Positions 1 through 64,000 of a stretch of DNA of 64,000 nucleotides are shown piece by piece. The stretch comes from Berberis thunbergii (taxonomy: Eukaryota; Streptophyta; Magnoliopsida; Ranunculales; Berberidaceae). The stretch is taken from positions 1 to 64,000 of the forward strand of contig QNQO01006973.1 of assembly GCA_003290165.1 (NCBI GenBank), read 5' to 3'. The translations under genes were made by a program, and so were the position numbers. The notes below the pieces were generated by a model. It was not told the DNA's origin, made no database searches, and saw nothing but the letters and a program-made list of their open reading frames with translations. Positions within the stretch are counted from its first letter, which is position 1; every line of letters begins with the position of its first letter.

Positions 1-940
1 GAATGCAGGCAGTTTCATCAGCTCACCTCACAAAGACAATTAAGGTGAAATTTCTTCAGTCAATTGGTGTCAGATTGTGTTAATTGCCACGTTGACTCGG
101 GTGACTTTCCTCATTTGTCATCACAAAAATTAGCATTAACCCCTTCAATGTCTGGTTGCATAAACAGATACATTCTTCAATCGTCAGTGAGAAAAATATA
201 GACAGATTTGAGGAGAGCCCAGGCCCGTCCTAATAGGGCCAAGAGGGAGGCTTGGTTAGTCGAAGCCTGTTAAATTAGCCTATGTACTCCTGGTTTGATT
301 GCTCTGAAATCTACTTGCTGGCTTGTTTGTTGGTTCAAGGGGAGGACATTTTGACCCGAACCAATGGGTACCTGTATGGATGGATTCAGGCCTAGAACCA
401 GACCGATTCGGTTTCAGTTTAGGTGTGGTTCTTGGTGTTCCGAACCTAACCCAAACCGAGAATCGAATATTATACATAGTTGTGCAAAATATTGTGAGAT
501 TTTATCCCACATCATCCAAGCTAGCATGGAAATGAGATGCCACTATTGAAAATCACAAGGTTTTATAATTGTTTTAATCTTCCATTAAGTAGAAACCAAA
601 CAAAACAAAAACCTCCTAAAAATTACACAATGGTGAGCCTGTATTGAGTTATAATTTGGCTTGGTGGTTTTACTAGGGAAAGGTTCAGACTTGAGTACTT
701 TTCGGTTTGGTTTTGGATATAGCAGACCTAAACCGAACCCGCCCTGTTGCCATGTCATGTTGGTTATTTCCATGCACCTCCTTAATCTCATGTTTTCGAT
801 GACTACCAACAGCCATGTTAAAAATTCTTGATTATGGTTATTGTTGGGGATGATGGTAAGGTTGAAGAAATCTGACATCGTTGTCCTCCACTGTCTTGGA
901 CTTTCCAAGTAAACTATTCATTTGGATTGCTTCTACTATC
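1..940. other. Non-coding flank without a recognisable gene
   Basis: I see no coding exon here. Two short stretches (about 385-470 and 690-745) have the 'CGGTTTNGGTTT' flavour of the hAT-like repeats seen intact at 37.35 and 56.28 kb, so they may be eroded pieces of related elements. No ends or target duplications are visible. Confidence 0.4.
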
Positions 941-1050
941 ACTCAATTTTTGTACTAATATATGTGTCATCATCACAATAGCTTTTGATATCACAATATT
1001 TAATCGTGTGGTAGACATGATGTCACATCATTGAGTACAAAAAATTGAGT
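941..1050. mobile_element. Small MITE-like inverted repeat
   Basis: About 110 bp bounded by inverted ends reading ACTCAATTTTTGTACT on the left and, read inward from the right, ACTCAATTTTTTGTACT. The similarity continues weakly into TGTSATCAT-type sequence. The size and the ends fit a non-autonomous DNA element, but I find no clear target duplication, so the superfamily is open. Confidence 0.5.
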
Positions 1051-1955
1051 CACAATACAATTTTTTTATTTATAAATATCCTTATTCCTAAGGCACACGA
1101 CTTACATTTTGTTAAATATCCATCTTTAGCAAATATTGAATGTCAAAGTCCCATGCCCAACAAGTTTATTTGGCAGCTCAACCAATAGTAAATGAACTAG
1201 ATCACTAACATCTTTTTATGTATTTGTGGCGTTTTTCTTTTGATTGGATTGAATAACTGGGGTGTCGAGTTAAACCTGAACCTTAAATTTTTTTTTTTTG
1301 TTTTTTTTTTTGTTTTTTGTTTTGTTTAAAGCATATCACATATATATTAAAGAGTTCTAATACAATACTGCAACAAAATTGCTTTAGCAAGATTATGAGC
1401 CCTTTCAGTGAGGTCTCTAGTCATATATTTACAAATGCAACTCTTATCAAAGCAAAAAGCCTAATAACATATAAACCAAGGTTTGCTTACCCATTTGATA
1501 GATTGCAAACGCACAATGACATTTAAGAATGAATTAAGAGTGTTTGAGTCTCCTATGTGGATTCCATTCTTCCAATGATTAGCCTGAATCAAAAGTAGAG
1601 CAGCTTCCGCTACAAAACACTTAGCCATTATGCTATTAACCCCGACCCCAACCGCCCCCTACCACCACAAACACTATTATGTTCCTATTTTAAAAACATG
1701 GCAGTGACCCCCTCTATCCCTGTCTTCATTTTCCCAACCTTTCCTTCCCCTTTGAATTTCACTACCACTACCACCAAATCCATCATCTCCAACCACCACC
1801 ATCACTATGTCCACACCGACATCCACCCCATCCACCACCAGGCCTGATGCCCTAATAAGTTAGGTTTGTGCCAACAGGTGGCCCACGACCACTACCATCA
1901 AACACCACCCGCATCACAAACCCTAAAACTTTTTTGAGTTTAGGATGGGCATATG
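1051..1955. other. Low-complexity intergenic stretch
   Basis: Contains a T-rich run with interspersed G (about 1289-1325) and a C-rich CCACCA-type stretch (about 1640-1930). No exon or element end was recognised. Confidence 0.4.
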
Positions 1956-1963
1956 AGCGTGAT

Positions 1964-2767
1964 TAGGGGTGGGCATCCCATCCCGATTTTTTCTAGGTCT
2001 TTCTATGATTTGATCAAACCCATCCCAACCTCATCCCGATTTAGAGTGGGATGGAGATTCTCAATCCCGCCGATCCCGTCACGTAGTTATTTATTTAATA
2101 TTTATTATTATTAATTTTAATCAAACTACTCTTCTAAAGAAAAGTTTGGATGTGTTGAAATTAAATCATCTAGTGTTTGAAAATTTATTTGCTTGACTTG
2201 GTACTCTTTGTTTTGTGTAGAAACTTCAATTTGGATAATTTAGATCAAATAGAACCCATGAAAATTTATGTTTTTTCACATTTTAAATTGGGTATAAAAC
2301 AATTATTCCTGTAGAAAAATAAAAGAAAATGATGGTTTGAGTTAGTTTTACATGATGAGTTATGTAATTGGAAAACATTGCTCTTAATTATATCTTGTAT
2401 GAATGATATTTCAATTCTTGCGAAAATATGCAAGAAAGATCTATGGAGGGGCTCCTTCCATCTCTCACTATTCACTTGACATACTTAATTCCATTGTAAG
2501 ATAACCATCCGCAAATTTTATGTGACATTTAGTATTGTTATGATGAAAGTTTTATGTACATATATTTGACATTATTTGTGTGTGAGCAATGTGAGATGAA
2601 ATTCTTTGTTGTTTTTTTTTATGAATGACTATTTAGTACATGGTCATCCTGTCTCGAACCCATTTGGGATGGACGATGTCGAGATGAGATCTATCCCATC
2701 TCAATCCCGAATGAACTAGATGAGATAGGGATGAGGTCCATCCCGTCTCATCTCATGCCCACCCCTA
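1964..2767. mobile_element. Non-autonomous hAT element, 804 bp
   Basis: The ends are TAGGGGTGGGCAT and its inverse ATGCCCACCCCTA, the terminal style of plant hAT elements. They are flanked by an 8-bp target duplication with one mismatch: AGCGTGAT at 1956-1963 and AGCGTGAC at 2768-2775. The subterminal regions are rich in CCCATC/GATGGG and TCTCATCCC-type words in both orientations, as expected for transposase binding sites. No transposase is encoded, and the middle is AT-rich filler. Confidence 0.85.
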
Positions 2768-2775
2768 AGCGTGAC

Positions 2776-3077
2776 TGTCACATGCCACCAACTACATGTG
2801 AGGAGCAACTAAATAGACAATAATAATTTAAATGAACTTTTGGGCCATTTAAGTTCTATGGGAGGCCCAATTAGCAAGCAGTTGTATGCTAAAAATAAAA
2901 TAATTTGGTTTGTACATAAGAGAACTGAAAGGGTTTTGGTCATGCACAGTTTTCCCCAAAGTTAGCATATGCAATTATCCTAGTTTACAATGAATATATT
3001 TTAATCATCCAATGGATCATTTGGTGGCTAGAAACAAATATAAAATTAGCATGTTTCTTTTCAAGACTCGTTAAAAA
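2776..3077. other. Spacer between hAT element and Gypsy-1
   Basis: About 300 bp of AT-rich DNA with no recognisable gene. Its last five bases (3078-3082, ACTAT) are the left copy of the Gypsy-1 target duplication. Confidence 0.5.
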
Positions 3078-3082
3078 ACTAT

Positions 3083-3675
3083 TGTGGATGCAAATTTCCA
3101 TCATATCACGTGGAACAATTTACGTAGATAGAAATTAATTCTTGACACCATTGTGGTGTTTGCCACGAGGACTCCGATGCCAAATTTAGAATAATTTCTT
3201 TAGAAAAATGTTTATATCTTTATAGATAATTATAAGTCAGGAAAGTGTTACCTCCATAAAGTTTTGTGTTTGGCTATTTATAGAGGCTGAAAGAGTCAAT
3301 TGTTAGCTAATGAGTGACACACGTGGCGGATGAGTGAAACGCGTGGCAGATGAATGAGTTATCTGCTTGCAAGCAGTTGCAACTTTTTTCATGTAGTTGT
3401 AACTTTCATGGTTGGTTATAACCTCCCATTGGTTGTTGTAACTTCCTATTTGGAGACACCTCTCCTGCAAGCCCGTGTGCTTAGCTGAGCATGGTGGTTG
3501 GTGCTGAACACTACTCCCCTGCTGAGAAAATAGTGTTCTTTCTAGTTTGTATTGGGCTCAGGCTTGGGCCTTCTATACTTGTAGCTTTCCTGGGTGATTT
3601 TTGGGCTTATCGAAAAATGTCCAAATCTTTGGGCTTCTTTATCTAATTGGGCTAAAGGTTATTTTGGCTCTCACA
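3083..3675 (-). repeat. Gypsy-1 3' LTR (left copy)
   Basis: Aligns by eye over its whole length with 25223-25830: same start TGTGGATGCAAATTTCC, same 'GACTCCGATGCC' block, same 'GGCTCAGGCTTGGGCC' block near the right end. Many substitutions and some indels separate the copies, so the insertion is old. Confidence 0.9.
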
Positions 3676-3697
3676 AATTCTCCCCATCTCCTTTGCT
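3676..3697 (-). other. Gypsy-1 polypurine tract
   Basis: On the minus strand the bases just before the 3' LTR read AAAGGAGATGGGGAGAATT, a classic plus-strand priming tract. This fixes the element as minus-strand and the LTR boundary at 3675. Confidence 0.8.
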
Positions 3698-4255
3698 TTT
3701 GACTAAATAATAACTTTTTTTAAACAAATGAGATGTGCCTAAAGAGTCATGCAAAAAATGGATATTTTTGTATTTAGAGATCTTCACTGAGGAATTATAT
3801 TTGAATTAGAAATTCTTTTGTACTTAAACATCTTCACTTGAAGAGTTCTATAAGAACTAGAAGTCTAGATTGAGATAAACTCTCCTCTTCAAATCTTGGA
3901 GAGTTATCTTATTCGCGAATTTACTTTTTAATTCCCCCACACAAAAGAAAGAATTTCTTCTTTCTCCTCTTTCTCCTCCATATCTAAAAATGGTGAAAAA
4001 CAAAAGTTTGCACTTCTTATTCTTTTTTCTCGCTTTGGCTAATTAGAAGGTGATATTTTCTTTTTCATCTTCTTTTTGGCTCATGAAAATACAATCACCT
4101 GCTAGCAGGGTAAGGAGAAGTAAATCAAGGCTTGAGGTATATCAAGACTTCACAAGGTCTACGAGCCTACGATACGTCGCTGGATTTTGGTAGTAAATCT
4201 CCATCATCTTGTGTGAGCACCAAGTTTTGATCCATAAGATAACGTAAAAACATGT
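3698..4255 (-). other. Gypsy-1 3' untranslated region
   Basis: Non-coding sequence between the polypurine tract and the first nested insertion. It holds a loosely duplicated motif (GATCTTCACTGAGGAATT / CATCTTCACTTGAAGAGTT around 3778-3850). No ORF was recognised. The right boundary with the copia relic is approximate. Confidence 0.45.
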
Positions 4256-6165
4256 TCCATTTTTTATCCTCCAACAGTGCTTTTCTCTGACTGGTCAGAC
4301 CACTCCCACCGATCGGTCAGAAACCTTTTTTCTCTGACGCCTCCGTCACCGACTGGTCAAAAACCCCAGAACCCCAACCCCAAGCAGTCACCTCTGCCCC
4401 TGTTCCACCCTTAGACCCCCTCTCCTACATCGTACCTCCACTCATGCCACCCATGAACCATCTTATCTTCATTGATATCATCTTGATGCTCGATTGCCTT
4501 CCCGAACGTCTCACTCATCTGCTTCGAACATTGGGCCTTCTCCAGGTATTATTTACCCCCTTCCTGATTTTCTTTCCTATGACCATTTATCCACCTCTCA
4601 CAAGGCTTACACCATTTCTCTTTCTTTAGTCAAAGAACCCACCAGTTTTATGCAGGCTATGCAGGATCCAAAGTGGCGTCAAGCCATGAGAAGTGAGATT
4701 GATGTTCTAGAAACTAATAACACTTGGATTTTACAACCTCTTTTTCTTGGCAAGCATCCCGTTGGTTGTAAATGGGTCTATAAGATCAAACTTAATCCAA
4801 ATGGTAGTGTTGAGCGCTACAAAGCCCGTCTTGTGGCTAAAGGATAAAGTCAAGTTGAAGGTATTGATTACAAAAAGACCTTTGCTCCTGTTGCTAAATT
4901 GACTACTGTTCATTTTCTCCTTGTCTTGTAGCCACACAGGGTTGGCATTTATGTCAACTTTATCTCAACAATGTTTTTCTTTATCGTGATCTTTTTTTAG
5001 GATGTGTACATAAGTCTTCTTCCTGGATTCGGCCGAAAAGGGGGAGACTCGAGTATGCGAGTTGAACAAGTCCTTATATGGTCTCAAGCAAGCCTCGAGA
5101 CAATGGTTCCTTGAGTTATCCTCTGCTCTCATATCAGTAGGCTACAATTAGTCTAAGGCTGATTACTCATTATTCGTCTGATCAAAGGGTAACAACTTTA
5201 TTGCAATTCTTGTATATTTTGATGATGTAATATTGGCAGGTAATGATCTCCAATACATTGAAAAAATAAAATAATTTCTAGCTGCAAAGTTCAAGCTCAA
5301 AGATTTAGGAAAATTAAAATATTTTCTTGGCATTGAAGTCGCGAGGTCATCCAAATGGATTGTTTTATCTCAACGAAAATATGCACTTGAAATATTGGAG
5401 GACATAGGGTATCTTGGAACAAAGCCTTCACGTTATCCTATGGATAAAAACTTGGTGCTCACACAAGATGATGGAGATTTACTACCAAATCCAGCAATGT
5501 ACCACAGACTTGTTGGAAGGTTGATATACTTAACGATCACGAAACAATATTTGGTTTATTCTGTACATGTCCTATGTCAGTTTATGGACAAGTCCAGAAT
5601 ACCACATTTGGATGCTGCACACAAGGTTTTGAGGTATATCAAGGCTTCACCAAGGCAGAGTATTTTTTCTCTTCCACCAACTCATTACAGTTGAAGGCAT
5701 ATTGTGATGCAGATTGGGCTAGATGTAGAGATACTAGGAGATCCATTACAAGTGATTGTCTCATGCTCAGCAATTCACCAATTTCTTGGAAAGCTAAGAA
5801 ATAGATTACAGTTGAAGCAAAATATAGGGCCATGGCTTCCACATGCTGCGAGTTAACTCGGTTGATGTACATTCTTAATGATTTGCATTTTAATCATCCT
5901 CATACAACCCTTTTGTTTTGTGACAACAAGGTTGTACTCCATATTGTATCTAATCCGGTTTTTCATGAGCGAATGAAGCATATCAAGATTGTTTGTCTCT
6001 TGATTAGAGAGAAGATACAAGAGGGTACTATTTAGCCTGAGCATGTTGGAACACTACATCAACTGGCAGATTTGTTCACTAAAGCTTTGAGCACTTATCA
6101 ATTTGATAATCTTCTTACCAAGGTGGGTGTTACAAACATACACTCCAACTTGAGGGGAGTGTTAA
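4256..6165 (+). pseudogene. Copia-1: decayed Ty1/copia pol (RT and RNase H)
   Basis: The 5' part of this plus-strand copia (gag, protease, integrase) is missing. It opens in the proline/serine-rich linker, then shows the N-terminal RT signature at about 4660-4850 ([33 protein letters not shown]), followed by stops and frameshifts through the rest of RT. The RNase H tail is readable: [10 protein letters not shown] (about 5692), ISWKAKK, CDNKVVLHI (about 5926) and LADLFTKAL (about 6064). The stop after LVAKG and shifts near 4930 and 5150-5400 show it is long dead. It ends at a purine tract TTGAGGGGAG. Confidence 0.88.
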
Positions 6166-6400
6166 CTTTTTTTTCTTTATCCAGCGATGCACGATGAGTG
6201 GGGTGGTAACTATGGATTTAAATCTAAAATAGAATTCCATCCACCTGATATTCATGTAATTAATACATAATATATCCCTTAATTTATATATATTAGTGTT
6301 TCGATTATTATATTTTATTCTAATTATTTCGTTTTTATGTCTTTGTAGGAATTTGAGCATGAACGATGAAATCACATTAAGGCAACAATTTGAGGAATGA
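6166..6400 (+). repeat. Probable start of Copia-1 3' LTR
   Basis: TGTTAAC follows directly on the purine tract TTGAGGGGAG, the expected geometry for the 3' LTR of a copia element. There is no second LTR to compare because the 5' half of Copia-1 is absent, so the right end is a guess. Confidence 0.5.
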
Positions 6401-8050
6401 TCAATTGGTTGATTCTAGTGGTGGTACAAAGTAGCGGGTCACATGTCTAAACCTAACCCAAACAAACCTAGGTCCACCTAATTTAACGTAAGCCCAAGCC
6501 CAAAAGTTGACCTAGAAACCCAAACCCAACCTAACAAGGAAATAGGAGAACCCTATTTAGGTTTCCTCTTTCATTTCTCTTCCGCCCTCTTTTTTCCTAC
6601 GTTTCTTTCTCCTTCTCTCTTTTCCAACCACCAGCCATCACTATCTCCTCTCTTCCTCCACTTCCCTATTTTCTTCTCTTTCTTTTGGCCGCTATCACGA
6701 ACCAATAGCAGAGCACAAAACAGGGAGGTGCTCCCTGTTTTCTACCTCTTTCTCCTCCCTGTTCCATCACGCCAAGCCAACGACACCGCCCCTACTTCAT
6801 CCATGCAACCAAATAGAGCAGCAACAAAGGAGGCCGCACAACACCTCCGTCTCCTGTTACTCTGTCTCGCGACCAACTAACAACCCACACACACCACCAT
6901 CATCACCGAAGCTTTCTCTTTCACACTCGTTATCTTGTTCCCCTCTAGTGTCTCTCTCTCTTGCAAGTTCAGCGAAAAAGAAGAAGGACACAAGTAGCAG
7001 CATAAACAAGGAAACATGGAGCACCTCCCTATTTCACTCCCCTTTTCTCTTCCTCTTTCTCGTATTTCTCTCTCCTGTTCTTCCCTCACACTCTCTCTCT
7101 TGCAGGTATCAGAACCAAACGGAAAAGAAGAACGAGGAGCACGTAGGAAGAAGAGCGAGGAGTGACTCGTTGGAGGCGAAAAGCGCAGTCTTCTGGCGGG
7201 AACCAACAGACATTTGAATCTCAAGCTATTAACACCCCGGTTGCTTACTTGTACCGCCACAGTCTCCTAGCAGCCCTTCGCGTCGTGTAATCGCACGGGA
7301 ACTGATGGATTCCACCTACACCAGTGCTGTGACATCATCCACCATGATCTTCTAGACCCCTCGTCGAGGCGAAGATGAAACCACAGGTTTCCTAGAGTTT
7401 TTCGTATCTAAATTTATTGTTTTCTATATGTTTGAACGTTAAACACAGTTGATTTCTGAATTTCAATAATTTTCTTTCACTGATTATATCCAGAATAATT
7501 ATTTAGACTAATTGGTAGTTAGAAGTTCCCTTTGTTGACAATCGAAGTCTGCTTTAATCAATTAATTTGAATCTGTGATTGTGTGTGTGTAAAAAGACAT
7601 GCAATGCTAGGGGTTTAGAATTAGTTAAAATAAACTTGTGATTGTGTGTGTCGTAGAAAGACATGCAATGGTAGGGGTTTATGCCTTTGCTGAAATCAAT
7701 TGCAAATGTATATTAATCTTTAGATTAGTTGTGTTGATTCTTGAAAACAATATTTTAGATTGCACGAATCTCGAAGAACATGTGGTGGATTCAATGTCTC
7801 GATTTACTCTCTTATTATCTTACCAGTTTAATTTTAGTTGTTCAAGTTAGTTCTCCTAATTTAGTAATTTCCATCTAAAGCAACCCCCAACTCTAAATTA
7901 GTTTAAATAAATCTTAGAATTTGATTGTCTCGTCAATTATCGTAAGATCGACCCGTATTTGCCACTGTCTGCTAGTTAGACAGCAGTGCACTTGCAGTAT
8001 TACAAGTAGGGTTTATTACCTTATTAATTTAGGTTAATAAAATCTCCATC
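6401..8050. other. LTR/leader-like non-coding block, unclassified
   Basis: A pyrimidine-rich stretch (about 6550-7110, CTCTTTCTC-type) is followed by GGTATCAGAACC at about 7105, which resembles a Met-tRNA primer site, and then AT-rich sequence. Near 7945-8010 the minus strand carries a module (GCAAGTGCACTGCTGTCT ... ACGGGTCGA) that recurs at 39.9 kb. This looks like retrotransposon LTR or leader material nested in Gypsy-1, but no paired LTR or target duplication was found. Confidence 0.3.
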
Positions 8051-8109
8051 ACCACCTTCTTTTTGTCGGTTGCTATGTTTCTTATTTATCCGGCGATGCA
8101 TCACGAGCA

Positions 8110-8410
8110 TGGTGCGTGATCACTGACTGTCGACGGTATTGAAGGAGATGATTTTAGGCTAACTTCCCATCTTCTCTTTTTGTATCATGGTGATGAACAA
8201 CAAATGAACGTTTGTCATTATTGGGCGATCGTCGACTGTCGACGGTGGTGAAAGAAATGATTTTGGGTTTATTATCCATCTTCTCTTTCTGTATCAAAGT
8301 GATGAACAATAGATGAATCGCCATTGCTGATCTCGATTGTCGATGGTGGTGAAAGGAATTGATCAACGATGAATACTCATCGTCGATGGTAGTGGAAGGA
8401 ACTACTGACT
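8110..8410. repeat. Imperfect tandem repeat, ~115-bp units
   Basis: Repeated words in order: GACTGTCGACGG, GGTGAAAGRAATGATTT, CCATCTTCTCTTTYTGTATCA, GTGATGAACAA. Two good units (about 8125-8235 and 8236-8340) and a degraded third (to about 8410) are visible. No coding function is apparent. Confidence 0.7.
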
Positions 8411-8779
8411 GTCAGCAATGATGAAAGCTCGCCATGTGTAGACTTTAAAAGGCTACATTGTGGTCTGTTTCCCACAATTCTTTATTCAATTTTCTATTAA
8501 ATCTTCACCAATCATAATGAACACTTCCCACCATGGTTTTGTTTGTTGTTGTGTGGATGTTGTGTTTTTGTTGTTTGTCAATTGGAAAAGAAAGGGGAAT
8601 AGTTGCAAGGGGGAAAAGCATGTGTGCAAGTGCACCCCTCGTTTTTGCTATTTTCAACCATTTTTTTTATTTTTTTATTTTTTGAAGTATGTTTAACTGA
8701 CGTCTTCCATACCAAAAACTATGCATGAGTAATAAACTTAGTGAAATACATTCACAAAAAATTTACCATATATGCATGG
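8411..8779. other. Spacer without recognised features
   Basis: AT-rich, with a T-rich run near 8650-8690. I see no exon, element end or repeat. Confidence 0.35.
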
Positions 8780-9252
8780 ATGTACCTTTCACCTATTGAG
8801 AAAAGGATGCGCCTTTCGGTTGAGAAGGGGATGTATTCTTTCATTTGCCAATGAGTGGTACTTTACCCTTCACTTACTGAGGAGAGGTAGACCATGTACC
8901 TGCTGAGTATGGTTTACCTTTCGCTTGTTGAGGAAAGGTATACTATGTTTTACTTATAAGAATAAATGTCTTACCTTCTACTTATATGAAAGAATAGTTG
9001 TTCCATAAATTGTTGTACAAGAAATGACATCAAACATGAGTCGTGATCTACAATTTTCCCTTCTGCCAAGTGGGGAATCTTGGCAGAATCGTGAGTGAGA
9101 ACTCAGTCTTGGGTTGTATCATACACACTCTCATCTACTGAAGAGAGATATGTTTTTTATTTGAAAAAAATACAATTACAACCTTTATAAGACTTTTACA
9201 TTCATCGACTGAAGAAAAAAAATGTAGCGCTTACACATTTCCTATAGATATG
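8780..9252 (-). repeat. Short dispersed motif cluster in Gypsy-1 3' region
   Basis: A motif of the type CCTTTCRCYTRTTGAGGAAAGGTA recurs at irregular ~40-60 bp spacing (about 8786, 8812, 8868, 8925), with relaxed versions (TACTGAAGAGAGATA, GACTGAAGAAAAA) to about 9225. A further related piece (CTCTACTGGAAAGGGTA) lies at about 12470, on the far side of Gypsy-2. This suggests one ancestral repeat-bearing 3' UTR, now interrupted. Confidence 0.55.
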
Positions 9253-9690
9253 TGATGCAGTCATTTTCCGCTCCCTGCTTTGGCCTGATCCTGTGGACCT
9301 GCGCAAGTAACGCACTTGAGCCATGGACCACCATTGTGGTGACTGATGACACTCTGATGTTAAAGTCAGACAGGGATCTAAGGAAGGTGTAATGTTGTAA
9401 GCATGGAATTTGTAGCATACCTTAGCTTACCAAACTCATGTCTTATTTATAGTGCAGAAGTCCCGGTTCGACCAAGCCATCAATGGCGTAGTTTAGGAAG
9501 GAGATCTTCGTGGAGGTCCTTCTCTAATTAGGAGTCGTGCTATAAGAGGGAAGTTCCTTGTTAACCCTGTGCTCCTACATAGGGGGGAGATAGTTTCCTA
9601 TCTGAGGGTATTTCGTAAAAGGAAGTTTCCCTATGTGATATTTATTCTGGTTTTTGCTTCCTAGTTGGAAGCAGAGAGTTGTTAGATAGG
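9253..9690 (-). repeat. Gypsy-2 3' LTR, truncated
   Basis: Parallels 11784-12220 (GACTCCGATG-type block, TCTTATTTATAGTG, GGCGTAGTTTAGGAAGGAG, TATCTGAGGGTATTTCGTAA) but stops matching after GCAGAGAGTTGTT, where it joins integrase sequence. The U3 end was lost in a deletion. Confidence 0.8.
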
Positions 9691-11550
9691 GGATCAACTT
9701 CGACCCACTTGGTGAAGTAGTCGATAGTCACAAGAAAGAATTTTTTACCGGCTGATGCTGGGAGCGGTCCGACAATGCCCATTCAACATTGCGCGAACGA
9801 CCACGGATTAGTCATCAGAGTTAGTGGCTGGGCCGACATATGCTTGTACGACGCGAACCTCTGACATTTGTTGCACTTGCGGACAATATCTTTGGTGCCT
9901 CGCTGATGGTCGGCCAATAGTATCCCAGAGTTAAAGCTTTATGGGCGAGGGTTCTCCCACCCGAATGATTTCTGCATATACCGTTATAGATTCTTCCCAG
10001 GACCTGGCTTACCTCTGGAAGTGATAGACATCGGAGTAGGGATCCCGTCACTGATCTCTTGTATAACTTGTCTTTTAGGTGTACCTTGCTGTTCTATTTT
10101 TGAGTCTTCTCCTTTAGACCTTCTTAGTTGGTAGGGCTCCGGTTGCTATATATTCCAATTCGGCTAGGTTTCCATAGTGCATACATCTCTATGTTCTTCT
10201 TCGTCAAGGCTTGATTGCTTTTGGTATTCAATGAGGCCGCTGGAGATTTCGTCTATAGTAGAGGCTTCTTTAGCTAGCGCATCATGTCTTTTGTTGTTGT
10301 CATGGGGGCACTGTATGAGTTCGCAGTTCTTGAACCTGCCCATTATGCCAAGTACTTTGTTGCGGTAAGCTATCATGCAGGGGTCTTTGCTGTTGAAATC
10401 CCCATTAACCACCAGTCTTGAGTCAATGTATGTCGTTAGGCGATCTATATCGATCCCTAATGTAAGCTTTAGGCCGGACAAGAAGGCTTCGTATTCAGCC
10501 TCGTTGTTTGAAGTGGGGAATTCGATACTGACTCTCTTTTCGAGAGTGAAGCTGCTGGGGGAGCGGAGCGTGATCCTGGCTCCGCTTGCCTTCCTAGTCG
10601 AAGACTCGTCGCAACGCAAGATCTATGCTTGGACATTCAAATTCAAGGCTTGGTGGTCTATCTTTGGCTCTACTCCGTTGGTGACTCAGCAATGAAATCT
10701 GCCAACGCCCGGGATTTAATGGTGGTTCTTGGAGCGTAGTTTATGTTAAATTGTCTGAGCTCTACTGACCATTTCACCATCCTGCTCGATAGCTCGGGTT
10801 TATGTAATACTGAGCGAAGTGGATGCTTGGTTAGGAAAGTTATAGAGTGGGTCTGAAAATTGAGCCTCAGTTTCTTGGAGGATATGGCTAGTGCTAGAGC
10901 TAGAGCTAACTTTTCCAGGTCTGGATTGCGTGCTTCTTCTTCTACGAAAGTTTTGCTGATGTAATACACTGGTATTTGGGCCCCTCGGTCGTCTTGTACG
11001 GGGGTTGAACCGACAGCGTGTCTGGAAATAGACAAATACAAGTAGAGTGTTTCCTTTTTCACAAGTTTCAAGGGTAGCTCTGGACTCCCCATGTACGTTT
11101 TCAGGCTCTGAAAGGCTTGTTTGCACTCTTCGTTCTTAGAAAATCCTTTGCTCATTCTTAGTATCTTAAAGAAAAGAAGGCATTTGTCGGACGACTTCGA
11201 TATAAATTTGTTGAGTGTTGTTATCCTCCCAGTCAGGCTCTGGACGTCTTTGATGTTGGCCGGGGCTTTCATGTCGAGAAGGACTTGAATCTGTTTTGGC
11301 TCGGCTTCGATTCCCTTTTTGTTTATCATATAACCTAGGAATTTTTCAGACTCGACTCCGAACGTGCACTTTTGTGGGTTGAGCTTCATCTAGTATTTCT
11401 TGAGTTCGTTGAATGCTTCAATGAGATCATGCATGTGGTCGGGGCTGTGGAGGCTCTTGACCAACATGTCGTCTATATAGACCTCCATGTTTCTGCCGAT
11501 TTGTTATTTGAACATTCGATTAACCAGCCGTTGGTATGTAGCGACTGCAT
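9691..11550 (-). pseudogene. Gypsy-2 pol remnant: RT end, RNase H, second RNase H, integrase start
   Basis: Read right to left. RT palm end at about 11550-11440 (TYQRLVNRMFK, then a stop, then MEVYIDDMLVKS with the YIDD active site). RNase H/connection 11389-10670 (CTFGVESEKFLGYM, SLTGRITTLNKFISKS, VYYISKTF, ALADFIAE). RNase H-like domain 10619-10164 (NNEAEYEAFLSGLKLT, DSRLV, DALAKEAS). Integrase N-terminus and core start 10051-9690 (RNHSGGRTLAHKAL, GYYWPT, then the FTKWVE-type core motif in another frame). The integrase catalytic core is cut short. Several stops and frameshifts are present, so the remnant is non-functional. Confidence 0.87.
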
Positions 11551-11708
11551 TCGTGGATCAAACTCAGAGTCCATTGGTGTGTCGTTGTTCCGGGAGCGCA
11601 AACTTGATGCTCATGCATTATCCGCGTTATCGAGGGTGGTGAAGCAACGTCAGGCTGAGCGCTCGATGCTACCCCTCGCTCTCCCTTATTGGGTGATCTA
11701 GTCACCAT
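11551..11708 (-). pseudogene. Gypsy-2 gag start, fused by deletion to RT
   Basis: An ATG at 11708 opens MVTRSPNKGERGVASS..., a typical gypsy gag N-terminus placed shortly after the primer-site region. Near residue 50 it runs straight into RT motif TYQRLVN, which normally lies more than a thousand codons downstream. The rest of gag, the protease and the RT fingers are gone. Confidence 0.75.
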
Positions 11709-11783
11709 CTCTCTGTGTTTCGAAGGGAGACGATGCTAGTGAAAAGTTAGGAACTTTGTTCGTCCCCACGGACTACGCCAAAC

Positions 11784-12461
11784 TGATGCAGTCATTTTCC
11801 ACTCCCTGCTTTGATCTAGTCCTGTTGCCCTGCACAAGTAACACACGCGAGCCACAGACCACTGTTGTAGTGGCCGATGGCACTCCGATGCTAAAGTCAG
11901 ACAAGGATCTAAAGAAGGTATAATGCTGTAAACAAGGAATTTGTAGTGTACCTTAACTTACCATCCTCATGTCTTATTTATAGTGTAGGAGTCCTAATTC
12001 GACCAGGCCATTGATGGCGTAGTTTAGGAAGGAGATCTTTGTGGATATAATTTTCTAATTAAGAGTCGTATTGTAGGAGGGAAATTCCATGTTAGCCTTG
12101 TGCTCCTAGATACATGGGAGATAGTTCCCTATCTGAGGGTATTTCGTAAGAGGAAATTTCCTTGTGTGATATGTATTTTGGTATTTGCTTCCTAGTTGGC
12201 AGCAGAGAGCTGTTGTAGTTGCTTGTCCGAAGCTGATCCTCTAGATACTTGCCTTAGTAGGGCTTACAAGTATTGAGGATAACTGTGAGACATATGGGCG
12301 TAGCAGGCTGTAAGAGTTTGGGTCCGTCTGGCAGACTGTATTGGGCGGGCTTGAAACCTCTTGGGCCGGATCAGTGTTGGGCTGACGCTGGGGCCGTAAT
12401 TCCTCGAGATCATCATGACATGTGTATGGCTCAGGGATGTGATCGTTTTGGTGTATTATCA
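11784..12461 (-). repeat. Gypsy-2 5' LTR (right copy)
   Basis: 678 bp, TGATGCAG... to ...TATTATCA on the plus strand, so its termini are inverted TGAT/ATCA. The left 440 bp repeat at 9253-9690. Confidence 0.75.
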
Positions 12462-12616
12462 CTATGTTCCTCTACTGGAAAGGGTAAATACAATCAAGTC
12501 TTTCTAGCATGTACATTGCATTTTATATTTTGAAAAGCTAAAATACTATAATTTACTTGATAGGTAGTCTGCTGACCACAAAATGATCTGCTTGCTACTA
12601 GAGTCCTCTATTGAAG

Positions 12617-13905
12617 ATGAGTTACACGTAGTATTTTCTGAGGTTGTTGGCGTTCCATTGTCCAAGAATTTCTTTGCCTTCATGAGTGTCGGACGTATAG
12701 CTTCCCTGACCGCAAACTCTACTCACTACATACGATCCTTCCCAATTAGGATCTAACTTCTTTGACCCTTCTACCTTCCTGATGACGAAGGCCTTTCTTA
12801 AGTTGAAATCCTCAGGTTGGAATTGTTTGATTTTGATCTGCTTATTGTAATAGAACATAAGTTGCTGATGATAAGTGGCAAATCTTGTGATAGTTTTTTC
12901 TCAGTTATCTTATGCTAGATTCAAGTTAGTCGCCATTTCATTGGCATTTGCTGCTAAGCTCGATACTTCCGTTCACAAGAAAGGGACTCCTATGTTGGGT
13001 GGGTTGATAGCTTTGGTTTCGAAAGCCAAGGAAAATGATGTTTCTCTAGTAGGTCTCCTTTTGGTTGTGCGATACGCTGATAGTACTCCAGGTAACTCCT
13101 CAATCCATTTGCCTTTGGCTTTATCTAATATTTTTTTATGCAATCCAAAATAGTTTTGTTTGATGCTTTAGCTTGACCATTTCCTTGTGGACATCTAGAT
13201 GTTGAATTATGTTGCTTGATACCATGCTTATTAAAGAAGAATGTAATTTCCACAAATCGAAGACTATTGTCGGCCACAATGGAATACGGAATACCAAATC
13301 GGTAGATTATAGTTTACCAAATAAATTTTTTTTACATTTGGTTCCTTGGTAGAGACGAGGGCTTCAGCTTCAATCCATTTTGTTAAATAGTCAGTTGCCA
13401 CAATCATCATATTATTCTACATTGGAGCCATTGTCATTGGCCCTATAAGGTCAATTGCCCATTGCATGAAAAACCATGGACTGATCTATAGATTCAATTT
13501 TTTTGCAGGCTGAGTAGGAATTGATTTGAACCGTTGGCATATGTCACATATTTGTACGAAGTCTCTCGCATCTTGATGCATGGTTGGCCAATAGTAACCA
13601 GCACTCAAATTTTTTGGGCTAGTGATCTGCCCCAGAATGATTTCCACAAGATCCTTCATGAATGCTGCTCAGAACTTCAAGTACTGCTGGAGAACTAATA
13701 CAGGTAAGGTCTGCCCCAAATATGATCTGTGGTAAAACTTTTCTTTCTTTACATAATATCTGTGCAGCCTTCTGTTGGAGTTTCTTGGATTGTACCTTGT
13801 CTGCTGGCAGACTACCATTCAATAGAAAATCAATAATAGGATCTTGCCAAGTAGAACTAGCATCGATCATCATCTCGGCTTTTTCTTTTTCAATACTTTC
13901 CATTT
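12617..13905 (-). pseudogene. Gypsy-1 integrase region
   Basis: The N-terminal part (about 13903-13619) gives LPQIIFGADLTC and VLSSIHEGSCGNHSG, the zinc-binding run-up of gypsy integrases. The core (about 13560-13180) is recognisable only in pieces through stops and frame changes. The C-terminal domain is open at 12858-12622 (FQPEDFNLRKAFV, LDPNWEGSYVV, WNANNLRKYYV), a strong match to the GPNWEGPY...WNANNLRKYY ending of plant gypsy pol. Integrase would insert cDNA copies; this one is dead. Confidence 0.85.
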
Positions 13906-14306
13906 CCAGGTGCTCTACTTGGGATGGAGCGCTTGAATTGATAATCAGAGGCTGACCCCAAGTTCGCTAATGCATCAACATGGGAGTTTTTTGCTCTAAG
14001 GACCTGCTTAATTGTGAAAATTGGAAAAGCCTTCAAAAGTTCTTGGACTTTATCTAGGTAGAGGATCATCCTTGGGTGCTTTGCAATGTATTCACCAGAT
14101 GTTTGACTGGTTATAAACTGAGAATCTGAATTGATGGCTAGCCTTTTAATGAACAACTCCTTTGCTAGGAGTAGACCAACAAGCAAGGCCTCATACCTTT
14201 CTTCATTATTGAGGGCTTTGAAACCAAGTGTAATAGTTTGTTCTACCATGGTTCCATTGGGCGTGAATAAAACAAGTCCTGCTCCAGCACCCTTGTTATT
14301 TGGCAA
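13890..14306 (-). pseudogene. Gypsy-1 second RNase H-like domain
   Basis: An open stretch of 138 codons with GAGAGLVLFTPNG, EERYEALLVGLLLAKEL, AINSDSQFI, YLDKVQELLKAFP and HVDALANLGS. These are the conserved blocks, including the D/E/D acids, of the RNase H-like domain found between RNase H and integrase in Tat/Ogre-type elements. Flanking domains are out of frame. Confidence 0.85.
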
Positions 14307-15227
14307 CCCATATACATATAAGTGTCACATATCTCTTGGCTGACCTGCCCTTATTTAACATGAAATGAGGAATCTTCTGCTTTTGAGGAGTGCAACACTA
14401 CTCTGCTGGCTGACTTTGTCTCATCAGCTAAGCCTTTATAGTTGTCTTCGGCTGGTAGATCAAATTGTATTGGCTTAACTCGATAGCCCATTTCATGAGT
14501 CTTTTAGAAGCATCTGAGCTGTGGAGAATTGGTCCTAAAGGATATTCCGACATGATAATCTCGATGGGCTTGAAAGTAAGGCCTTAACTTTTTTGCCGAA
14601 ACCAAAAGTACAAATTATTTTTTCATTTTTGAGTACCTGGTCTTAGCATCGAGAAGAGCTTAGATATGTAAAATACTGAAAGTTGTGCCTCTCTGATGAG
14701 AGCTGAACTAATTGCCACATTTGAAACTGCCAAGTAGAGGTACAAGTCCTCTTCCAGTTGAGGTTTTGACAGTAGAGGAAGAGAAGATAAGTAAGTTTTC
14801 AAAATTTTAAATGCAGTTTCACATTCTTCATCCCATTTGTCTCTCTGTCCTTTTTCAATGCTTTAAAAAATGGTTTACATTTGTCTGTTGATCTACCCAG
14901 GAATTGATTCAAAGCAGCTCCTCTACCTATAAGACTTTGGATTTATTTTGGAGTTGATGGTGACTTCATGTCAATGATGGCTCTGATTTGATTTGGATGG
15001 GCAATTCCCCTCTGGGTGACTAGGTATCCCAAAAATCTTTTTGATGGAACTCCAAAAGTGCATTTTTCTAGATTTAACTTCATTCGATATTTCCTTCGAA
15101 GTCCAAATGTTTCTTTAAGATTTCTGATGTGGCTGCCTGCTGAGGACCCTTGATTAGCATGTCGTCTATGTAAACTTCCATAGTTTTTTTCAATTAAATG
15201 CTTGAAGATTTTGTTTGTTAACATTTG
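14307..15227 (-). pseudogene. Gypsy-1 RT C-terminal half and RNase H
   Basis: Resumes RT immediately after CACTA-1 (QMLTNKIFKHLIEK). The MEVYIDDMLIKG active-site block (about 15190-15150) needs a frame change from it. MKLNLEKCTFGVPSKRFLGYL follows at about 15085, then the connection IDMKSPSTPK. Downstream RNase H traces (GAALNQFLGRSTDKC-like at about 14900) are broken by stops. Confidence 0.85.
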
Positions 15228-15279
15228 ATATACTACAAGAAAAATGCTCATTAATAGCATTTCAAAAACATTGTGTCTG

Positions 15280-15450
15280 CCGAAGCTATAATAGACCCAT
15301 GGTCTATTATAGCATTTTAAAAACGCTATAGTAAGTTTGCCTTTATAGCCTTTCAAAAACACTATGGTAGACTATACCATAGCATTTCTGAAACGCTATC
15401 GTAGACTATACCATAGCGTTTCTGAAACGTTATTGTAAGTATACATAGCA
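15280..15450. repeat. CACTA-1 left subterminal repeats
   Basis: Several short inverted and direct units built on TAGCATTTCNNAAACGCTAT, with related units at 21775-21885 at the other end. These are the expected transposase-binding arrays of CACTA elements. Confidence 0.7.
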
Positions 15451-16124
15451 AATTTTTTTTTTTTTTTGCTATTAAGTGACTTTTTATTACATCTTATAAG
15501 TTTTATTTCTAGAAAATAAAAATTTAAATGTGCCAAACTTAAACATTTCCATAAATGGAGGCAAAGTAATATAATTAATGAGATAATGTATTACATCGAG
15601 TCACAAAATATTTTCAGCTTTTCAATACCTAAATAAAAAACTAAATTTAAAGTATCACAACTCCCTGTATTAACACCTTAACCACCTCAACAGAACCTCA
15701 ATCATCTTCATCAATCCACATCAACAGAGCGCTCCATTTTCCAGTAGGAGCTCGACCAATCAGCAACTTGATCACAACGCCTCTTGCTAGCCTCGCTCAA
15801 TCATCAAAGTCCCTGAAAATAATGTATAAGACTGTCAGATAGTTAAGGAAGGCTTCATGACCTCAATCAGCAAAGTCCCTGAAAACAATTGTTAGCTAGA
15901 CCTTAATTTATTTTCATGGAAACTTTGAAGGAGAACAAAGGGAGGTTTCAAGACTATGTAATTACTTGAGATTTATTTGACCCAGCCCCAGTCCCAGTCC
16001 CAGTCCAAAAACACGATGAACTACCTAGGACTGCTCTCAAAGAGCAGATATAGATACCTGACCCAGCCCCAGTCCAAAAAATCCATGAAGGCCCCTTGGC
16101 CTCATACACCTGGAACCTGCATTA
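15451..16124. other. CACTA-1 interior, left part
   Basis: AT-rich, then a small duplicated GACCCAGCCCCAGTCC unit (about 15979 and 16059). I recognise no exon, although captured fragments too short to see may be present. Confidence 0.35.
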
Positions 16125-16163
16125 TCAAATGCGGCTTCCGTCTGTCACCACTATCAGTTCAAC
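16125..16163 (-). pseudogene. Possible captured malic enzyme exon fragment
   Basis: Directly after an acceptor-like TGTTACAG the minus strand reads VELIVVTDGSRI. This resembles the 'VDMIVVTDGSRILGLGDLG' block of NAD-malic enzymes, but the match is only about 12 residues and is followed by stops. It lies in the same orientation as the other captured exons. Chance similarity cannot be excluded. Confidence 0.33.
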
Positions 16164-16860
16164 CTGTAACAAATGGAAGATAAACCAGAAATGTGAAAAG
16201 TATTAAATAGTTCATACAGTAAATGTTCTCATTATGTAACAGTCAATCCCAGAAAATTCATCAACATTCATAAAGGAATGACAATATACTGGTCTAACAT
16301 TAAATGTGATCATGCAAAAAGTCATATATAGAGATAGTTGGGGAAATTTACTGAAGAGAGTTGTAGCTAGAACATGTACCTGAACTTAATTTCTTTACTA
16401 GCACTGTGAGCAGTAACAACACCCTGCACGCTTTAGTCTCGCCCAAACCACTGCCAAAATCCAGCACTTAATCACATAACATACAAGCAGCAATATAGGA
16501 CGCTCCAGGGTGCGTCAAGACAGAGTACTCTGTAAAAAACAAAGCACTCTGTCCAGTGCCATTCTTGGACAGATTAGTCACCGTGCAAACCTGCAAGCAA
16601 CCCGGCTGCTCCTCCGTGGTTTTGGCGCATCAAACCGGTGAATACTCCTGCATGCTCCTGAAGTATTTGCAACTCTGACCTCCAGAGTGCATGACCGCAC
16701 CATGGAATGATCGAAACCAGTGACGGCCCAATTTGTCCATTAAGCCTGTCCAGGTCCTCGGCCACCAGCCATGCTGCTCCGCAACCCAGCACTCCCAATC
16801 TGTGACCTACACTGATTTACCTTGTAGAGAGCCTGAAAGGAACTACATTAAAGTGCATAC
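16164..16860. other. CACTA-1 interior, unrecognised GC-richer patch
   Basis: 16560-16800 is richer in G+C than its surroundings and open on the minus strand for 74 codons, including MGVLGCGAAWLVAEDL. I recognise no family. It may be another captured fragment or the lost 3' part of the MADS gene locus. Confidence 0.3.
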
Positions 16861-19030
16861 CAAGATGCAACTGAGGTGCTTATTCTCCTCCTCTAGCATT
16901 CTTTCCTATAAAACAATTGTTGGCACAAGGAAGAAAAATTAGGAAGATGGTCAATCAAATTTCTCTTTTGGAGAACATGGAGTTGTTTTCTCATAATTCT
17001 TATACCCAAATGGGTAAAACACAACCAACAAGTTATCCATAGCTCTGGTTACCAATAATAGAAAACTCGAAATCAATCAATCAATCAATCAAAGAAGAGA
17101 GAGCAAATGTTGTTTGTTAGTCCACCAATTGTAGCTCAGTTGGTCGGACATTCACTCTCCTTGTGAGAGATCGCGGGTTCGAGACTCACCAGTTAGGATT
17201 TTGTGAGTTTTTGCCCGATTATTAGGAGCACATTTGCTTCGCCGTTGATAAGCCTTCGGGTATTGAATGCAGCTACTTAGATGGACTAGATCGGAGAGAA
17301 GCGAAAGCGAGTCTTCATGCAAGGTGGAGGCGATGGGTCGGAGCGAAAGCAAGTCTCTATGCGAGATGGAGGCGACGAGGACATTAAGTGGCAACAATAT
17401 TGTAGCCTTCGGGTCTAGTTTGGTTAACCCTATTGGGTCAGTCATGTAGCCTTCGGGCATGAATTCATAAATAAATAAAAAGGGTCAACGACCCAATTAA
17501 AAAAAAAAAAAAAAAAATGTTGTTTGTTAGTTGATCGTAATAAAAACTTACCTTTTTCTTAATCATTTTGAGGTACTCCGTCAGTCAAACAATTAAAAAC
17601 AACAAAGAAGTAAGATCTTGACTTAACCCTTTCAACTCCCAAAAAGCTTAAATTGAAAAGAAAAGTTAGCTATAAATGAATGTTACCTGTTTAGTTCTGA
17701 CCTTAGTGAGGCCATTTTGGAGGGCTTCTTCAATAGGGATAAGCTCTTTAGGATGGAGTGAGGTGAGATCCTCCCCCTTCAAATGCCTACATGGAAGAAA
17801 TAAGAAGTTCACAAAGAAATGTAGAAGAGATCACCCAAACGAGATTTTTGATTGCTCAAGATCCCAACATACAAAATCTTACTACCAAAAGAAAAGAAGA
17901 AAAAACAAAAGATACTGACCTGAGTTCAATCTGAATATTATCATTCTCTTTCTTGACTATATCCACTTCAGTGTTAAGATACTGCCAGTTTTTCAGTGTT
18001 AGTTTACTTCATATCTTGAGAAGCTAGAAGAAAATTTATATACAAAACGCTAAACTCTTATGTATATATACATATACATATTAGCTACGCTAGTTATAGA
18101 TATGGTTGATATGATATGACCACATCAGAGAAAGAAGAGGTATATATAGTGGATAAAAGAAGAGATGAAAGAGAGAACATGCATTTAAACTAGATCTGTT
18201 CATAATAATTCACTATAGTTTTGACAACAAGTTTATTAAAAAAGTTTATGTATTTGAACAACCAAAAACACATATTAATAAAGTAAATATATATACCCAC
18301 GAATCTATTCACTAAAACAAGCAAGGATGCCCATTCAAACAATATAGTATAAAAAGGGATATTAACATTTGTTTTTCTTGTTTGTGTGTTATTCAGCAAA
18401 GAAGTTTCAAGCACGGATTTCAAGTGGACAGCAAGATAAAGCAAATTCTTGCAATAGCTAGTAAGAACATATATTTGTTTAATTAGTTTTTTATGCAACA
18501 AATACCATATGATTTTAGTTATCAGAACTAAAAAAAAAAAACCTCAATGTGGAAGGATAAGATGGATCTATCTACTCAGAAAGATCAAAAAACACAGCAT
18601 CCATGCAAAAGATAAAACTCATAAACACATAACTTGGGGGAAACTAGAGATTGCTGAATTAGTAGATCTGGAAAGAAAAATTACTTATGAAAAGATCCAT
18701 AGCTCATTCACTTCAACACCAACCCAAAAATAAATTATAGTAATAAAAAAAAAAAAATTCTACCTCATGCTTTGCATCCCACAACTTCTTCCCTGGAGCC
18801 TTTTGGTATCTATCCAAGATCTTAATCAACCTTTTACCAAAAAAATTACAGAAACAAGTCAACAAAAATATATAAATACATATAAAAAAAATTATAATGA
18901 AAGAATTATGAGTGGACATACGAGGTGGAAGGGCTGCAATACTCAGACATCTTGCCAGTCCCAGAGTAAATATAACAAGAGAAACCTCAGCCTCACAAAG
19001 AACATAAATCTCTATAGCTTTCTTCATGAT
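16861..19030 (-). pseudogene. PI: Captured PISTILLATA/GLOBOSA MADS-box gene, exons 1 (3' part) to 6
   Basis: Minus-strand exons. Partial exon 1, 19030-18923: IMKKAIEIYVLCEAEVSLVIF, then after a frameshift GKMSEYCSPST. Exon 2, 18830-18764: LIKILDRYQK, KKLWDAKHE. Exon 3, 17981-17920: TEVDIVKKENDN. Exon 4, 17786-17687: HLKGEDLTSLHPKEL, IEEALQNGL. Exon 5, 17581-17552: EYLKMIKKK. Exon 6, 16905-16861: RMLEEENKHLS. Exons 2-6 are 67, 62, 100, 30 and 45 bp, which to my knowledge is the size series of PI-type B-class floral genes. The sequence covers the end of the MADS domain, the I region and most of the K box. The DNA-binding N-terminus and the C-terminal PI motif are absent. A frameshift in exon 1 and a lost AG before exon 5 make it a pseudogene. 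Confidence 0.9.
17122..17514 (+). mobile_element. tRNA-derived SINE in the fifth PISTILLATA intron
   Basis: Starts with a tRNA-like head: an A-box region TAGCTCAGTTGGTCGGAC (about 17132) and a B box GGGTTCGAGAC (about 17173). It ends in an A-run at 17499-17517. It is flanked by a 17-bp target duplication, AAATGTTGTTTGTTAGT, at 17105-17121 and 17515-17531. The body holds a ~42-bp tandem pair (AGCGAAAGCGAGTCTTCATG / AGCGAAAGCAAGTCTCTATG). RNA polymerase III would transcribe such an element, and LINE machinery would move it. The perfect duplication marks a fairly recent insertion. Confidence 0.92.
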
Positions 19031-19149
19031 CTATAATAAACAGAAAATGGCAATTACAAGCAACACCTATTCCTTACTAATTCCAGAATTATTTTGATAT
19101 CTAGGAGAAGAAAACGATCTAAATAGTACATGCAATGAAATTGATATAC

Positions 19150-20564
19150 CTTCCACTTTGCACCCTTGAAAAGTACAAAATTCATATCAAGTAGCTTATT
19201 GAGTTGTTCAAGCTCAATCATGGCACCTGCAATTCCATTCACTAATCTATTGTCATTTTCAGCGTTAAAGAAACATCCACAATCCTTTGCATCTAGAACT
19301 AACTTCGTCCAAACTGTATCACTGTCGAGTAAAGTTTGCTCATATCCCACAATCCATAGGCAATACCTGGAAGCAAATTACAAAATCCAACTATGTTCAT
19401 TTTTAGAAATTTGGCCACATCGAGACCATCAAAATAATGAACAGAAATAGGAATAATTTTCCATATTTACCTTGCTCTTGTCAGAGCCACATTTGTCCTC
19501 TAATGTTTGTCAAGGAAACCCACATCACCCTTCTCATTTGACCTTACAGTACTGATAATTATTACATCTTCCTTGCCACCGTGAAACCCATCAACATACC
19601 GAATGCTCAACGAGAAGTTACTATCTGTCTTGTATTTGTCACCAAGCTCCTTTTGCAGCAAAAAAACTTGTGATTTATACTGAGAAATAATGCCAACACT
19701 GATCTTCTGTTTGTTCGAACTTGCAGCTGCAACACCGACACTATTATAGACAACTTCATTGTCAATTATTAAAAATTAAATAAGGGCAATTCAATAAAAC
19801 CGACCTTCATAAAGCTTTGCAACAATCTCAGAGACCACAGCTGACTCCACTGGATTTCTTAGGCTATGTCCATTAACTAAAACCTCATTCCCATACCCAA
19901 CATTGATAAATGAATAAGGTCCATACATGTCTCCTTGAAGCAAATCTTTCTTGTAGATACTTTCTCTCACACTAGAAGCATCAGAAATATGATTGCCATA
20001 GAACATGCTATTAGGGAATAAGCTTATGGCAGGGTGCATTCTGTATTGGACATCAAGGAGGTGCTTCCTCTGACCCAGCAACACCAATCTCTCAAACATA
20101 CTTTTTCCAAAGTCAGCTTCCATACAAATCTATTAAGCAGAAAAAAAAATATTGTAACAATACAACAAATTGTGATCAAGCATGCAAAGCTAAGAGAATA
20201 CAGACAATAAGAAGATAAACAAACCTGGCTTTTGAGCATTGCAGGCAATTGACATTCATCACCAACTAGTATTGCATGCTGGATACCTGGAAGTAGTAGA
20301 GGAACAACTGATTCACACTCTTTAAGCTGGGCAGCCTCATCAATGACCAACATTTTCAATGGTTTCATTTCTTCTGTCTGTAAAGTAGACGAAGTCGATG
20401 TAGTGCAGAAGATAAGACAGGCATTTTGCAAACAAAATTCTTTGATTGAATTTGTATCACCAAACTCAGGAACTGAAAGCGATTTACGAAGAAAAGTACG
20501 TATTCGAATGAACTCTGCTTTGTTGTTATGTAACAACTCAGACAATGTATTTGAGTCTTTATCA
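19150..20564 (-). pseudogene. Captured SEN1/UPF1-like superfamily 1 helicase, four exons
   Basis: Minus-strand exons with GT/AG borders. Exon a, 20564-20226: motif II as LVIDEAAQLKE, then AILVGDECQLPAML. Exon b, 20129-19805: LLDVQYRMHPAISLFPN and NPVESAVVSEIV. Exon c, about 19728-19471: [26 protein letters not shown] and RTNVALTRAR (motifs V and VI). Exon d, 19366-19150: YCLWIVGYEQTL, VWTKLVLDAKDCGCFF. This is the C-terminal half of a plant SEN1-type RNA/DNA helicase; the Walker A part is missing. A stop replaces the residue just before RTNVALTRAR. Host function would be RNA processing or termination; this copy is a fragment. Confidence 0.9.
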
Positions 20565-20569
20565 CTGGA

Positions 20570-21203
20570 AGGAATTCAAGAAACAACTCAGATAATGTAA
20601 AAACCAGTAAAACACCAGGATTCGATCCACTTCATATCTTAAGAACAAACAAAGAAATTCAAGCTCCACTACAGTGAATGAAATCCATAAAAAAAAAACA
20701 TAAATTTTTTCTTAATCCAACAAAAAGAACCCAAAAAGAAGACGAAGTAAACCCCATCTATCAGAAGAAGAAGCTAACCTTGTTGTTGCTAACCCTGCAA
20801 GACCCACAAATTTCAAACCCCACAGAGAGGACAAAACTCAAACACCAAGCAATCAGAGCCGAGCAACATGCAATCAGAAATGAGAACTAATTATGCAGAA
20901 CCACCAATTCAAATCCCATAGAGGACAAACCTCAAACACATCATACAAATTAGAACCTCCACCCCATTTAGTCGGTTTTGCTTCTTAAACTTCATTCCTC
21001 CTCAAAGTCATTCAAAACAAATACAATCAACCAAACCCACGCCAAAATCCACCTAATCAACCCCCATTCACATAATCACCCACCAAACCAACACCCCCAG
21101 ATATCAAAATTCAACAAAAAACAACCAAAATCCAACATGCAAATTCACAATTAACACAAACAAACCAAAACCCATTAAGAAATCAAACCAAAAACACAAT
21201 TAC
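20570..21203 (-). other. Intron-like sequence between captured kinase exon and helicase exons
   Basis: A-rich on the plus strand (T-rich on the minus strand, as in plant introns) and without coding blocks. It begins (minus strand) with the GTAATT donor of the kinase exon and ends with the TTCCAG acceptor of the helicase exon, so the two fragments share one hybrid intron. Confidence 0.5.
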
Positions 21204-21452
21204 CTTCAAAACAGCAGGTTTTGTTGACAAACCATTGGGGAGGCTCTCAAGCTCAATAACTCTCCTTGCAATCTGAATGGGGAGCTCCTTGTGAAGAAAC
21301 TGAGCAGAGATGAGCAAGTTTTTCTCAGTGGGTTCAGACCCAAACTCCGTCATGTACCTCAAGCTGACCTCAGTTTATTTCATTCCACCCCATTTCTGTA
21401 CTTCCTCAATCAGAGCCTTGGAGAAGGTCTCAGATAATTTCTTGGCTGCCAT
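21204..21452 (-). pseudogene. PDK: Captured exon 1 of mitochondrial pyruvate dehydrogenase kinase
   Basis: The ATG at 21452 opens MAAKKLSETFSKALIEEVQK WGGMK; after an in-frame TAA where I expect CAA (Gln) it continues TEVSLRYMTEFGSEPTEKN, ISAQFLHKELPIQ and IARRVIELESLPNGLS, ending KPAVLK at a GTAATT donor. These are the conserved N-terminal residues of plant pyruvate dehydrogenase (acetyl-transferring) kinases, which phosphorylate and inactivate the E1 subunit in mitochondria. Only the first 83 codons are present, with no ATP-binding domain. The upstream stretch to about 21780, with GA-rich runs, may be the captured 5' UTR or promoter. Confidence 0.92.
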
Positions 21453-21908
21453 GGTTGAACAGTAAAAATGAAAGGGGTGAAGGGGGAGAAAAGGAAATTT
21501 GAAGGAGGAATTGAAAGCCCAGCATAGACAGAGAAGACCAACGGAGGTTACAAAGTAGAGGTTACCATGCGCAGAGTCAGTGAGTAACAATTCTGGAAGA
21601 GAGAGAGAGAGAACTGCTCGAAGGAGATGAGAGGTGAGTAAGAGGTCGAGCATAGAGAGGCAAGTAAGAAGGAGATGGGAGGCGAGCAAGAGGTCGAGCA
21701 AGAAAGAAATAAGAGGCGAGTTCTGTAGTGAGCGGGAGGAGAAGAGAGATAAAGTCGCGAAATACAAAAAAATTTGGCAGCGTCAAAACGCTCGCCAATT
21801 GACTATAGCGTTTTTCATTTGCAAAGTCATTCAAAATTGACTTTTTATAGTACATTTATAAAAAAACGCTATCGACAAATGCTATCAATGAGCATTTGTG
21901 TTGTCGTG

Positions 21909-22400
21909 ATAGGTCACTCCAACATATTTTTAACCAAAAGGTATTTTCTTGTAGCACTAAGTCCCCCTATCATTGAAGTTTTGGCTTTGTTGAGTTCGTA
22001 CATCATAATCTGATTATAACCTGAATAGGCATTAAGAAAGTTGAGCAACTAGTTATCAAATGTAGAGTATACTAACTGATCAATGCGAGGTAGGGGATAA
22101 TTGTCTTTGGGACATGCTTAGTTGAGGTTAGTGTAATCTACATAAACTCTCCATTTTCCTTTTTCTTATTTCTTGGCCAATACCACATTTGCCAACCATT
22201 CGGTGTAAGATACCTTTTCGATGAAATCGGTTGCCAAAAGCTTGGCTATTTCGGCTTCAATGATTGATACTTTTTCTGAGGCGAAATTTTGCATCTTCTG
22301 CACAATAGGCCTAAAGGTCAGGTCTACATGTAGTTTGTGGCAGATCACAATTGGATCAATTTCGGGCATGTCCGAGGCTGACCAAGCAAACATATCTTTG
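21909..22400 (-). pseudogene. Gypsy-1 RT N-terminal half
   Basis: Right to left: MFAWSASDMPEIDP (about 22393), a run through FIEKVSYTEWLANVVLAKK, then in pieces WRVYVDYTNLN, CPKDNYPLPRIDQLV, FLNAYSGYNQIMM and a CYKKIPFG block. It ends at the TAT codon where CACTA-1 is inserted. The order and motifs are those of gypsy RT fingers and palm. In-frame stops (for example after VDYTNLN) show decay. Confidence 0.88.
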
Positions 22401-23270
22401 TTGCTTTGAAGGAAACTAGTGAGTTCTGCCTTCTCATCTGTGCCGAGGTGAGAGCTAATTATCGTCTTTCTTTAAGGAAGATCAGGATCAGGAATCACAA
22501 GTTATGCATCTTCTTTAGGTCTCCATCCGTCCTCAAATGGGGATTCGAATTGAACTTCTCCTTCCCGATCCTGGTGCTGTAATTGCTATTAGGAGGTAGA
22601 AGGCTTCTTCCCTTTTACTTCGACTGAAGTGACGGGAATAAATGTTTTTCTCTTTCGTTTCCTTCAAGACTCGGGCTGCACACCTCCTTGCAATGGCTTA
22701 ACCACTCTTTATTTTTCCAACTCCACCTCCTGGGATTGGATATCTAATTTTGTGGTGTAGACAAGATGTGACATCATCAATTTTAATTATCAATGGTCTC
22801 CCCAAAATGTCCGTTGTAGGGAGAGGGCTCATCTATTATAATAAAGGTCTGCGAGCAGATGACTGATAGTGAGTAGACGTCTAGAATCATAGTGCCAATT
22901 GTTACTGATGTAGCCCCATTGAAGGAAGTCAAGACTTTTGTATTTTGGTGATAAGTGATTCTAAATTCATCTATTTGACAGACGAAAGTTGAAGTATATT
23001 GGTTGCACTTCCCTTATCTACATGAATTATATCACTCATTGTATAAGCGATCTGAATGCTGACGACGAGTGCATCTTCATGTGGTAGATCAAGGCCATGT
23101 AGGTCACTTTTAGTGTAGCCAATCATCTGATTTTTGGCTGAGAAACTAGTTATGGGGCCATCGACTTAGGCGATTAGCACTTGAGCAACCGAAGTTGCTT
23201 GTTTGATCTTTCACTTCCTTTCATTATTTGTGAAACCAAAGAGTTCAGATTCAACAAAAAATCCATTGAT
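22401..23270 (-). pseudogene. Gypsy-1 protease and linker
   Basis: The aspartic protease is recognisable from ALVVSIQIAYTM, then IHVDKGSATNIL, where D-K-G-S stands in for the usual D-x-G-S active site. Further on, DILGRPLIIKIDD and HHKIRYPIP are the flap-to-C-terminal landmarks. Lys follows the catalytic Asp where Asn or Thr is usual. Multiple stops are present. Confidence 0.75.
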
Positions 23271-23272
23271 TC

Positions 23273-24832
23273 TTATGACTTTCTTTGGGGGTTCCTTGGC
23301 TGCATATTTTTCTCAATTTGTTGAATGGTGTTTTTGGCTACATACTCTGTGCAATGCCCTGCTTTGACTAGCTCCTCAAGGTGGTCCTTCCATGCTCGAC
23401 ATTCTTTTGTGAAATGACCAGTGGCTCCATGGAATGCACAATATTTATTCCGATATCTTTTTGTCGGATTTCCCTTCATGGGTGGTGGTTTCTTCAGCCA
23501 AGTTTGGTTCTTTATCTCATGGAGAATTTGATTGATTGGAATCGAGAACTCTGTGTATGTTCTACTGGTAGAGGAGTCTTTTGTTGGAGAGTGTGCTCTA
23601 CGCTTGTCACCCCTGTTATTTTTTCTCTCCTTTTGATCTGCATTCTTTTGTGTAAGTTGGCTATCATTCTTGAACGCATCAAATACCTTAGCATTAATTT
23701 TTCAACATCCCACAATGCGTTGCGTTCTACCACAGTGAAAACTTCTACAAGAGTTTTGCCTGGTTTTATGGTCAGCTCGCCATACAACCAGTATCGGCGG
23801 GCATACCCTTTCTAAAAGCTGAGGATGCAATTTGATCATCACACCCAACTATGCTTGCATTTTTTACCTTGAATCTTCTAATGAAGTCTCAGAGCGATTC
23901 ATTTGACTTATTCTTCATGTTGAAGAGGTGGTCAACATGTTTTTTTACGGTTCGGTAGGATGAATATTCTTTTGTAAAAACAAGGGAAATATTTTCAAAG
24001 TTGTTGATCGACTGGGGGGTCAAAGTGTGGAACCAACTTTGGGCTACTCTTTATCAAGTCATAGCAAATACTTTGCACATCAGTGGGTCACCATTTTTGT
24101 GCTGAGTCATGACGCTTCGTAAATGCTTCAAGTGCCTTTCAGGATCAGAATCTACTTTGAAATGGGTAAAGGTTGGTGTGGTAAACCTTGCTGGTGGAGG
24201 AGCCTCTTCAATGTTGTAAAAGGTGAAGTGTTCACCAAGGCTACCACTCTGCGCAGAGCATCATCTAAATTTTCCATAATTTGTAAGTTCATCAACTGCT
24301 CTTTGACCATTTGTGCCACATCATCTGCCCCCAGGGGCCTGGGTGTATCCTGCTGTTCGGTTGTATGATGGTTTCTGTTCCGATTATCTGTAGTAGACGA
24401 CTCATCATATTTTGAATTTGATTGTGACTTACCTGCATGTGAGTGAGGTAGAGTCTCAACGGGATTCGCCTGAAAACTTATCTGGATTTGACGAGCCTCT
24501 GAATGTGGTATGTGGGACAAATTAGTGTAGTGATCTAGATCTAGTCTTTTGCATTGTTTGCATCCATTGGGATTCTGTATTATGTGCCGACCATTTATGT
24601 CTAGCGTCGTCTGCGGTCCCAGCCTTGAGTGCACAATTGCTTGAGAGCCCAACCTTGAGAAGACTCTTGTTTGAGCCCCGAGCCTAGAGTGCACATTTAC
24701 TCGTGACCCTAATCTCGAATGAATACTTCCAGAGGGATTATTTCCCTTTGATGGATGACTACTTCCTCTCCCACGCGCATGATCTGCTGGTAGATGGCAA
24801 TGTGTCATCTGCCTTGGCTGTTCGCTTACCAA
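23273..24832 (-). pseudogene. Gypsy-1 gag
   Basis: The ATG at 24832 starts 227 open codons (to 24152) with a repeated Ser-Arg-Leu-Gly (SRLGxx) motif around residues 38-80, probably a nucleic-acid-binding low-complexity region. Next come the capsid-like blocks (DPERHLKHLRSVM, WFHTLTPQSINNF, LFNMKNKSNESL) with stops, then a zinc-knuckle variant CAFHGATGHFTKEC at about 23440. It would form the virus-like particle core; it is broken by at least four stops. Confidence 0.85.
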
Positions 24833-25199
24833 TCACTTTACCACCTGGGTCTGTTTTTCCAATATTTTAGTCAGATTAGCAATCTGACCTGCAAAATTTT
24901 TTTGTTTTGTCATTTCCATTTGGCTTGGTTGTTATGTAGAAGGTTGGAATTGATTGTTAGCAGATGGTGGCAGACCTACTACCAGTGGTTGTCCTACAGG
25001 TAGCACAAAACCCGTGGTGACGATGGCGGTCTTGTACGAGTAGAGGACCTTGTAACAAAATTTTTGCTAGTTTGTTTTCGAGTTCCCACCATTTTATTGA
25101 AAACACCTTTGAAATAAAAGTGTTTGTGAAAGGAAATTTAAAGTGAATGAATGAAAGTTTTTTTATGAATGGAAGAGAGCATGTAATGAGTTTGATTCA

Positions 25200-25222
25200 A
25201 GCTCTCATTGAAAGCACCAATT
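25200..25222 (-). other. Gypsy-1 primer-binding region
   Basis: On the minus strand, directly after the LTR end, the sequence reads AATTGGTGCTTTCAATGAGA, a post-LTR context typical of plant gypsy elements. Its position supports the LTR border at 25223. Confidence 0.6.
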
Positions 25223-25830
25223 TGTGGATGCAAATTTCCATCGGATCACGTGTTGATCACATGGAGAAATCAACATAAGATAGAAATTCATTGTTGACAC
25301 CAGTGTAGTGCTTGCCACAGGGACTCCGATGCCAAAATTAGAACAATGTCTTTAAAAAAATGTTTATATCTCTATATTTGAAGAGATAATTGTAAGTCAG
25401 GAAAGTGTTACCTCCAGAAGGCTTTGTGTTTGACTATTTATAGAGGCTGAAAGAGTCAATTGTTGGCTAATGAGTGAGACACGTGGCTGATGAGTGAGAC
25501 ACGTGGCAGATGAGTGAGACGTGTGGCAGATGAGTGAGTCATTTGCTTGCAAGCGATTACAACCTTCTTCAGGTAGTTGCAACTTCAGTGGTTGTAACTT
25601 CCTGTTTGGAGACACCTCTCTTGCAAGCCCATGTGCTCAGCTGAGCATGGTGATTGGTGATGAACACTACTCTATGCTAAGAAAATAGTGTTATACTGAG
25701 TTTGTATTCGGCTCAGGCTTGGGCCTTTTATACTTGTAGCTTTCGTGGATAATTTTCAGGCTTCTCGAAAAAGATCCAAATCTTTGGGCTTCTTTATCCA
25801 ATTGGACTAAAGTTTATTTTGGCTCCCACA
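25223..25830 (-). repeat. Gypsy-1 5' LTR (right copy)
   Basis: 608 bp, TGTGGATG... to ...GGCTCCCACA, followed by the ACTAT duplication. It includes a short internal triplication of GATGAGTGAGACACGTGGC (about 25480-25530), expanded relative to the left LTR. Confidence 0.9.
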
Positions 25831-25924
25831 ACTATGTTTAGAATGAAGAAAATGGAAGGCAAAAGAAAGGATCAATAACTATGTTATGTAGCAAATATTC
25901 TTCACTACATAACCTTTCCACCAA

Positions 25925-26490
25925 TGGTCCTGTTAGGGCCAAGGGTTGTGTTTTCGTGAAATTTCGTCAATATTTTTATTTTTGAAATTATGAATAGAAA
26001 AATGGCAAAAGAAAAATTACATTTTTTGAATTTTTTTGAAAAATTTCGAATTTTTTTTCCCGTAAAAATAAAAAACTAGCTACAAAAATTATATTTTTTA
26101 AGAGGATTTTTTTCAACTTTTTTTTGAATTTTTCATAAATTTGGGGTTTTTTCTTCTAATTATTTATTGATTTATGAAACCACCCCTTGATTTTATAATG
26201 ATCATTTCTTCTACTTATATATTTATTTTTGAAACCACCATCTAATTTTATAATTATATATTGATTTTATTTTTGTTTCATTTCTTGGCTTTAAGCTTCA
26301 TTTAATGTGTTTAATAGATTTATTACTTGCATCTTATTATTATTTTACATATTTCATATACTCTCGAAATTTATTATATATATTACATGTATCCTTGAAA
26401 TATTTACGTTTTTTTATACACAGAAATATTTCTTAAAATTAGGAGACCAAAATTAACTTAAAAAACCAAATCATAACCCTTGGTCAGGAA
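25925..26490. mobile_element. AT-rich non-autonomous element with inverted ends
   Basis: The left side reads CCAAGGGTTGTGTTTT (about 25933) and the right side, inverted, CCAAGGGTTATGATTT (about 26483). Both are preceded by a TTAGGG/TTAAGGG-type word. The interior is very AT-rich with AAATTTCGAATTTTTT-like words and no ORF. Exact ends and target duplication are uncertain. Confidence 0.45.
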
Positions 26491-26511
26491 AAACCCTTAA
26501 CATAGGCATAT

Positions 26512-28512
26512 GGCAAGAAATGACTATTTGGCACAAGTTACACTCACTCACACCACCAAATTTTTTTTACTTGCTCTCACAGACGACCTATTTAAATCAC
26601 TATTCATATTCTTCTTCTCTCACCCTCTCTTCTCAAGAACAAGAACAACAGAAACAACATGGAAGGAGGTAGCGAGGAATGGGTGATCAGTTGCGAGGGA
26701 CGATGGGAGACGACCGACAACGGCAAGAGAGAAAAAAGAACCATCAACATCCGCCATCGCCCATTCTCCATCTTTTTATTCTCCTTCCCCTCTCCATTTT
26801 CTTCTTCTTCTTCTCCCCCTCCCAGTTCTCTTACTATATCTTCTTCACCCACTCTCTCTCAGTTCCCCTGTCTTCATCTCATACTCTATCTTCTTCTCGC
26901 ACTGGTCGGTGCCCCTCTTATTCTTCTCATTCCCTTTTCATTTTCTGTTTTTTTCTTGTCCTCGCGGTGGACCGTGCGGGGATAGGTTCCCCACTCGCAC
27001 GGGCCACTGTGAAGCAAAAAAAATTGACCCCCCCTTGCAGAGGTACATGCGAGTGGAAGACTCGCAGTTGCGGAGTCACTCAAATAATTCTAGTACAGAA
27101 AACAGGGTATTGTCCCTAACTTTTGACCAACTTTGACGCTCGATTGAGACCAATTCTCACGCTTATCAAAACACATAAAATGTAGTACTCTGAGATCTAA
27201 TGAACACCATTTGAATCACCTACAAATGTTTTGAAATGGAGAAGTTATTGTCATTTTACTAAAGTCACTCAAATCTATCTGGTAAAGAAAGCATGGTACT
27301 GTCCCTTACTTCAGACCGACTTTGAGACTCTATTGAGACCGATTCTCAAACTCATCAAAACACAAAAATGTAGTACTCTGAGTTATCTAATGAACACAAT
27401 TTGAATAACTTGAATATGAACAAGTTATGGTCATTTTACTACAGTCATTCAAAAATGTCCAGCAACGACCAAGTCGCAAAGGATCATGCGAATGTAAGTC
27501 TTCCACTCGCATGATCCTATGTGAGTTTATGTCTCTCACTCGCATGAATCTGCTGTGAGTTTAAGTCTCCCACTCACATTTTCAGTGGGTCAAGCGAGTT
27601 AGAGACTTACATTCTTATAGGATTGTGTGAGTGAGAGACATAAACTCGCATGATCCTTTGCGACTGGGTCGTTGTTGGACAATTTTTGAGTGACTGTAGT
27701 AAAATGACCATAACTTGCTCATTTCAAAATATTTCAAGTGATTCAAATTGTGATCATTAGATAATTCAAAATACTACATTTTTCATGTTTTGATGAGCTT
27801 GAGAATTGGTTTCAATCAACTGTCAAAGTTGGTTGAAAGTCAGGTTCAATACCCTATTTTCTTTACTGGACATATTTGAGTAACTTTAGTAAAATGACTA
27901 TAATTTGCTTATCTCAAAACATTTTCAGGTGATTCAAATTATGTTTATTAGTTAAATAAGAGCACTACCTTTTGATGAGTTTGAGAATCGATCTCAATCG
28001 AGCGTCTAAATTGGTAGAACCCCGTTTCTATGTTTTGAATGAGTGACTGCTAGGCTATTTTGGGAAGAAAGGAGAATAAAGAAGGCCGACAGTGCGGCTG
28101 TTGTGATGGCCACCATCACAGCCCCAATTCCTATGTCTCTCGCCATCACTCGCTCAATTGATTAACCCTTTTGGGTGAGTCAAATGGAAGTGAAATGGGA
28201 GAGATTGAGGGAGAGTGTGATAGTTTAATTGGGAAGGGAGAGAGATAGGGAGATTTCGATCAAAGAAGAAGAAGAGGGAGTTTTCAATCGAAGAAGAGAA
28301 GAGGAAGGATCGAAGAAGAAAAGAGGAAGTTGGGAGGGGAAATAGAACTTTCGATTTTTTATTTTGGGATGGGAGAAAAAGTTAGGTTTTTTCTTTTATT
28401 GGTGGTGTAAAAGATAACTGTGATGTGAGACAGAAAGTACATGGTGTGGGAAAGAAAAAATTAGGTGAGTGACATCGGTGAGGGTAAGTTGTGGTGCCAA
28501 ATAGTCATTGCT
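26512..28512. mobile_element. Long-TIR element A (Mutator-like), ~2 kb
   Basis: Terminal inverted repeats of more than 60 bp: the left begins AATGACTATTTGGCACAAGT, the right (inverted) AATGACTATTTGGCACCACA, and similarity continues through ACTCACCTAA / TTTTTTT / CTCACA blocks. No transposase is seen. 26600-27000 is GA/CT-rich with chance ORFs. The middle is a large palindrome, listed separately. Long TIRs suggest a Mutator-like element, but I found no 9-bp duplication. Confidence 0.6.
27064..28045. repeat. Head-to-head inverted repeat of two ~190-bp tandem units
   Basis: The left arm has two tandem copies (about 27105-27290 and 27297-27450) of a unit with ACTTTGACGCTCGATTGAGA, AATGTAGTACTCTGAG and GTCATTTTACTAAAGTCACT. 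The right arm (about 27600-28045) carries two inverted copies. Innermost, CTCGCATGATCC and its inverse, plus AAGTCTCCCACTC / GAGTTAGAGACTT, centre the palindrome near 27560. Transcribed, this would give a long double-stranded RNA. No coding capacity is apparent. Confidence 0.8.
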
Positions 28513-28564
28513 TCTATGACACCAACCAAAGTGGAGCATCACGCACACACACACACACAAATCC

Positions 28565-30145
28565 AACAGGTAATTAAAAAAGACTTATCTACCTTCTAAC
28601 ACCCATTAGTTCTTACGTATTCCTTCTTAGCCCCTATTAGTTCTTGAAATCTAATCAACACCTTATTTTGAGTCTTGACTATTAAGTCAAGGTCTTTGAC
28701 TAGCAGAAAACATCCAAAAAAAATTTAATCTCAAAATTGCTCTTTATCTTCTTGCCCAACCCTCTCATCCCCTCTTCCTCTTTCCCCAACCATATGATTT
28801 TGAATTTGATGTTATATTCATCTATTTTCACTGAATTTAGATAACTGACAACCAGAGCACTCAACAATTTCAGGATGGTATTGAATTGAGGGTTTTTTTA
28901 ACAGAAATTCTATGTGTCGAGGAAATGAGCGAGGAAACGAACGAGGGAAGTGAGGTGGCGGGGGTGGGAGCCGTTCAACCACTCGAGATGCGTACGTTGA
29001 CTTTTTGCGCGCGCATCCCGAGTGGGATGAACGGCTCCCACCCCGCCACCTTACTCCCCTCGCTCATTTCCTCGCCCATTTCCTCGCTGTGTAGAATCAC
29101 TCTTTTTTTTAATGGAAAACATTGCCCTTTATCGCTCCAATCAATTTCAGGAGATGATGAAGAGAGAATCTGCGAAGTAGGTCTTGATCTTTGTTTTGCA
29201 AATCGAAAGGGTAGATCATGTGAGGAGAGTGACTGGGGACTGAAACAGATGGAGAGAGGCGGGATTGGGGGCAGTGTTGTTGTGGATGGATGAAGATAGG
29301 AAGGTGGGGAAGAATGGATGTTGAAACAATACTATATGATTACTTCAAATTTCTTGTGTTTGAGATCGTTTGTTGATGCTTGGCTTGTAAGCGTAACACA
29401 CTGTTATATATACATGTTATATACACGTTTACGATGAGGATGTTTACAATAAAGTTTTAAAATGGGATGAACTTGAGACTTCAAAGACAAATTCTCTCCT
29501 CAGTCAAGAATCAAAATGATGTTATTAGACTAAATTTGTTTAATTTTTTATAGCCCAAATTGTTGACATGAAATATATTAGTTTCTTTGAGGTTGCTGCT
29601 ATTATGTTGTATCCAGTAGCCCTTTTTATTCTTTAGAATATATCCAGCCCAAATTTGAATATAATTATTACAACTGTAGAGAGAAATAACCAATTAGTAT
29701 GATAACCCTAGGTGGAGAGCAGTTTGATCAGGGTGTGAGTTGCTGGACCCTCCTTCCATCATGTTTAGATGAAAATAGTTTCGTGAATCGAAGGTCTGGA
29801 TTGCTTAGAATTTCTGAATTGCTTCATATTCTTGATCAGGCACCTGCATTGTGTGTTGAGCATTTTGGTTGTCAGTTATCTGAATTCAGTGATAGATGAA
29901 TATAACATCAAAATGAAAATCATGTGGTTGTGAAAAGAGGATGAGAGGGTTGGGGAAGAAGATGAAAGAAATTTTGAGATTAGAAAAGTTTGGATGTTTT
30001 CTAGTAGTCAAAGACTTTGACTTTACAATCAAGACTCAAAATGGGAGTTTGAATGGATTTCAAGAATTAATGAGGGTCAAGATGGAATACGTAAGACCTA
30101 ATGAGTGCCAAAAGGTCAAAAAAACCCTTAAAAAATTAATTCTAA
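28565..30145. mobile_element. Long-TIR element B, ~1.6 kb, ~140-bp inverted ends
   Basis: The left arm (about 28590-28720) and right arm (about 29985-30125, inverted) share CATTAGTTCTTACGTATTCC / CATTAGGTCTTACGTATTCC, then TTTTGAGTCTTGA, then GTCTTTGACTAGYAGAAAACATCCAAA-type sequence. The interior has no recognisable transposase; it contains hairpin H1 (28907-29097) and a short unassigned ORF at 29699-29899. The superfamily is not established. Confidence 0.6.
28907..29097. mobile_element. Hairpin element H1 (191 bp)
   Basis: A near-perfect foldback: ATTCTA...TAGAAT ends, arms containing GAGGAAATGAGCGAGG, GAGGTGGCGGGGGTGGGAGC and CCGTTCAACCACTCGAGATG, mirrored by CATCCCGAGTGGGATGAACGG and so on, with a ~20-bp loop containing GTTGACTTTTTGCG. 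It belongs to the same family as H2, H3 and H4. Confidence 0.85.
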
Positions 30146-30926
30146 ACAAGTTGTGTGTATCGCACGTGACAACCACGACAGACAGCAAAGCAAAATGAGA
30201 AGAGAAAGAGAGCGCCAAAGAGGGATTGGTGAAGAAAACGAACTGAAGAAGCCAAAAAAGCAACCAAGGACTGATGCGACTGAAGGACCCTTCTTCCAAC
30301 GTATTTCTGCTATCCACTTCCTCTTTCATTCTCCACCATCTTTTCTTATCTCTTGAGCTCACATTCATACACACATCTCTCTATTTCTGATTCTTTCTTC
30401 TAACTCTAAGTATTATCTTGATGATTGGTTTTGACTGAGGGTTTGGCCCCTTTGGAGTACATACTTATGGGGGTTTTCTTTAATTTCAAATAAAGGGTTT
30501 TGGTGGACAAATCAAGTTTTTCTTCGTTAAAGCATCTCAATTACTCAGGTAATTGGAACCACAAAATTTTTTATTTTTTATTTGTTAGATTATTCTGAAT
30601 TTTGCGATGTTGATGATTTTTATTTACGGTTTACTTCTTTTGAAAGACAAAATAAAGGGCCATTTTCTTCAATTCGACTAGACGACTTTTGTGCAAACAT
30701 TAGGGCATTTCTTCATCAAGTCACCATGCTCAGGTAATTTGCATCACATATTTTTTTGGTTAGTTGCTATGTTTGTTCTATGTTGTCTATAAAAAAGAAA
30801 AACGTATAGCTTGCATAATTTAAAGTTGAAAAAAACTAACTATATGCCACAAAGCAGAACACGCCCGTTTGAGCGCCAAGAATGGACTTCCTGGGATTTG
30901 AACTTGTCCCATTTTGGACAAGAGAG
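30146..30926. other. Intergenic stretch, weak duplication
   Basis: No exon was recognised. A loosely repeated pair, CTCAGGTAATTGGAACCACA (about 30545) and CTCAGGTAATTTGCATCACA (about 30729), is visible. It may be a degraded tandem repeat. Confidence 0.35.
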
Positions 30927-31117
30927 ATTCTAAACGTCAAGGGAATGAGAGAGGAAACGAGCGAGGGAAATGAGGTGACGAGGTGAAAGCCGTTCATTTC
31001 TCTCGAGATGCATGTGAAAAAAGTCAACGCATGCATCTCGAGGAAAATGAACGGTTTTCACCTCGCCACCTCATTTCCCTCGCTCGTTTCCTCGCTCATT
31101 CCCTCGACATTTAAAAT
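30927..31117. mobile_element. Hairpin element H2 (191 bp)
   Basis: Same size and plan as H1: ATTCTA at the left, TTAAAAT at the right, arms with GGAAACGAGCGAGGGAAATG, GAGGTGACGAGG, AGCCGTTCATTTCTCTCGAG and their complements, and a loop containing AAAAAAGTCAACG. The loop is the reverse complement of the H1 loop core (CGTTGACTTTTT), so the two copies lie in opposite orientation. Confidence 0.85.
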
Positions 31118-31564
31118 TTCTCTTTGGACAATGCAGATAAAGGTAAATTGTTTGAATGGGTTCTTATATGGATGATTTTGCCTTGTCGATAGGATTGAAC
31201 AATATAACCGATCAAACTGACCGAACCGAACTAAATCGACTAATTCGGTTAGTTTAACTTTCGGGTCGGTTTCAGTTTCAAATATTCATCCGCTGCATAT
31301 TTCGATTTGGTTGACAGTTTCCTTACAATTGAAATCGACTAAACCGACTGTCCGATCGACTGATTACAATGGAACGTGACTATTTTCAAATTATACACCT
31401 AAAATATTAAATATCAAGTCAATGACAACTTTTTCTTAGTTTGGGTATGATGTTGAAAACTTTTATTAAATGGGCAACAACTTTGTCTTACTTTGGATAT
31501 AATGTTAACAACTTTTATTAAATGAGCAACAACTTTTCATGGGTAGGTATGATGCTTTGGGTAA
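31118..31564. other. hAT-like relic and short tandem repeat
   Basis: 31190-31380 has CGGTTCGGTTT/AACCGAACCGA-type subterminal words of the hAT family seen at 37.35 kb, but no intact ends. 31400-31560 holds about two and a half copies of a ~63-bp unit with AACTTTTATTAAATGRGCAACAAC. Confidence 0.5.
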
Positions 31565-31641
31565 TTTTTTTTTGAAAGGCAAGCATGGGGTGTATATGGG
31601 CTCCCCAGACCACAAAAAAAAGAAAGAAAAAGATTACAGCA

Positions 31642-32223
31642 TTACATTCTCAAATATTTTTTACCCCTAGCATCGTCGAAAATGATCTTCTTCATGTCCT
31701 TCGCAAAAGAGCTAGGAACCACCTCAAAAAACTCCACATTAGGCAGCAGATTTGCTAGCTTGTCCGCGGCTTTATTCGTCTCACGAACAACGTGTTTAAA
31801 TTTGCAGTCTTCGAACAAGTTGAGCATCTCTTTGATTCTTCTAGTAGTATGAATCGCCTCCCATGGAGGGGACTTGCTAGAATTGATATATTTTACTGCA
31901 TTGGCTGAGTCTATGCACATGATAACTTTTTGATGGTGCACTCTGCTTCCCATATTCAGGCCCATTTGAACTCCCTGAAGCTCATGCAAAATAACAGACT
32001 GACCTCTTTGAGTGTCTGCTGCTGCTGCAAGGACATTGCCCCTATGATCTCTAATAATTGCTCCATATCCTCCTCGATTTCCTTGCAATGTTCCGTCAGT
32101 ATTCACCGTTATCCAACCTTGTTCAGGACGATCCCAGGTGTGCCAAGTGCTGATCTTTAGCTGGTAATTAAGATCTAAATTCCATCTATTGAAGAAACTG
32201 CGAGTATGAGGATTGTCTTCCAC
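31642..32223 (-). pseudogene. LINE ORF2 RNase H domain
   Basis: 193 open codons with the type I RNase H residues in order: WITVNTDGTLQGN (Asp), HELQGVQMGL (Glu), CIDSANAVKYI (Asp), and VVRETNKAADKLANLL (final Asp). RNase H after the RT zinc-binding domain is known from plant L1 elements. A frame break separates it from the upstream domain at about 32230-32300. Confidence 0.88.
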
Positions 32224-32305
32224 TTTTGGATCCAGTACAAGAAGTCTTAATGATTACCATTGTTGTTAGATCCAGAGCTACCCTGTTTTTTTTATCGAAA
32301 ATTCT

Positions 32306-33298
32306 TCAGTTTCTTTCCAGCCATAAATGATATATCGTTGCATTAAACACTAGTTTCCTCGCCATAGATGTTGTTCCAGACCGTGCAAACTTAAGACTGC
32401 ACCACTGTAATTCTGCTGTCCAGCCTAGTGGTTGGCGGTTGTAACCCATGAAGTGAAGCATATAGGACCAGACCATGTTCGAGTAGCCGCAGGCGAAGAA
32501 AATATGTTCTTCATTCTCTGGATGCAGGTCACATAGGCAGCACTTGGAGCTGGTAATCTTCCTCCATTTGAGCAGCTTGTCCTGAGTTTTTAAACTCTTA
32601 TTCATTGCTAGCCAGCCAATGAAGCTGTGGCGAGGAATACGCCCTGTGAACCAAATAAGTTTCGTCCAAGGGGGGGCCGTTGCTTTACTTCTGAGAGCTT
32701 CGTATGCACTTTTGCTAGTGAATTCCTTATCTGAGCCTCCCTTCCAGATAACTTCATCCTTATAGTTGCAGTCTACCTCCACTGACTCGAGGTCCTCCCA
32801 TATTTCAGCAATTGAGTTTTTCAAGTCATCCCTTATACACCATTTACCTCCTCTGATCAATGCCTTGACCTTTGCTTTCTTATGGAGTACAGAGTTATAA
32901 GTCAGGTGTTGAGGAAACCTGTTCATCAGAATTCCTTTTGGATGCCACGGGGCTTTCCATAAAGAAGTGTCATTACCATCACCAATAACATGGGTGATTA
33001 AAGTGTTGGCTTGATCCCTGCAATTTAGAATGTTGCGCCAGCACCACGAGGCGTCTTTTGGGATCCCCATCAACCAGAAATCCCTACCTTTGATCAGATT
33101 TTTCTTGGTCCATTGGACCCATAGGGTGTCCTTGTTCGATACAATATTCCATATGTACCTTGTCATGGCTGCCATGTTAGTTGTCTTGATGCATCTCACT
33201 CCTAGCCCTCCTTCATTATAGGGGTGGCTGATTTTTTTCCAGTTAACAAGTGGGACTGAATGATATTTGTCTGATGCCGACCATAGGAAGTTTCTCAT
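32306..33298 (-). pseudogene. LINE ORF2 C-terminal region with zf-RVT domain
   Basis: 330 open codons. The N-terminal part resembles the post-RT region of plant LINEs (VNWKKISHPYNEGGLGVR, SWCWRNIL). The reverse-transcriptase zinc-binding domain follows: FTSKSAYEALR, IPRHSFIGWLAMN, TSSKCCLCDLHPENEEHIFF, ACGYSNMVW, giving the C-x2-C...H-x4-C spacing. It ends at a stop after HLWLERN. The unusually clean reading suggests a younger copy than most elements here. Confidence 0.9.
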
Positions 33299-33355
33299 AA
33301 TAGAAGTTTCTTTATATTCTTCTCTATTAAACTTTGAAGCTTATTAGCTTCATGA

Positions 33356-33640
33356 ATGGAAATTCAATTCAAAAAACAACAAAAAGGAAGTTCATCTAGT
33401 ATAGGGGGGAGGGGCAACGAGGGCAATAACAACAACAACAACAACTTTGTAGGAGTGATACAAAGGCCTTCAGGAAGATGGGTAGCAGAGATCAATGACA
33501 CAACACATAATATAAGGATGTGGCTAGGCACATTTGAAACGACCGAATAAGCTGCCAGAGCTTACGATGAAGCTGCATGTCAGACCCATATGCATCATAG
33601 AAAGTTCAGAAGCCATCCTGTGTAGTACTTTTCTCACCAA
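33356..33640 (+). pseudogene. AP2/ERF transcription factor fragment
   Basis: From ATG 33356: a Gln/Ser/Asn-rich start (a run of seven Asn), then FVGVIQRPSGRWVAEINDTT, IRMWLGTFETTE, a stop, AARAYDEAACQTHMH. This is an AP2 DNA-binding domain (GVRQRPSGRWVAEI...WLGTF...AARAYDEAA), closest in style to the RAP2.11/ERN group. The stop codon interrupts EEAARAYD, and the end of the domain and all downstream sequence are lost. The LINE ends just upstream in opposite orientation, and gypsy sequence follows, so only a shard of the gene survives. Confidence 0.88.
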
Positions 33641-33689
33641 CCTAAAGAAGGCTGTGTTGACCTAGTTCCGTAGTTTTCAGTCAAGATCT

Positions 33690-34365
33690 ATCAATTCGTT
33701 CTAGGCCTTGGCAAAGGCATTTATCATTAGATTCGTCAAAGCCGGCGGATCAGAAAGAGCCTCACTACCTACTCAGTCTCAAACAGAAGTAGGGCACGAC
33801 TCTCAAAGAATATGTCACTCGGTTTAATAATGAGCTGAGTTTGATTGACGGTTGCTGCGACAACACGTCGGTCACCGTTTTCACTTCTAACTTTCGAGGA
33901 AGCCAATTCTACAACTTCCTCACCTGAGAATCCCTGAGAGATATGGCAGACTTATTGAAAAATGCGCATAAGTATATCATTTTCGAGGAAATGCTGGTCG
34001 CTAAGAAAGAAAACAAAAATGAAGCCAAGCAGGCCCCCAAGGCCCGGGATAAGGGAGAGGAAAAAAAAGCGTGAAGAAGAGGAGGAAAAATGATAGGAAA
34101 ATCGAGTTCGACAAGGCAAAACTCGATAGGGCCACCAACTACGTCGGCTCAAGGTACACTGAGTTTGCTCCTTTCAACTCCAACCTGCCCAAAATCCTCT
34201 TTGCCATGAAGAATTGGGACGACATCAAGTGCCCCCAAGCTCAAAAGTGATCATTAAGGCGTGATAGGAACAAGTATTGTGCCTATCACAAGGACCACAA
34301 TCACATCACCCAGGACTGTTAGAGTCTCAAAAAAGAGATAGAGTACTGAGTCAAAAGGGGAGACT
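33690..34365 (+). pseudogene. Gypsy-3 gag remnant
   Basis: Plus-strand gag blocks in more than one frame: LKEYVTRFNNELSLIDGCCD, VTVFTSNFRGSQFYNFLT, DMADLLKNAHKYIIFEEMLV, a Lys/Glu-rich stretch, then YCAYHKDHNHITQDC, a zinc-knuckle variant (C-x3-H-x4-H-x4-C). It is a retrotransposon gag of a third gypsy element, with stops after FLT and after DC. No protease or RT follows. Confidence 0.85.
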
Positions 34366-34640
34366 CGAAAAATTTGTGAATTCTGCCGAGAAACAACCCA
34401 AGAAAAGGAATGGGAAGAAACGACCCTAGAGGCTGAAGAAAAGACTATAGATGTCGTCAACGTCTTGCATAGTACACACAATGGACCGGAGAAATCCAAC
34501 CAATAAAAAAAACGAGCAATCTGAGAAATGCAGGCAGGTCCCCACTATGGAGACCGACCAGTCCAGCACGCCCGAGTAGAGCACCCAACCCGAACATGAC
34601 GTTTATCGAGTAGGATATGCTAGGGGTCTGTTCCTCACAC
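34366..34640 (+). other. Gypsy-3 spacer
   Basis: Degenerate sequence between the gag relic and an unidentified fragment. It is probably gag-protease linker, but nothing in it is diagnostic. Confidence 0.3.
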
Positions 34641-35082
34641 AAAGATGCCCTGATAATCATGATTGTAATATCGAAATGGGGCGTGAAGAAATCGCTGGTT
34701 GCCACAGGGAGCACAACCAATACCTGTTCCTGGAAGCATTCCGCAGGATGTGACTGAGAGACAAAGAGCTAAAACCGAACAATTAGGTGATGGTTGGCTT
34801 CAACAGCTCTCAAAGTTGCTGAGTTGGGAGTATCAACTTACCCGTATGAGCAGGGGAACAAGTAAAACTCCTAATGATGGAGTTCATCTTGGTAGGTGGG
34901 CATACAATGTGATTTTGGCAAGGCTTTGGCTTTACTAAATGAGAGTAGTGGTATCCACAAGGCACCAGTGCCTCAAATACCCTATCAACGGAGAGACATG
35001 GGTCGTCAGGTGAGATCAGTTTTCCGTCAGGGAATGCCATTACGTGGCATTAAAGCTATTTGGCAAGTAACCTCAACAGCTT
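34641..35082 (+). pseudogene. Unidentified coding-like fragment
   Basis: Two open pieces appear to continue each other across a frameshift near 34895: IPQDVTERQRAKTEQLGDGW, LQQLSKLLSWEYQLTRMSRG, TSKTPNDGVHLGRW, then CDFGKALALLNESSG, KAPVPQIPYQRRDMGRQVR, SVFRQGMPLRGIKAIWQ, ending at a stop. Balanced composition and a clean ending suggest real protein-coding ancestry. I do not recognise the family. It could be a captured host exon, another element's protein, or chance. Confidence 0.3.
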
Positions 35083-35219
35083 GAGTCCCTATGAAAAGAG
35101 ATGAACTGACAAGCCAAGCGCTTACTGGTAAGAGAGTCTGAGTGGTAAGAGTCAATAAAGGTAATCTCTTTAAAAATGACTCTATTCCACACACAACTCC
35201 TTCTATAGGAGAAGACTCG

Positions 35220-36150
35220 GTCCTAATACAGGGACCAAAATGACGCAAAAGCAGCCGAGCCTAGCCCTGATAAGGGCGAGGATGACATGCCACATAAGTG
35301 ACCTAGTTCGCCTAAGGAATCGAGGTATGATACGACGGGTCGAGCCCAATCCACATACAACTTACTGCTCCAATGGCCTGGTCCTAATATGGGTACCAAA
35401 ATGGCGCACAAGCGGCCAAGCCCAGCCCTGCTAAAGACGATGACAAATCGTTGCGTAAGTGACCTAGTCCGCCTAAGGAACCAAGGTACTACACAACGGA
35501 CCGAACCCTGTCCACGAAACCTCACCACTCCAAAGGCCTGGTTCGAGCACGTGGATCAAAATGACGCACACCGGCCGAGCCTATTCCTATTCAGGATGAC
35601 GATAGCTTGCCACACAAGTGACTTAGTCTGCCTTCGGAACCACAAAAAATACATCTGCGAACATAACTTAGTACACAGACTATTATCTGCCAGCGGGCCG
35701 AGCCCAATCCGATGACAACTCACCGCACTAAAAATCCAATCCTGCCATGGAGACCAAAACGATGCACAAGCGGACGAGCCTAGCCTTATTGAGGGTGACG
35801 ACGCTCGTCGCACAAGTGACCTAGTCTGCCAAGGAGCCGAGGTACGATGCAATGAGTTGAGCTTAGTCCATGGACATCTCACCTCGCAAATGAAGCCTGG
35901 TCCAATCACGGGGGCCAAAATAGTTCACAACGGCCCAGCCTAGTCCTGATAAAGTCGACGACAACTTGCCACTAAGTGACCTAGTCCGCTTAAGAAACCA
36001 TGACACCGCGAGGCGAATGAGTCCAATCTATTGGCGACTCACCATACCAGGATAATATATTCTGACGGACCAAGATGGCACAAATATGCCATGTCTAATC
36101 CTGTTCGGGATATCGACAACTCGCCCAATAAGTGACCTAGTCCGCTTAAT
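35220..36150. repeat. Tandem array, ~165-bp units, about 5-6 copies
   Basis: Unit landmarks recur in order: CAAAATGGCGCACAAGCGGCC (about 35231, 35396, 35559, 35754, 35917, 36079), AAGTGACCTAGTCCGCCTAAG, GAACCGAGGTACGA, CTCACCGCTCCAAAGGCCTGGT. Spacings run from about 162 to 195 bp. Array-bearing untranslated regions are known in Tat/Ogre gypsy elements; I infer this is the 3' part of Gypsy-3. Confidence 0.85.
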
Positions 36151-36870
36151 TGGAATCTAGCCCGTTTGGCCAAAGTAGGTTCCTCAACAACCCAATTCCT
36201 GTTCAGGATTGGGGTCTAATAGGAAGTCTATCCTAGACGAGTGAATGTGACTTCCAGCTCAAATCCTCTCAAAGATTGAACGAGATGAATACAAGAACCT
36301 ATCCTGTTCGGACAAAAATGGCTCCTCAGCAACCCAAATCCTGTTAAGGATGGAGGTATATTATGAAGTCTAGCCCAAACGAGTAGAGATGACTTCTTCC
36401 TATCTCAAGTCTTCAAGGATTGAGCTAGATAAATACAAGAATTTAGCCCGTTTGAGGATAAATGGTCCGCAACAATCCAACTCCTGAAAGATGATTCCTC
36501 AACAACCCTACTCTTGTTCAGGATTGGGGTCTATTATGAAATCTATCCTAGTCGGGGGGAAATGATTCCTTCCTAGCTCAAGTCCTTTCAAGGATTGAGC
36601 CAAGATGTGCACAAAAACCCAGTCCGTTTGCACAAAGTAGGTTCCTCGACAACCCAACTTCTATTCAGGATTGGAGTCTATTAAAAAGTCTAGCCTAGAC
36701 AGACGAAGATGACTTCCTCCCAGCTTTTTAAGGAATGAGCTATATGAATACAGGAACCTAGCCCATTTAGGCAAAAATGGTTTCTTAGCAGCCCAACTCC
36801 TGTTTAGGATTGGGGTCTATTATGAAGTCTAGCCCAGACGAGCAGAGATTACTTCTTCCCTGCTCAAACA
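36151..36870. repeat. Second tandem array, ~155-bp units, about 4-5 copies
   Basis: Different unit from the first array: ACCTAGCCCGTTTGGCAAAA, CTCAGCAACCCAACTCCTGT, TCAGGATTGGGGTCTATTAT, GAAGTCTAGCCCAGACGAG, GATGACTTCTTCCTAGCTCA. Copies start near 36162, 36300, 36435, 36625 and 36758. It abuts the first array directly. Confidence 0.82.
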
Positions 36871-37339
36871 CAGACACATGCACACACGAAATTGCAAAAA
36901 CATGCGCTCATACACGCCCTCCTTCTTCACAAACTAAGAAAAGAGATTCTCTCCCTTATCCTCTATTTATTTTCTTATTATTTATTTTCTCGTATATTTT
37001 GGTTTATTTCAGTTTGGGTCCTATAGTTTGTACTATATTGGATCTTGGGTCTTATATTTGGTTATCTCTACGACTTGGTCCCAAGACCATGTTGACTCCA
37101 AGATCGTCAACTCCCCGTTACAAATATAGGACCTAAATGTAAAACTGGAATTAATTTTAGGACCTAAGCTCTAAATTTGTTTATACCGATGTCAATATTA
37201 TTTCAAAAGAAGAAGATAACAATTCATTCAATTACTGGACTGAGAGTTAACGATCAACGCAGTCTTGGAAACTAGACTCAAAGCTGGACAAACGTGGGAC
37301 CTGAACTCAGAGTTGGTCTAAATCATGAGACGTATATGC
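36871..37339. other. Unclassified, possible LTR of Gypsy-3
   Basis: A T-rich stretch (36950-37080) and sequence such as TTTGGGTCCTATAGTTTG follow the arrays. An LTR is expected here if Gypsy-3 was complete, but no second copy exists in the window to prove it. Confidence 0.3.
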
Positions 37340-37347
37340 AACTTAAC

Positions 37348-37730
37348 TAGGGCTGAACAAAAAATCGATCAAATCGATTAAACCGACCGACCCGGTCTAA
37401 ATCGGTTCGGTTTAAATTCGGTTCGGATCGGTTTCGGTTTCGAAAAATTCAAAATCGAAGTGGTCAGTTCGGTTTTCGGTTTCTATGTGATTTTAACCGA
37501 CCAAACCGAACCGCGAATATATATAATAAATAATATATATTTTATATATAAATAATACAATAGGTTTAAAATAGTAGGTCGGTTCGATTTTATTTTGGTT
37601 TTGGTTCAATTTTAGTCGGTTCGGTTCGGTTACGGTTTGCATAAATTAGAATTGGATCGGTTTTGTTAATGATCGGTTCGGTTCACGGTTTAAGTGAAAA
37701 ACCGAACCGTCGGTTCGGTTTTCAGCCCTA
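37348..37730. mobile_element. Small hAT element, 383 bp, CGGTTCGGTT-rich
   Basis: Ends TAGGGCTGAACAAAAAATCG and, inverted, TAGGGCTGAAAACCGAACCG. Flanks AACTTAAC (37340-37347) and AACTCAAC (37731-37738) form an 8-bp duplication with one mismatch. The interior is dense in CGGTTCGGTT and AACCGAACCG words around an AT-rich core. Same family as 56277-56712 in the opposite orientation. Confidence 0.88.
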
Positions 37731-37738
37731 AACTCAAC

Positions 37739-39678
37739 CCTTATTTTTCTTTTCCCTTCAATTTTATTCTTTCTTTTGTTATCTTATAATCATTTTTTTC
37801 TCTAACCCTATGGAATCAGAGAGTGACGACTCTCTCTTCTTTGTTTTAGGATGCTAGAAAAAAACCCATCTTTCAATCAACCCAATAATGGATAAAACCC
37901 CTAACACTAGGTTTGACCTAATGTTACTATTAGCACCATTATAAACTTTCAAATGTTTTTAATTAATTAGAATTGTAAATACTAATACTAAGTTACAATG
38001 GCTAACACAAAGTGATCTTTTTTTTTTAATCCATTTAGCCAGGTTAGTTGGCTAAGGCTATAGTGGTTTGACCGCCCACATCTTGGATTCGATACCCACT
38101 AATGAAATGCTCGCCTTTAAAAAAAGGTAACCCATTTATTAATTTTTTTCAAAAATAAAATTTCGTAAAGTTGCTAATTCATTGTTTTTCAAAAAACAAA
38201 ACAAAATAATTTATGCTTAGTATAACTATGAGATATTGGTCTAACATAAACAATATTAGAAATTTATCGGATTCAAAAATGGAGGGGAAACACAACTCTA
38301 GGCTATTTTGAAAAATGGGGCCAATACACTTTTCATAGAGTTATCTTGGTTATGGACAACCTTCAAGCTGTGCGGACTATGAGGGTGAAGTGGAAATTCA
38401 TGAAAAACTGTCTAATACATTCACATTATTAGGGTTCTTGTTAATATATTAGAAATTTATTAAATCATCCATCTAACAAAATAGAAAGGACTTACGGTTC
38501 TATTTGGTTGTGTATTTATCGACAAGAAAAGAATTTTGCATGTAACTAGGTTTCCTATCTTTCATGGGAAATCAAATCTTTGCCCCTTTTTCGAAAGCAA
38601 AATCCTTAAAAATTGTTTCAATTCCCATGTATATTTTCCATCCTACCAAACATACCCTAAGTTTATGTTTGTGATGACAACAATTTATCTATTAAGGGAC
38701 AAGATTGCATTGAGATTCGTTTCATCCATTTGATATGATGGATAAGACTAACTCTCCCATGAATTCATCGCATCTCCCCTACTCTTTCTCCCTATAATCT
38801 ACTATCGCCCTTTCCACTTCTTCAATGCAGCTTTACCCTTCTCGAGTTTCTTTTTCACAAAACAATATCGAGATGGCAGGTTCTCCTAATTGAGCCTGTT
38901 TTCCAAATTTATTCTCTTTCTAAAACCTTTCTTCTCCCAAAACTTAGGTTTACAAAGCCTCCTTTTGCAAACAATCTTACTACACCAAGTATGCTATGTT
39001 TAAGGATTCAATTTATGAAACTATGGTGCTTACATGGTTTAAAATTTTGTTAGCGTAAGCGCTTGGAGATTAAGGGTTTGGTTTCAAGCTTTTTATTTTC
39101 TCTTCCTTGCTTTTTTCCTTACTTTATCTTTCCTTTTAATTTTGGAATTAAGATTCTTCAATTTCCATGTTTCCGTGTTCTTAATCACCAGGCATAATAT
39201 ATATACAATAATTGGTTGTTCAATTTGTGAGGAAACTAATATCCCCATCCTTCGTGATGCATGGGTTGGCTATTTTTGTTTGCCCCTTTGCTAATCTCTC
39301 CAAACAATTAATTCGGGTTTAAATTTTCATCTCTGCAATGAAAGTTCAAACACTTCAATCGGTGCTCACGTTTAGGTTGAATATGTTGGTTAGTTCACAA
39401 GCCGGTGGTTTAGGTTACCATGTAGTTTCAGTAGTGTGATGGCAATCCATGACTCAATTGATGGATTAGATTTCGGCTGAACAACAAGGGGATTGCAGAC
39501 TAGCCTTACATTCTTGACTCTATTGTTAGCCACAAGATATGGGCTTTAACTAGTTGGACGTTTTTTTTAATAGAATAAAACTTGTGGAATAAACGAAATT
39601 GGAAGATGACGCACGATAAAGTAAAATCAACAACAAACTAAATAAAATAAACTAATTTTCATCAATCAACTAAGAGTG
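37739..39678. other. Intergenic, mostly featureless
   Basis: Apart from a possible SINE fragment at about 38036-38125 I recognise nothing. It is AT-rich with scattered stops in all frames, and nothing matches a known exon or element end. Confidence 0.4.
38036..38125 (+). mobile_element. Possible SINE head fragment
   Basis: AGTTGGCTAAGG (A-box-like) and TTGGATTCGATACCC (B-box-like) are spaced about 35 bp apart, in the style of plant Au-type SINE heads, followed by an A-run near 38120. There is no target duplication or full body. Confidence 0.42.
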
Positions 39679-39838
39679 CTTCTACAGTGCACTGGTTTTT
39701 TGCACTGGTATTTTGCCTGGTGCAATCAGGCACCGTTGGATTGCATCGAGATAAGTAATATTATTTATCTCGATGCAATCTGACGGTGCCTGATTGCATC
39801 AGGCAAAATACCAGTGCAAAAAACCAGTGCACTTAGGA
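39679..39838. mobile_element. Hairpin element H3 (~160 bp)
   Basis: Foldback arms: AGTGCACTGGTTTTTTGCAC, TGGTATTTTGCCTGGTGCAA, TCAGGCACCGTTGGATTGCA, TCGAGATAA, with near-perfect complements after an ~11-bp loop (GTAATATTATT). Ends CTTCTACAGTG / CACTTAGGA. The centre CCGTT...TCGAGAT aligns with H1, H2 and H4, but the outer arms do not. Confidence 0.85.
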
Positions 39839-40682
39839 AAAACCGTTCATCTTAATAATGGGCAACCTATGCATTTGATTGATCTCAAATTTTACAGCAA
39901 GTACACAGTTGTCTCTTGAGTTAGAAACCGACAAGTACGGGTCGAATTTCACAATGAGGGCTAATATTTGAAAACCAATTTTGTAAATCAACTTTAATAC
40001 TTACCCTAGTTGGAATAAATATTTTTAGAATCATAAGATAGAACAACAATGTAAATCTAGCTAAGATGAGAATTTAAGAGATGATCTTAGGGCTTTAGGG
40101 ATCATCATCATGGATTGATTGATCGCTCCCTTTGGCCACTTTTAAGTTCAACATTTCCTATTTCACTAGCACATCCTAAGGTAGATCTTCGTCTCACCTT
40201 GAGATATTACATTTTTGCATTTTAAAAAATATATAAATATAATTGTTGTACACAGATCAATTTATAACAAACTGGCTCTATATTGATATTTGCGTTAGGC
40301 AATATATTGCACTATACCAATTGGATACACTTGTTGTTCCGTACCAACTGAAACTGAATATACTAGTTGTTTTGTACCAAAAGAATAGTTGTATTGTACT
40401 TCTTACCTTTATTGAATTTGATTACTTCTTCCCTTGACTTTGATTACTTATTCCTCTGTTTTTTACTGGAGTTCTTAACTCCAAGGATTAACTCCAAGGA
40501 GGAACAAAGATAAGTAGATGCTTCTCCTAAAACAAAGGTTAGGACTCTCCCTAAATCAAAGGCTGGGCCTTTAAAGAGAATAGTCAAAAGTGTATTGGGT
40601 CGTAGTTGGAATTGGTGTGGTATACCAATAGGAATTTTTGCGTGTAAAGCAAACCAACTGATGAGGAGTACTATTGTGACAT
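39839..40682. other. Intergenic with a shared retroelement-like module
   Basis: 39897-39950 (GCAAGTACACAGTTGTCT ... GACAAGTACGGGTCGA) matches the minus strand of 7945-8010. The remainder is AT-rich without recognised exons. Confidence 0.45.
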
Positions 40683-41580
40683 CATCACAATTAAGGTACT
40701 TAGTTTTCACATTCTTAATCATAAGTCTAGGGTTTCGAATATCAAGTATGTGCGTTTTACACTCATAATTCGACCCTAAATTCCCTGCAAGTTAGCTTAA
40801 AAACGCAGAAAATGTGCATCTATAATATGCAAATGATTTTACGCACTTACTCATTAATGCAATAGGAATCACAAACAATCTTACGTTTTAAATGCATGAA
40901 ATCAACGTAAGTGGTGAGATAAAGTCACCAAAAAAAATGTAGAGTCCATGAAAATATTTTGGACATTGAAAATTTTCATGTTGTAGTCGACTCTAACAAA
41001 TTTCACATCACAATTAAGGTACTTGAGCTTTCACATTCTTAATCATAAGTCTAGGGTTTCGAATATCAAGTATGAGTGTTTTACACTCATAATTTGACCC
41101 TAAATTCCCTGCAAGTTAGCTTAAAAACGCAGAAAATGTGCATCTATAATATGCAAATGATTTTACGCGCTAACTCATTAAAGCAATAGGAATCACAAGC
41201 AATCTTACGTATTAAATGCATGAAATCAACGTAAGTGGTGAGATAAAGTCACAAAAAAAAAAAAATGTAGAGTCTATGAAAATATTTTGGACATTGGAAA
41301 TTTTCATGTTGTAGTAGACTCTAACAAATTTCATGTCAGGTGTTGTGCATAGGTGAAGTCGTATTTGCTGCCAGTTTCACCAATAGGAATCACAAGCAAT
41401 CTTACGTATTAAATGCATGACATCAACTTAAGTGGTGATGTAACGTCACCAAAGACATGCAGAGTATATGAAAACTTTTGGACTTATCCAAAATTTTCAC
41501 GATGAAGTCGACTCTAACAAATGTCAGGTCAGCTTTTGTGCATACTTGAAGTCGTCTTTGCTGCTAATTTCACCAAGCAG
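40683..41580. repeat. 323-bp tandem duplication plus a partial third unit
   Basis: Unit 1 (40683-41005) and unit 2 (from 41006) begin CATCACAATTAAGGTACTT and stay highly similar through AAGTCTAGGGTTTCGAATAT, GTGCATCTATAATATGCAAA and GTAGACTCTAACAAATTTCA. A third, more diverged partial unit (about 41383-41580) starts at CAATAGGAATCACAAGCAAT. It is non-coding. Confidence 0.88.
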
Positions 41581-41877
41581 TAGAATGAAGTCGATTTCAC
41601 TATGACTAAAACAGGTCGTACTCTGAGAAAGTGTGTTATTCGCCCAATTTTTGGCACAAAACCACTCTAAACTTGCAAAAGATAGTTTCATATATACAAT
41701 AGCATTCCATTTATAGAAATACCAACTAAAATATCACATGGAAACATACATCTCAAGTATAAATGAGTATACTAAGCACTAGAATAAAATGAGTAACACT
41801 AAGCATTGAAATGAACTTGTTCTCAACAAAATAAATGTTAGCAAGATCATGGGCATTCTAGCATGATACTAATCCTA
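41581..41877. other. Spacer before CACTA-2
   Basis: AT-rich DNA without recognised features, ending at the GCA target duplication (41878-41880). Confidence 0.4.
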
Positions 41878-42509
41878 GCACACTACAAGAAATAGGCAAG
41901 TTAGTGGCGGTTATTTAGCGACATTTTGAAAAAAACCGTCGCCAAATACTTTATTCAACGACAGTTGTTTAACCGTCGTAGAATAATATTGTTTAACGAC
42001 GGTTATAATTAATGGCGACGGGTTTGACTGTCGTTATAAATAAAATTCGCTTTTTTTTACCCAACTGTCCCTTAAAACCCTATCCCTTATTTTCCCGATC
42101 TCCACTCTCCATCCTCCCCTTCCCCCCTAGCTCGTCCACCACTCCCCACCGCCACTATCACCACCTCCCACCAATGTTTGCTTCCAATCTTTTCTTCTTC
42201 CTTCCTTCCTCTCTCTCTCTTTCTTTACTCTATTAATAAAATAAATCAACAAAAAAGGGAAAAGAAGCACAAAAGAAGAGATACTCGACCGATTTTTTGG
42301 TGATTTTGAACAACAAACCATCAAATTGATTGATTGTTTCTTCTCATTTATGCTCAATTTGAAGGTAGGGATTCTGGTTTCTCCTCATTTTACAGAGATT
42401 ATGTGTTCTTCGAGTTTTAGGTTTTGGTGTTTCTTGGTCGAATTTGTTCGGTGTGAGAGATGCAATTAGGGTTTGTTAGATGTGATGAGTTTCTCCTCCA
42501 TCTCTGTGA

Positions 42510-42695
42510 ATGTCGACACCTTCTCTTTCATTTCGATTCTTGTTGTTGTTGGTATTGTTCATCAATTTGAGTTTGAATGTTGAGAAAATTTTGGGTACAA
42601 AGGAAGATTTTTCTGTTTTTGATGTGGATTTCGATTATTTGTACTGGGAAAATTCATCTCCACCACCTCCATTATCACCATCACCGCCTCCCTGA
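42510..42695 (+). CDS. Short ORF with signal-peptide-like start, unidentified
   Basis: 61 codons from ATG 42510: a hydrophobic stretch FRFLLLLVLFINLSLNV (a plausible signal peptide or membrane anchor), an acidic middle (KEDFSVFDVDFDYLYWE) and a proline-rich end SSPPPPLSPSPPP before the stop. It looks like the N-terminus of a secreted Pro-rich wall protein, possibly a captured first exon. A donor-like CAGGTGAGTTC lies at about 42777. The family is not identified. Confidence 0.4.
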   Translation: MSTPSLSFRFLLLLVLFINLSLNVEKILGTKEDFSVFDVDFDYLYWENSSPPPPLSPSPPP

Positions 42696-43121
42696 TCGAT
42701 TGCAACCCTTGCCACACCTTATTGAGTGATCGATTGGTCCTCAACACAATCGAGCGATTGAACAATCCTTGTTCTTCAGGTGAGTTCTTCATTTCTTCAT
42801 CAACTCATTCTTCTTATAGACTCATTATAGCTTCAACTTCAAACTCTATGACAATGGAAACATATTAACAAGTTAGGTCTTTATTACATATTTACATTTT
42901 TGTGAAAATTGTCAAATTCTATTGAGTTGTTCTGAACTTTTCTTTGTTTTTCTTGTATGTCTTATCAATCTTATTAACTTCTTGGTTTTATGCACTGAAA
43001 ATATTTCATCATTTTGGTTTTACCAAAGCTTGATGCAAAAAAGTTACATTAGTTTCTCACTTCCCATGGTTGTATCATGATGTTTATATGGATTATCTTA
43101 ATCAAGTTCAACAGTCCAACA

Positions 43122-43142
43122 TAGGGCTGAACAAAAAACCGA
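43122..43142. mobile_element. 21-bp remnant of a CGGTTCGG-type hAT element
   Basis: The 21-base insert TAGGGCTGAACAAAAAACCG(A) sits between perfect 8-bp repeats GTCCAACA (43114-43121 and 43143-43150). It equals the first 20 bases of the hAT family at 37348. It is therefore an internally collapsed copy: both target duplications are kept while all but one end was deleted. Confidence 0.8.
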
Positions 43143-43770
43143 GTCCAACAGCTTGTTCAATGAGGTGTTCTTCAACACTCGACAGTGTTTACTGAGGTGT
43201 ACTTGTTGGTGATCAGTGTACCCTGGAGGACGAGTCTTAATTGTTTATTTTTTGATATATTTGTGTCCTTTATCAATTGAATGGTTTTTCACTGCTACTT
43301 GAACTGCTTCGTTTAGTTGTGTTCTTGCTTTCACAATTTCTGTTGGTTATTTGGTGAATCGTATTTAATTATTGTTCTGCAATGCAGTTGAATCACAGCT
43401 GAAGTTCATCAGCCTATTGACCCATGATGAGATTAAAAAACAAGAGATCCTTGAGAAGTATATGTCTGAGGTGAATTGTATATTTACTTATTCATACGAT
43501 ATTATGAATTTTTGGTTTACTTTATTGATGCGACATTGGGAAATGCAAAATGGGCTTTGCAAAAGCAATATCATAAAGTTTAAACAATTTACTCATGATT
43601 CTTTGGTCATCCAGTGAATCATGCTAGAGGATGGGATTTTATTGTGGCTCAAAATACTAGAATACGACTATCAAGTATCATAAGGTTTGGATGAGTTACT
43701 CTTGCTTGTTGATCCAAACAGGCCTTTCACCTTTCATTTTTGGTTGACACTGACCCTGACTTACAAACAG

Positions 43771-43909
43771 GCCTTATTGCAGTCTGAAAAAAGAGAGCTG
43801 ATGAAGCAGAAAAAAAATGTGCGGAAGCTCAAAATTATAGTAGAGAAAGGTGTAAGAAGCTACAAGAAGCTGAAGAAAAAGTTCATCAACTTCAGGAATC
43901 TTTGGGAAG
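43771..43909 (+). pseudogene. Captured class XI myosin coiled-coil exon
   Basis: The exon lies between an acceptor (TTACAAACAG) and a donor (GGAAG|GTATGC). It encodes ALLQSEKR, then after a 2-bp shift ADEAEKKCAEAQNYSRERCK, KLQEAEEKVHQLQESLGR. This heptad-rich sequence matches the tail coiled coil of plant myosin XI heavy chains (LLQSEKRAADEAEKRC...KLEETEKKVQQLQESL). In the host the motor moves organelles along actin; here one exon alone is present, frameshifted at its start. Confidence 0.82.
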
Positions 43910-45168
43910 GTATGCTATAACCTGATTTTATGCTGGCATACAATATACATTTTTTTCAGTCCCTGCATGCATAACTAATTTTAATCATGCCTAAGTGACT
44001 GGGACGCTATGGTAAAAAAGACGATGTCTTGGGAAATAAGTCATATCTTTGTTTCATGAGAAGTTGAAATTATACCATTATGTAAATTTGCTATGGATTG
44101 ATAAAGAGGCATGATGATTCCATGGTATTTATGTGGAATGCCTAACTACAGCGGCTTGTTGCCTACTGGAATGACTCTAAAGAATTAAATTTCTCTCAGA
44201 GAGATGATGAAAAAATAGCAAAAACAATTGTGTTCAGAACAATATTAAACGAACTTTTTTATTGATTGATGTGAAACAGTAAAAGACTGCCTCTAGGTAT
44301 AATTCTTTGTAATTTCTATGATTTTTACCATGCACCTTTAGGTATAATTCTTTGTAATTTCTATGATTTTTATGTCTTTAGGGACAAAACTCTGTGGTGG
44401 AGATGGCAGCTTTACACATTTGATTGGAAGGGGGTTACTCATTTATTTTTCTGCAAATGGCTTACCATGTCACCTACAGGTATGTACAAGCCATTTGTTC
44501 CAAATACTCTTTGGAGGATCCGCGACATGTTAGAGACAAACTATTTCAACACAATAATAGGTCGATAAACCCTGAAGGCAAAATTAGGTTTTCCTTTATC
44601 TTTTAGCTGTGAGTGAAAGCAAATGGTGAAGTTTCGTCTCAAGAGAATTGTTCAAAGAATTCTACTACTCAGCTTCATCCTCATTCAGCTTCAAATGTCG
44701 CTTCTATGCCTGAATTATAAAGTTGCGATTATCTTTTTGCTTTTTTTTTTTTCAAAAGCCTTCACCGCTAAAAAGAGAAGAGGGCATTGAAATCCAGTAT
44801 TATAGAAGAGAATGATCCTAACTCAGCTTCTCAAGAAGTTCTTGAGAAGACCAAGCACCTCAAATGACCTTACATCGAGGACCAAAGATCTTGTGTTGGA
44901 AATGCTGCATCATCGGAAAACCATGGATCTTCACGTCTTTATCTCCCCAAACCTCCCCGAGTTTGCATACTTCATTTGCAGCTGAATCCTCATGTTGTGA
45001 TGACATCTGTTACTCGTAGAGAACACTTATAGATTTTTTTGCTTGAGGTGGTAGTTTAAGTTCTTTGTGAAATGCTTATTATTTCATTATGCAGGATTTG
45101 AGAAGTTACCTTTTTGTTATTCCTCAGGCTGTGGCACTTACTTTCTTCCATATCTTGAATTGTAACAG
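43910..45168. other. CACTA-2 interior between captured exons
   Basis: No exon identified with confidence. A directly repeated AGGTATAATTCTTTGTAATTTCTATGATTTTT pair lies at about 44296 and 44340. Coding-like but unassigned patches occur at 44390-44600 and 44790-44960. Confidence 0.4.
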
Positions 45169-45252
45169 GCCTTGTTTCCAGATGCTTCTTATGGAGTTGA
45201 TAGTGGAGGCGTTCTGCGAGTTATTCCCAAACTTACATACGAGGAATTCCAG
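45169..45252 (+). pseudogene. PREP1: Captured presequence protease exon fragment
   Basis: After the acceptor TTGTAACAG, 28 codons read ALFPDASYGVDSGG, VLRVIPKLTYEEFQ, then GTTGGG. This matches the block 'LFPDNTYGVDSGGDP..IPKLTFEEFK' of plant presequence proteases (M16C metalloproteases that degrade targeting peptides in mitochondria and plastids). It lies after the zinc-binding site, so no catalytic residues are present. It is one exon only, in the same orientation as the myosin exon. Confidence 0.78.
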
Positions 45253-46480
45253 GTTGGGTCCTCTTTTGATTGACCTCTTTCATTTAATTTCTTTTTTTCT
45301 GAAGAGGACATTTTTCATTTTGTTGTCATTGTATTCATGATGTTCTATTCTGGATTTATGATATTCTATCGTTATTATGGTCATTATCTTATGATCTATC
45401 ATTTAGATGGTCGTTATCCTATATGGTTTATGTAAGTGGTCAATCAAAGTTGAACTTGATCTTGTTGTCTGCCTATGATTGAAAACCCTTGATAACCATC
45501 TGAGTTTTCCTTGTCGAACGGATATTGTTAGAGTAGTCACCTCATCTGTTTGGGGATTTTGTTTCACTTAGCTATGGAATTTTTTATGAGATGAGTGGTT
45601 GGTCTCTTTTCTTTCCAGACATAAGTTCATGAACACAAGAACATACATGGATACACCTCGTCACAATGAGTCTCTGATTGACCTCTTATACTATTATAAC
45701 CACTTGTACCTGGGGATTAGCAATCTAGGGCCTGCATTGTAAAGTGTTTATTATAAGTTTGCTACGTACAGTTACTTTTTTTTTCCATCCCGCTAATAAC
45801 ATTGGCAAAGTAAGTCATTTTAACTTGTCCTTTTCATTTGAAATGTTTTCAACTATGCAATTTCTTTTCTTTCCATTGATCAGTGAAGGAGACGACAAGG
45901 AATGGTATTGACTAAGAAAATTTGATTTTGTCCATGCTTTGAGTTTCTTGGAATTGGTGTTCTGTTTAGATCAGCTATTTATTTCTTGTTTTTTGCTTTA
46001 ACAGTTTTTTGGCTGCCACTTGACATACAATTGTTTATAAATTGTCAGACTTCAAGGGCATTCCATTTCAGGCTTTTCTGATGAGCAATCTTAAGACTAA
46101 ACTTAGATAGCTTAATCTTGGCCAGTAGCTTACTGATGAGCTCAAAGTCGGTGAGGCCGTGTAGACAACGCCCATGAGACAACCATTGTACAACTTCGAT
46201 TTTGGTTGTTAGATGCAACAATTTGTAACAATTTTAATTTGTATTTTTCTTCTGGATCATGTATAATATTTTGATTTTGAAATGAAATTAAAGTTCCCCT
46301 TAATGTATGATGATGGTATCATATGAGTTTAGTTTCGTTTCATTTATATTTGATTTTTGATTTGAGTCTAAAAATTGTAGTGCATATGTTGGATAGATTA
46401 TCTGCACCCAATGAAAAGAAAACACTATAGGTTGAAAAATGTGATTTTTATATGGTAAAAAAATTTGAATTATCAAAGAG
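45253..46480. other. CACTA-2 interior, right part
   Basis: T-rich sequence without recognised exons. It may include introns and untranslated pieces of the captured genes. Confidence 0.35.
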
Positions 46481-46484
46481 AATT

Positions 46485-46790
46485 TAGCGGCGGTTGCAAA
46501 TCGTCGCTAAAAGGAAAAAAGTAGGATTGTTCATCGAATTTTGTCGACGGTTTATAACCGTCGCTATATAGTATTTAGCGACGGTTATATAGCGACGGTT
46601 ATAAACGTCGCTACATTGAACCGTCGCTATATAGTATTTAGCGACGGTTATGCCAGCGGTTGCTTAAAACCGTCGCTGAATGACCTAGTGACGCCTTTAT
46701 TAGCGGCGGTTGGCCAAGCGTCGCTGTATTATTTAGCGACGGTTCTGACCGTCGCTAAATACCTTTGGCCACCGTCGCTAAATTACTATT
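46485..46790. repeat. CACTA-2 right subterminal repeat cluster
   Basis: About a dozen copies of TTTAGCGACGGTT or its complement AACCGTCGCTAAA in both orientations, closely spaced. This is the typical transposase-binding region next to a CACTA end. Confidence 0.85.
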
Positions 46791-47084
46791 TTCTTGTAGT
46801 GGCATATGTGGAACGTCAAATCATACATAAGCAAATACAATCACTAAGAACAATGGCATCATATAAACAAGGATAGGATAGACATATCATGTATGGCAAA
46901 TAAATGAAATCCAAAACATTCACGTGCTTATTAACATAGTATAATATAATTCAAAAATACTGACAAACATAAATAAAGAGAGTTCATATCTTAATCCTAA
47001 TTATCCATGCATACGCAAATTAAACTCAGAGGGCACAGGCCATGAGTCATATCATAGTTTGAAACTGGGAATGAAAAGGCAAAT

Positions 47085-47475
47085 ATACTAGAAGATCAAG
47101 TGGCTACTTATCCTTGTGATAGTTGTCTATGAAGTCCATGTTCACTCCCTTGAACCTTACTACCTCTGTAGGTGCAGTATATTGTTCAATGCATGATCTG
47201 CCTCTGATCTAGGCCTCTGCAATCGCCTATTTAGCATTTGCAGCTACATACTCCTTTTTTTGCATCTTTCTATTTCTACTTGAGATCATTTTTTACACGA
47301 GCTTCATCTCGTAAGAGAAATGATGCATACTTTTTTGCTTGACCTACTTGGCTACTTTAGAGGGGTCTTCAACAAACCCATCTTGGTATGCTTCTTCATC
47401 GTTATCCTCTAGTTCCATTAGCTAAAATTCATTATGCTCCTTTTGATTTTCATCTCACTCGAACCTTTCAAAAAC
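47085..47475 (-). pseudogene. Unidentified minus-strand gene remnant, downstream part (split by Copia-2)
   Basis: Directly after the Copia-2 target duplication the minus strand continues in frame from 53879-54043: VFERFE, stop, DENQKEHNEF, stop, MELEDNDEEAYQDGFVEDPS, KVAK, later RNRKMQKKEYVAANAK and FKGVNMDFIDNYHKDK. It is charged and Lys/Glu/Asp-rich. Several stops show it was decaying. I do not recognise the family. Confidence 0.42.
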
Positions 47476-47480
47476 ACTTC

Positions 47481-48433
47481 TGTTGCAAATTTGGTTTTTC
47501 AAAAAATAAAAATAAATCTGTGTTTACTTGGTTTTGAACCCTGGACCTCCCTCTCCTATTTTGATCTTTGAACCACTCTCTATTTTATATTCTCATATCT
47601 ACTATATATCCCTTTGAGGTAGAGTATATAAGAAGATAGTTAGGACTTGGGTTTGGACCTCTTGGGGGTACCACTCTTTTATGAGGAGGGGAGAGATAGG
47701 CCCTCACACCCGCCGCCGTCCGATCGATCGGGCGGGTTGGGTTGGGTTGGATCATTTAGAAAGCAAAACATTTTTTTTGCTGAAATTTTTATCAATTTCT
47801 AAAGAGGACTGAGTCCAAACGGTCTCTCAAGACCACGTCTTGGCTCCGTGATTTTTGGCGAAAAAATCCGCCACCATATCTTCTCCACAACCCACGACTT
47901 GATCTAGCCAATGAATCTAGACTCTATCTCGTTTTTCGATTGTATGATTTCTAACTATAAATACCATCTCTTTGTTTAGAGTTTAAAGTATAAAAAGAAA
48001 GAAACACAATACAGTTTATGCAAACGATTTTAGCTTTCAGTTTATGCTTTGTGAAGAGTTCTTGCAAACAGTTTTTCGAGTTTCGAGTTTCTGCTTCCAC
48101 CAAACAGTTTTCGTACAGAGATTATTGCAAACAGTTCTAGCTTTCTTTGTTAATGCTTCTTGTTTGATGTTGTTTTATTTCCTGGTGATTCCGAGCAAAT
48201 AAAGTTATTAAGGGTGATTTGTATACCGTTCAATTATTGTGCAATTTTGAACGAGACAGAGATTCTGGGCTGTTTTATCCTGTGGACGGCGGGGCTACGA
48301 AACTGCATGCACAATTTTGGGCAGAGCCGCGAAACGTCTTAAAGAGAGCGACCTAGTCCGCGACTCAACCCAAGCAAAATTGGTACAATCGTTCATTCCT
48401 TTTAAATTCGAATTTACAGCATATTTTCCAACA
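47481..48433 (+). repeat. Copia-2 5' LTR
   Basis: 953 bp. A TATA box (TATATAAG) lies at 47625-47632. The CACTTTCTC-like U3/R region is followed by repeated TTTTCGAGTTTCGAGTTT and GCAAACAGTT words. It differs from the 3' LTR mainly by scattered substitutions and a GGGTT-repeat length change near 47735. Confidence 0.95.
47625..47632 (+). promoter_or_regulatory. Copia-2 LTR TATA box
   Basis: TATATAAG in the 5' LTR; the same box is at 53058-53065 in the 3' LTR. It is the likely core promoter for the element's RNA. Confidence 0.6.
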
Positions 48434-48461
48434 ATTTTAAGATGGTATTTCAGTGTCTGCC
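48434..48461 (+). other. Copia-2 primer-binding region
   Basis: TGGTATTTCAGTG begins 10 bases after the LTR end. It keeps TGGTAT of the initiator-Met tRNA site (TGGTATCAGAGC) but diverges after that. Confidence 0.5.
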
Positions 48462-50839
48462 ATGAATTCAATTACTGAAATTGCTGCTAAAGACCTTAAT
48501 AGGCCCTTTCGTTTTGAGGGCCAACACTTTAAAAGATGGAGACAAAAGATGTTTTTTCTAACAACGCAAAAGGTTGCATATGTTTGTGATACTGAAAAAC
48601 CAACAATGCTTGCTGAACCTACTGAAACCCAAACTAAAGAATTAGACCGTTGGATTGAAACGATTTTTTATGTAAAAATTTTATCCTGAATGGTCTGTCT
48701 GGTGATCTTTATGATTATTACTGTACTGAACAAACTGCAAAAGATATTTGGGAAGCCCTTAAAAAGAAATATGAGACTGAGGAGGCTGGCACAAAGAAAT
48801 ATGCTGTCAGTCGCTATCTAAAATTTCAAATGACTGATGATAAGTCTGTGGAAACCCAATCACACGAGCTTCAAAAGATTGCTCATGAAATTATATCTGA
48901 GGGAATGACTTTAGATGAGCAATTTCAAGTAGCTGTTGTGATAGACAAATTGCCCCCTAGCTGGAAAGATTTTAAGAATGTCCTTAGGCATAAAACTAAA
49001 GAGTTTTCCCTAGAAAGCCTAATAACCCGACTTCGTATTGAGGAGGAAGCCAGGAAACAAGATCAGAAAGAGGAAGTTCTGATTATTTCAAACCATAAGA
49101 AGTCTACCCCTGTTTCTCTGAAACCCAATGGAAAGACAATGAAAACTCAGAATAACAATAAAAACCGGAACTATCAGAATCGGAACCAGCAGAACCGGAA
49201 CAATCAGAACCGCAACCATCAGAATCAGAATCCTCCGCGAAATCAGAATGGACAGAAACATCCCTCTAAGAATGATTCAGCACAGTTCCTTTGCTACACC
49301 TGTGGTAGGCCAGGGCATATGGCCAGGAACTGCCGGAATGGATCTCGTCCTGCACCTCATGCGAACCTAACCGAAGACCAACTTATTGCCATGATCTCTG
49401 AGATCAATTTTGTTGGTGGATCCGAGGGATGGTGGGTCGACACTGGTGCTTCTCGACATGTCTGCTATGATCGAGGAATGTTCAAGTCCTATTCTGAAGC
49501 TGAGGACAAGAAAGTGTTGTTGGGTGATTCCCACTCCACTATAGTTGCTGGAACCGGAACAGTAGAACTGAAGTTTACCTCTGGAAAAACAGTTATCCTG
49601 AAAGACGTCTTGCATACTCCAGAGATGAGAAAGAATCTAGTATCTGGTTTTCTTCTGAACAAGGCTGGGTTTACTCAAATTATAGGGGCTGATTTATATA
49701 CCATCACAACGAATAATGCATTTGTGGGGAAAGGGTATGCTACTGATGGGATGTTTAAGTTAAATGTTGAAGTGAATAAAATTTCTAATTCTGCTTACAT
49801 GTTGTGCACTTTTAATATCTGGCATGCTAGACTTTGTCATGTTAATAAACGTATTATTAAAAACATGAGTAACTTAGGACTAATTCCAAAATTGTCCTTA
49901 AATGATTTTGAAAAGTGCAACTATTGTAGTCAAGCTAAGATAACCAAAACACCACATAAATTTGTAGTTAGAGAATCTGAACCGTTAGATTTGATACACT
50001 CAGATATATGTGAACTTGATGGTATCTTGACTAGAAATGGAAAACGTTATTTTATTACGTTTATTGATGACTGCTCTGATTATACTTTTGTTTATTTAAT
50101 GAAAAATAAAAGTGATGCCTTTGACATGTTTAAATTATTTTTGACTGAAGTTGAAAATCAATATAATAGAAAGATTAAGAGACTTAGGAGTGATAGAGGC
50201 ACTGAGTATGATAGCAGTACTTTCATAGAGTTCTATAATTCTCAAGGGATTATTCATGAAACAACTGCACCCTATTCTCCTGAGATGAATGACAAAGCTG
50301 AAAGGAAAAATAGAACTCTTACCGAGTTAGTAGTTGCCATAATGCTTAACTCCGGTGCTGCATCGCACTGGTGGGGAGAAATTATCTTGACAGTCTGTTA
50401 TGTGCTAAATAGAGTCCCCAAATCGAAAAGCAAAACATCGCCCTATGAAATTTTGAAAAATAGACAACCAAACCTGTCTTATTTGAAAACTTGGGGTTGT
50501 TTAGCTTATGTTAGAATTCCTGATCCTAAAAGGAACAAGCTTGCTAGTAGGGCATATGATTGCGTATTAATAGGATACGCCATGAATAGCAAAGCTTATA
50601 GATTCTATAATCTTAAAGATCAAGTTATTATAGAATCAAACGACGTTGACTTTTATGAAGATAAATTTCCTTTTATTTCGAGGAATAGTGGGGGTACATC
50701 ATCATACAACGTACCTTTGCTCAGGGTTAATGAAAATATTAAAGCCACAGAATCTGAGCCAAGAAGAAGTAAACGGAAACGATCTTCTAAAAACTTTGGC
50801 CCGATTATTATGTCTTTTCAGTCGAAGAGGATCCCTTAG
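48462..50839 (+). pseudogene. Copia-2 gag, protease and integrase
   Basis: Gag starts at ATG 48462 (MNSITEIAAKD, FRFEGQHFKRWRQKM). A frameshift at about 48655-48670 changes frame; it then stays open to 50839. Counting residues from ATG 48830: an Asn/Gln/Arg-rich stretch at about 106-145, a zinc knuckle CYTCGRPGHMARNC at about 155, protease WWVDTGASRH at about 201, the integrase HHCC zinc finger at about 332-368 (HARLCH...CNYC), and the catalytic triad D392 (HSDIC), D455 (SDRGTEYD) and E491 (AERKN), with the usual 35-residue D-E spacing. It ends in a Lys/Arg-rich tail at a stop where RT should continue. Confidence 0.95.
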
Positions 50840-52370
50840 TTTTCAAGAGGCCCTATCCTCTATAGATGCCAATTTTTGGGAAGAAGCTATCGATGATGAA
50901 ATGTATTCTCTTGAGTCTAACAGAACCTGTCACTTAGTTGATTTGCCACCTGGTTGTAAGACAATAGGATGTAAATGGGTATTTAAGAAGAAATTGAAAC
51001 TCGATGGTAATGTTGACAAGTTCAAGGCTCGTCTCGTAGCCAAAGGGTATAGACAGAGAGAAAATGTTGATTTCTTTGACACATATTCTCCTGTAACCAG
51101 GATTACATCTATTCGAGTGTTAATTTCTCTTGCTGCAATACATAACCTAGTTTTGCACCAAATGGACGTTAAGACTGCGTTTCTTAATGGCGATTTGGAA
51201 GAAGAAATTTACATGGACCAACCTGAAGGTTTTGTTATTCCAGGACAAGAACATAAAGTTTGCAAACTAGATAAGTCACTTTACGGTTTGAAACAAGCTC
51301 CAAAACAATGGCATGAAAAATTTGATAATCTTGTTATCGCACATGACTTTAAAGTGAACGAAAGTGACAAATGCATTTACTATAAAGATGAAAATGGCAT
51401 TTGCACCATAATATGTCTGTATGTGGATGACTTACTTATCTTTGGTTCTAATATCCATGCCGTGAATAAAGTGAAAGCTTTATTGTGTGCAAACTTTGAT
51501 ATGAAAGACCTTGGAGAAGCGAGTGTAATCCTTGGTATCAAGATTACTAGGTCTGAAAAGGGAATTTCTTTGGATCAATCTCACTATATCGAGAAGATCC
51601 TAAATAAATATAATTACTCTGACTGTAAACCTGCATGTACTCCTTTTGACTCTAGTGTAAAGTTGTTCAAGAACACCGGTGACGGTGTTAGACAATCTGA
51701 GTATGCGAGCATCATTGGTAGTCTCAGATATGCTACCGATTGCACTAGACCCGACATAGCTTACGCTGTTGGATTACTATGCAGATTTACAAGTAGACCT
51801 AGTATAGAGCATTGGCATGCAATTGAACGGGTCATGAGGTACCTGAAGAGGACTAAGAACCTCGGATTATATTATCAGAAGTTTCCCACTGTCCTTGAAG
51901 GATATAGCGATGCTGATTGGAACACCCTTTCAGATGACTCCAAAGCCACCAGTGGCTATATTTTCAATATAGCTGGTGGGGCTGTTTCTTGGAAATCTAA
52001 TAAACAGACCATTTTGGCACAGTCCACGATGGAGTCAGAGATTATAGCACTAGCCACGGCTAGTGAAGAAGCGGGTTGGTTGAGAAACCTGCTATCAGAG
52101 ATCCCTTTATGGGAAAGACCGATTCCAGCTGTCTTGATCCATTGCGATAGTACCGCGGCTATTGCAAAAATACAGAACCGTTATTATAACAGCAAGAAAC
52201 GACAAAAACGTCGTAAGCACAGCACAGTTAGAGAGTTTCTATCTATTGGTGCTGTGAGAGTGGATCATGTACGAACTGATGCGAACTTGGCTGATCCTTT
52301 GACGAAAGGATTAGCTAGAGAGAAGGTTTTCAAAACCTCGAAAGGAATGGGACTATTGCCCTTAGTTTGA
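50840..52370 (+). pseudogene. Copia-2 reverse transcriptase and RNase H
   Basis: Continues pol in a different frame: about two frame changes separate integrase from RT near 50800-50850. It is then open to the stop at 52370. Motifs: [70 protein letters not shown] and the active site [11 protein letters not shown] (about 51415). RNase H follows with [48 protein letters not shown] and [15 protein letters not shown]. All catalytic residues are visible. The upstream frame breaks are the only evident lesions. Confidence 0.95.
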
Positions 52371-52913
52371 TGAGTTATTCACGATGGTAACCCAACCTAT
52401 AGACTGGAGATCCCAAGAAATAGGTTCAATGGGTAATAACAAGTCGTGAATGATATGATGTGAATCATGCTGACAAAATAGCAATCCCATTCCTAGATTA
52501 AAAGCATGAATTCCTGAAGAGATAGTAGGATGAGTTTAAAAACTCTTAATGAGGTCTATACTCTATGTGGAGTGGAGTACCTAGCTACAGGAGTACTCTT
52601 GATAGACTCACCTAAGTGATTGTGGAAGTTTGGCCGCTTCCTATGGAATTTGTGGGTAAAATTCCTAGAGCCTTCACTACACTGGGATATACGTGCATGG
52701 CCGTAAAGCACGGGCTTTTTAGACTTCACCCTGGTAAGGCTGTGCGTGTAATGTCTGTTAGAGATAGAGTTCAAAACTACGAGTTACTCTAGTATATTCT
52801 AAAGCATGAACACTACGCAAGAGTTCAAGTCGAAAGACACTTTTGTTTATGCACAATCTTATATTTTAAAGATTGCTCGATGGAAATTGTTTTTAAAAAT
52901 CCACATGGGGGAT
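52371..52913 (+). other. Copia-2 3' UTR with polypurine tract
   Basis: Non-coding leader to the 3' LTR. It ends in CCACATGGGGGAT (52901-52913), a short polypurine tract immediately before TGTTGC. Confidence 0.75.
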
Positions 52914-53878
52914 TGTTGCAAATTTGGTTTTTTAAAAAATAAAAATAAATCTGTGTTTACCTGGTTTTGAACCCTGGACCTCCCTCTCCTATTTTGATCT
53001 TTGAACCACTCTCTATTTTATAGTCCCATATCTACTATATATCCCTTTGAGGTAGAGTATATAAGAAGATAGTTAGGACTTGGGTTTGGACCCCTTGGGG
53101 GTACCACTCTTTTATGAGGAGGGGAGAGATAGGCCCTCGCGCCCGCCGTCGCCTCCGTCCGGTCGGGCGGGTCGGGTTGGGTTGGGTTGGGTTGGATCAT
53201 TTAGAAAGCAAAACATTTTTTTTGCTGAAATTTTTATCAATTTCTAAAGAGGACTGAGACCAAACGGTCTCTCAAGACCATGTCTTGGCTCCGTTATTTT
53301 TGGCGAAAAATCCGCCACCATATCTTATCCACAACCCACGACTTGATCTAGCCAATGAATCTAGACTCTATATCGTTTTTCGATTGTATGATTTCTAACT
53401 ATAAATACCATCTCTTTGTTTAGAGTTTAAAGTATAAAAAAAAGAAACACAATACAGTTTATGCAAACGATTTTAGCTTTCAGTTTATGCTTTGTGAAGA
53501 GTTCTTGCAAACAGTTTTTCGAGTTTCGAGTTTTTGCTTCCACCAAACAGTTTTCGTACAGAGATTATTGCAAACAGTTCTAGCTTTCTCTGTTAATGCT
53601 TCTTGTTTGATGTTGTTTTATTTCCTGGTGATTCCGAGCAAATAAAGTTATTAAGGGTGATTTGTATACCGTTCAATTATTGTGCAATTTTGAACGAGAC
53701 AGAGATTCTGGGCTGTTTTATCCTGGGGACGGCGGGGCTACGAAACTGCATGCACAATTTTGGGCAGAGCCGCGAAACGTCTTAAAGAGAGCGACCTAGT
53801 CCGCGACTCAACCCAAGCAAAATTGGTACAATCGTTCCTTCCTTTTAAATTCGAATTTACAGCATATTTTTTCCAACA
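52914..53878 (+). repeat. Copia-2 3' LTR
   Basis: 965 bp, collinear with 47481-48433. It includes the same TATATAAG box and the GGGTTGGGTTGG run (longer here). Short ORFs found in both LTRs are duplicates, not genes. Confidence 0.95.
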
Positions 53879-54043
53879 ACTTCTCCCATATTTTTTCAGT
53901 TCTCATAGACCGATTTTTTCAAATTGTCGTTTTGAACTTTCACATTCTTTTTCCTCGTCACTCACAAGATCATCTATAATCTTTGTTTTCTTTTCAATGT
54001 ACAACTTCTTAAATATCTTGAAACTTGATTTGTTTGATGCCAT
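53879..54043 (-). pseudogene. Unidentified minus-strand gene remnant, N-terminal part (split by Copia-2)
   Basis: An ATG at 54043 opens MASNKSSFKIFKKLYIEKKT, KIIDDLVSDEEKECESSKRQ, FEKIGL, stop, ELKKYGRS. It is exactly 55 codons up to the copia border, in frame with the downstream part. The acidic/basic composition hints at a nuclear or coiled-coil protein, but I make no assignment. Copia-2 cut it once it was already carrying a stop. Confidence 0.45.
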
Positions 54044-55449
54044 TGTGAAGTTAGGGCTAAATTAAAATAATAAGAGGGTTTTGGAAAAAAAAATGTGATG
54101 AAATGAAATGATTGATGAAGGGTTTGGTGGAATGGGTTGATGGAGAGGAATAAATTGAGTCGTAGAACACTTGATTTCATGGTCAAATGAGTGAGAAAGA
54201 GGTGTCAAATGGAGCTAGGGTTCATTGCTTTTCTCTGATGAACTCTTCGTTTGATCCAAATGAGGAAAGAAGATGGGTCTGTTTGCGCAGGCCTTGTTTT
54301 AAAAACATTCAGCGCATAAGTGAGGTCAACTTCACTATCTTCACTTTCAGGGTGAAGCTGACTTTATTAATTTCGTTCTTCCTTTTTCTAAACAAAGTTC
54401 AATTCTCCAATCAAACATTACTTCTTTGCAATTCTCGATCGTTTGTCTACGAACATTCACATGAATGTCCATTGAAATTCTTCTTCAATTTCTTGATGTT
54501 GCATTGACTTCTGAGTTGCAATCCTCACCGTCCATTCATACGTTTCTTATTCGATGATGAGTAGGGACAGATCATTCAAGTATATTATATTCAATACTTA
54601 GCTAGACTGAGAGGTTAATTTTGGATATTTCAAGATATTTCTTCTTACATTAAGCACATAGAAAAATCCAAAAGGTTTTCGAAATTCATTTTAAAATCAA
54701 TTAAGATTACTTTAAAATGAGTTTCACAAATAAATTTTCATTAATATCCAAATGTCCCATAAAGACATTTCAACATAATATTTCAATTTATTTATAAAAA
54801 TCACAATAAAGTACGTGAAAAACATTTTTGAAAAAATCTTTTCGAAATAGCTGTCGAACCATACAAGAGATAAACCATGAAGCACATATGGTTGCCTACA
54901 TATCTTTTTTAAGTAATCAGACTTTTCGTAGTTCGATCAAGTGACATCTAGCTAAAAAAACAACTAGAAGCCACAACACATAAGAACCAAAAGGAAATAT
55001 GCAAGGATAACTAATCAGTTATCTCTACCAATAATATGATTATGGAAGCATATGAGAGAGATATATGTAAAAATCAGTTAGAATTTACCTTTTCCCCTTT
55101 TTGCATGAGATCCTTGAGTACATCTGAGCTTATTCACACCGTCTTCTTATTTTGAGACTTTTTTAATTAAAAATTTTAATCAGAGCGAGAACCTTCTTCA
55201 TTTTCAATTGATTCCAAAGTGAGGTGACAAACCAACACTTTTTTATCGTTGAGTCTTCTCATTTGAGCTCCGTTGTGCAATTCGCTGTGGAGAAGCATAC
55301 TAATATCTCGGTGGTTCACTTCTCATAGCCCTTGTTTGATTGTTCCTATAAGATTCAACAAAGTGAGAAACACATCCTTAATGAACACAAGTAAATTCAC
55401 TATGTCTATAAATTGTAACTATTCATTTAGAAAACTTCCTTTAGTTCCT
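54044..55449. other. Intergenic, no recognised gene
   Basis: Short open stretches occur (for example 54187-54507 plus), but none has recognisable domains. 55100-55450 minus could be further decayed copia sequence continuing the gag relic. Confidence 0.35.
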
Positions 55450-56276
55450 TGTCAGAACTGAAATTTTTCTTGCACTTGTTGATGTTGAGGCATTTTTACT
55501 TGAGTTGATCTCTGATATAGGACTACCTTTGGAGAGCTAGAGGTTCCGTTAGTCGAATCTTTGACAACCTTCGTTGTGGATGGAATTGAGCTAGGATTAT
55601 ATCCAAATCCTTTCTTACTCCTTTGGGTAAAACTCAACATTCTGTCGATTTTCTTAGACCAAAATTTGATGCTTGAAGCTTTGAACTTTGATTTTGAACT
55701 CTTTTGGATATGTTTCAAACTTCCCCTCGAAGTCCAGTTTCTTCTCTACAAGACTAGAAATTCTTATCTAGAAATTCTATCTTGTTGATAAGTTCAGTCT
55801 TTTCAGATGCCCATTGATCTTTTTCATGTCAAAACTTATACTCTAATAAGTTTGAGTTAGGCACAGTTGTTGAAAGGCTCAGAATTGTAGACTCTAGTTG
55901 AGCTTTCTCCTTCAAATTGTCTAGGCATTCCATAATTTTTGTAATGCCCTTCTAAGGGAAGCCTTGCATCAGTACTTGACTGTTGATACTCCATGGTATT
56001 CACTTGTGTAGAAAAATGAGTTAGAATCCGTATCTGAGACTTCATTATGATCATCTTCTTGACCCTTAACCATAAATTTCTTACAAGATTGTTTCGAATC
56101 AGATGAGGAGTCACACTCTAAGAATGAAGTATCCCACTCATTAGTCATGTTCATAGCTTTGTTCTTCTCTGATCTGTAGGGCATATTATTGACAAGTTTC
56201 CAAATCCGCCGCACCTATAACGTTTAATATTCTTCTTTGAATCATTCTTTCTAAAAGAAAATGTTTCCTTCTTGTC

Positions 56277-56712
56277 TAGGGCTGAAAATCGAACCGTCGG
56301 TTCGGTTTTTCACCTAAACCGTGAACCGAACTGATTTAGGTCGATTTTAAAATTTTCAAACCGAAACCGAACCGACCATTAACAAAACCGATCCGAAACC
56401 GAACCGATTCTAATTTATGCAAACCGTAACCGAACCGACTAAAATCGAACCAAAACCGAAATAAAACCGAACCGAACCGAATATTTAAACATATTATATT
56501 ATTTATATATAAATATATATTATTTATATATAAAATATATTATTTTATATATATATTCGGTCGGTTCGGTTTGGTCGGTTAAAATCACATAGAAACCAAA
56601 AACCGAACCGACCACTTCGGTTTTGCATTTTTTAAAACCGAAACCGATCTGAACCGAATTTAAACCGAACCATTCGGTTCGGTCGATTTGATCAGATTTT
56701 TGTTCAACCCTA
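56277..56712. mobile_element. Small hAT element, 436 bp, same family as 37348-37730
   Basis: Ends TAGGGCTGAAAATCGAACCG and, inverted, TAGGGTTGAACAAAAATCTG. A perfect 8-bp target duplication TTCTTGTC lies at 56269-56276 and 56713-56720. It is rich in AACCGAACCG/CGGTTCGGTT words around a TATATA core. It lies inside the copia-3 gag. Confidence 0.92.
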
Positions 56713-56859
56713 TTCTTGTCAAACTTTCTGTTGCTGCTGGATAATTTCTATAGCCTATCTTCTCTGTTGTTTGACGTTGATACATTTGCCACATCTTTCT
56801 AACCATTAATGTTGAGAGCTCTTCCATGTTCTCCATTGGTCCATCTTCAAAATGCTCTG

Positions 56860-56860
<1 letters not shown>

Positions 56861-56914
<54 letters not shown>

Positions 56915-56946
56915 TTTATTTTTATTTATTTATTTATTTATTTATT
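56861..56946. repeat. (ATT)n / (ATTT)n microsatellite
   Basis: About 17 ATT units followed by ATTTTT and ATTT units. It lies within the copia-3 gag relic next to the hAT element. Confidence 0.95.
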
Positions 56947-57151
56947 TTCAGGTTTTGGCTCTCGAATCTGACATCTCAAGTCAAAGTTCTTGAGATTTCC
57001 AATCGGCTCTTGAAGATTGATTTCTGACATATTCTTGTTGTTATCCTCGATTACATAAAATTTTGCATCGTACTTTGGAATCATATATCTCATAATCTTC
57101 TTAATAATTTGGGGTGTCAGGCAACATATCTCCGAGACCTTCCATGGTGTT

Positions 57152-59967
57152 TGTAATAACCCTATAATATGGCATTTATAATGTGTTATGGTGTTATTTA
57201 TTTGGTATTAGGTTATAAATAAATAACTAAAAATAGGGGTAAAAATATTATTTTATTTTAAACCCTAATCTATTAGGGTTTACCTTTTTAAGGTTTAAAT
57301 TAGGGGTTGATTCATTCTCCAGCCATACAAAGTTTGTAAAAAAAAAAAGAAAAAAAAGGAACTGAAGAATACGAAGAAGGGAAAGAAAAATGAGAGGAAA
57401 CATGTGAGTCTTCGTCCATTCTCTATATGAGTTCCTCTTCTTTATCAATCATTCAATTATCTCATCTATGTACCTTCTTTTCTTCTACATTGTTGTTGTC
57501 ATTCTTCTTCCGGTCTTCCCCATCATTATCATTATCTTATTATTAAATATTATCTCCTTCACTAACTTATGTGTCAATATTCTTGAACACTTCGGACATC
57601 TCAACATCATTATTCCCCCTATATAATCCTTCAATGGTGGTATAGTTTAATGTTTTGGGTTTAAGTTGGTTTTACTTTCTGGTTGGATTTGAATTCCAAT
57701 GTTTCTTTTTCCCTATAACCCGTTGGTCGGGTTTGCAGGTTTGAACTCAATTTCCTTCTTGTTTGTTTCTTTGGAGGTTTTATTTTAACTCTTGTAGGTG
57801 GGTATATAGTATGTTGCCTTGGTCCATCTCTCCCCTGCTGACCTTACCACTGTGCCACCAAGACAACTATGTTCATGATGAAATATCAAAATCTCATAAA
57901 CCGCCCACCTTTTTCTATCTTATTAATACAAATCTTTTCCTTCCACGTATGGTGGTTAAATAAATAAATAAAGAGATGTTTTCTATCCTTTCTTTATTTA
58001 ACTACTAATGTAGGTGTAGATCAAAGTATCAATACCCTTTTAGTATAAAAAAGGAAATCAAGTTTTTAGTTAACTCTTATACATCTCTATCTTTGTAGGT
58101 ATGAGTGCCCCATCACATGTCATAGGATTTACCTAACTCTTGTATATAGTGAAGTTTTTAGCTAACTCTTATATTGAAGATAATATATTGTTATATATAA
58201 TGTTTATTTAAAGCCATCCCATATAGCTACAGAAGAATACTTTATCATGCTCAATAGAACTAGTACTCGTGGAGGAATCAGAAAGAGTGAGAAATGATTT
58301 CCTTGTTTTTTTTTTTCCAAAATTATTATACATATATGATATCTATTCTCTCTTTTACGAATTGGATTACGACCTATCACTCAAACCCTTTTTGCATGGA
58401 CACAATATCCCCTTATATATATATATTGTGTAGTGTTTTTTCTCATCAAAGTTCACCCCTCATAAGAGCATGATAAAGGAATTAAAAAAACAAAGGAAGT
58501 TTTCTTCTATATATAACACCCCAATTGAAGTATATAAATTGGAGCTATTAGTGACATCCCATAACACCTACAACTATGCATTTTGCACTATGAACTATTA
58601 ATCATATGAAGAGAAACATATTCAATGATGTGTGGGATGGTATGAAAGTGGGGAGGGATTCTCTTCAGATAAATTTCGATGATGGGGTTTATGTGTATGT
58701 TGAATGCACCATATCTTGGAATGAATTCGTTTATGATTGACAAAGTGTCATTGTATAAGAGCTTTGAGATATCACGATAAGCAATATGAATAATCTTGAT
58801 GTTCAAAACTTGAAATCACCTTGAATTGTATCCTTAGAACTACCACATCTCTTGTTTATGTTTTTCCCTCTTCTATAGAAAAATTAAATAACTTTCGGGT
58901 TGGTTCTGTGGAGTAAAGCACACATTTCTTATAGAGAAAATAAGTAACTTTTGGGTTGGTCTTGCAAAAAGGTGTTTTTTTTGGCCTAAATGAGGCTTGA
59001 TTATTATCTGTAAAAATGTGATATGACTTATGCGCATTGTTAGCCCAATAGTGACTTTATGGTACTCATATAGTTAGGAGTATCCGGGGATGCATGCTTG
59101 TGTGTGATTTTCCCACTTAGGCATGGATGACGGAGAAGTTTTCCTTTATATGAGAGAGACATACGAACATGTATGTTCAGTACAGAGGTGGTGCGAATGT
59201 AGTATAGTCTAAGGTGATCAATTCTATATTACTGAAACTGAATAATGTTATTTAAAAACACTAATATATGGATCAAACTGACCTAACTGATGAATTTTAG
59301 TTTCATTCGGATATTGCAATTATTGTCTTCTAATCATTCAGTACAGGATTACAAGTCGACTAACATTTTTGCAAGTCAGACTTGCTTAGACATCCGCCTC
59401 ATGGAAGAACTACATGTTTTGGGTTGGTTGTTTTCGATTGTATTTTATTCCTTTCATTCCATGGTGTTTTATTGATTTTTATACTAGCTTAATTGTTGAC
59501 CAAGTGTGTTTGGCTTCTTATGTACATTCTTCGGGGAATATAGCCGAGTAGTCTTTTTCAAGATTAGTAGTTCAAGGTAAGATTAGAGAAGTTCGTTTCA
59601 TACGGATGAACCTTCCTGGGGAGTTGCACGCTATTCCAAGAGTCTAAGTTCTTTTGTTTGCTAGGTGACAATTTATTTTATTGTAATAAAACTATTAATT
59701 GCATATTTAATTTTGGGAGAGTTATGCATGTTTAGCTGAACTTGTTAGAGTTGACTCTACTAGATTGTAATATTAGTATCCTCCATTTTGATGGACTATT
59801 TAGAATAATTATTATATTTCTCTATTCTGGTAAATTGTGCATTTGATGATTTTTCATGGATGCCAATTGTTACTTTTTGTGAATAGATTTCATGTCCAGA
59901 ATTTAGGGGAAATGGATAATCTTAGGTGGATATTAAGATTTTTTTTCTCAAAAATTGGGGCGTGATA
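57152..59967. mobile_element. Solo LTR (2.8 kb), probably chromovirus-type gypsy
   Basis: Starts TGTAATAACCCTA and ends GGGGCGTGATA, resembling the TGTAACACCCC...GGGGTGTTACA termini of Del/Tekay-type gypsy LTRs, with the final CA mutated. Flanked by a perfect GTGTT duplication (57147-57151 and 59968-59972). No coding domain and no second LTR copy occur inside, so it is best read as a solo LTR left after LTR-LTR recombination, or as a non-coding LTR-type element. The copia gag resumes on both sides. Confidence 0.75.
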
Positions 59968-60430
59968 GTGTTGCCAATCTCCTTTATTTTGTCCCAAATT
60001 TGGGTGGATGACTATCTTTCATCCATGCGAAGAATCTCTAGAATGGTGCGTGGCAACTGAAACTTAGAATCCTTGAGTTGTCCGTTGCCTTCGTTGTTGG
60101 ACGTCAGAATATCCCATGCTTCCTTAAAAGTCATGCAATTCATGATATATTTGAAAATCTCATTACTCGCTGAACTGGTGATTACGCTTAAACCTTTTGC
60201 ATTCGCCTGAGCTTCGGTTTTGTTTGTAGTACGCAATCTGCATAGGCTTTGACAATAGTAGTTGTCTTACCATATTTTGTGGTCGTGATGGTAGGTTTCT
60301 TGTACCCATCAACAACCATTAGCCACATAAGTTCATCCATAGCCATCAAGTGAGTTCTCATCTTGTTTTTCCAAAACTAAAATTATCATTATTTAAAATC
60401 ATTTTGCTAGACAAGATATGAAAATGCTCA

Positions 60431-60903
60431 TCCTTGATGTTTTTCATGATGTTAAACCCTTTGTGAGTAACTTGGTCTTGATACCAAATGAAAGTGCACT
60501 GGTAACTTGGTCCTGATACTAAATGAAAGTGCAATGATAACTCTAAAGTACCAATCACGGGTACTGTAACATATGAGAGCCATGTTTACTTGGGTGGTGT
60601 GTTGCATGTATGGCTCTTAAGATATGAGCTTGTATTTATACCTATTTGACCATGTGTCTATGTTTATGATCTCCGCGATAGTGATAGGGCTAAATCTAGC
60701 CAAATTTGCTAGGGGGAAGGTAGCCTCGACTAGACTCCATCATGTCTTGGGCAATGTCGACATATCAGGTCAGGAATGTGCAAAATATGATCATTCACCC
60801 CCTTGGTGTTTCGATTGTTGGATCAGGATATCAAAGATTCCTAACATGATATCCACTTTCCTATCAAAGAGACACGGGGCATGTTCTAGTTGGACGGAGT
60901 AAA
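60431..60903 (-). repeat. Copia-3 primer-site duplication and probable 5' LTR
   Basis: The minus strand carries TTTGGTATCAAGACCAAGTT and, ~35 bp away, TTAGTATCAGGACCAAGTT. Each resembles the Met-tRNA primer site (TGGTATCA...). The stretch to about 60900 (TATTTATACC at about 60634 could hold a TATA box in reverse) is the likely 5' LTR. No partner LTR is in the window, so the ends are uncertain. Confidence 0.5.
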
Positions 60904-61440
60904 ACCATCGTTGCGGTTATATATGAAGAGTCGCTTTGGTTTCCCATAGATTCATTGCTAGCGGCTCTTTCCGGATGAATTTTACAAGCAAATTGTGGGG
61001 TAACGCCCTTCGGGAAGTTAACTCGTGACCCCATCCCGAGCAGGGAGGACGTGCAGAGAGAGCTTAGCCAAGCCCGAGGTGGGGGCGTGTATCTAGACAC
61101 ACAGAGCGAGTTTCGAGGCATTCATTGCACGAGTTCAGTTTCTTAATATCAGGAACAAGAGGGCATTAAGGCGTGTTGATCTTGAACTAAAATCTGTTCA
61201 TGATGCCGACAAAGAGAAGGTCTCTATTGTCTACCTGATTAAGAAGAAGGGTAAAGCTGCGACTATCCATAAACAGAGGTCGGGAGTCCAGGAAGGTCCT
61301 AGTAATCAGGCATACACTTGGGAGTTTGCAGCGAGCTAACAGAGAAGTTGGCTTCTCTCGAGGATGAAGAAAAGGAGGATGAGGAAGAAGAAGAATACGA
61401 GGAAGGTACTTCTTCAAGTTCTGGTTCATCATATAATTCT
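60904..61440 (+). other. Unassigned coding-like stretch
   Basis: Plus-strand reading gives IVAVIYEESLWFPIDSLLAA, stop, then LTRDPIPSREDVQRELSQAR, then in another frame FLNIRNKRALRRVDLELKSV, HDADKEKVSIVYLIKKKGKA. An acidic Glu/Asp-rich run lies at 61350-61410. The composition is protein-like, but I cannot assign a family. It may be a further captured or decayed host gene. Confidence 0.3.
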
Positions 61441-61625
61441 TGTCAATTAGGGTGTGTTTGGTTGCATGGAATCCTAATGTGGGAATTGGAATCCCATCCC
61501 ATGGCATCTCAATGTCATGGCATCCCATGCCATGGACTTGACCAACTTTGATGTTTGGTTATCCATGGGAATTTGATTCAAATTCCTATTGTGAGTATTT
61601 GGTTGCTCAAAACTAATCATGGAAA
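61441..61625. repeat. CCATGG/GGAATT-rich MITE-like segment
   Basis: Begins GGGTGTGTTTGGTTGCATGG, a sequence style common at the ends of plant MITEs. It holds nested palindromes around CCCATGGCATCTCAATG and CATCCCATGCCATGG. A matching right end was not located. Confidence 0.4.
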
Positions 61626-61666
61626 TTTTTTTAATTTTATTTTTTTTTCATTTTGAAGATTCCACA

Positions 61667-61806
61667 ATTCTACTTTTGAGAGCTACTATTGTGCTCGGTC
61701 GCCATAAGGGACGATCCACTTGCCTCGAGATGCGAATTATTTCACATCTCGAGGCAGATGGACGGTCCCTAATGGCGACCGGGCACAACCCCGGGCACTT
61801 TAGAAT
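61667..61806. mobile_element. Hairpin element H4 (140 bp)
   Basis: Ends ATTCTA...TAGAAT. Arms TGTGCTCGGTCGCCATAAGG, GACGATCCACTTGCCTCGAG, ATG, with their complements after a 12-bp AT-rich loop. The centre GACNRTCCAYYTGCCTCGAGAT aligns with the centres of H1-H3, while the GGTCGCC-containing outer arms are unique to this copy. Confidence 0.88.
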
Positions 61807-62166
61807 TTTCCTCTACTTTTATATATAAACTAGAATATGGTTTTGATTTTGCTTCTGCAAAACATCCTTACAGCATAATTTTAAACTCGACGTCTGCTTA
61901 AATCTTTCAATGAGAAATCAACGTTCAATACTGGTATTCAGAATTCTAATAAAAAAAATTTAGCAATATATATTTTGACTAAAATTTTCAAAATGAAATC
62001 ATGTTTACTGCATAAACATAACAAGTCCTAAGCCACATACTCCCAAACACCAATTAAAGAAAATTCAAACTTTCTAATTCCTTGATTACTAATCAAAACA
62101 CATAAAAAAGATTAAAGACAATAAGCCAATTACTTTTGCTCCAAACTAATTATCCTCCAACTTTGC
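61807..62166. other. AT-rich intergenic stretch
   Basis: No element ends or exons were recognised before the Myb/SANT-like remnant. Confidence 0.4.
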
Positions 62167-62548
62167 AAGAACCCAACTCTCCCTTGTTTTTTCGGTCAAT
62201 CCTAAAAAGAAAGTACCAAGTTCTACGTTCCCATTGAATTTTTTCATGATTTTTAAAATTTAACGTTCGGTAAGTCCAAGAACCGCTCTTATAACCTTCT
62301 CAACTTCTTGCCAAGGGAAGGTTTCCAATCATATAGGCATAGCACTCGTTTGCTCAAATGCCTTGCATATACTCGATATGGCCTTAGCAAACTCGGGATC
62401 ATCATTGTCACACGTTCGCTTGCGTTTGCGAGACGATGAAGTAGAACCCGAGGCAACATCTTCCCTGTCTCCAGTGTCTGTATGGACACTTTCACTTGCT
62501 TCAACCATGGGTACATTGTCATCATCTCGACTTGCTATACAGCGATCG
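62167..62548 (-). pseudogene. Myb/SANT-like gene remnant, C-terminal part
   Basis: Minus strand from the hAT border: RCIASRDDDNVPMVEASESV, HTDTGDREDVASGSTSSSRK, RKRTCDNDDPEFAKAISSIC, KAFEQTSAMPI, stop, then LETFPWQEVEKVIRAVLGLT. A Ser-rich, basic RKRKR patch and acidic DDPEF are typical of the C-terminal half of plant Myb/SANT-like proteins of the kind associated with PIF/Harbinger transposons. Whether the stop at 62329 is the natural end or a lesion is unclear. Confidence 0.5.
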
Positions 62549-63876
62549 TAGGGATGGCAGTGGGGCGGATTTTTACGGATATACGCCTCACCCAATCCGT
62601 ATGGGGCAGATTTGGATATGGCTAAATGGGTTTTGGGGCGGATACGGATATTCAAATAAAATCTGTCGAATATTCGGGGCGGATACGGATTTAGCCATAT
62701 CCGCCCCACGGATATCCGTTTAGGTATTGATATTACAAAAGTACCCTTAACCTTTTTATAAAAAAAAAAAAAACCATATCCAGCTCACTTTTTTTTTCTT
62801 TACAAAAAAAACCTTTTACAAAAGTACCCCACGGATTCACCTAATCACCTCTCTCTCACTTTTTCTTCTTTTTTTCTCTCTCTCGGATCAGACTCTGTTC
62901 TCTCTTCATGTTTTTGAGAAAACAGAAACTCTTCATTTTTTATCAGAGATTGTGAACTCTGTTCCTTCTTCTTCATTTTTTCTCAGAGAATCAGAAGAAG
63001 CCAAAGGTTCAAATAGAAGAACTGAAGAAGCCATCCTCTGCTATTCATGCTCTGCTCCGCCAGATGAAGCCAAAGGTCCAAATAGAAGAACCGAAGAACC
63101 ACCATCTCATCGGTTCATCCTCTGCTTTGCCGCATCGTTCCTTCTTCTTCTTGAAAAAAAATCGATCTAAAGAATCAGATCCGAGATCTGAGTATCTCAG
63201 ATCTAAGATCTCAAATCTGATATCTCAGATCAAAGTTCTTGATCAGATCAAAGTTCTCAGATCGAGATCGAGATCTGATATCTGAGATCTCAGATCCAGA
63301 TCAAAGTTCTCAGATCGAGATCTGATATCTGAGATCTCAGATCCAGATCTGAGAACTTTGATCAAATCTCAGATCCAAAGATCAGGTTTAGTTTTTATTT
63401 TTTTTGTAATTCAAATATATCAGATCAGGTTTATTTTTTTTTATTTTTGTAATTTTGTTATCCAAATATCTCAGGTATTTTTTTTTTGTAATACAAAGAT
63501 CTCAGGTTTTTTTTTTGGTATGGTTTTCTAACTCGTGTTGATCAGGTATTGATGTTGAGTTGTTATAATTCTTGTTTGGATTCTTACGGGTGTTAGAAAA
63601 GATGGATGAAGTATTTTTATTTTACTGATGAATGGTCTTTTACTGATCTTTGTTATAATTTTTGTATGGATTAATCTGTGTAAGATGGACAGTCTGGTGT
63701 TAGAGAACAAGAAAATTTTAACGGATATTTGGGCGGGGCGGATATTCGCCAATCCGTACGGTGCGGTGGTGGTTTTTAAATAAAATTACAAACGGATTGG
63801 CGGGGATCCGCTATTTCTGACGGGGCGGGGGTGGATTTGCTCAAATCCGCCCCAATCCGCCCCGTTGCCATCCCTG
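62549..63876. mobile_element. hAT element, 1,328 bp, inserted in a gene
   Basis: Ends TAGGGATGGCAGTGGGGCGG and, inverted, CAGGGATGGCAACGGGGCGG. A perfect 8-bp duplication AGCGATCG lies at 62541-62548 and 63877-63884. Subterminal arrays consist of GGATACGGAT, GGGGCGGAT and ATCCGCCCC words in both orientations. No transposase. It contains a tandem pair (AAGCCAAAGGTTCAAATAGA / AAGCCAAAGGTCCAAATAGA, about 63000 and 63067) and a GATC-rich palindromic run. Confidence 0.92.
63178..63385. repeat. GATC-rich palindromic low-complexity run
   Basis: Built almost entirely from AGATCTGAGATCTCAGATC-like words: many overlapping short palindromes (AGATCT, TGATCA, GATATC) and a larger inverted pair centred near 63320. 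Located in the middle of the hAT element. Confidence 0.85.
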
Positions 63877-64000
63877 AGCGATCGCCAGTTGCTTGATCAT
63901 TTTCTATGATGATTGCAAGGTCGCATAGTATGGAAAGATTTTGCCACGAACTTTATTTGTTTCCTTGTGTGTCTAAACAATGTTAAGAAATATAATTGAG
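63877..64000 (-). pseudogene. Myb/SANT-like gene remnant, upstream part (runs off the window)
   Basis: The minus strand reads, up to the hAT border, SSWQNLSILCDLAIIIENDQ, ATGDR. It connects in frame through the duplicated 8 bp to RCIASRDDDN on the other side. The 'LxxILCDLAxIIExDxATG' pattern is characteristic of the end of Myb/SANT-like (Harbinger-associated) DNA-binding domains. A TAA lies just upstream of SSW, so the gene was probably defective or has an intron border there. The start lies beyond the window. Confidence 0.5.

Follow-up and report, generated by a model that had tools for sequence, protein, structure and literature searches.

The window analyzed was a 64,000-nucleotide stretch of the Berberis thunbergii genome (GCA_003290165.1, contig QNQO01006973.1, positions 1 to 64,000 of the forward strand), and the host genome was searched for related copies and source genes. 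An element at positions 15231-21908 contained pieces of a pyruvate dehydrogenase kinase (PDK) gene, a SEN1-type helicase gene, and a PISTILLATA (PI) gene. The features assigned to the locus were as follows.

15228..15230, no strand: left target site duplication (TSD), ATA, equal to 21909-21911; joining the flanks restores a reverse transcriptase frame
15231..15262, plus strand: left terminal inverted repeat (TIR), TACTACAAGAAAAATGC..., a 27/32 inverted match with the right end
15345..15450, no strand: left subterminal repeats of the TAGCGTTT...AAACGCTA type (Tandem Repeats Finder and repeat search)
15480..16840, no strand: left internal region, common to C51/C5361 and C64 and partly to C5889/C100 (BLAST)
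16835..19031, minus strand: PISTILLATA (PI/GLO MADS-box) fragment (protein search; contiguous match to the genomic PI gene, C725), exon ends from splice-site motifs
16861-16905, minus strand: PI exon 6
17122..17515, no strand: SINE-like insertion of 394 bp in PI intron 5, with an A-tail and a 15-16-bp target duplication, ATGTTGTTTGTTAGT
17552-17581, minus strand: PI exon 5
17687-17786, minus strand: PI exon 4
17920-17981, minus strand: PI exon 3
18764-18830, minus strand: PI exon 2
18922-19031, minus strand: PI partial exon 1
19033..20576, minus strand: SEN1-type helicase fragment (Pfam; contiguous match to the genomic helicase gene C1583)
19150-19366, minus strand: SEN1 exon, ends worked out
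End at 19471, minus strand: third captured SEN1 exon, with a nonsense codon (codon comparison)
19805-20129, minus strand: SEN1 exon, ends worked out
20225-20576, minus strand: SEN1 partial exon, ends worked out
20577..20768, no strand: filler separating the SEN1 piece from the PDK piece, common wholly or partly to other SEN1-PDK copies (16 loci examined)
20769..21560, minus strand: PDK-derived block, exon 1 and flanking sequence (Pfam, protein search, translation); limits of PDK proper approximate
21204-21452, minus strand: PDK exon 1, with ATG and donor (PF10436, E = 3e-14)
21528..21876, no strand: right subterminal region, GA-rich repeats and TAGCGTTT motifs (repeat searches, comparison with relatives)
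21877..21908, minus strand: right TIR, ending ...TTGTCGTG (inverted match; right end common to relatives)
21909..21911, no strand: right TSD, ATA, equal to the left ATA (empty-site join)

The CACTA-style borders proposed in the initial annotation were supported by inverted ends that agreed at 27 of 32 bases (15231-15262 and 21877-21908), by flanking ATA/ATA, and by a reverse transcriptase that is continuous across the joined flanks. Elsewhere in the 64-kb window, the left arm had no inverted match better than 20 of 32 bases. Fusing the flanks with a single TSD produced CYKKIPFG*KYVGVTYQMLTNKIFKHLIEK, a continuous but broken reverse transcriptase frame. The assignment of the ends to the CACTA type held, but not the exact letters of the left end, which are TACTA; the right end is CACGA, and each differs from CACTA by 1 base. 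CACTA was present at the left end in the relatives L027, L028, L029, L040, and C1826. Subterminal repeats were found near both ends in direct and inverted orientation (D1, I3, I4, I14, and a left array with a unit of 34 bp and 3.2 copies). A border farther to the right, placed by eye at the TTTTCTTGTAGCA stretch near 21957, was rejected because the fused flanks pass through this position as reverse transcriptase and because other copies terminate at 21908. Helitrons have 5'-TC and CTRR-3' ends and neither TIRs nor a TSD, and this class was rejected for the element, which has both. No transposase domain was detected in the element by Pfam among the 8 minus-strand and 10 plus-strand open reading frames (ORFs) scanned, and searches with Rfam and ARAGORN gave no match in the window. 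Together, the ends, TSD, and empty site indicate a single insertion unit, and the insertion site is, judging from the rejoined frame, a decayed Ty3-type reverse transcriptase or retrotransposon.

The protein search with the PI piece returned a PISTILLATA-like protein as the top match (79%), and an apparently intact genomic PI gene on C725 matched from window position 19031 and at 16835-17121. The PI source was located at C725/C8867, with homology stopping at the fragment edges. The beginning of the MADS domain was missing from partial exon 1 of the piece, and the frame differed from that of the C725 gene. Neither the allelic copy C242 nor C51 nor the C725 PI gene contained the SINE-like insert, which is a later insertion. 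PI-derived pieces occurred at many places in the genome (at least 41 matches, with the best 40 scored of 167 first-look candidates). A second PI-paralogue piece was likewise repeated (L051 and L052). A literature search of titles and abstract beginnings, which is weak evidence of absence, returned no paper on PI capture by a CACTA element.

The SEN1-type piece matched PF13086 and PF13087 (E = 4e-17 to 4e-20), lacked the Walker A region, and showed contiguous identity over 19033-20576, introns included, with C1583, an apparently intact SEN1-type gene elsewhere in the genome; homology stopped at the edges of the piece. C2083, considered as a second parental gene, differed from C1583 by many small indels, so it was regarded as a version that had decayed or been poorly polished. 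Among the four copies aligned, two with PI and two without, the left breakpoint of the SEN1 piece fell on the identical base. In a SEN1 tree of 20 rows, the copies radiated, mostly as allele-like pairs, from the region near C1583; 8 of the 17 inner branches were open, and the tree gave no order for the PI-SEN1 junction and the other SEN1 junction.

All 68 candidates in the protein search with PDK exon 1 matched (best, 84%); among the 7 that carried the name given at the source, 4 were labeled pyruvate dehydrogenase kinase 2/3/4 and 3 were hypothetical or uncharacterised. A PDB search with the same exon as the query gave 0 matches. The frame contains a stop at codon 26 in both alleles. Genome matches to the PDK block started at window positions 20768-20769 in 26 of the best 40 scored places, and the limits of the PDK part proper were not fixed because the parental gene was not located. 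The filler at 20577-20768 matched no identified gene, and the shortened copy C1 has no such filler separating SEN1 from PDK. The Pfam, protein search, and genomic matches agreed with the three gene identities first proposed, and the exon content (PI partial exon 1 to exon 6, four SEN1 exons, and PDK exon 1 with its ATG) was confirmed, as was capture at the DNA level, given the retained introns and the contiguous genomic identity for SEN1 and PI. The search for parental genes succeeded for SEN1 (C1583) and PI (C725) but not for PDK.

Relatives of the element, whose other copies the initial annotation had proposed to seek, were found with the same right end and shared internal breakpoints. A 250-bp left-end query gave at least 106 matches (best 40 scored of 3453 first-look candidates). 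The right end fell at the identical base at 8 distinct sites, the window's included, as judged on 12 flanking bases, and was identical at 12 of the 16 SEN1-bearing element loci examined. Among these 16 loci, SEN1, PDK, and the right end recurred jointly at six other sites with different left halves, the PDK piece was absent in 5 and exon 1 cut short in 4 more, and the order PI, SEN1, PDK was found only in the window element and its allele C242. The combination of SEN1, PDK, and right end occurred with at least three different left halves and was also present in C1, where the SEN1 piece is shortened. Since SEN1 and PDK were also joined in relatives, the window copy did not itself capture three genes, contrary to the original proposal. 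Complete relatives included C2473 (L028; 6.7 kb, TSD CCT/CCT) and C1826 (11,024 bp, TSD TCT/TCT). The flanks of L027 (GCT/CCT) differed by one base, and C64 (L040) had both ends with a TSD that did not match (CAC versus ACT).

The longer copy C51 matched the window element in its left half and in its PI and SEN1 pieces and contained approximately 1475 bp more at 16840/16835, where the window copy is joined via about 6 bp common to both sides. The window copy lacks this segment, in which PI exon 7 sequence survives as a continuation of the C51 PI piece. Adjoining the matching part of C51 were domains of the TNP2 (PF02992, E = 1.7e-60), Transpos_assoc, and TNP1/EN/SPM types. Candidate right ends at 15262 and 18016 did not fit the left flank of C51. 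No right end with a matching TSD was found, and C51 was rejected as a proven autonomous partner; its autonomy and its unity as one element are putative.

The captured genes that could be identified in this family were of nine types, and every type lay on the minus strand of the element, the strand that carries the transposase domains in the related copy: PDK, SEN1, PISTILLATA, a ubiquitin-conjugating enzyme, a cyclic-nucleotide-binding protein, a protein kinase, an H+-ATPase-like protein, a photosystem I light-harvesting protein, and biotin carboxylase. None of the 69 plus-strand ORFs scanned had a Pfam match at E ≤ 0.01. The co-orientation of three genes had been called unusual; it would arise in 1 of 4 cases by chance if strands were random, and multigene capture by CACTA elements is documented. 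It is rather doubtful that this CACTA family retains captured pieces only on the transposase strand. A rule of this kind would suggest that a strand filter operates, either when pieces are captured or later, as might happen if sense pieces were spliced out of the transposase transcript and antisense pieces broke it. A grapevine CACTA element described with an antisense PPR piece (PMC2528002) indicates that the rule is not universal for CACTA elements and slightly lowers its probability here. In the portions of text covered by a literature search for same-orientation capture in CACTA elements, orientation was discussed for neighbouring insertions, which is weak evidence of absence.

The element is very probably a nonautonomous Pack-CACTA (En/Spm) element that lies in a decayed Ty3-type retrotransposon, contains genomic DNA from three host genes, and is one of a family in which such segments are reshuffled. 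By comparison of its copies, it is apparently a recombined patchwork and a member of a large reshuffled Pack-CACTA family, and it is a good example of an already known process rather than a new one. Movement would have been mediated by transposase in trans, as suggested by the TNP2- and TNP1-type domains beside the matching part of C51, and growth may have proceeded by stepwise capture and recombination or template switching at short homologies. It is quite possible, if short of probable, that the element is a hybrid of two older CACTA elements whose left and right halves came from different parents. The halves differ in history, SEN1, PDK, and the right end being found with several left halves, and formation of Pack-TYPE elements from neighbouring insertions has been proposed (PMC8903248, PMC13317346). 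However, such a hybrid concerns the origin of the present single element and not another object, the ends, TSD, and empty site defining one unit.

A regulatory role, in which transcripts of the sense PDK, SEN1, and PI pieces would be a source of small RNAs silencing PISTILLATA or the other parental genes and selection would retain the pieces, appears improbable. It is favored by the location of all three pieces on one strand, the persistence of splice motifs, and the wide distribution of PI-derived pieces, but antisense RNA does not come from sense pieces alone, the pieces are decaying (stops in PDK and SEN1), and among the 16 SEN1-bearing loci examined the three-gene order is shared by the allele only. 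A chimeric gene, in which the upstream PDK piece would drive a spliced PDK-SEN1-PI protein, is very unlikely. PDK exon 1 keeps its ATG and donor, the next same-strand acceptors are those of SEN1 and PI, and spliced chimeric RNAs are known from Tgm-Express1 (PMC1947982), but the PDK and SEN1 stop codons make a chimeric protein unlikely, the SEN1 piece has no Walker A part, and the PI piece is missing the beginning of the MADS domain and differs in frame from the C725 gene. Neighbouring ordinary host genes with chance CACTA-like ends, for which the retained introns and common strand might speak, have a negligible probability and were ruled out for SEN1 and PI by source genes on separate contigs, homology that stops at the fragment edges, and repeated copies with identical internal breakpoints.

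Within the reshuffled Pack-CACTA element, the gene pieces are probably passengers, and any biological effect would most likely come from low-level spliced or small RNAs rather than protein. The locus documents exon shuffling within a CACTA family in good resolution: a single genome allows comparison of the source genes, the breakpoints, the gene mixtures of relatives, a relative whose arrangement is longer, and a SINE that inserted later. With a floral B-class gene captured and a second PI-paralogue piece repeated, it is well suited to asking whether gene pieces present in many copies give rise to small RNAs directed at an essential regulator. Should the one-strand pattern hold genome-wide, it would be informative on the cargo tolerance of such elements.

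Among known systems, Tgm-Express1, a 5.7-kb soybean CACTA element with five host gene fragments (PMC1947982), is similar in length and likewise combines intron and exon segments from several host genes unrelated to one another. It differs in its gene set and in its position in an intron of an expressed gene, from which chimeric RNAs were cloned, whereas the window element lies in a decayed retrotransposon. The Pack-CACTA and Pack-TYPE elements of Arabidopsis, rice, and maize (PMC8903248, PMC13317346) share CACTA TIRs, a 3-bp TSD, host coding DNA, several loci per element (frequent in maize Pack-CACTAs; PMC8903248), and the gain of DNA by element joining; single-strand cargo, as in the window element's family, was not reported in the parts of these two sources consulted. 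Grapevine Cactavine-5 (PMC2528002), likewise a CACTA element, has acquired part of a host PPR gene beside its transposase ORF, but in the opposite orientation to that ORF, which speaks against a strand rule of general validity. The Jozin CACTA-like elements of Chenopodium (PMC8978399) likewise carry DNA from floral development genes, in that case an 80-bp AP2 piece located in the 5' region outside the coding sequence, whereas the window element, a copy that has no transposase domains, holds the greater part of a PISTILLATA gene. Maize Helitrons (PMC3288121) belong to another transposon class than the CACTA element of the window but similarly accumulated several gene pieces stepwise, as traced via related copies.

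The CACTA-type element at 15231-21908 is bounded by inverted ends with 27 of 32 bases matched (the runner-up inverted place in the 64 kb matched 20 of 32) and by an ATA/ATA target duplication. With the flanks fused around one ATA, a Ty3-type reverse transcriptase frame was continuous across the site, though broken. This insertion, flanks included, recurs on contig C242, which differed from the window at 28 of 6265 aligned sites within the element (SINE-like insert excluded) and at 10 of 1598 and 3 of 1130 sites in the flanks; as judged from these alignments, the C242 copy looks like an allele. The two haplotypes also differ in the following feature of the window.

17122-17515, SINE-like insert of 394 bp with an A-tail and a 15-16-bp duplication, inside the PISTILLATA (PI) intron

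This insert was missing from C242, whose site is the uninterrupted target, and from the PI gene on contig C725. Diverged relatives of it were seen near SEN1 genes (fetched regions L022 and L034) and in region L042. Elsewhere in the window, overlapping open frames of a Ty1/copia-type retrotransposon, 726 and 578 aa long, were noted by eye in the ORF list (48659-52370), long minus-strand frames at 31642-33340 resembled, by eye, the RNase H and C-terminal portions of a LINE-type reverse transcriptase, and a dense AGATCTGAGATC tandem repeat array was present at 63175-63375.

The SEN1-PDK-carrying element is one of a family and not a single case. Searches of the genome (2.24 Gb, 11,732 contigs), in which all match counts are lower bounds, returned at least 106 matches to a 250-base left-end query (40 scored of 3453 first-look candidates), at least 42 to SEN1 (40 of 275), at least 41 to PI (40 of 167), and at least 40 to pyruvate dehydrogenase kinase (PDK; 40 of 511), 26 of which started at window 20768-20769. 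Twenty regions were fetched around SEN1 matches, four of them from the two SEN1 gene loci (contigs C1583 and C2083) and the others representing 16 element loci. The right end was present in 12 of the 16 element loci, PDK sequence in 11 (exon 1 being cut short in 4 of these, L025-L028), and PI in 3 (C242, C51, and C5361). Eight distinct sites of the right end, the window among them, could be told apart from 12 flanking bases, and PDK was present at seven; contig C1 provided a further site, where a shortened SEN1 piece was joined to PDK. Complete copies included L028 (6.7 kb, CCT/CCT), whose counterpart at the same site (L027, GCT/CCT) carries a ubiquitin-conjugating-enzyme piece, and one on C1826 (11,024 bp, TCT/TCT), whose cyclic-nucleotide-binding match is weak (E = 0.0074). 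Both ends were found in L040, without a matching target duplication.

The SEN1 piece (19033-20576) matched a gene on C1583 at 96.6%, introns included, with homology stopping at both edges. Read by eye, this gene has open frames for the helicase core, including a GPPGTGKT motif that lies upstream of the captured part and is absent from the window piece; its coding sequence continues beyond the downstream edge. The 44 differences over 1542 sites between the window and C1583 SEN1 sequences correspond roughly to one to a few million years at plant substitution rates. In a SEN1 tree of 20 rows, C1583 was placed on a very short branch; of the 17 inner branches, 8 were open, and seven pairs were starred. 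The stop codon of the window SEN1 piece is glutamine in C1583 and in 12 of 16 other element loci, the remaining 4 (allele included) being frame-shifted there. C1583 (L022:1-10000) contains SEN1-type helicase genes in tandem, with about 81% likeness to one another, and the captured piece apparently originated from a member of this cluster.

The PDK piece (21204-21452) represents exon 1 with its ATG and donor (PF10436, E = 3e-14), with an 84% match to its best protein relative and a stop at codon 26. Among six other readable loci besides the allele, codon 26 was a stop in L030, L036, and L038 and glutamine in L031, L032, and L033.

The closest proteins to the PI piece were PISTILLATA-like ones from Stephania japonica (79%), Akebia, Liriodendron, and Staphisagria, which places the host probably among the basal eudicots or magnoliids. 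Window 17533-19031 matched the PI source gene on C725 and C8867 at 94%, the match ending at 19031. Two stretches of C725 were read, matching window 18496-19031, 17515-17593, and 16835-17121, and included both the MGRGKIEIKRIENS start and a C terminus of PI type. The window piece therefore extends from about codon 28 of exon 1 to exon 6, which bears out the partial exon 1 to exon 6 proposed in the initial annotation. Nineteen scored places in the PI search matched just one of two shorter spans: nine covered 17533-18021 at 84% (one of these starting at 17551), and ten covered 17533-18278 at 76-77%. One place of each type was read.

L051:1-1401 and L052:1-1201, PI-paralogue fragment, exons 6 to 3

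Because both places contain the same paralogue piece with a common insertion in intron 5, this second PI-derived repeat is probably a different PI copy that was amplified separately. The pieces stop at different points.

The left breakpoint of SEN1 fell at the identical base in two PI-bearing and two PI-less aligned copies, which suggests that SEN1 was probably captured once, with its left partner swapped later, or that PI joined exactly at the SEN1 edge. C51 and C5361 are arranged as the window's left half, about 1475 bp of extra sequence, PI, and SEN1 up to window 20668, and the PI copy in C51 extends into exon 7. The extra coding segment in C51 is presumably an H+-ATPase piece, based on a sequence motif, and the sole haloacid-dehalogenase match (E = 4.8e-6) was provisionally attributed to it. 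In the window element, 16840 is joined to 16835 via about 6 shared bases, which suggests derivation by deletion from a C51-like arrangement. Thirteen further PI-search places had a shorter PI piece, starting at 18617 or 18620 and continuing into SEN1. In the one that was read (C125), the shorter PI adjoins two other captured pieces, one from a biotin carboxylase gene (PF02785, E = 1.4e-4; PDB, 3e-13) and the other from a gene for a photosystem I light-harvesting protein (PF00504, E = 2.8e-4; PDB, 2e-40 at best).

Nine captured gene types were identified, all on the minus strand, as were the transposase-type domains of C51.

L041:2-5866 (C51), minus strand, CACTA transposase-type domains (TNP2, TNP1/EN/SPM, transposase-associated, DUF4216), downstream of a window-like left end, PI, and SEN1

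The longest 60 of 72 minus-strand ORFs of ≥58 aa from eight stretches of fetched copies matched 10 Pfam families (E ≤ 0.01), including transposon-type families (Transposase_21, Transpos_assoc, Transposase_23, DUF4216, and DUF1258, which overlaps Transposase_21), captured-gene families (UQ_con, Hydrolase, PK_Tyr_Ser-Thr, and cNMP_binding), and Pox_A_type_inc, a probable coiled-coil artefact. None of 55 plus-strand ORFs of ≥58 aa from the same stretches had a match at E ≤ 0.01. In the window element, none of ten plus-strand ORFs scanned had a match at 0.01 (two unrelated hits fell at 0.011 and 0.064), and four from C125 had none at 0.1. The sign test (nine types, two-sided, P = 0.004; five types in copies with both ends found, namely PDK, SEN1, PI, ubiquitin-conjugating enzyme, and cyclic-nucleotide-binding, P = 0.06) applies to pieces that are not a random sample, that came in later scans mostly from minus-strand ORFs, that include several weak matches, and that may have entered together where they are neighbors. 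In grapevine, a CACTA element is described in which a PPR piece runs antisense to the transposase (PMC2528002). The one-strand pattern in this family is a reading and not a result.

A protein product of the window element is unlikely because the PDK and SEN1 pieces contain stops and the Walker A region and MADS-domain start are missing. Splice motifs in the captured pieces are largely retained, so a spliced RNA like that of Tgm-Express1 would be possible if the element were transcribed. Most likely, it is a passenger-carrying transposon that was moved in the past by transposase in trans. Capture from several genes, as in the window element, is already known from soybean Tgm-Express1, a 5.7-kb element described as carrying fragments of five genes (PMC1947982), and from maize Pack-CACTAs, with several loci per element (PMC8903248). 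In Chenopodium, CACTA elements carry a captured AP2 piece, a precedent for the floral-gene cargo of the window element (PMC8978399).
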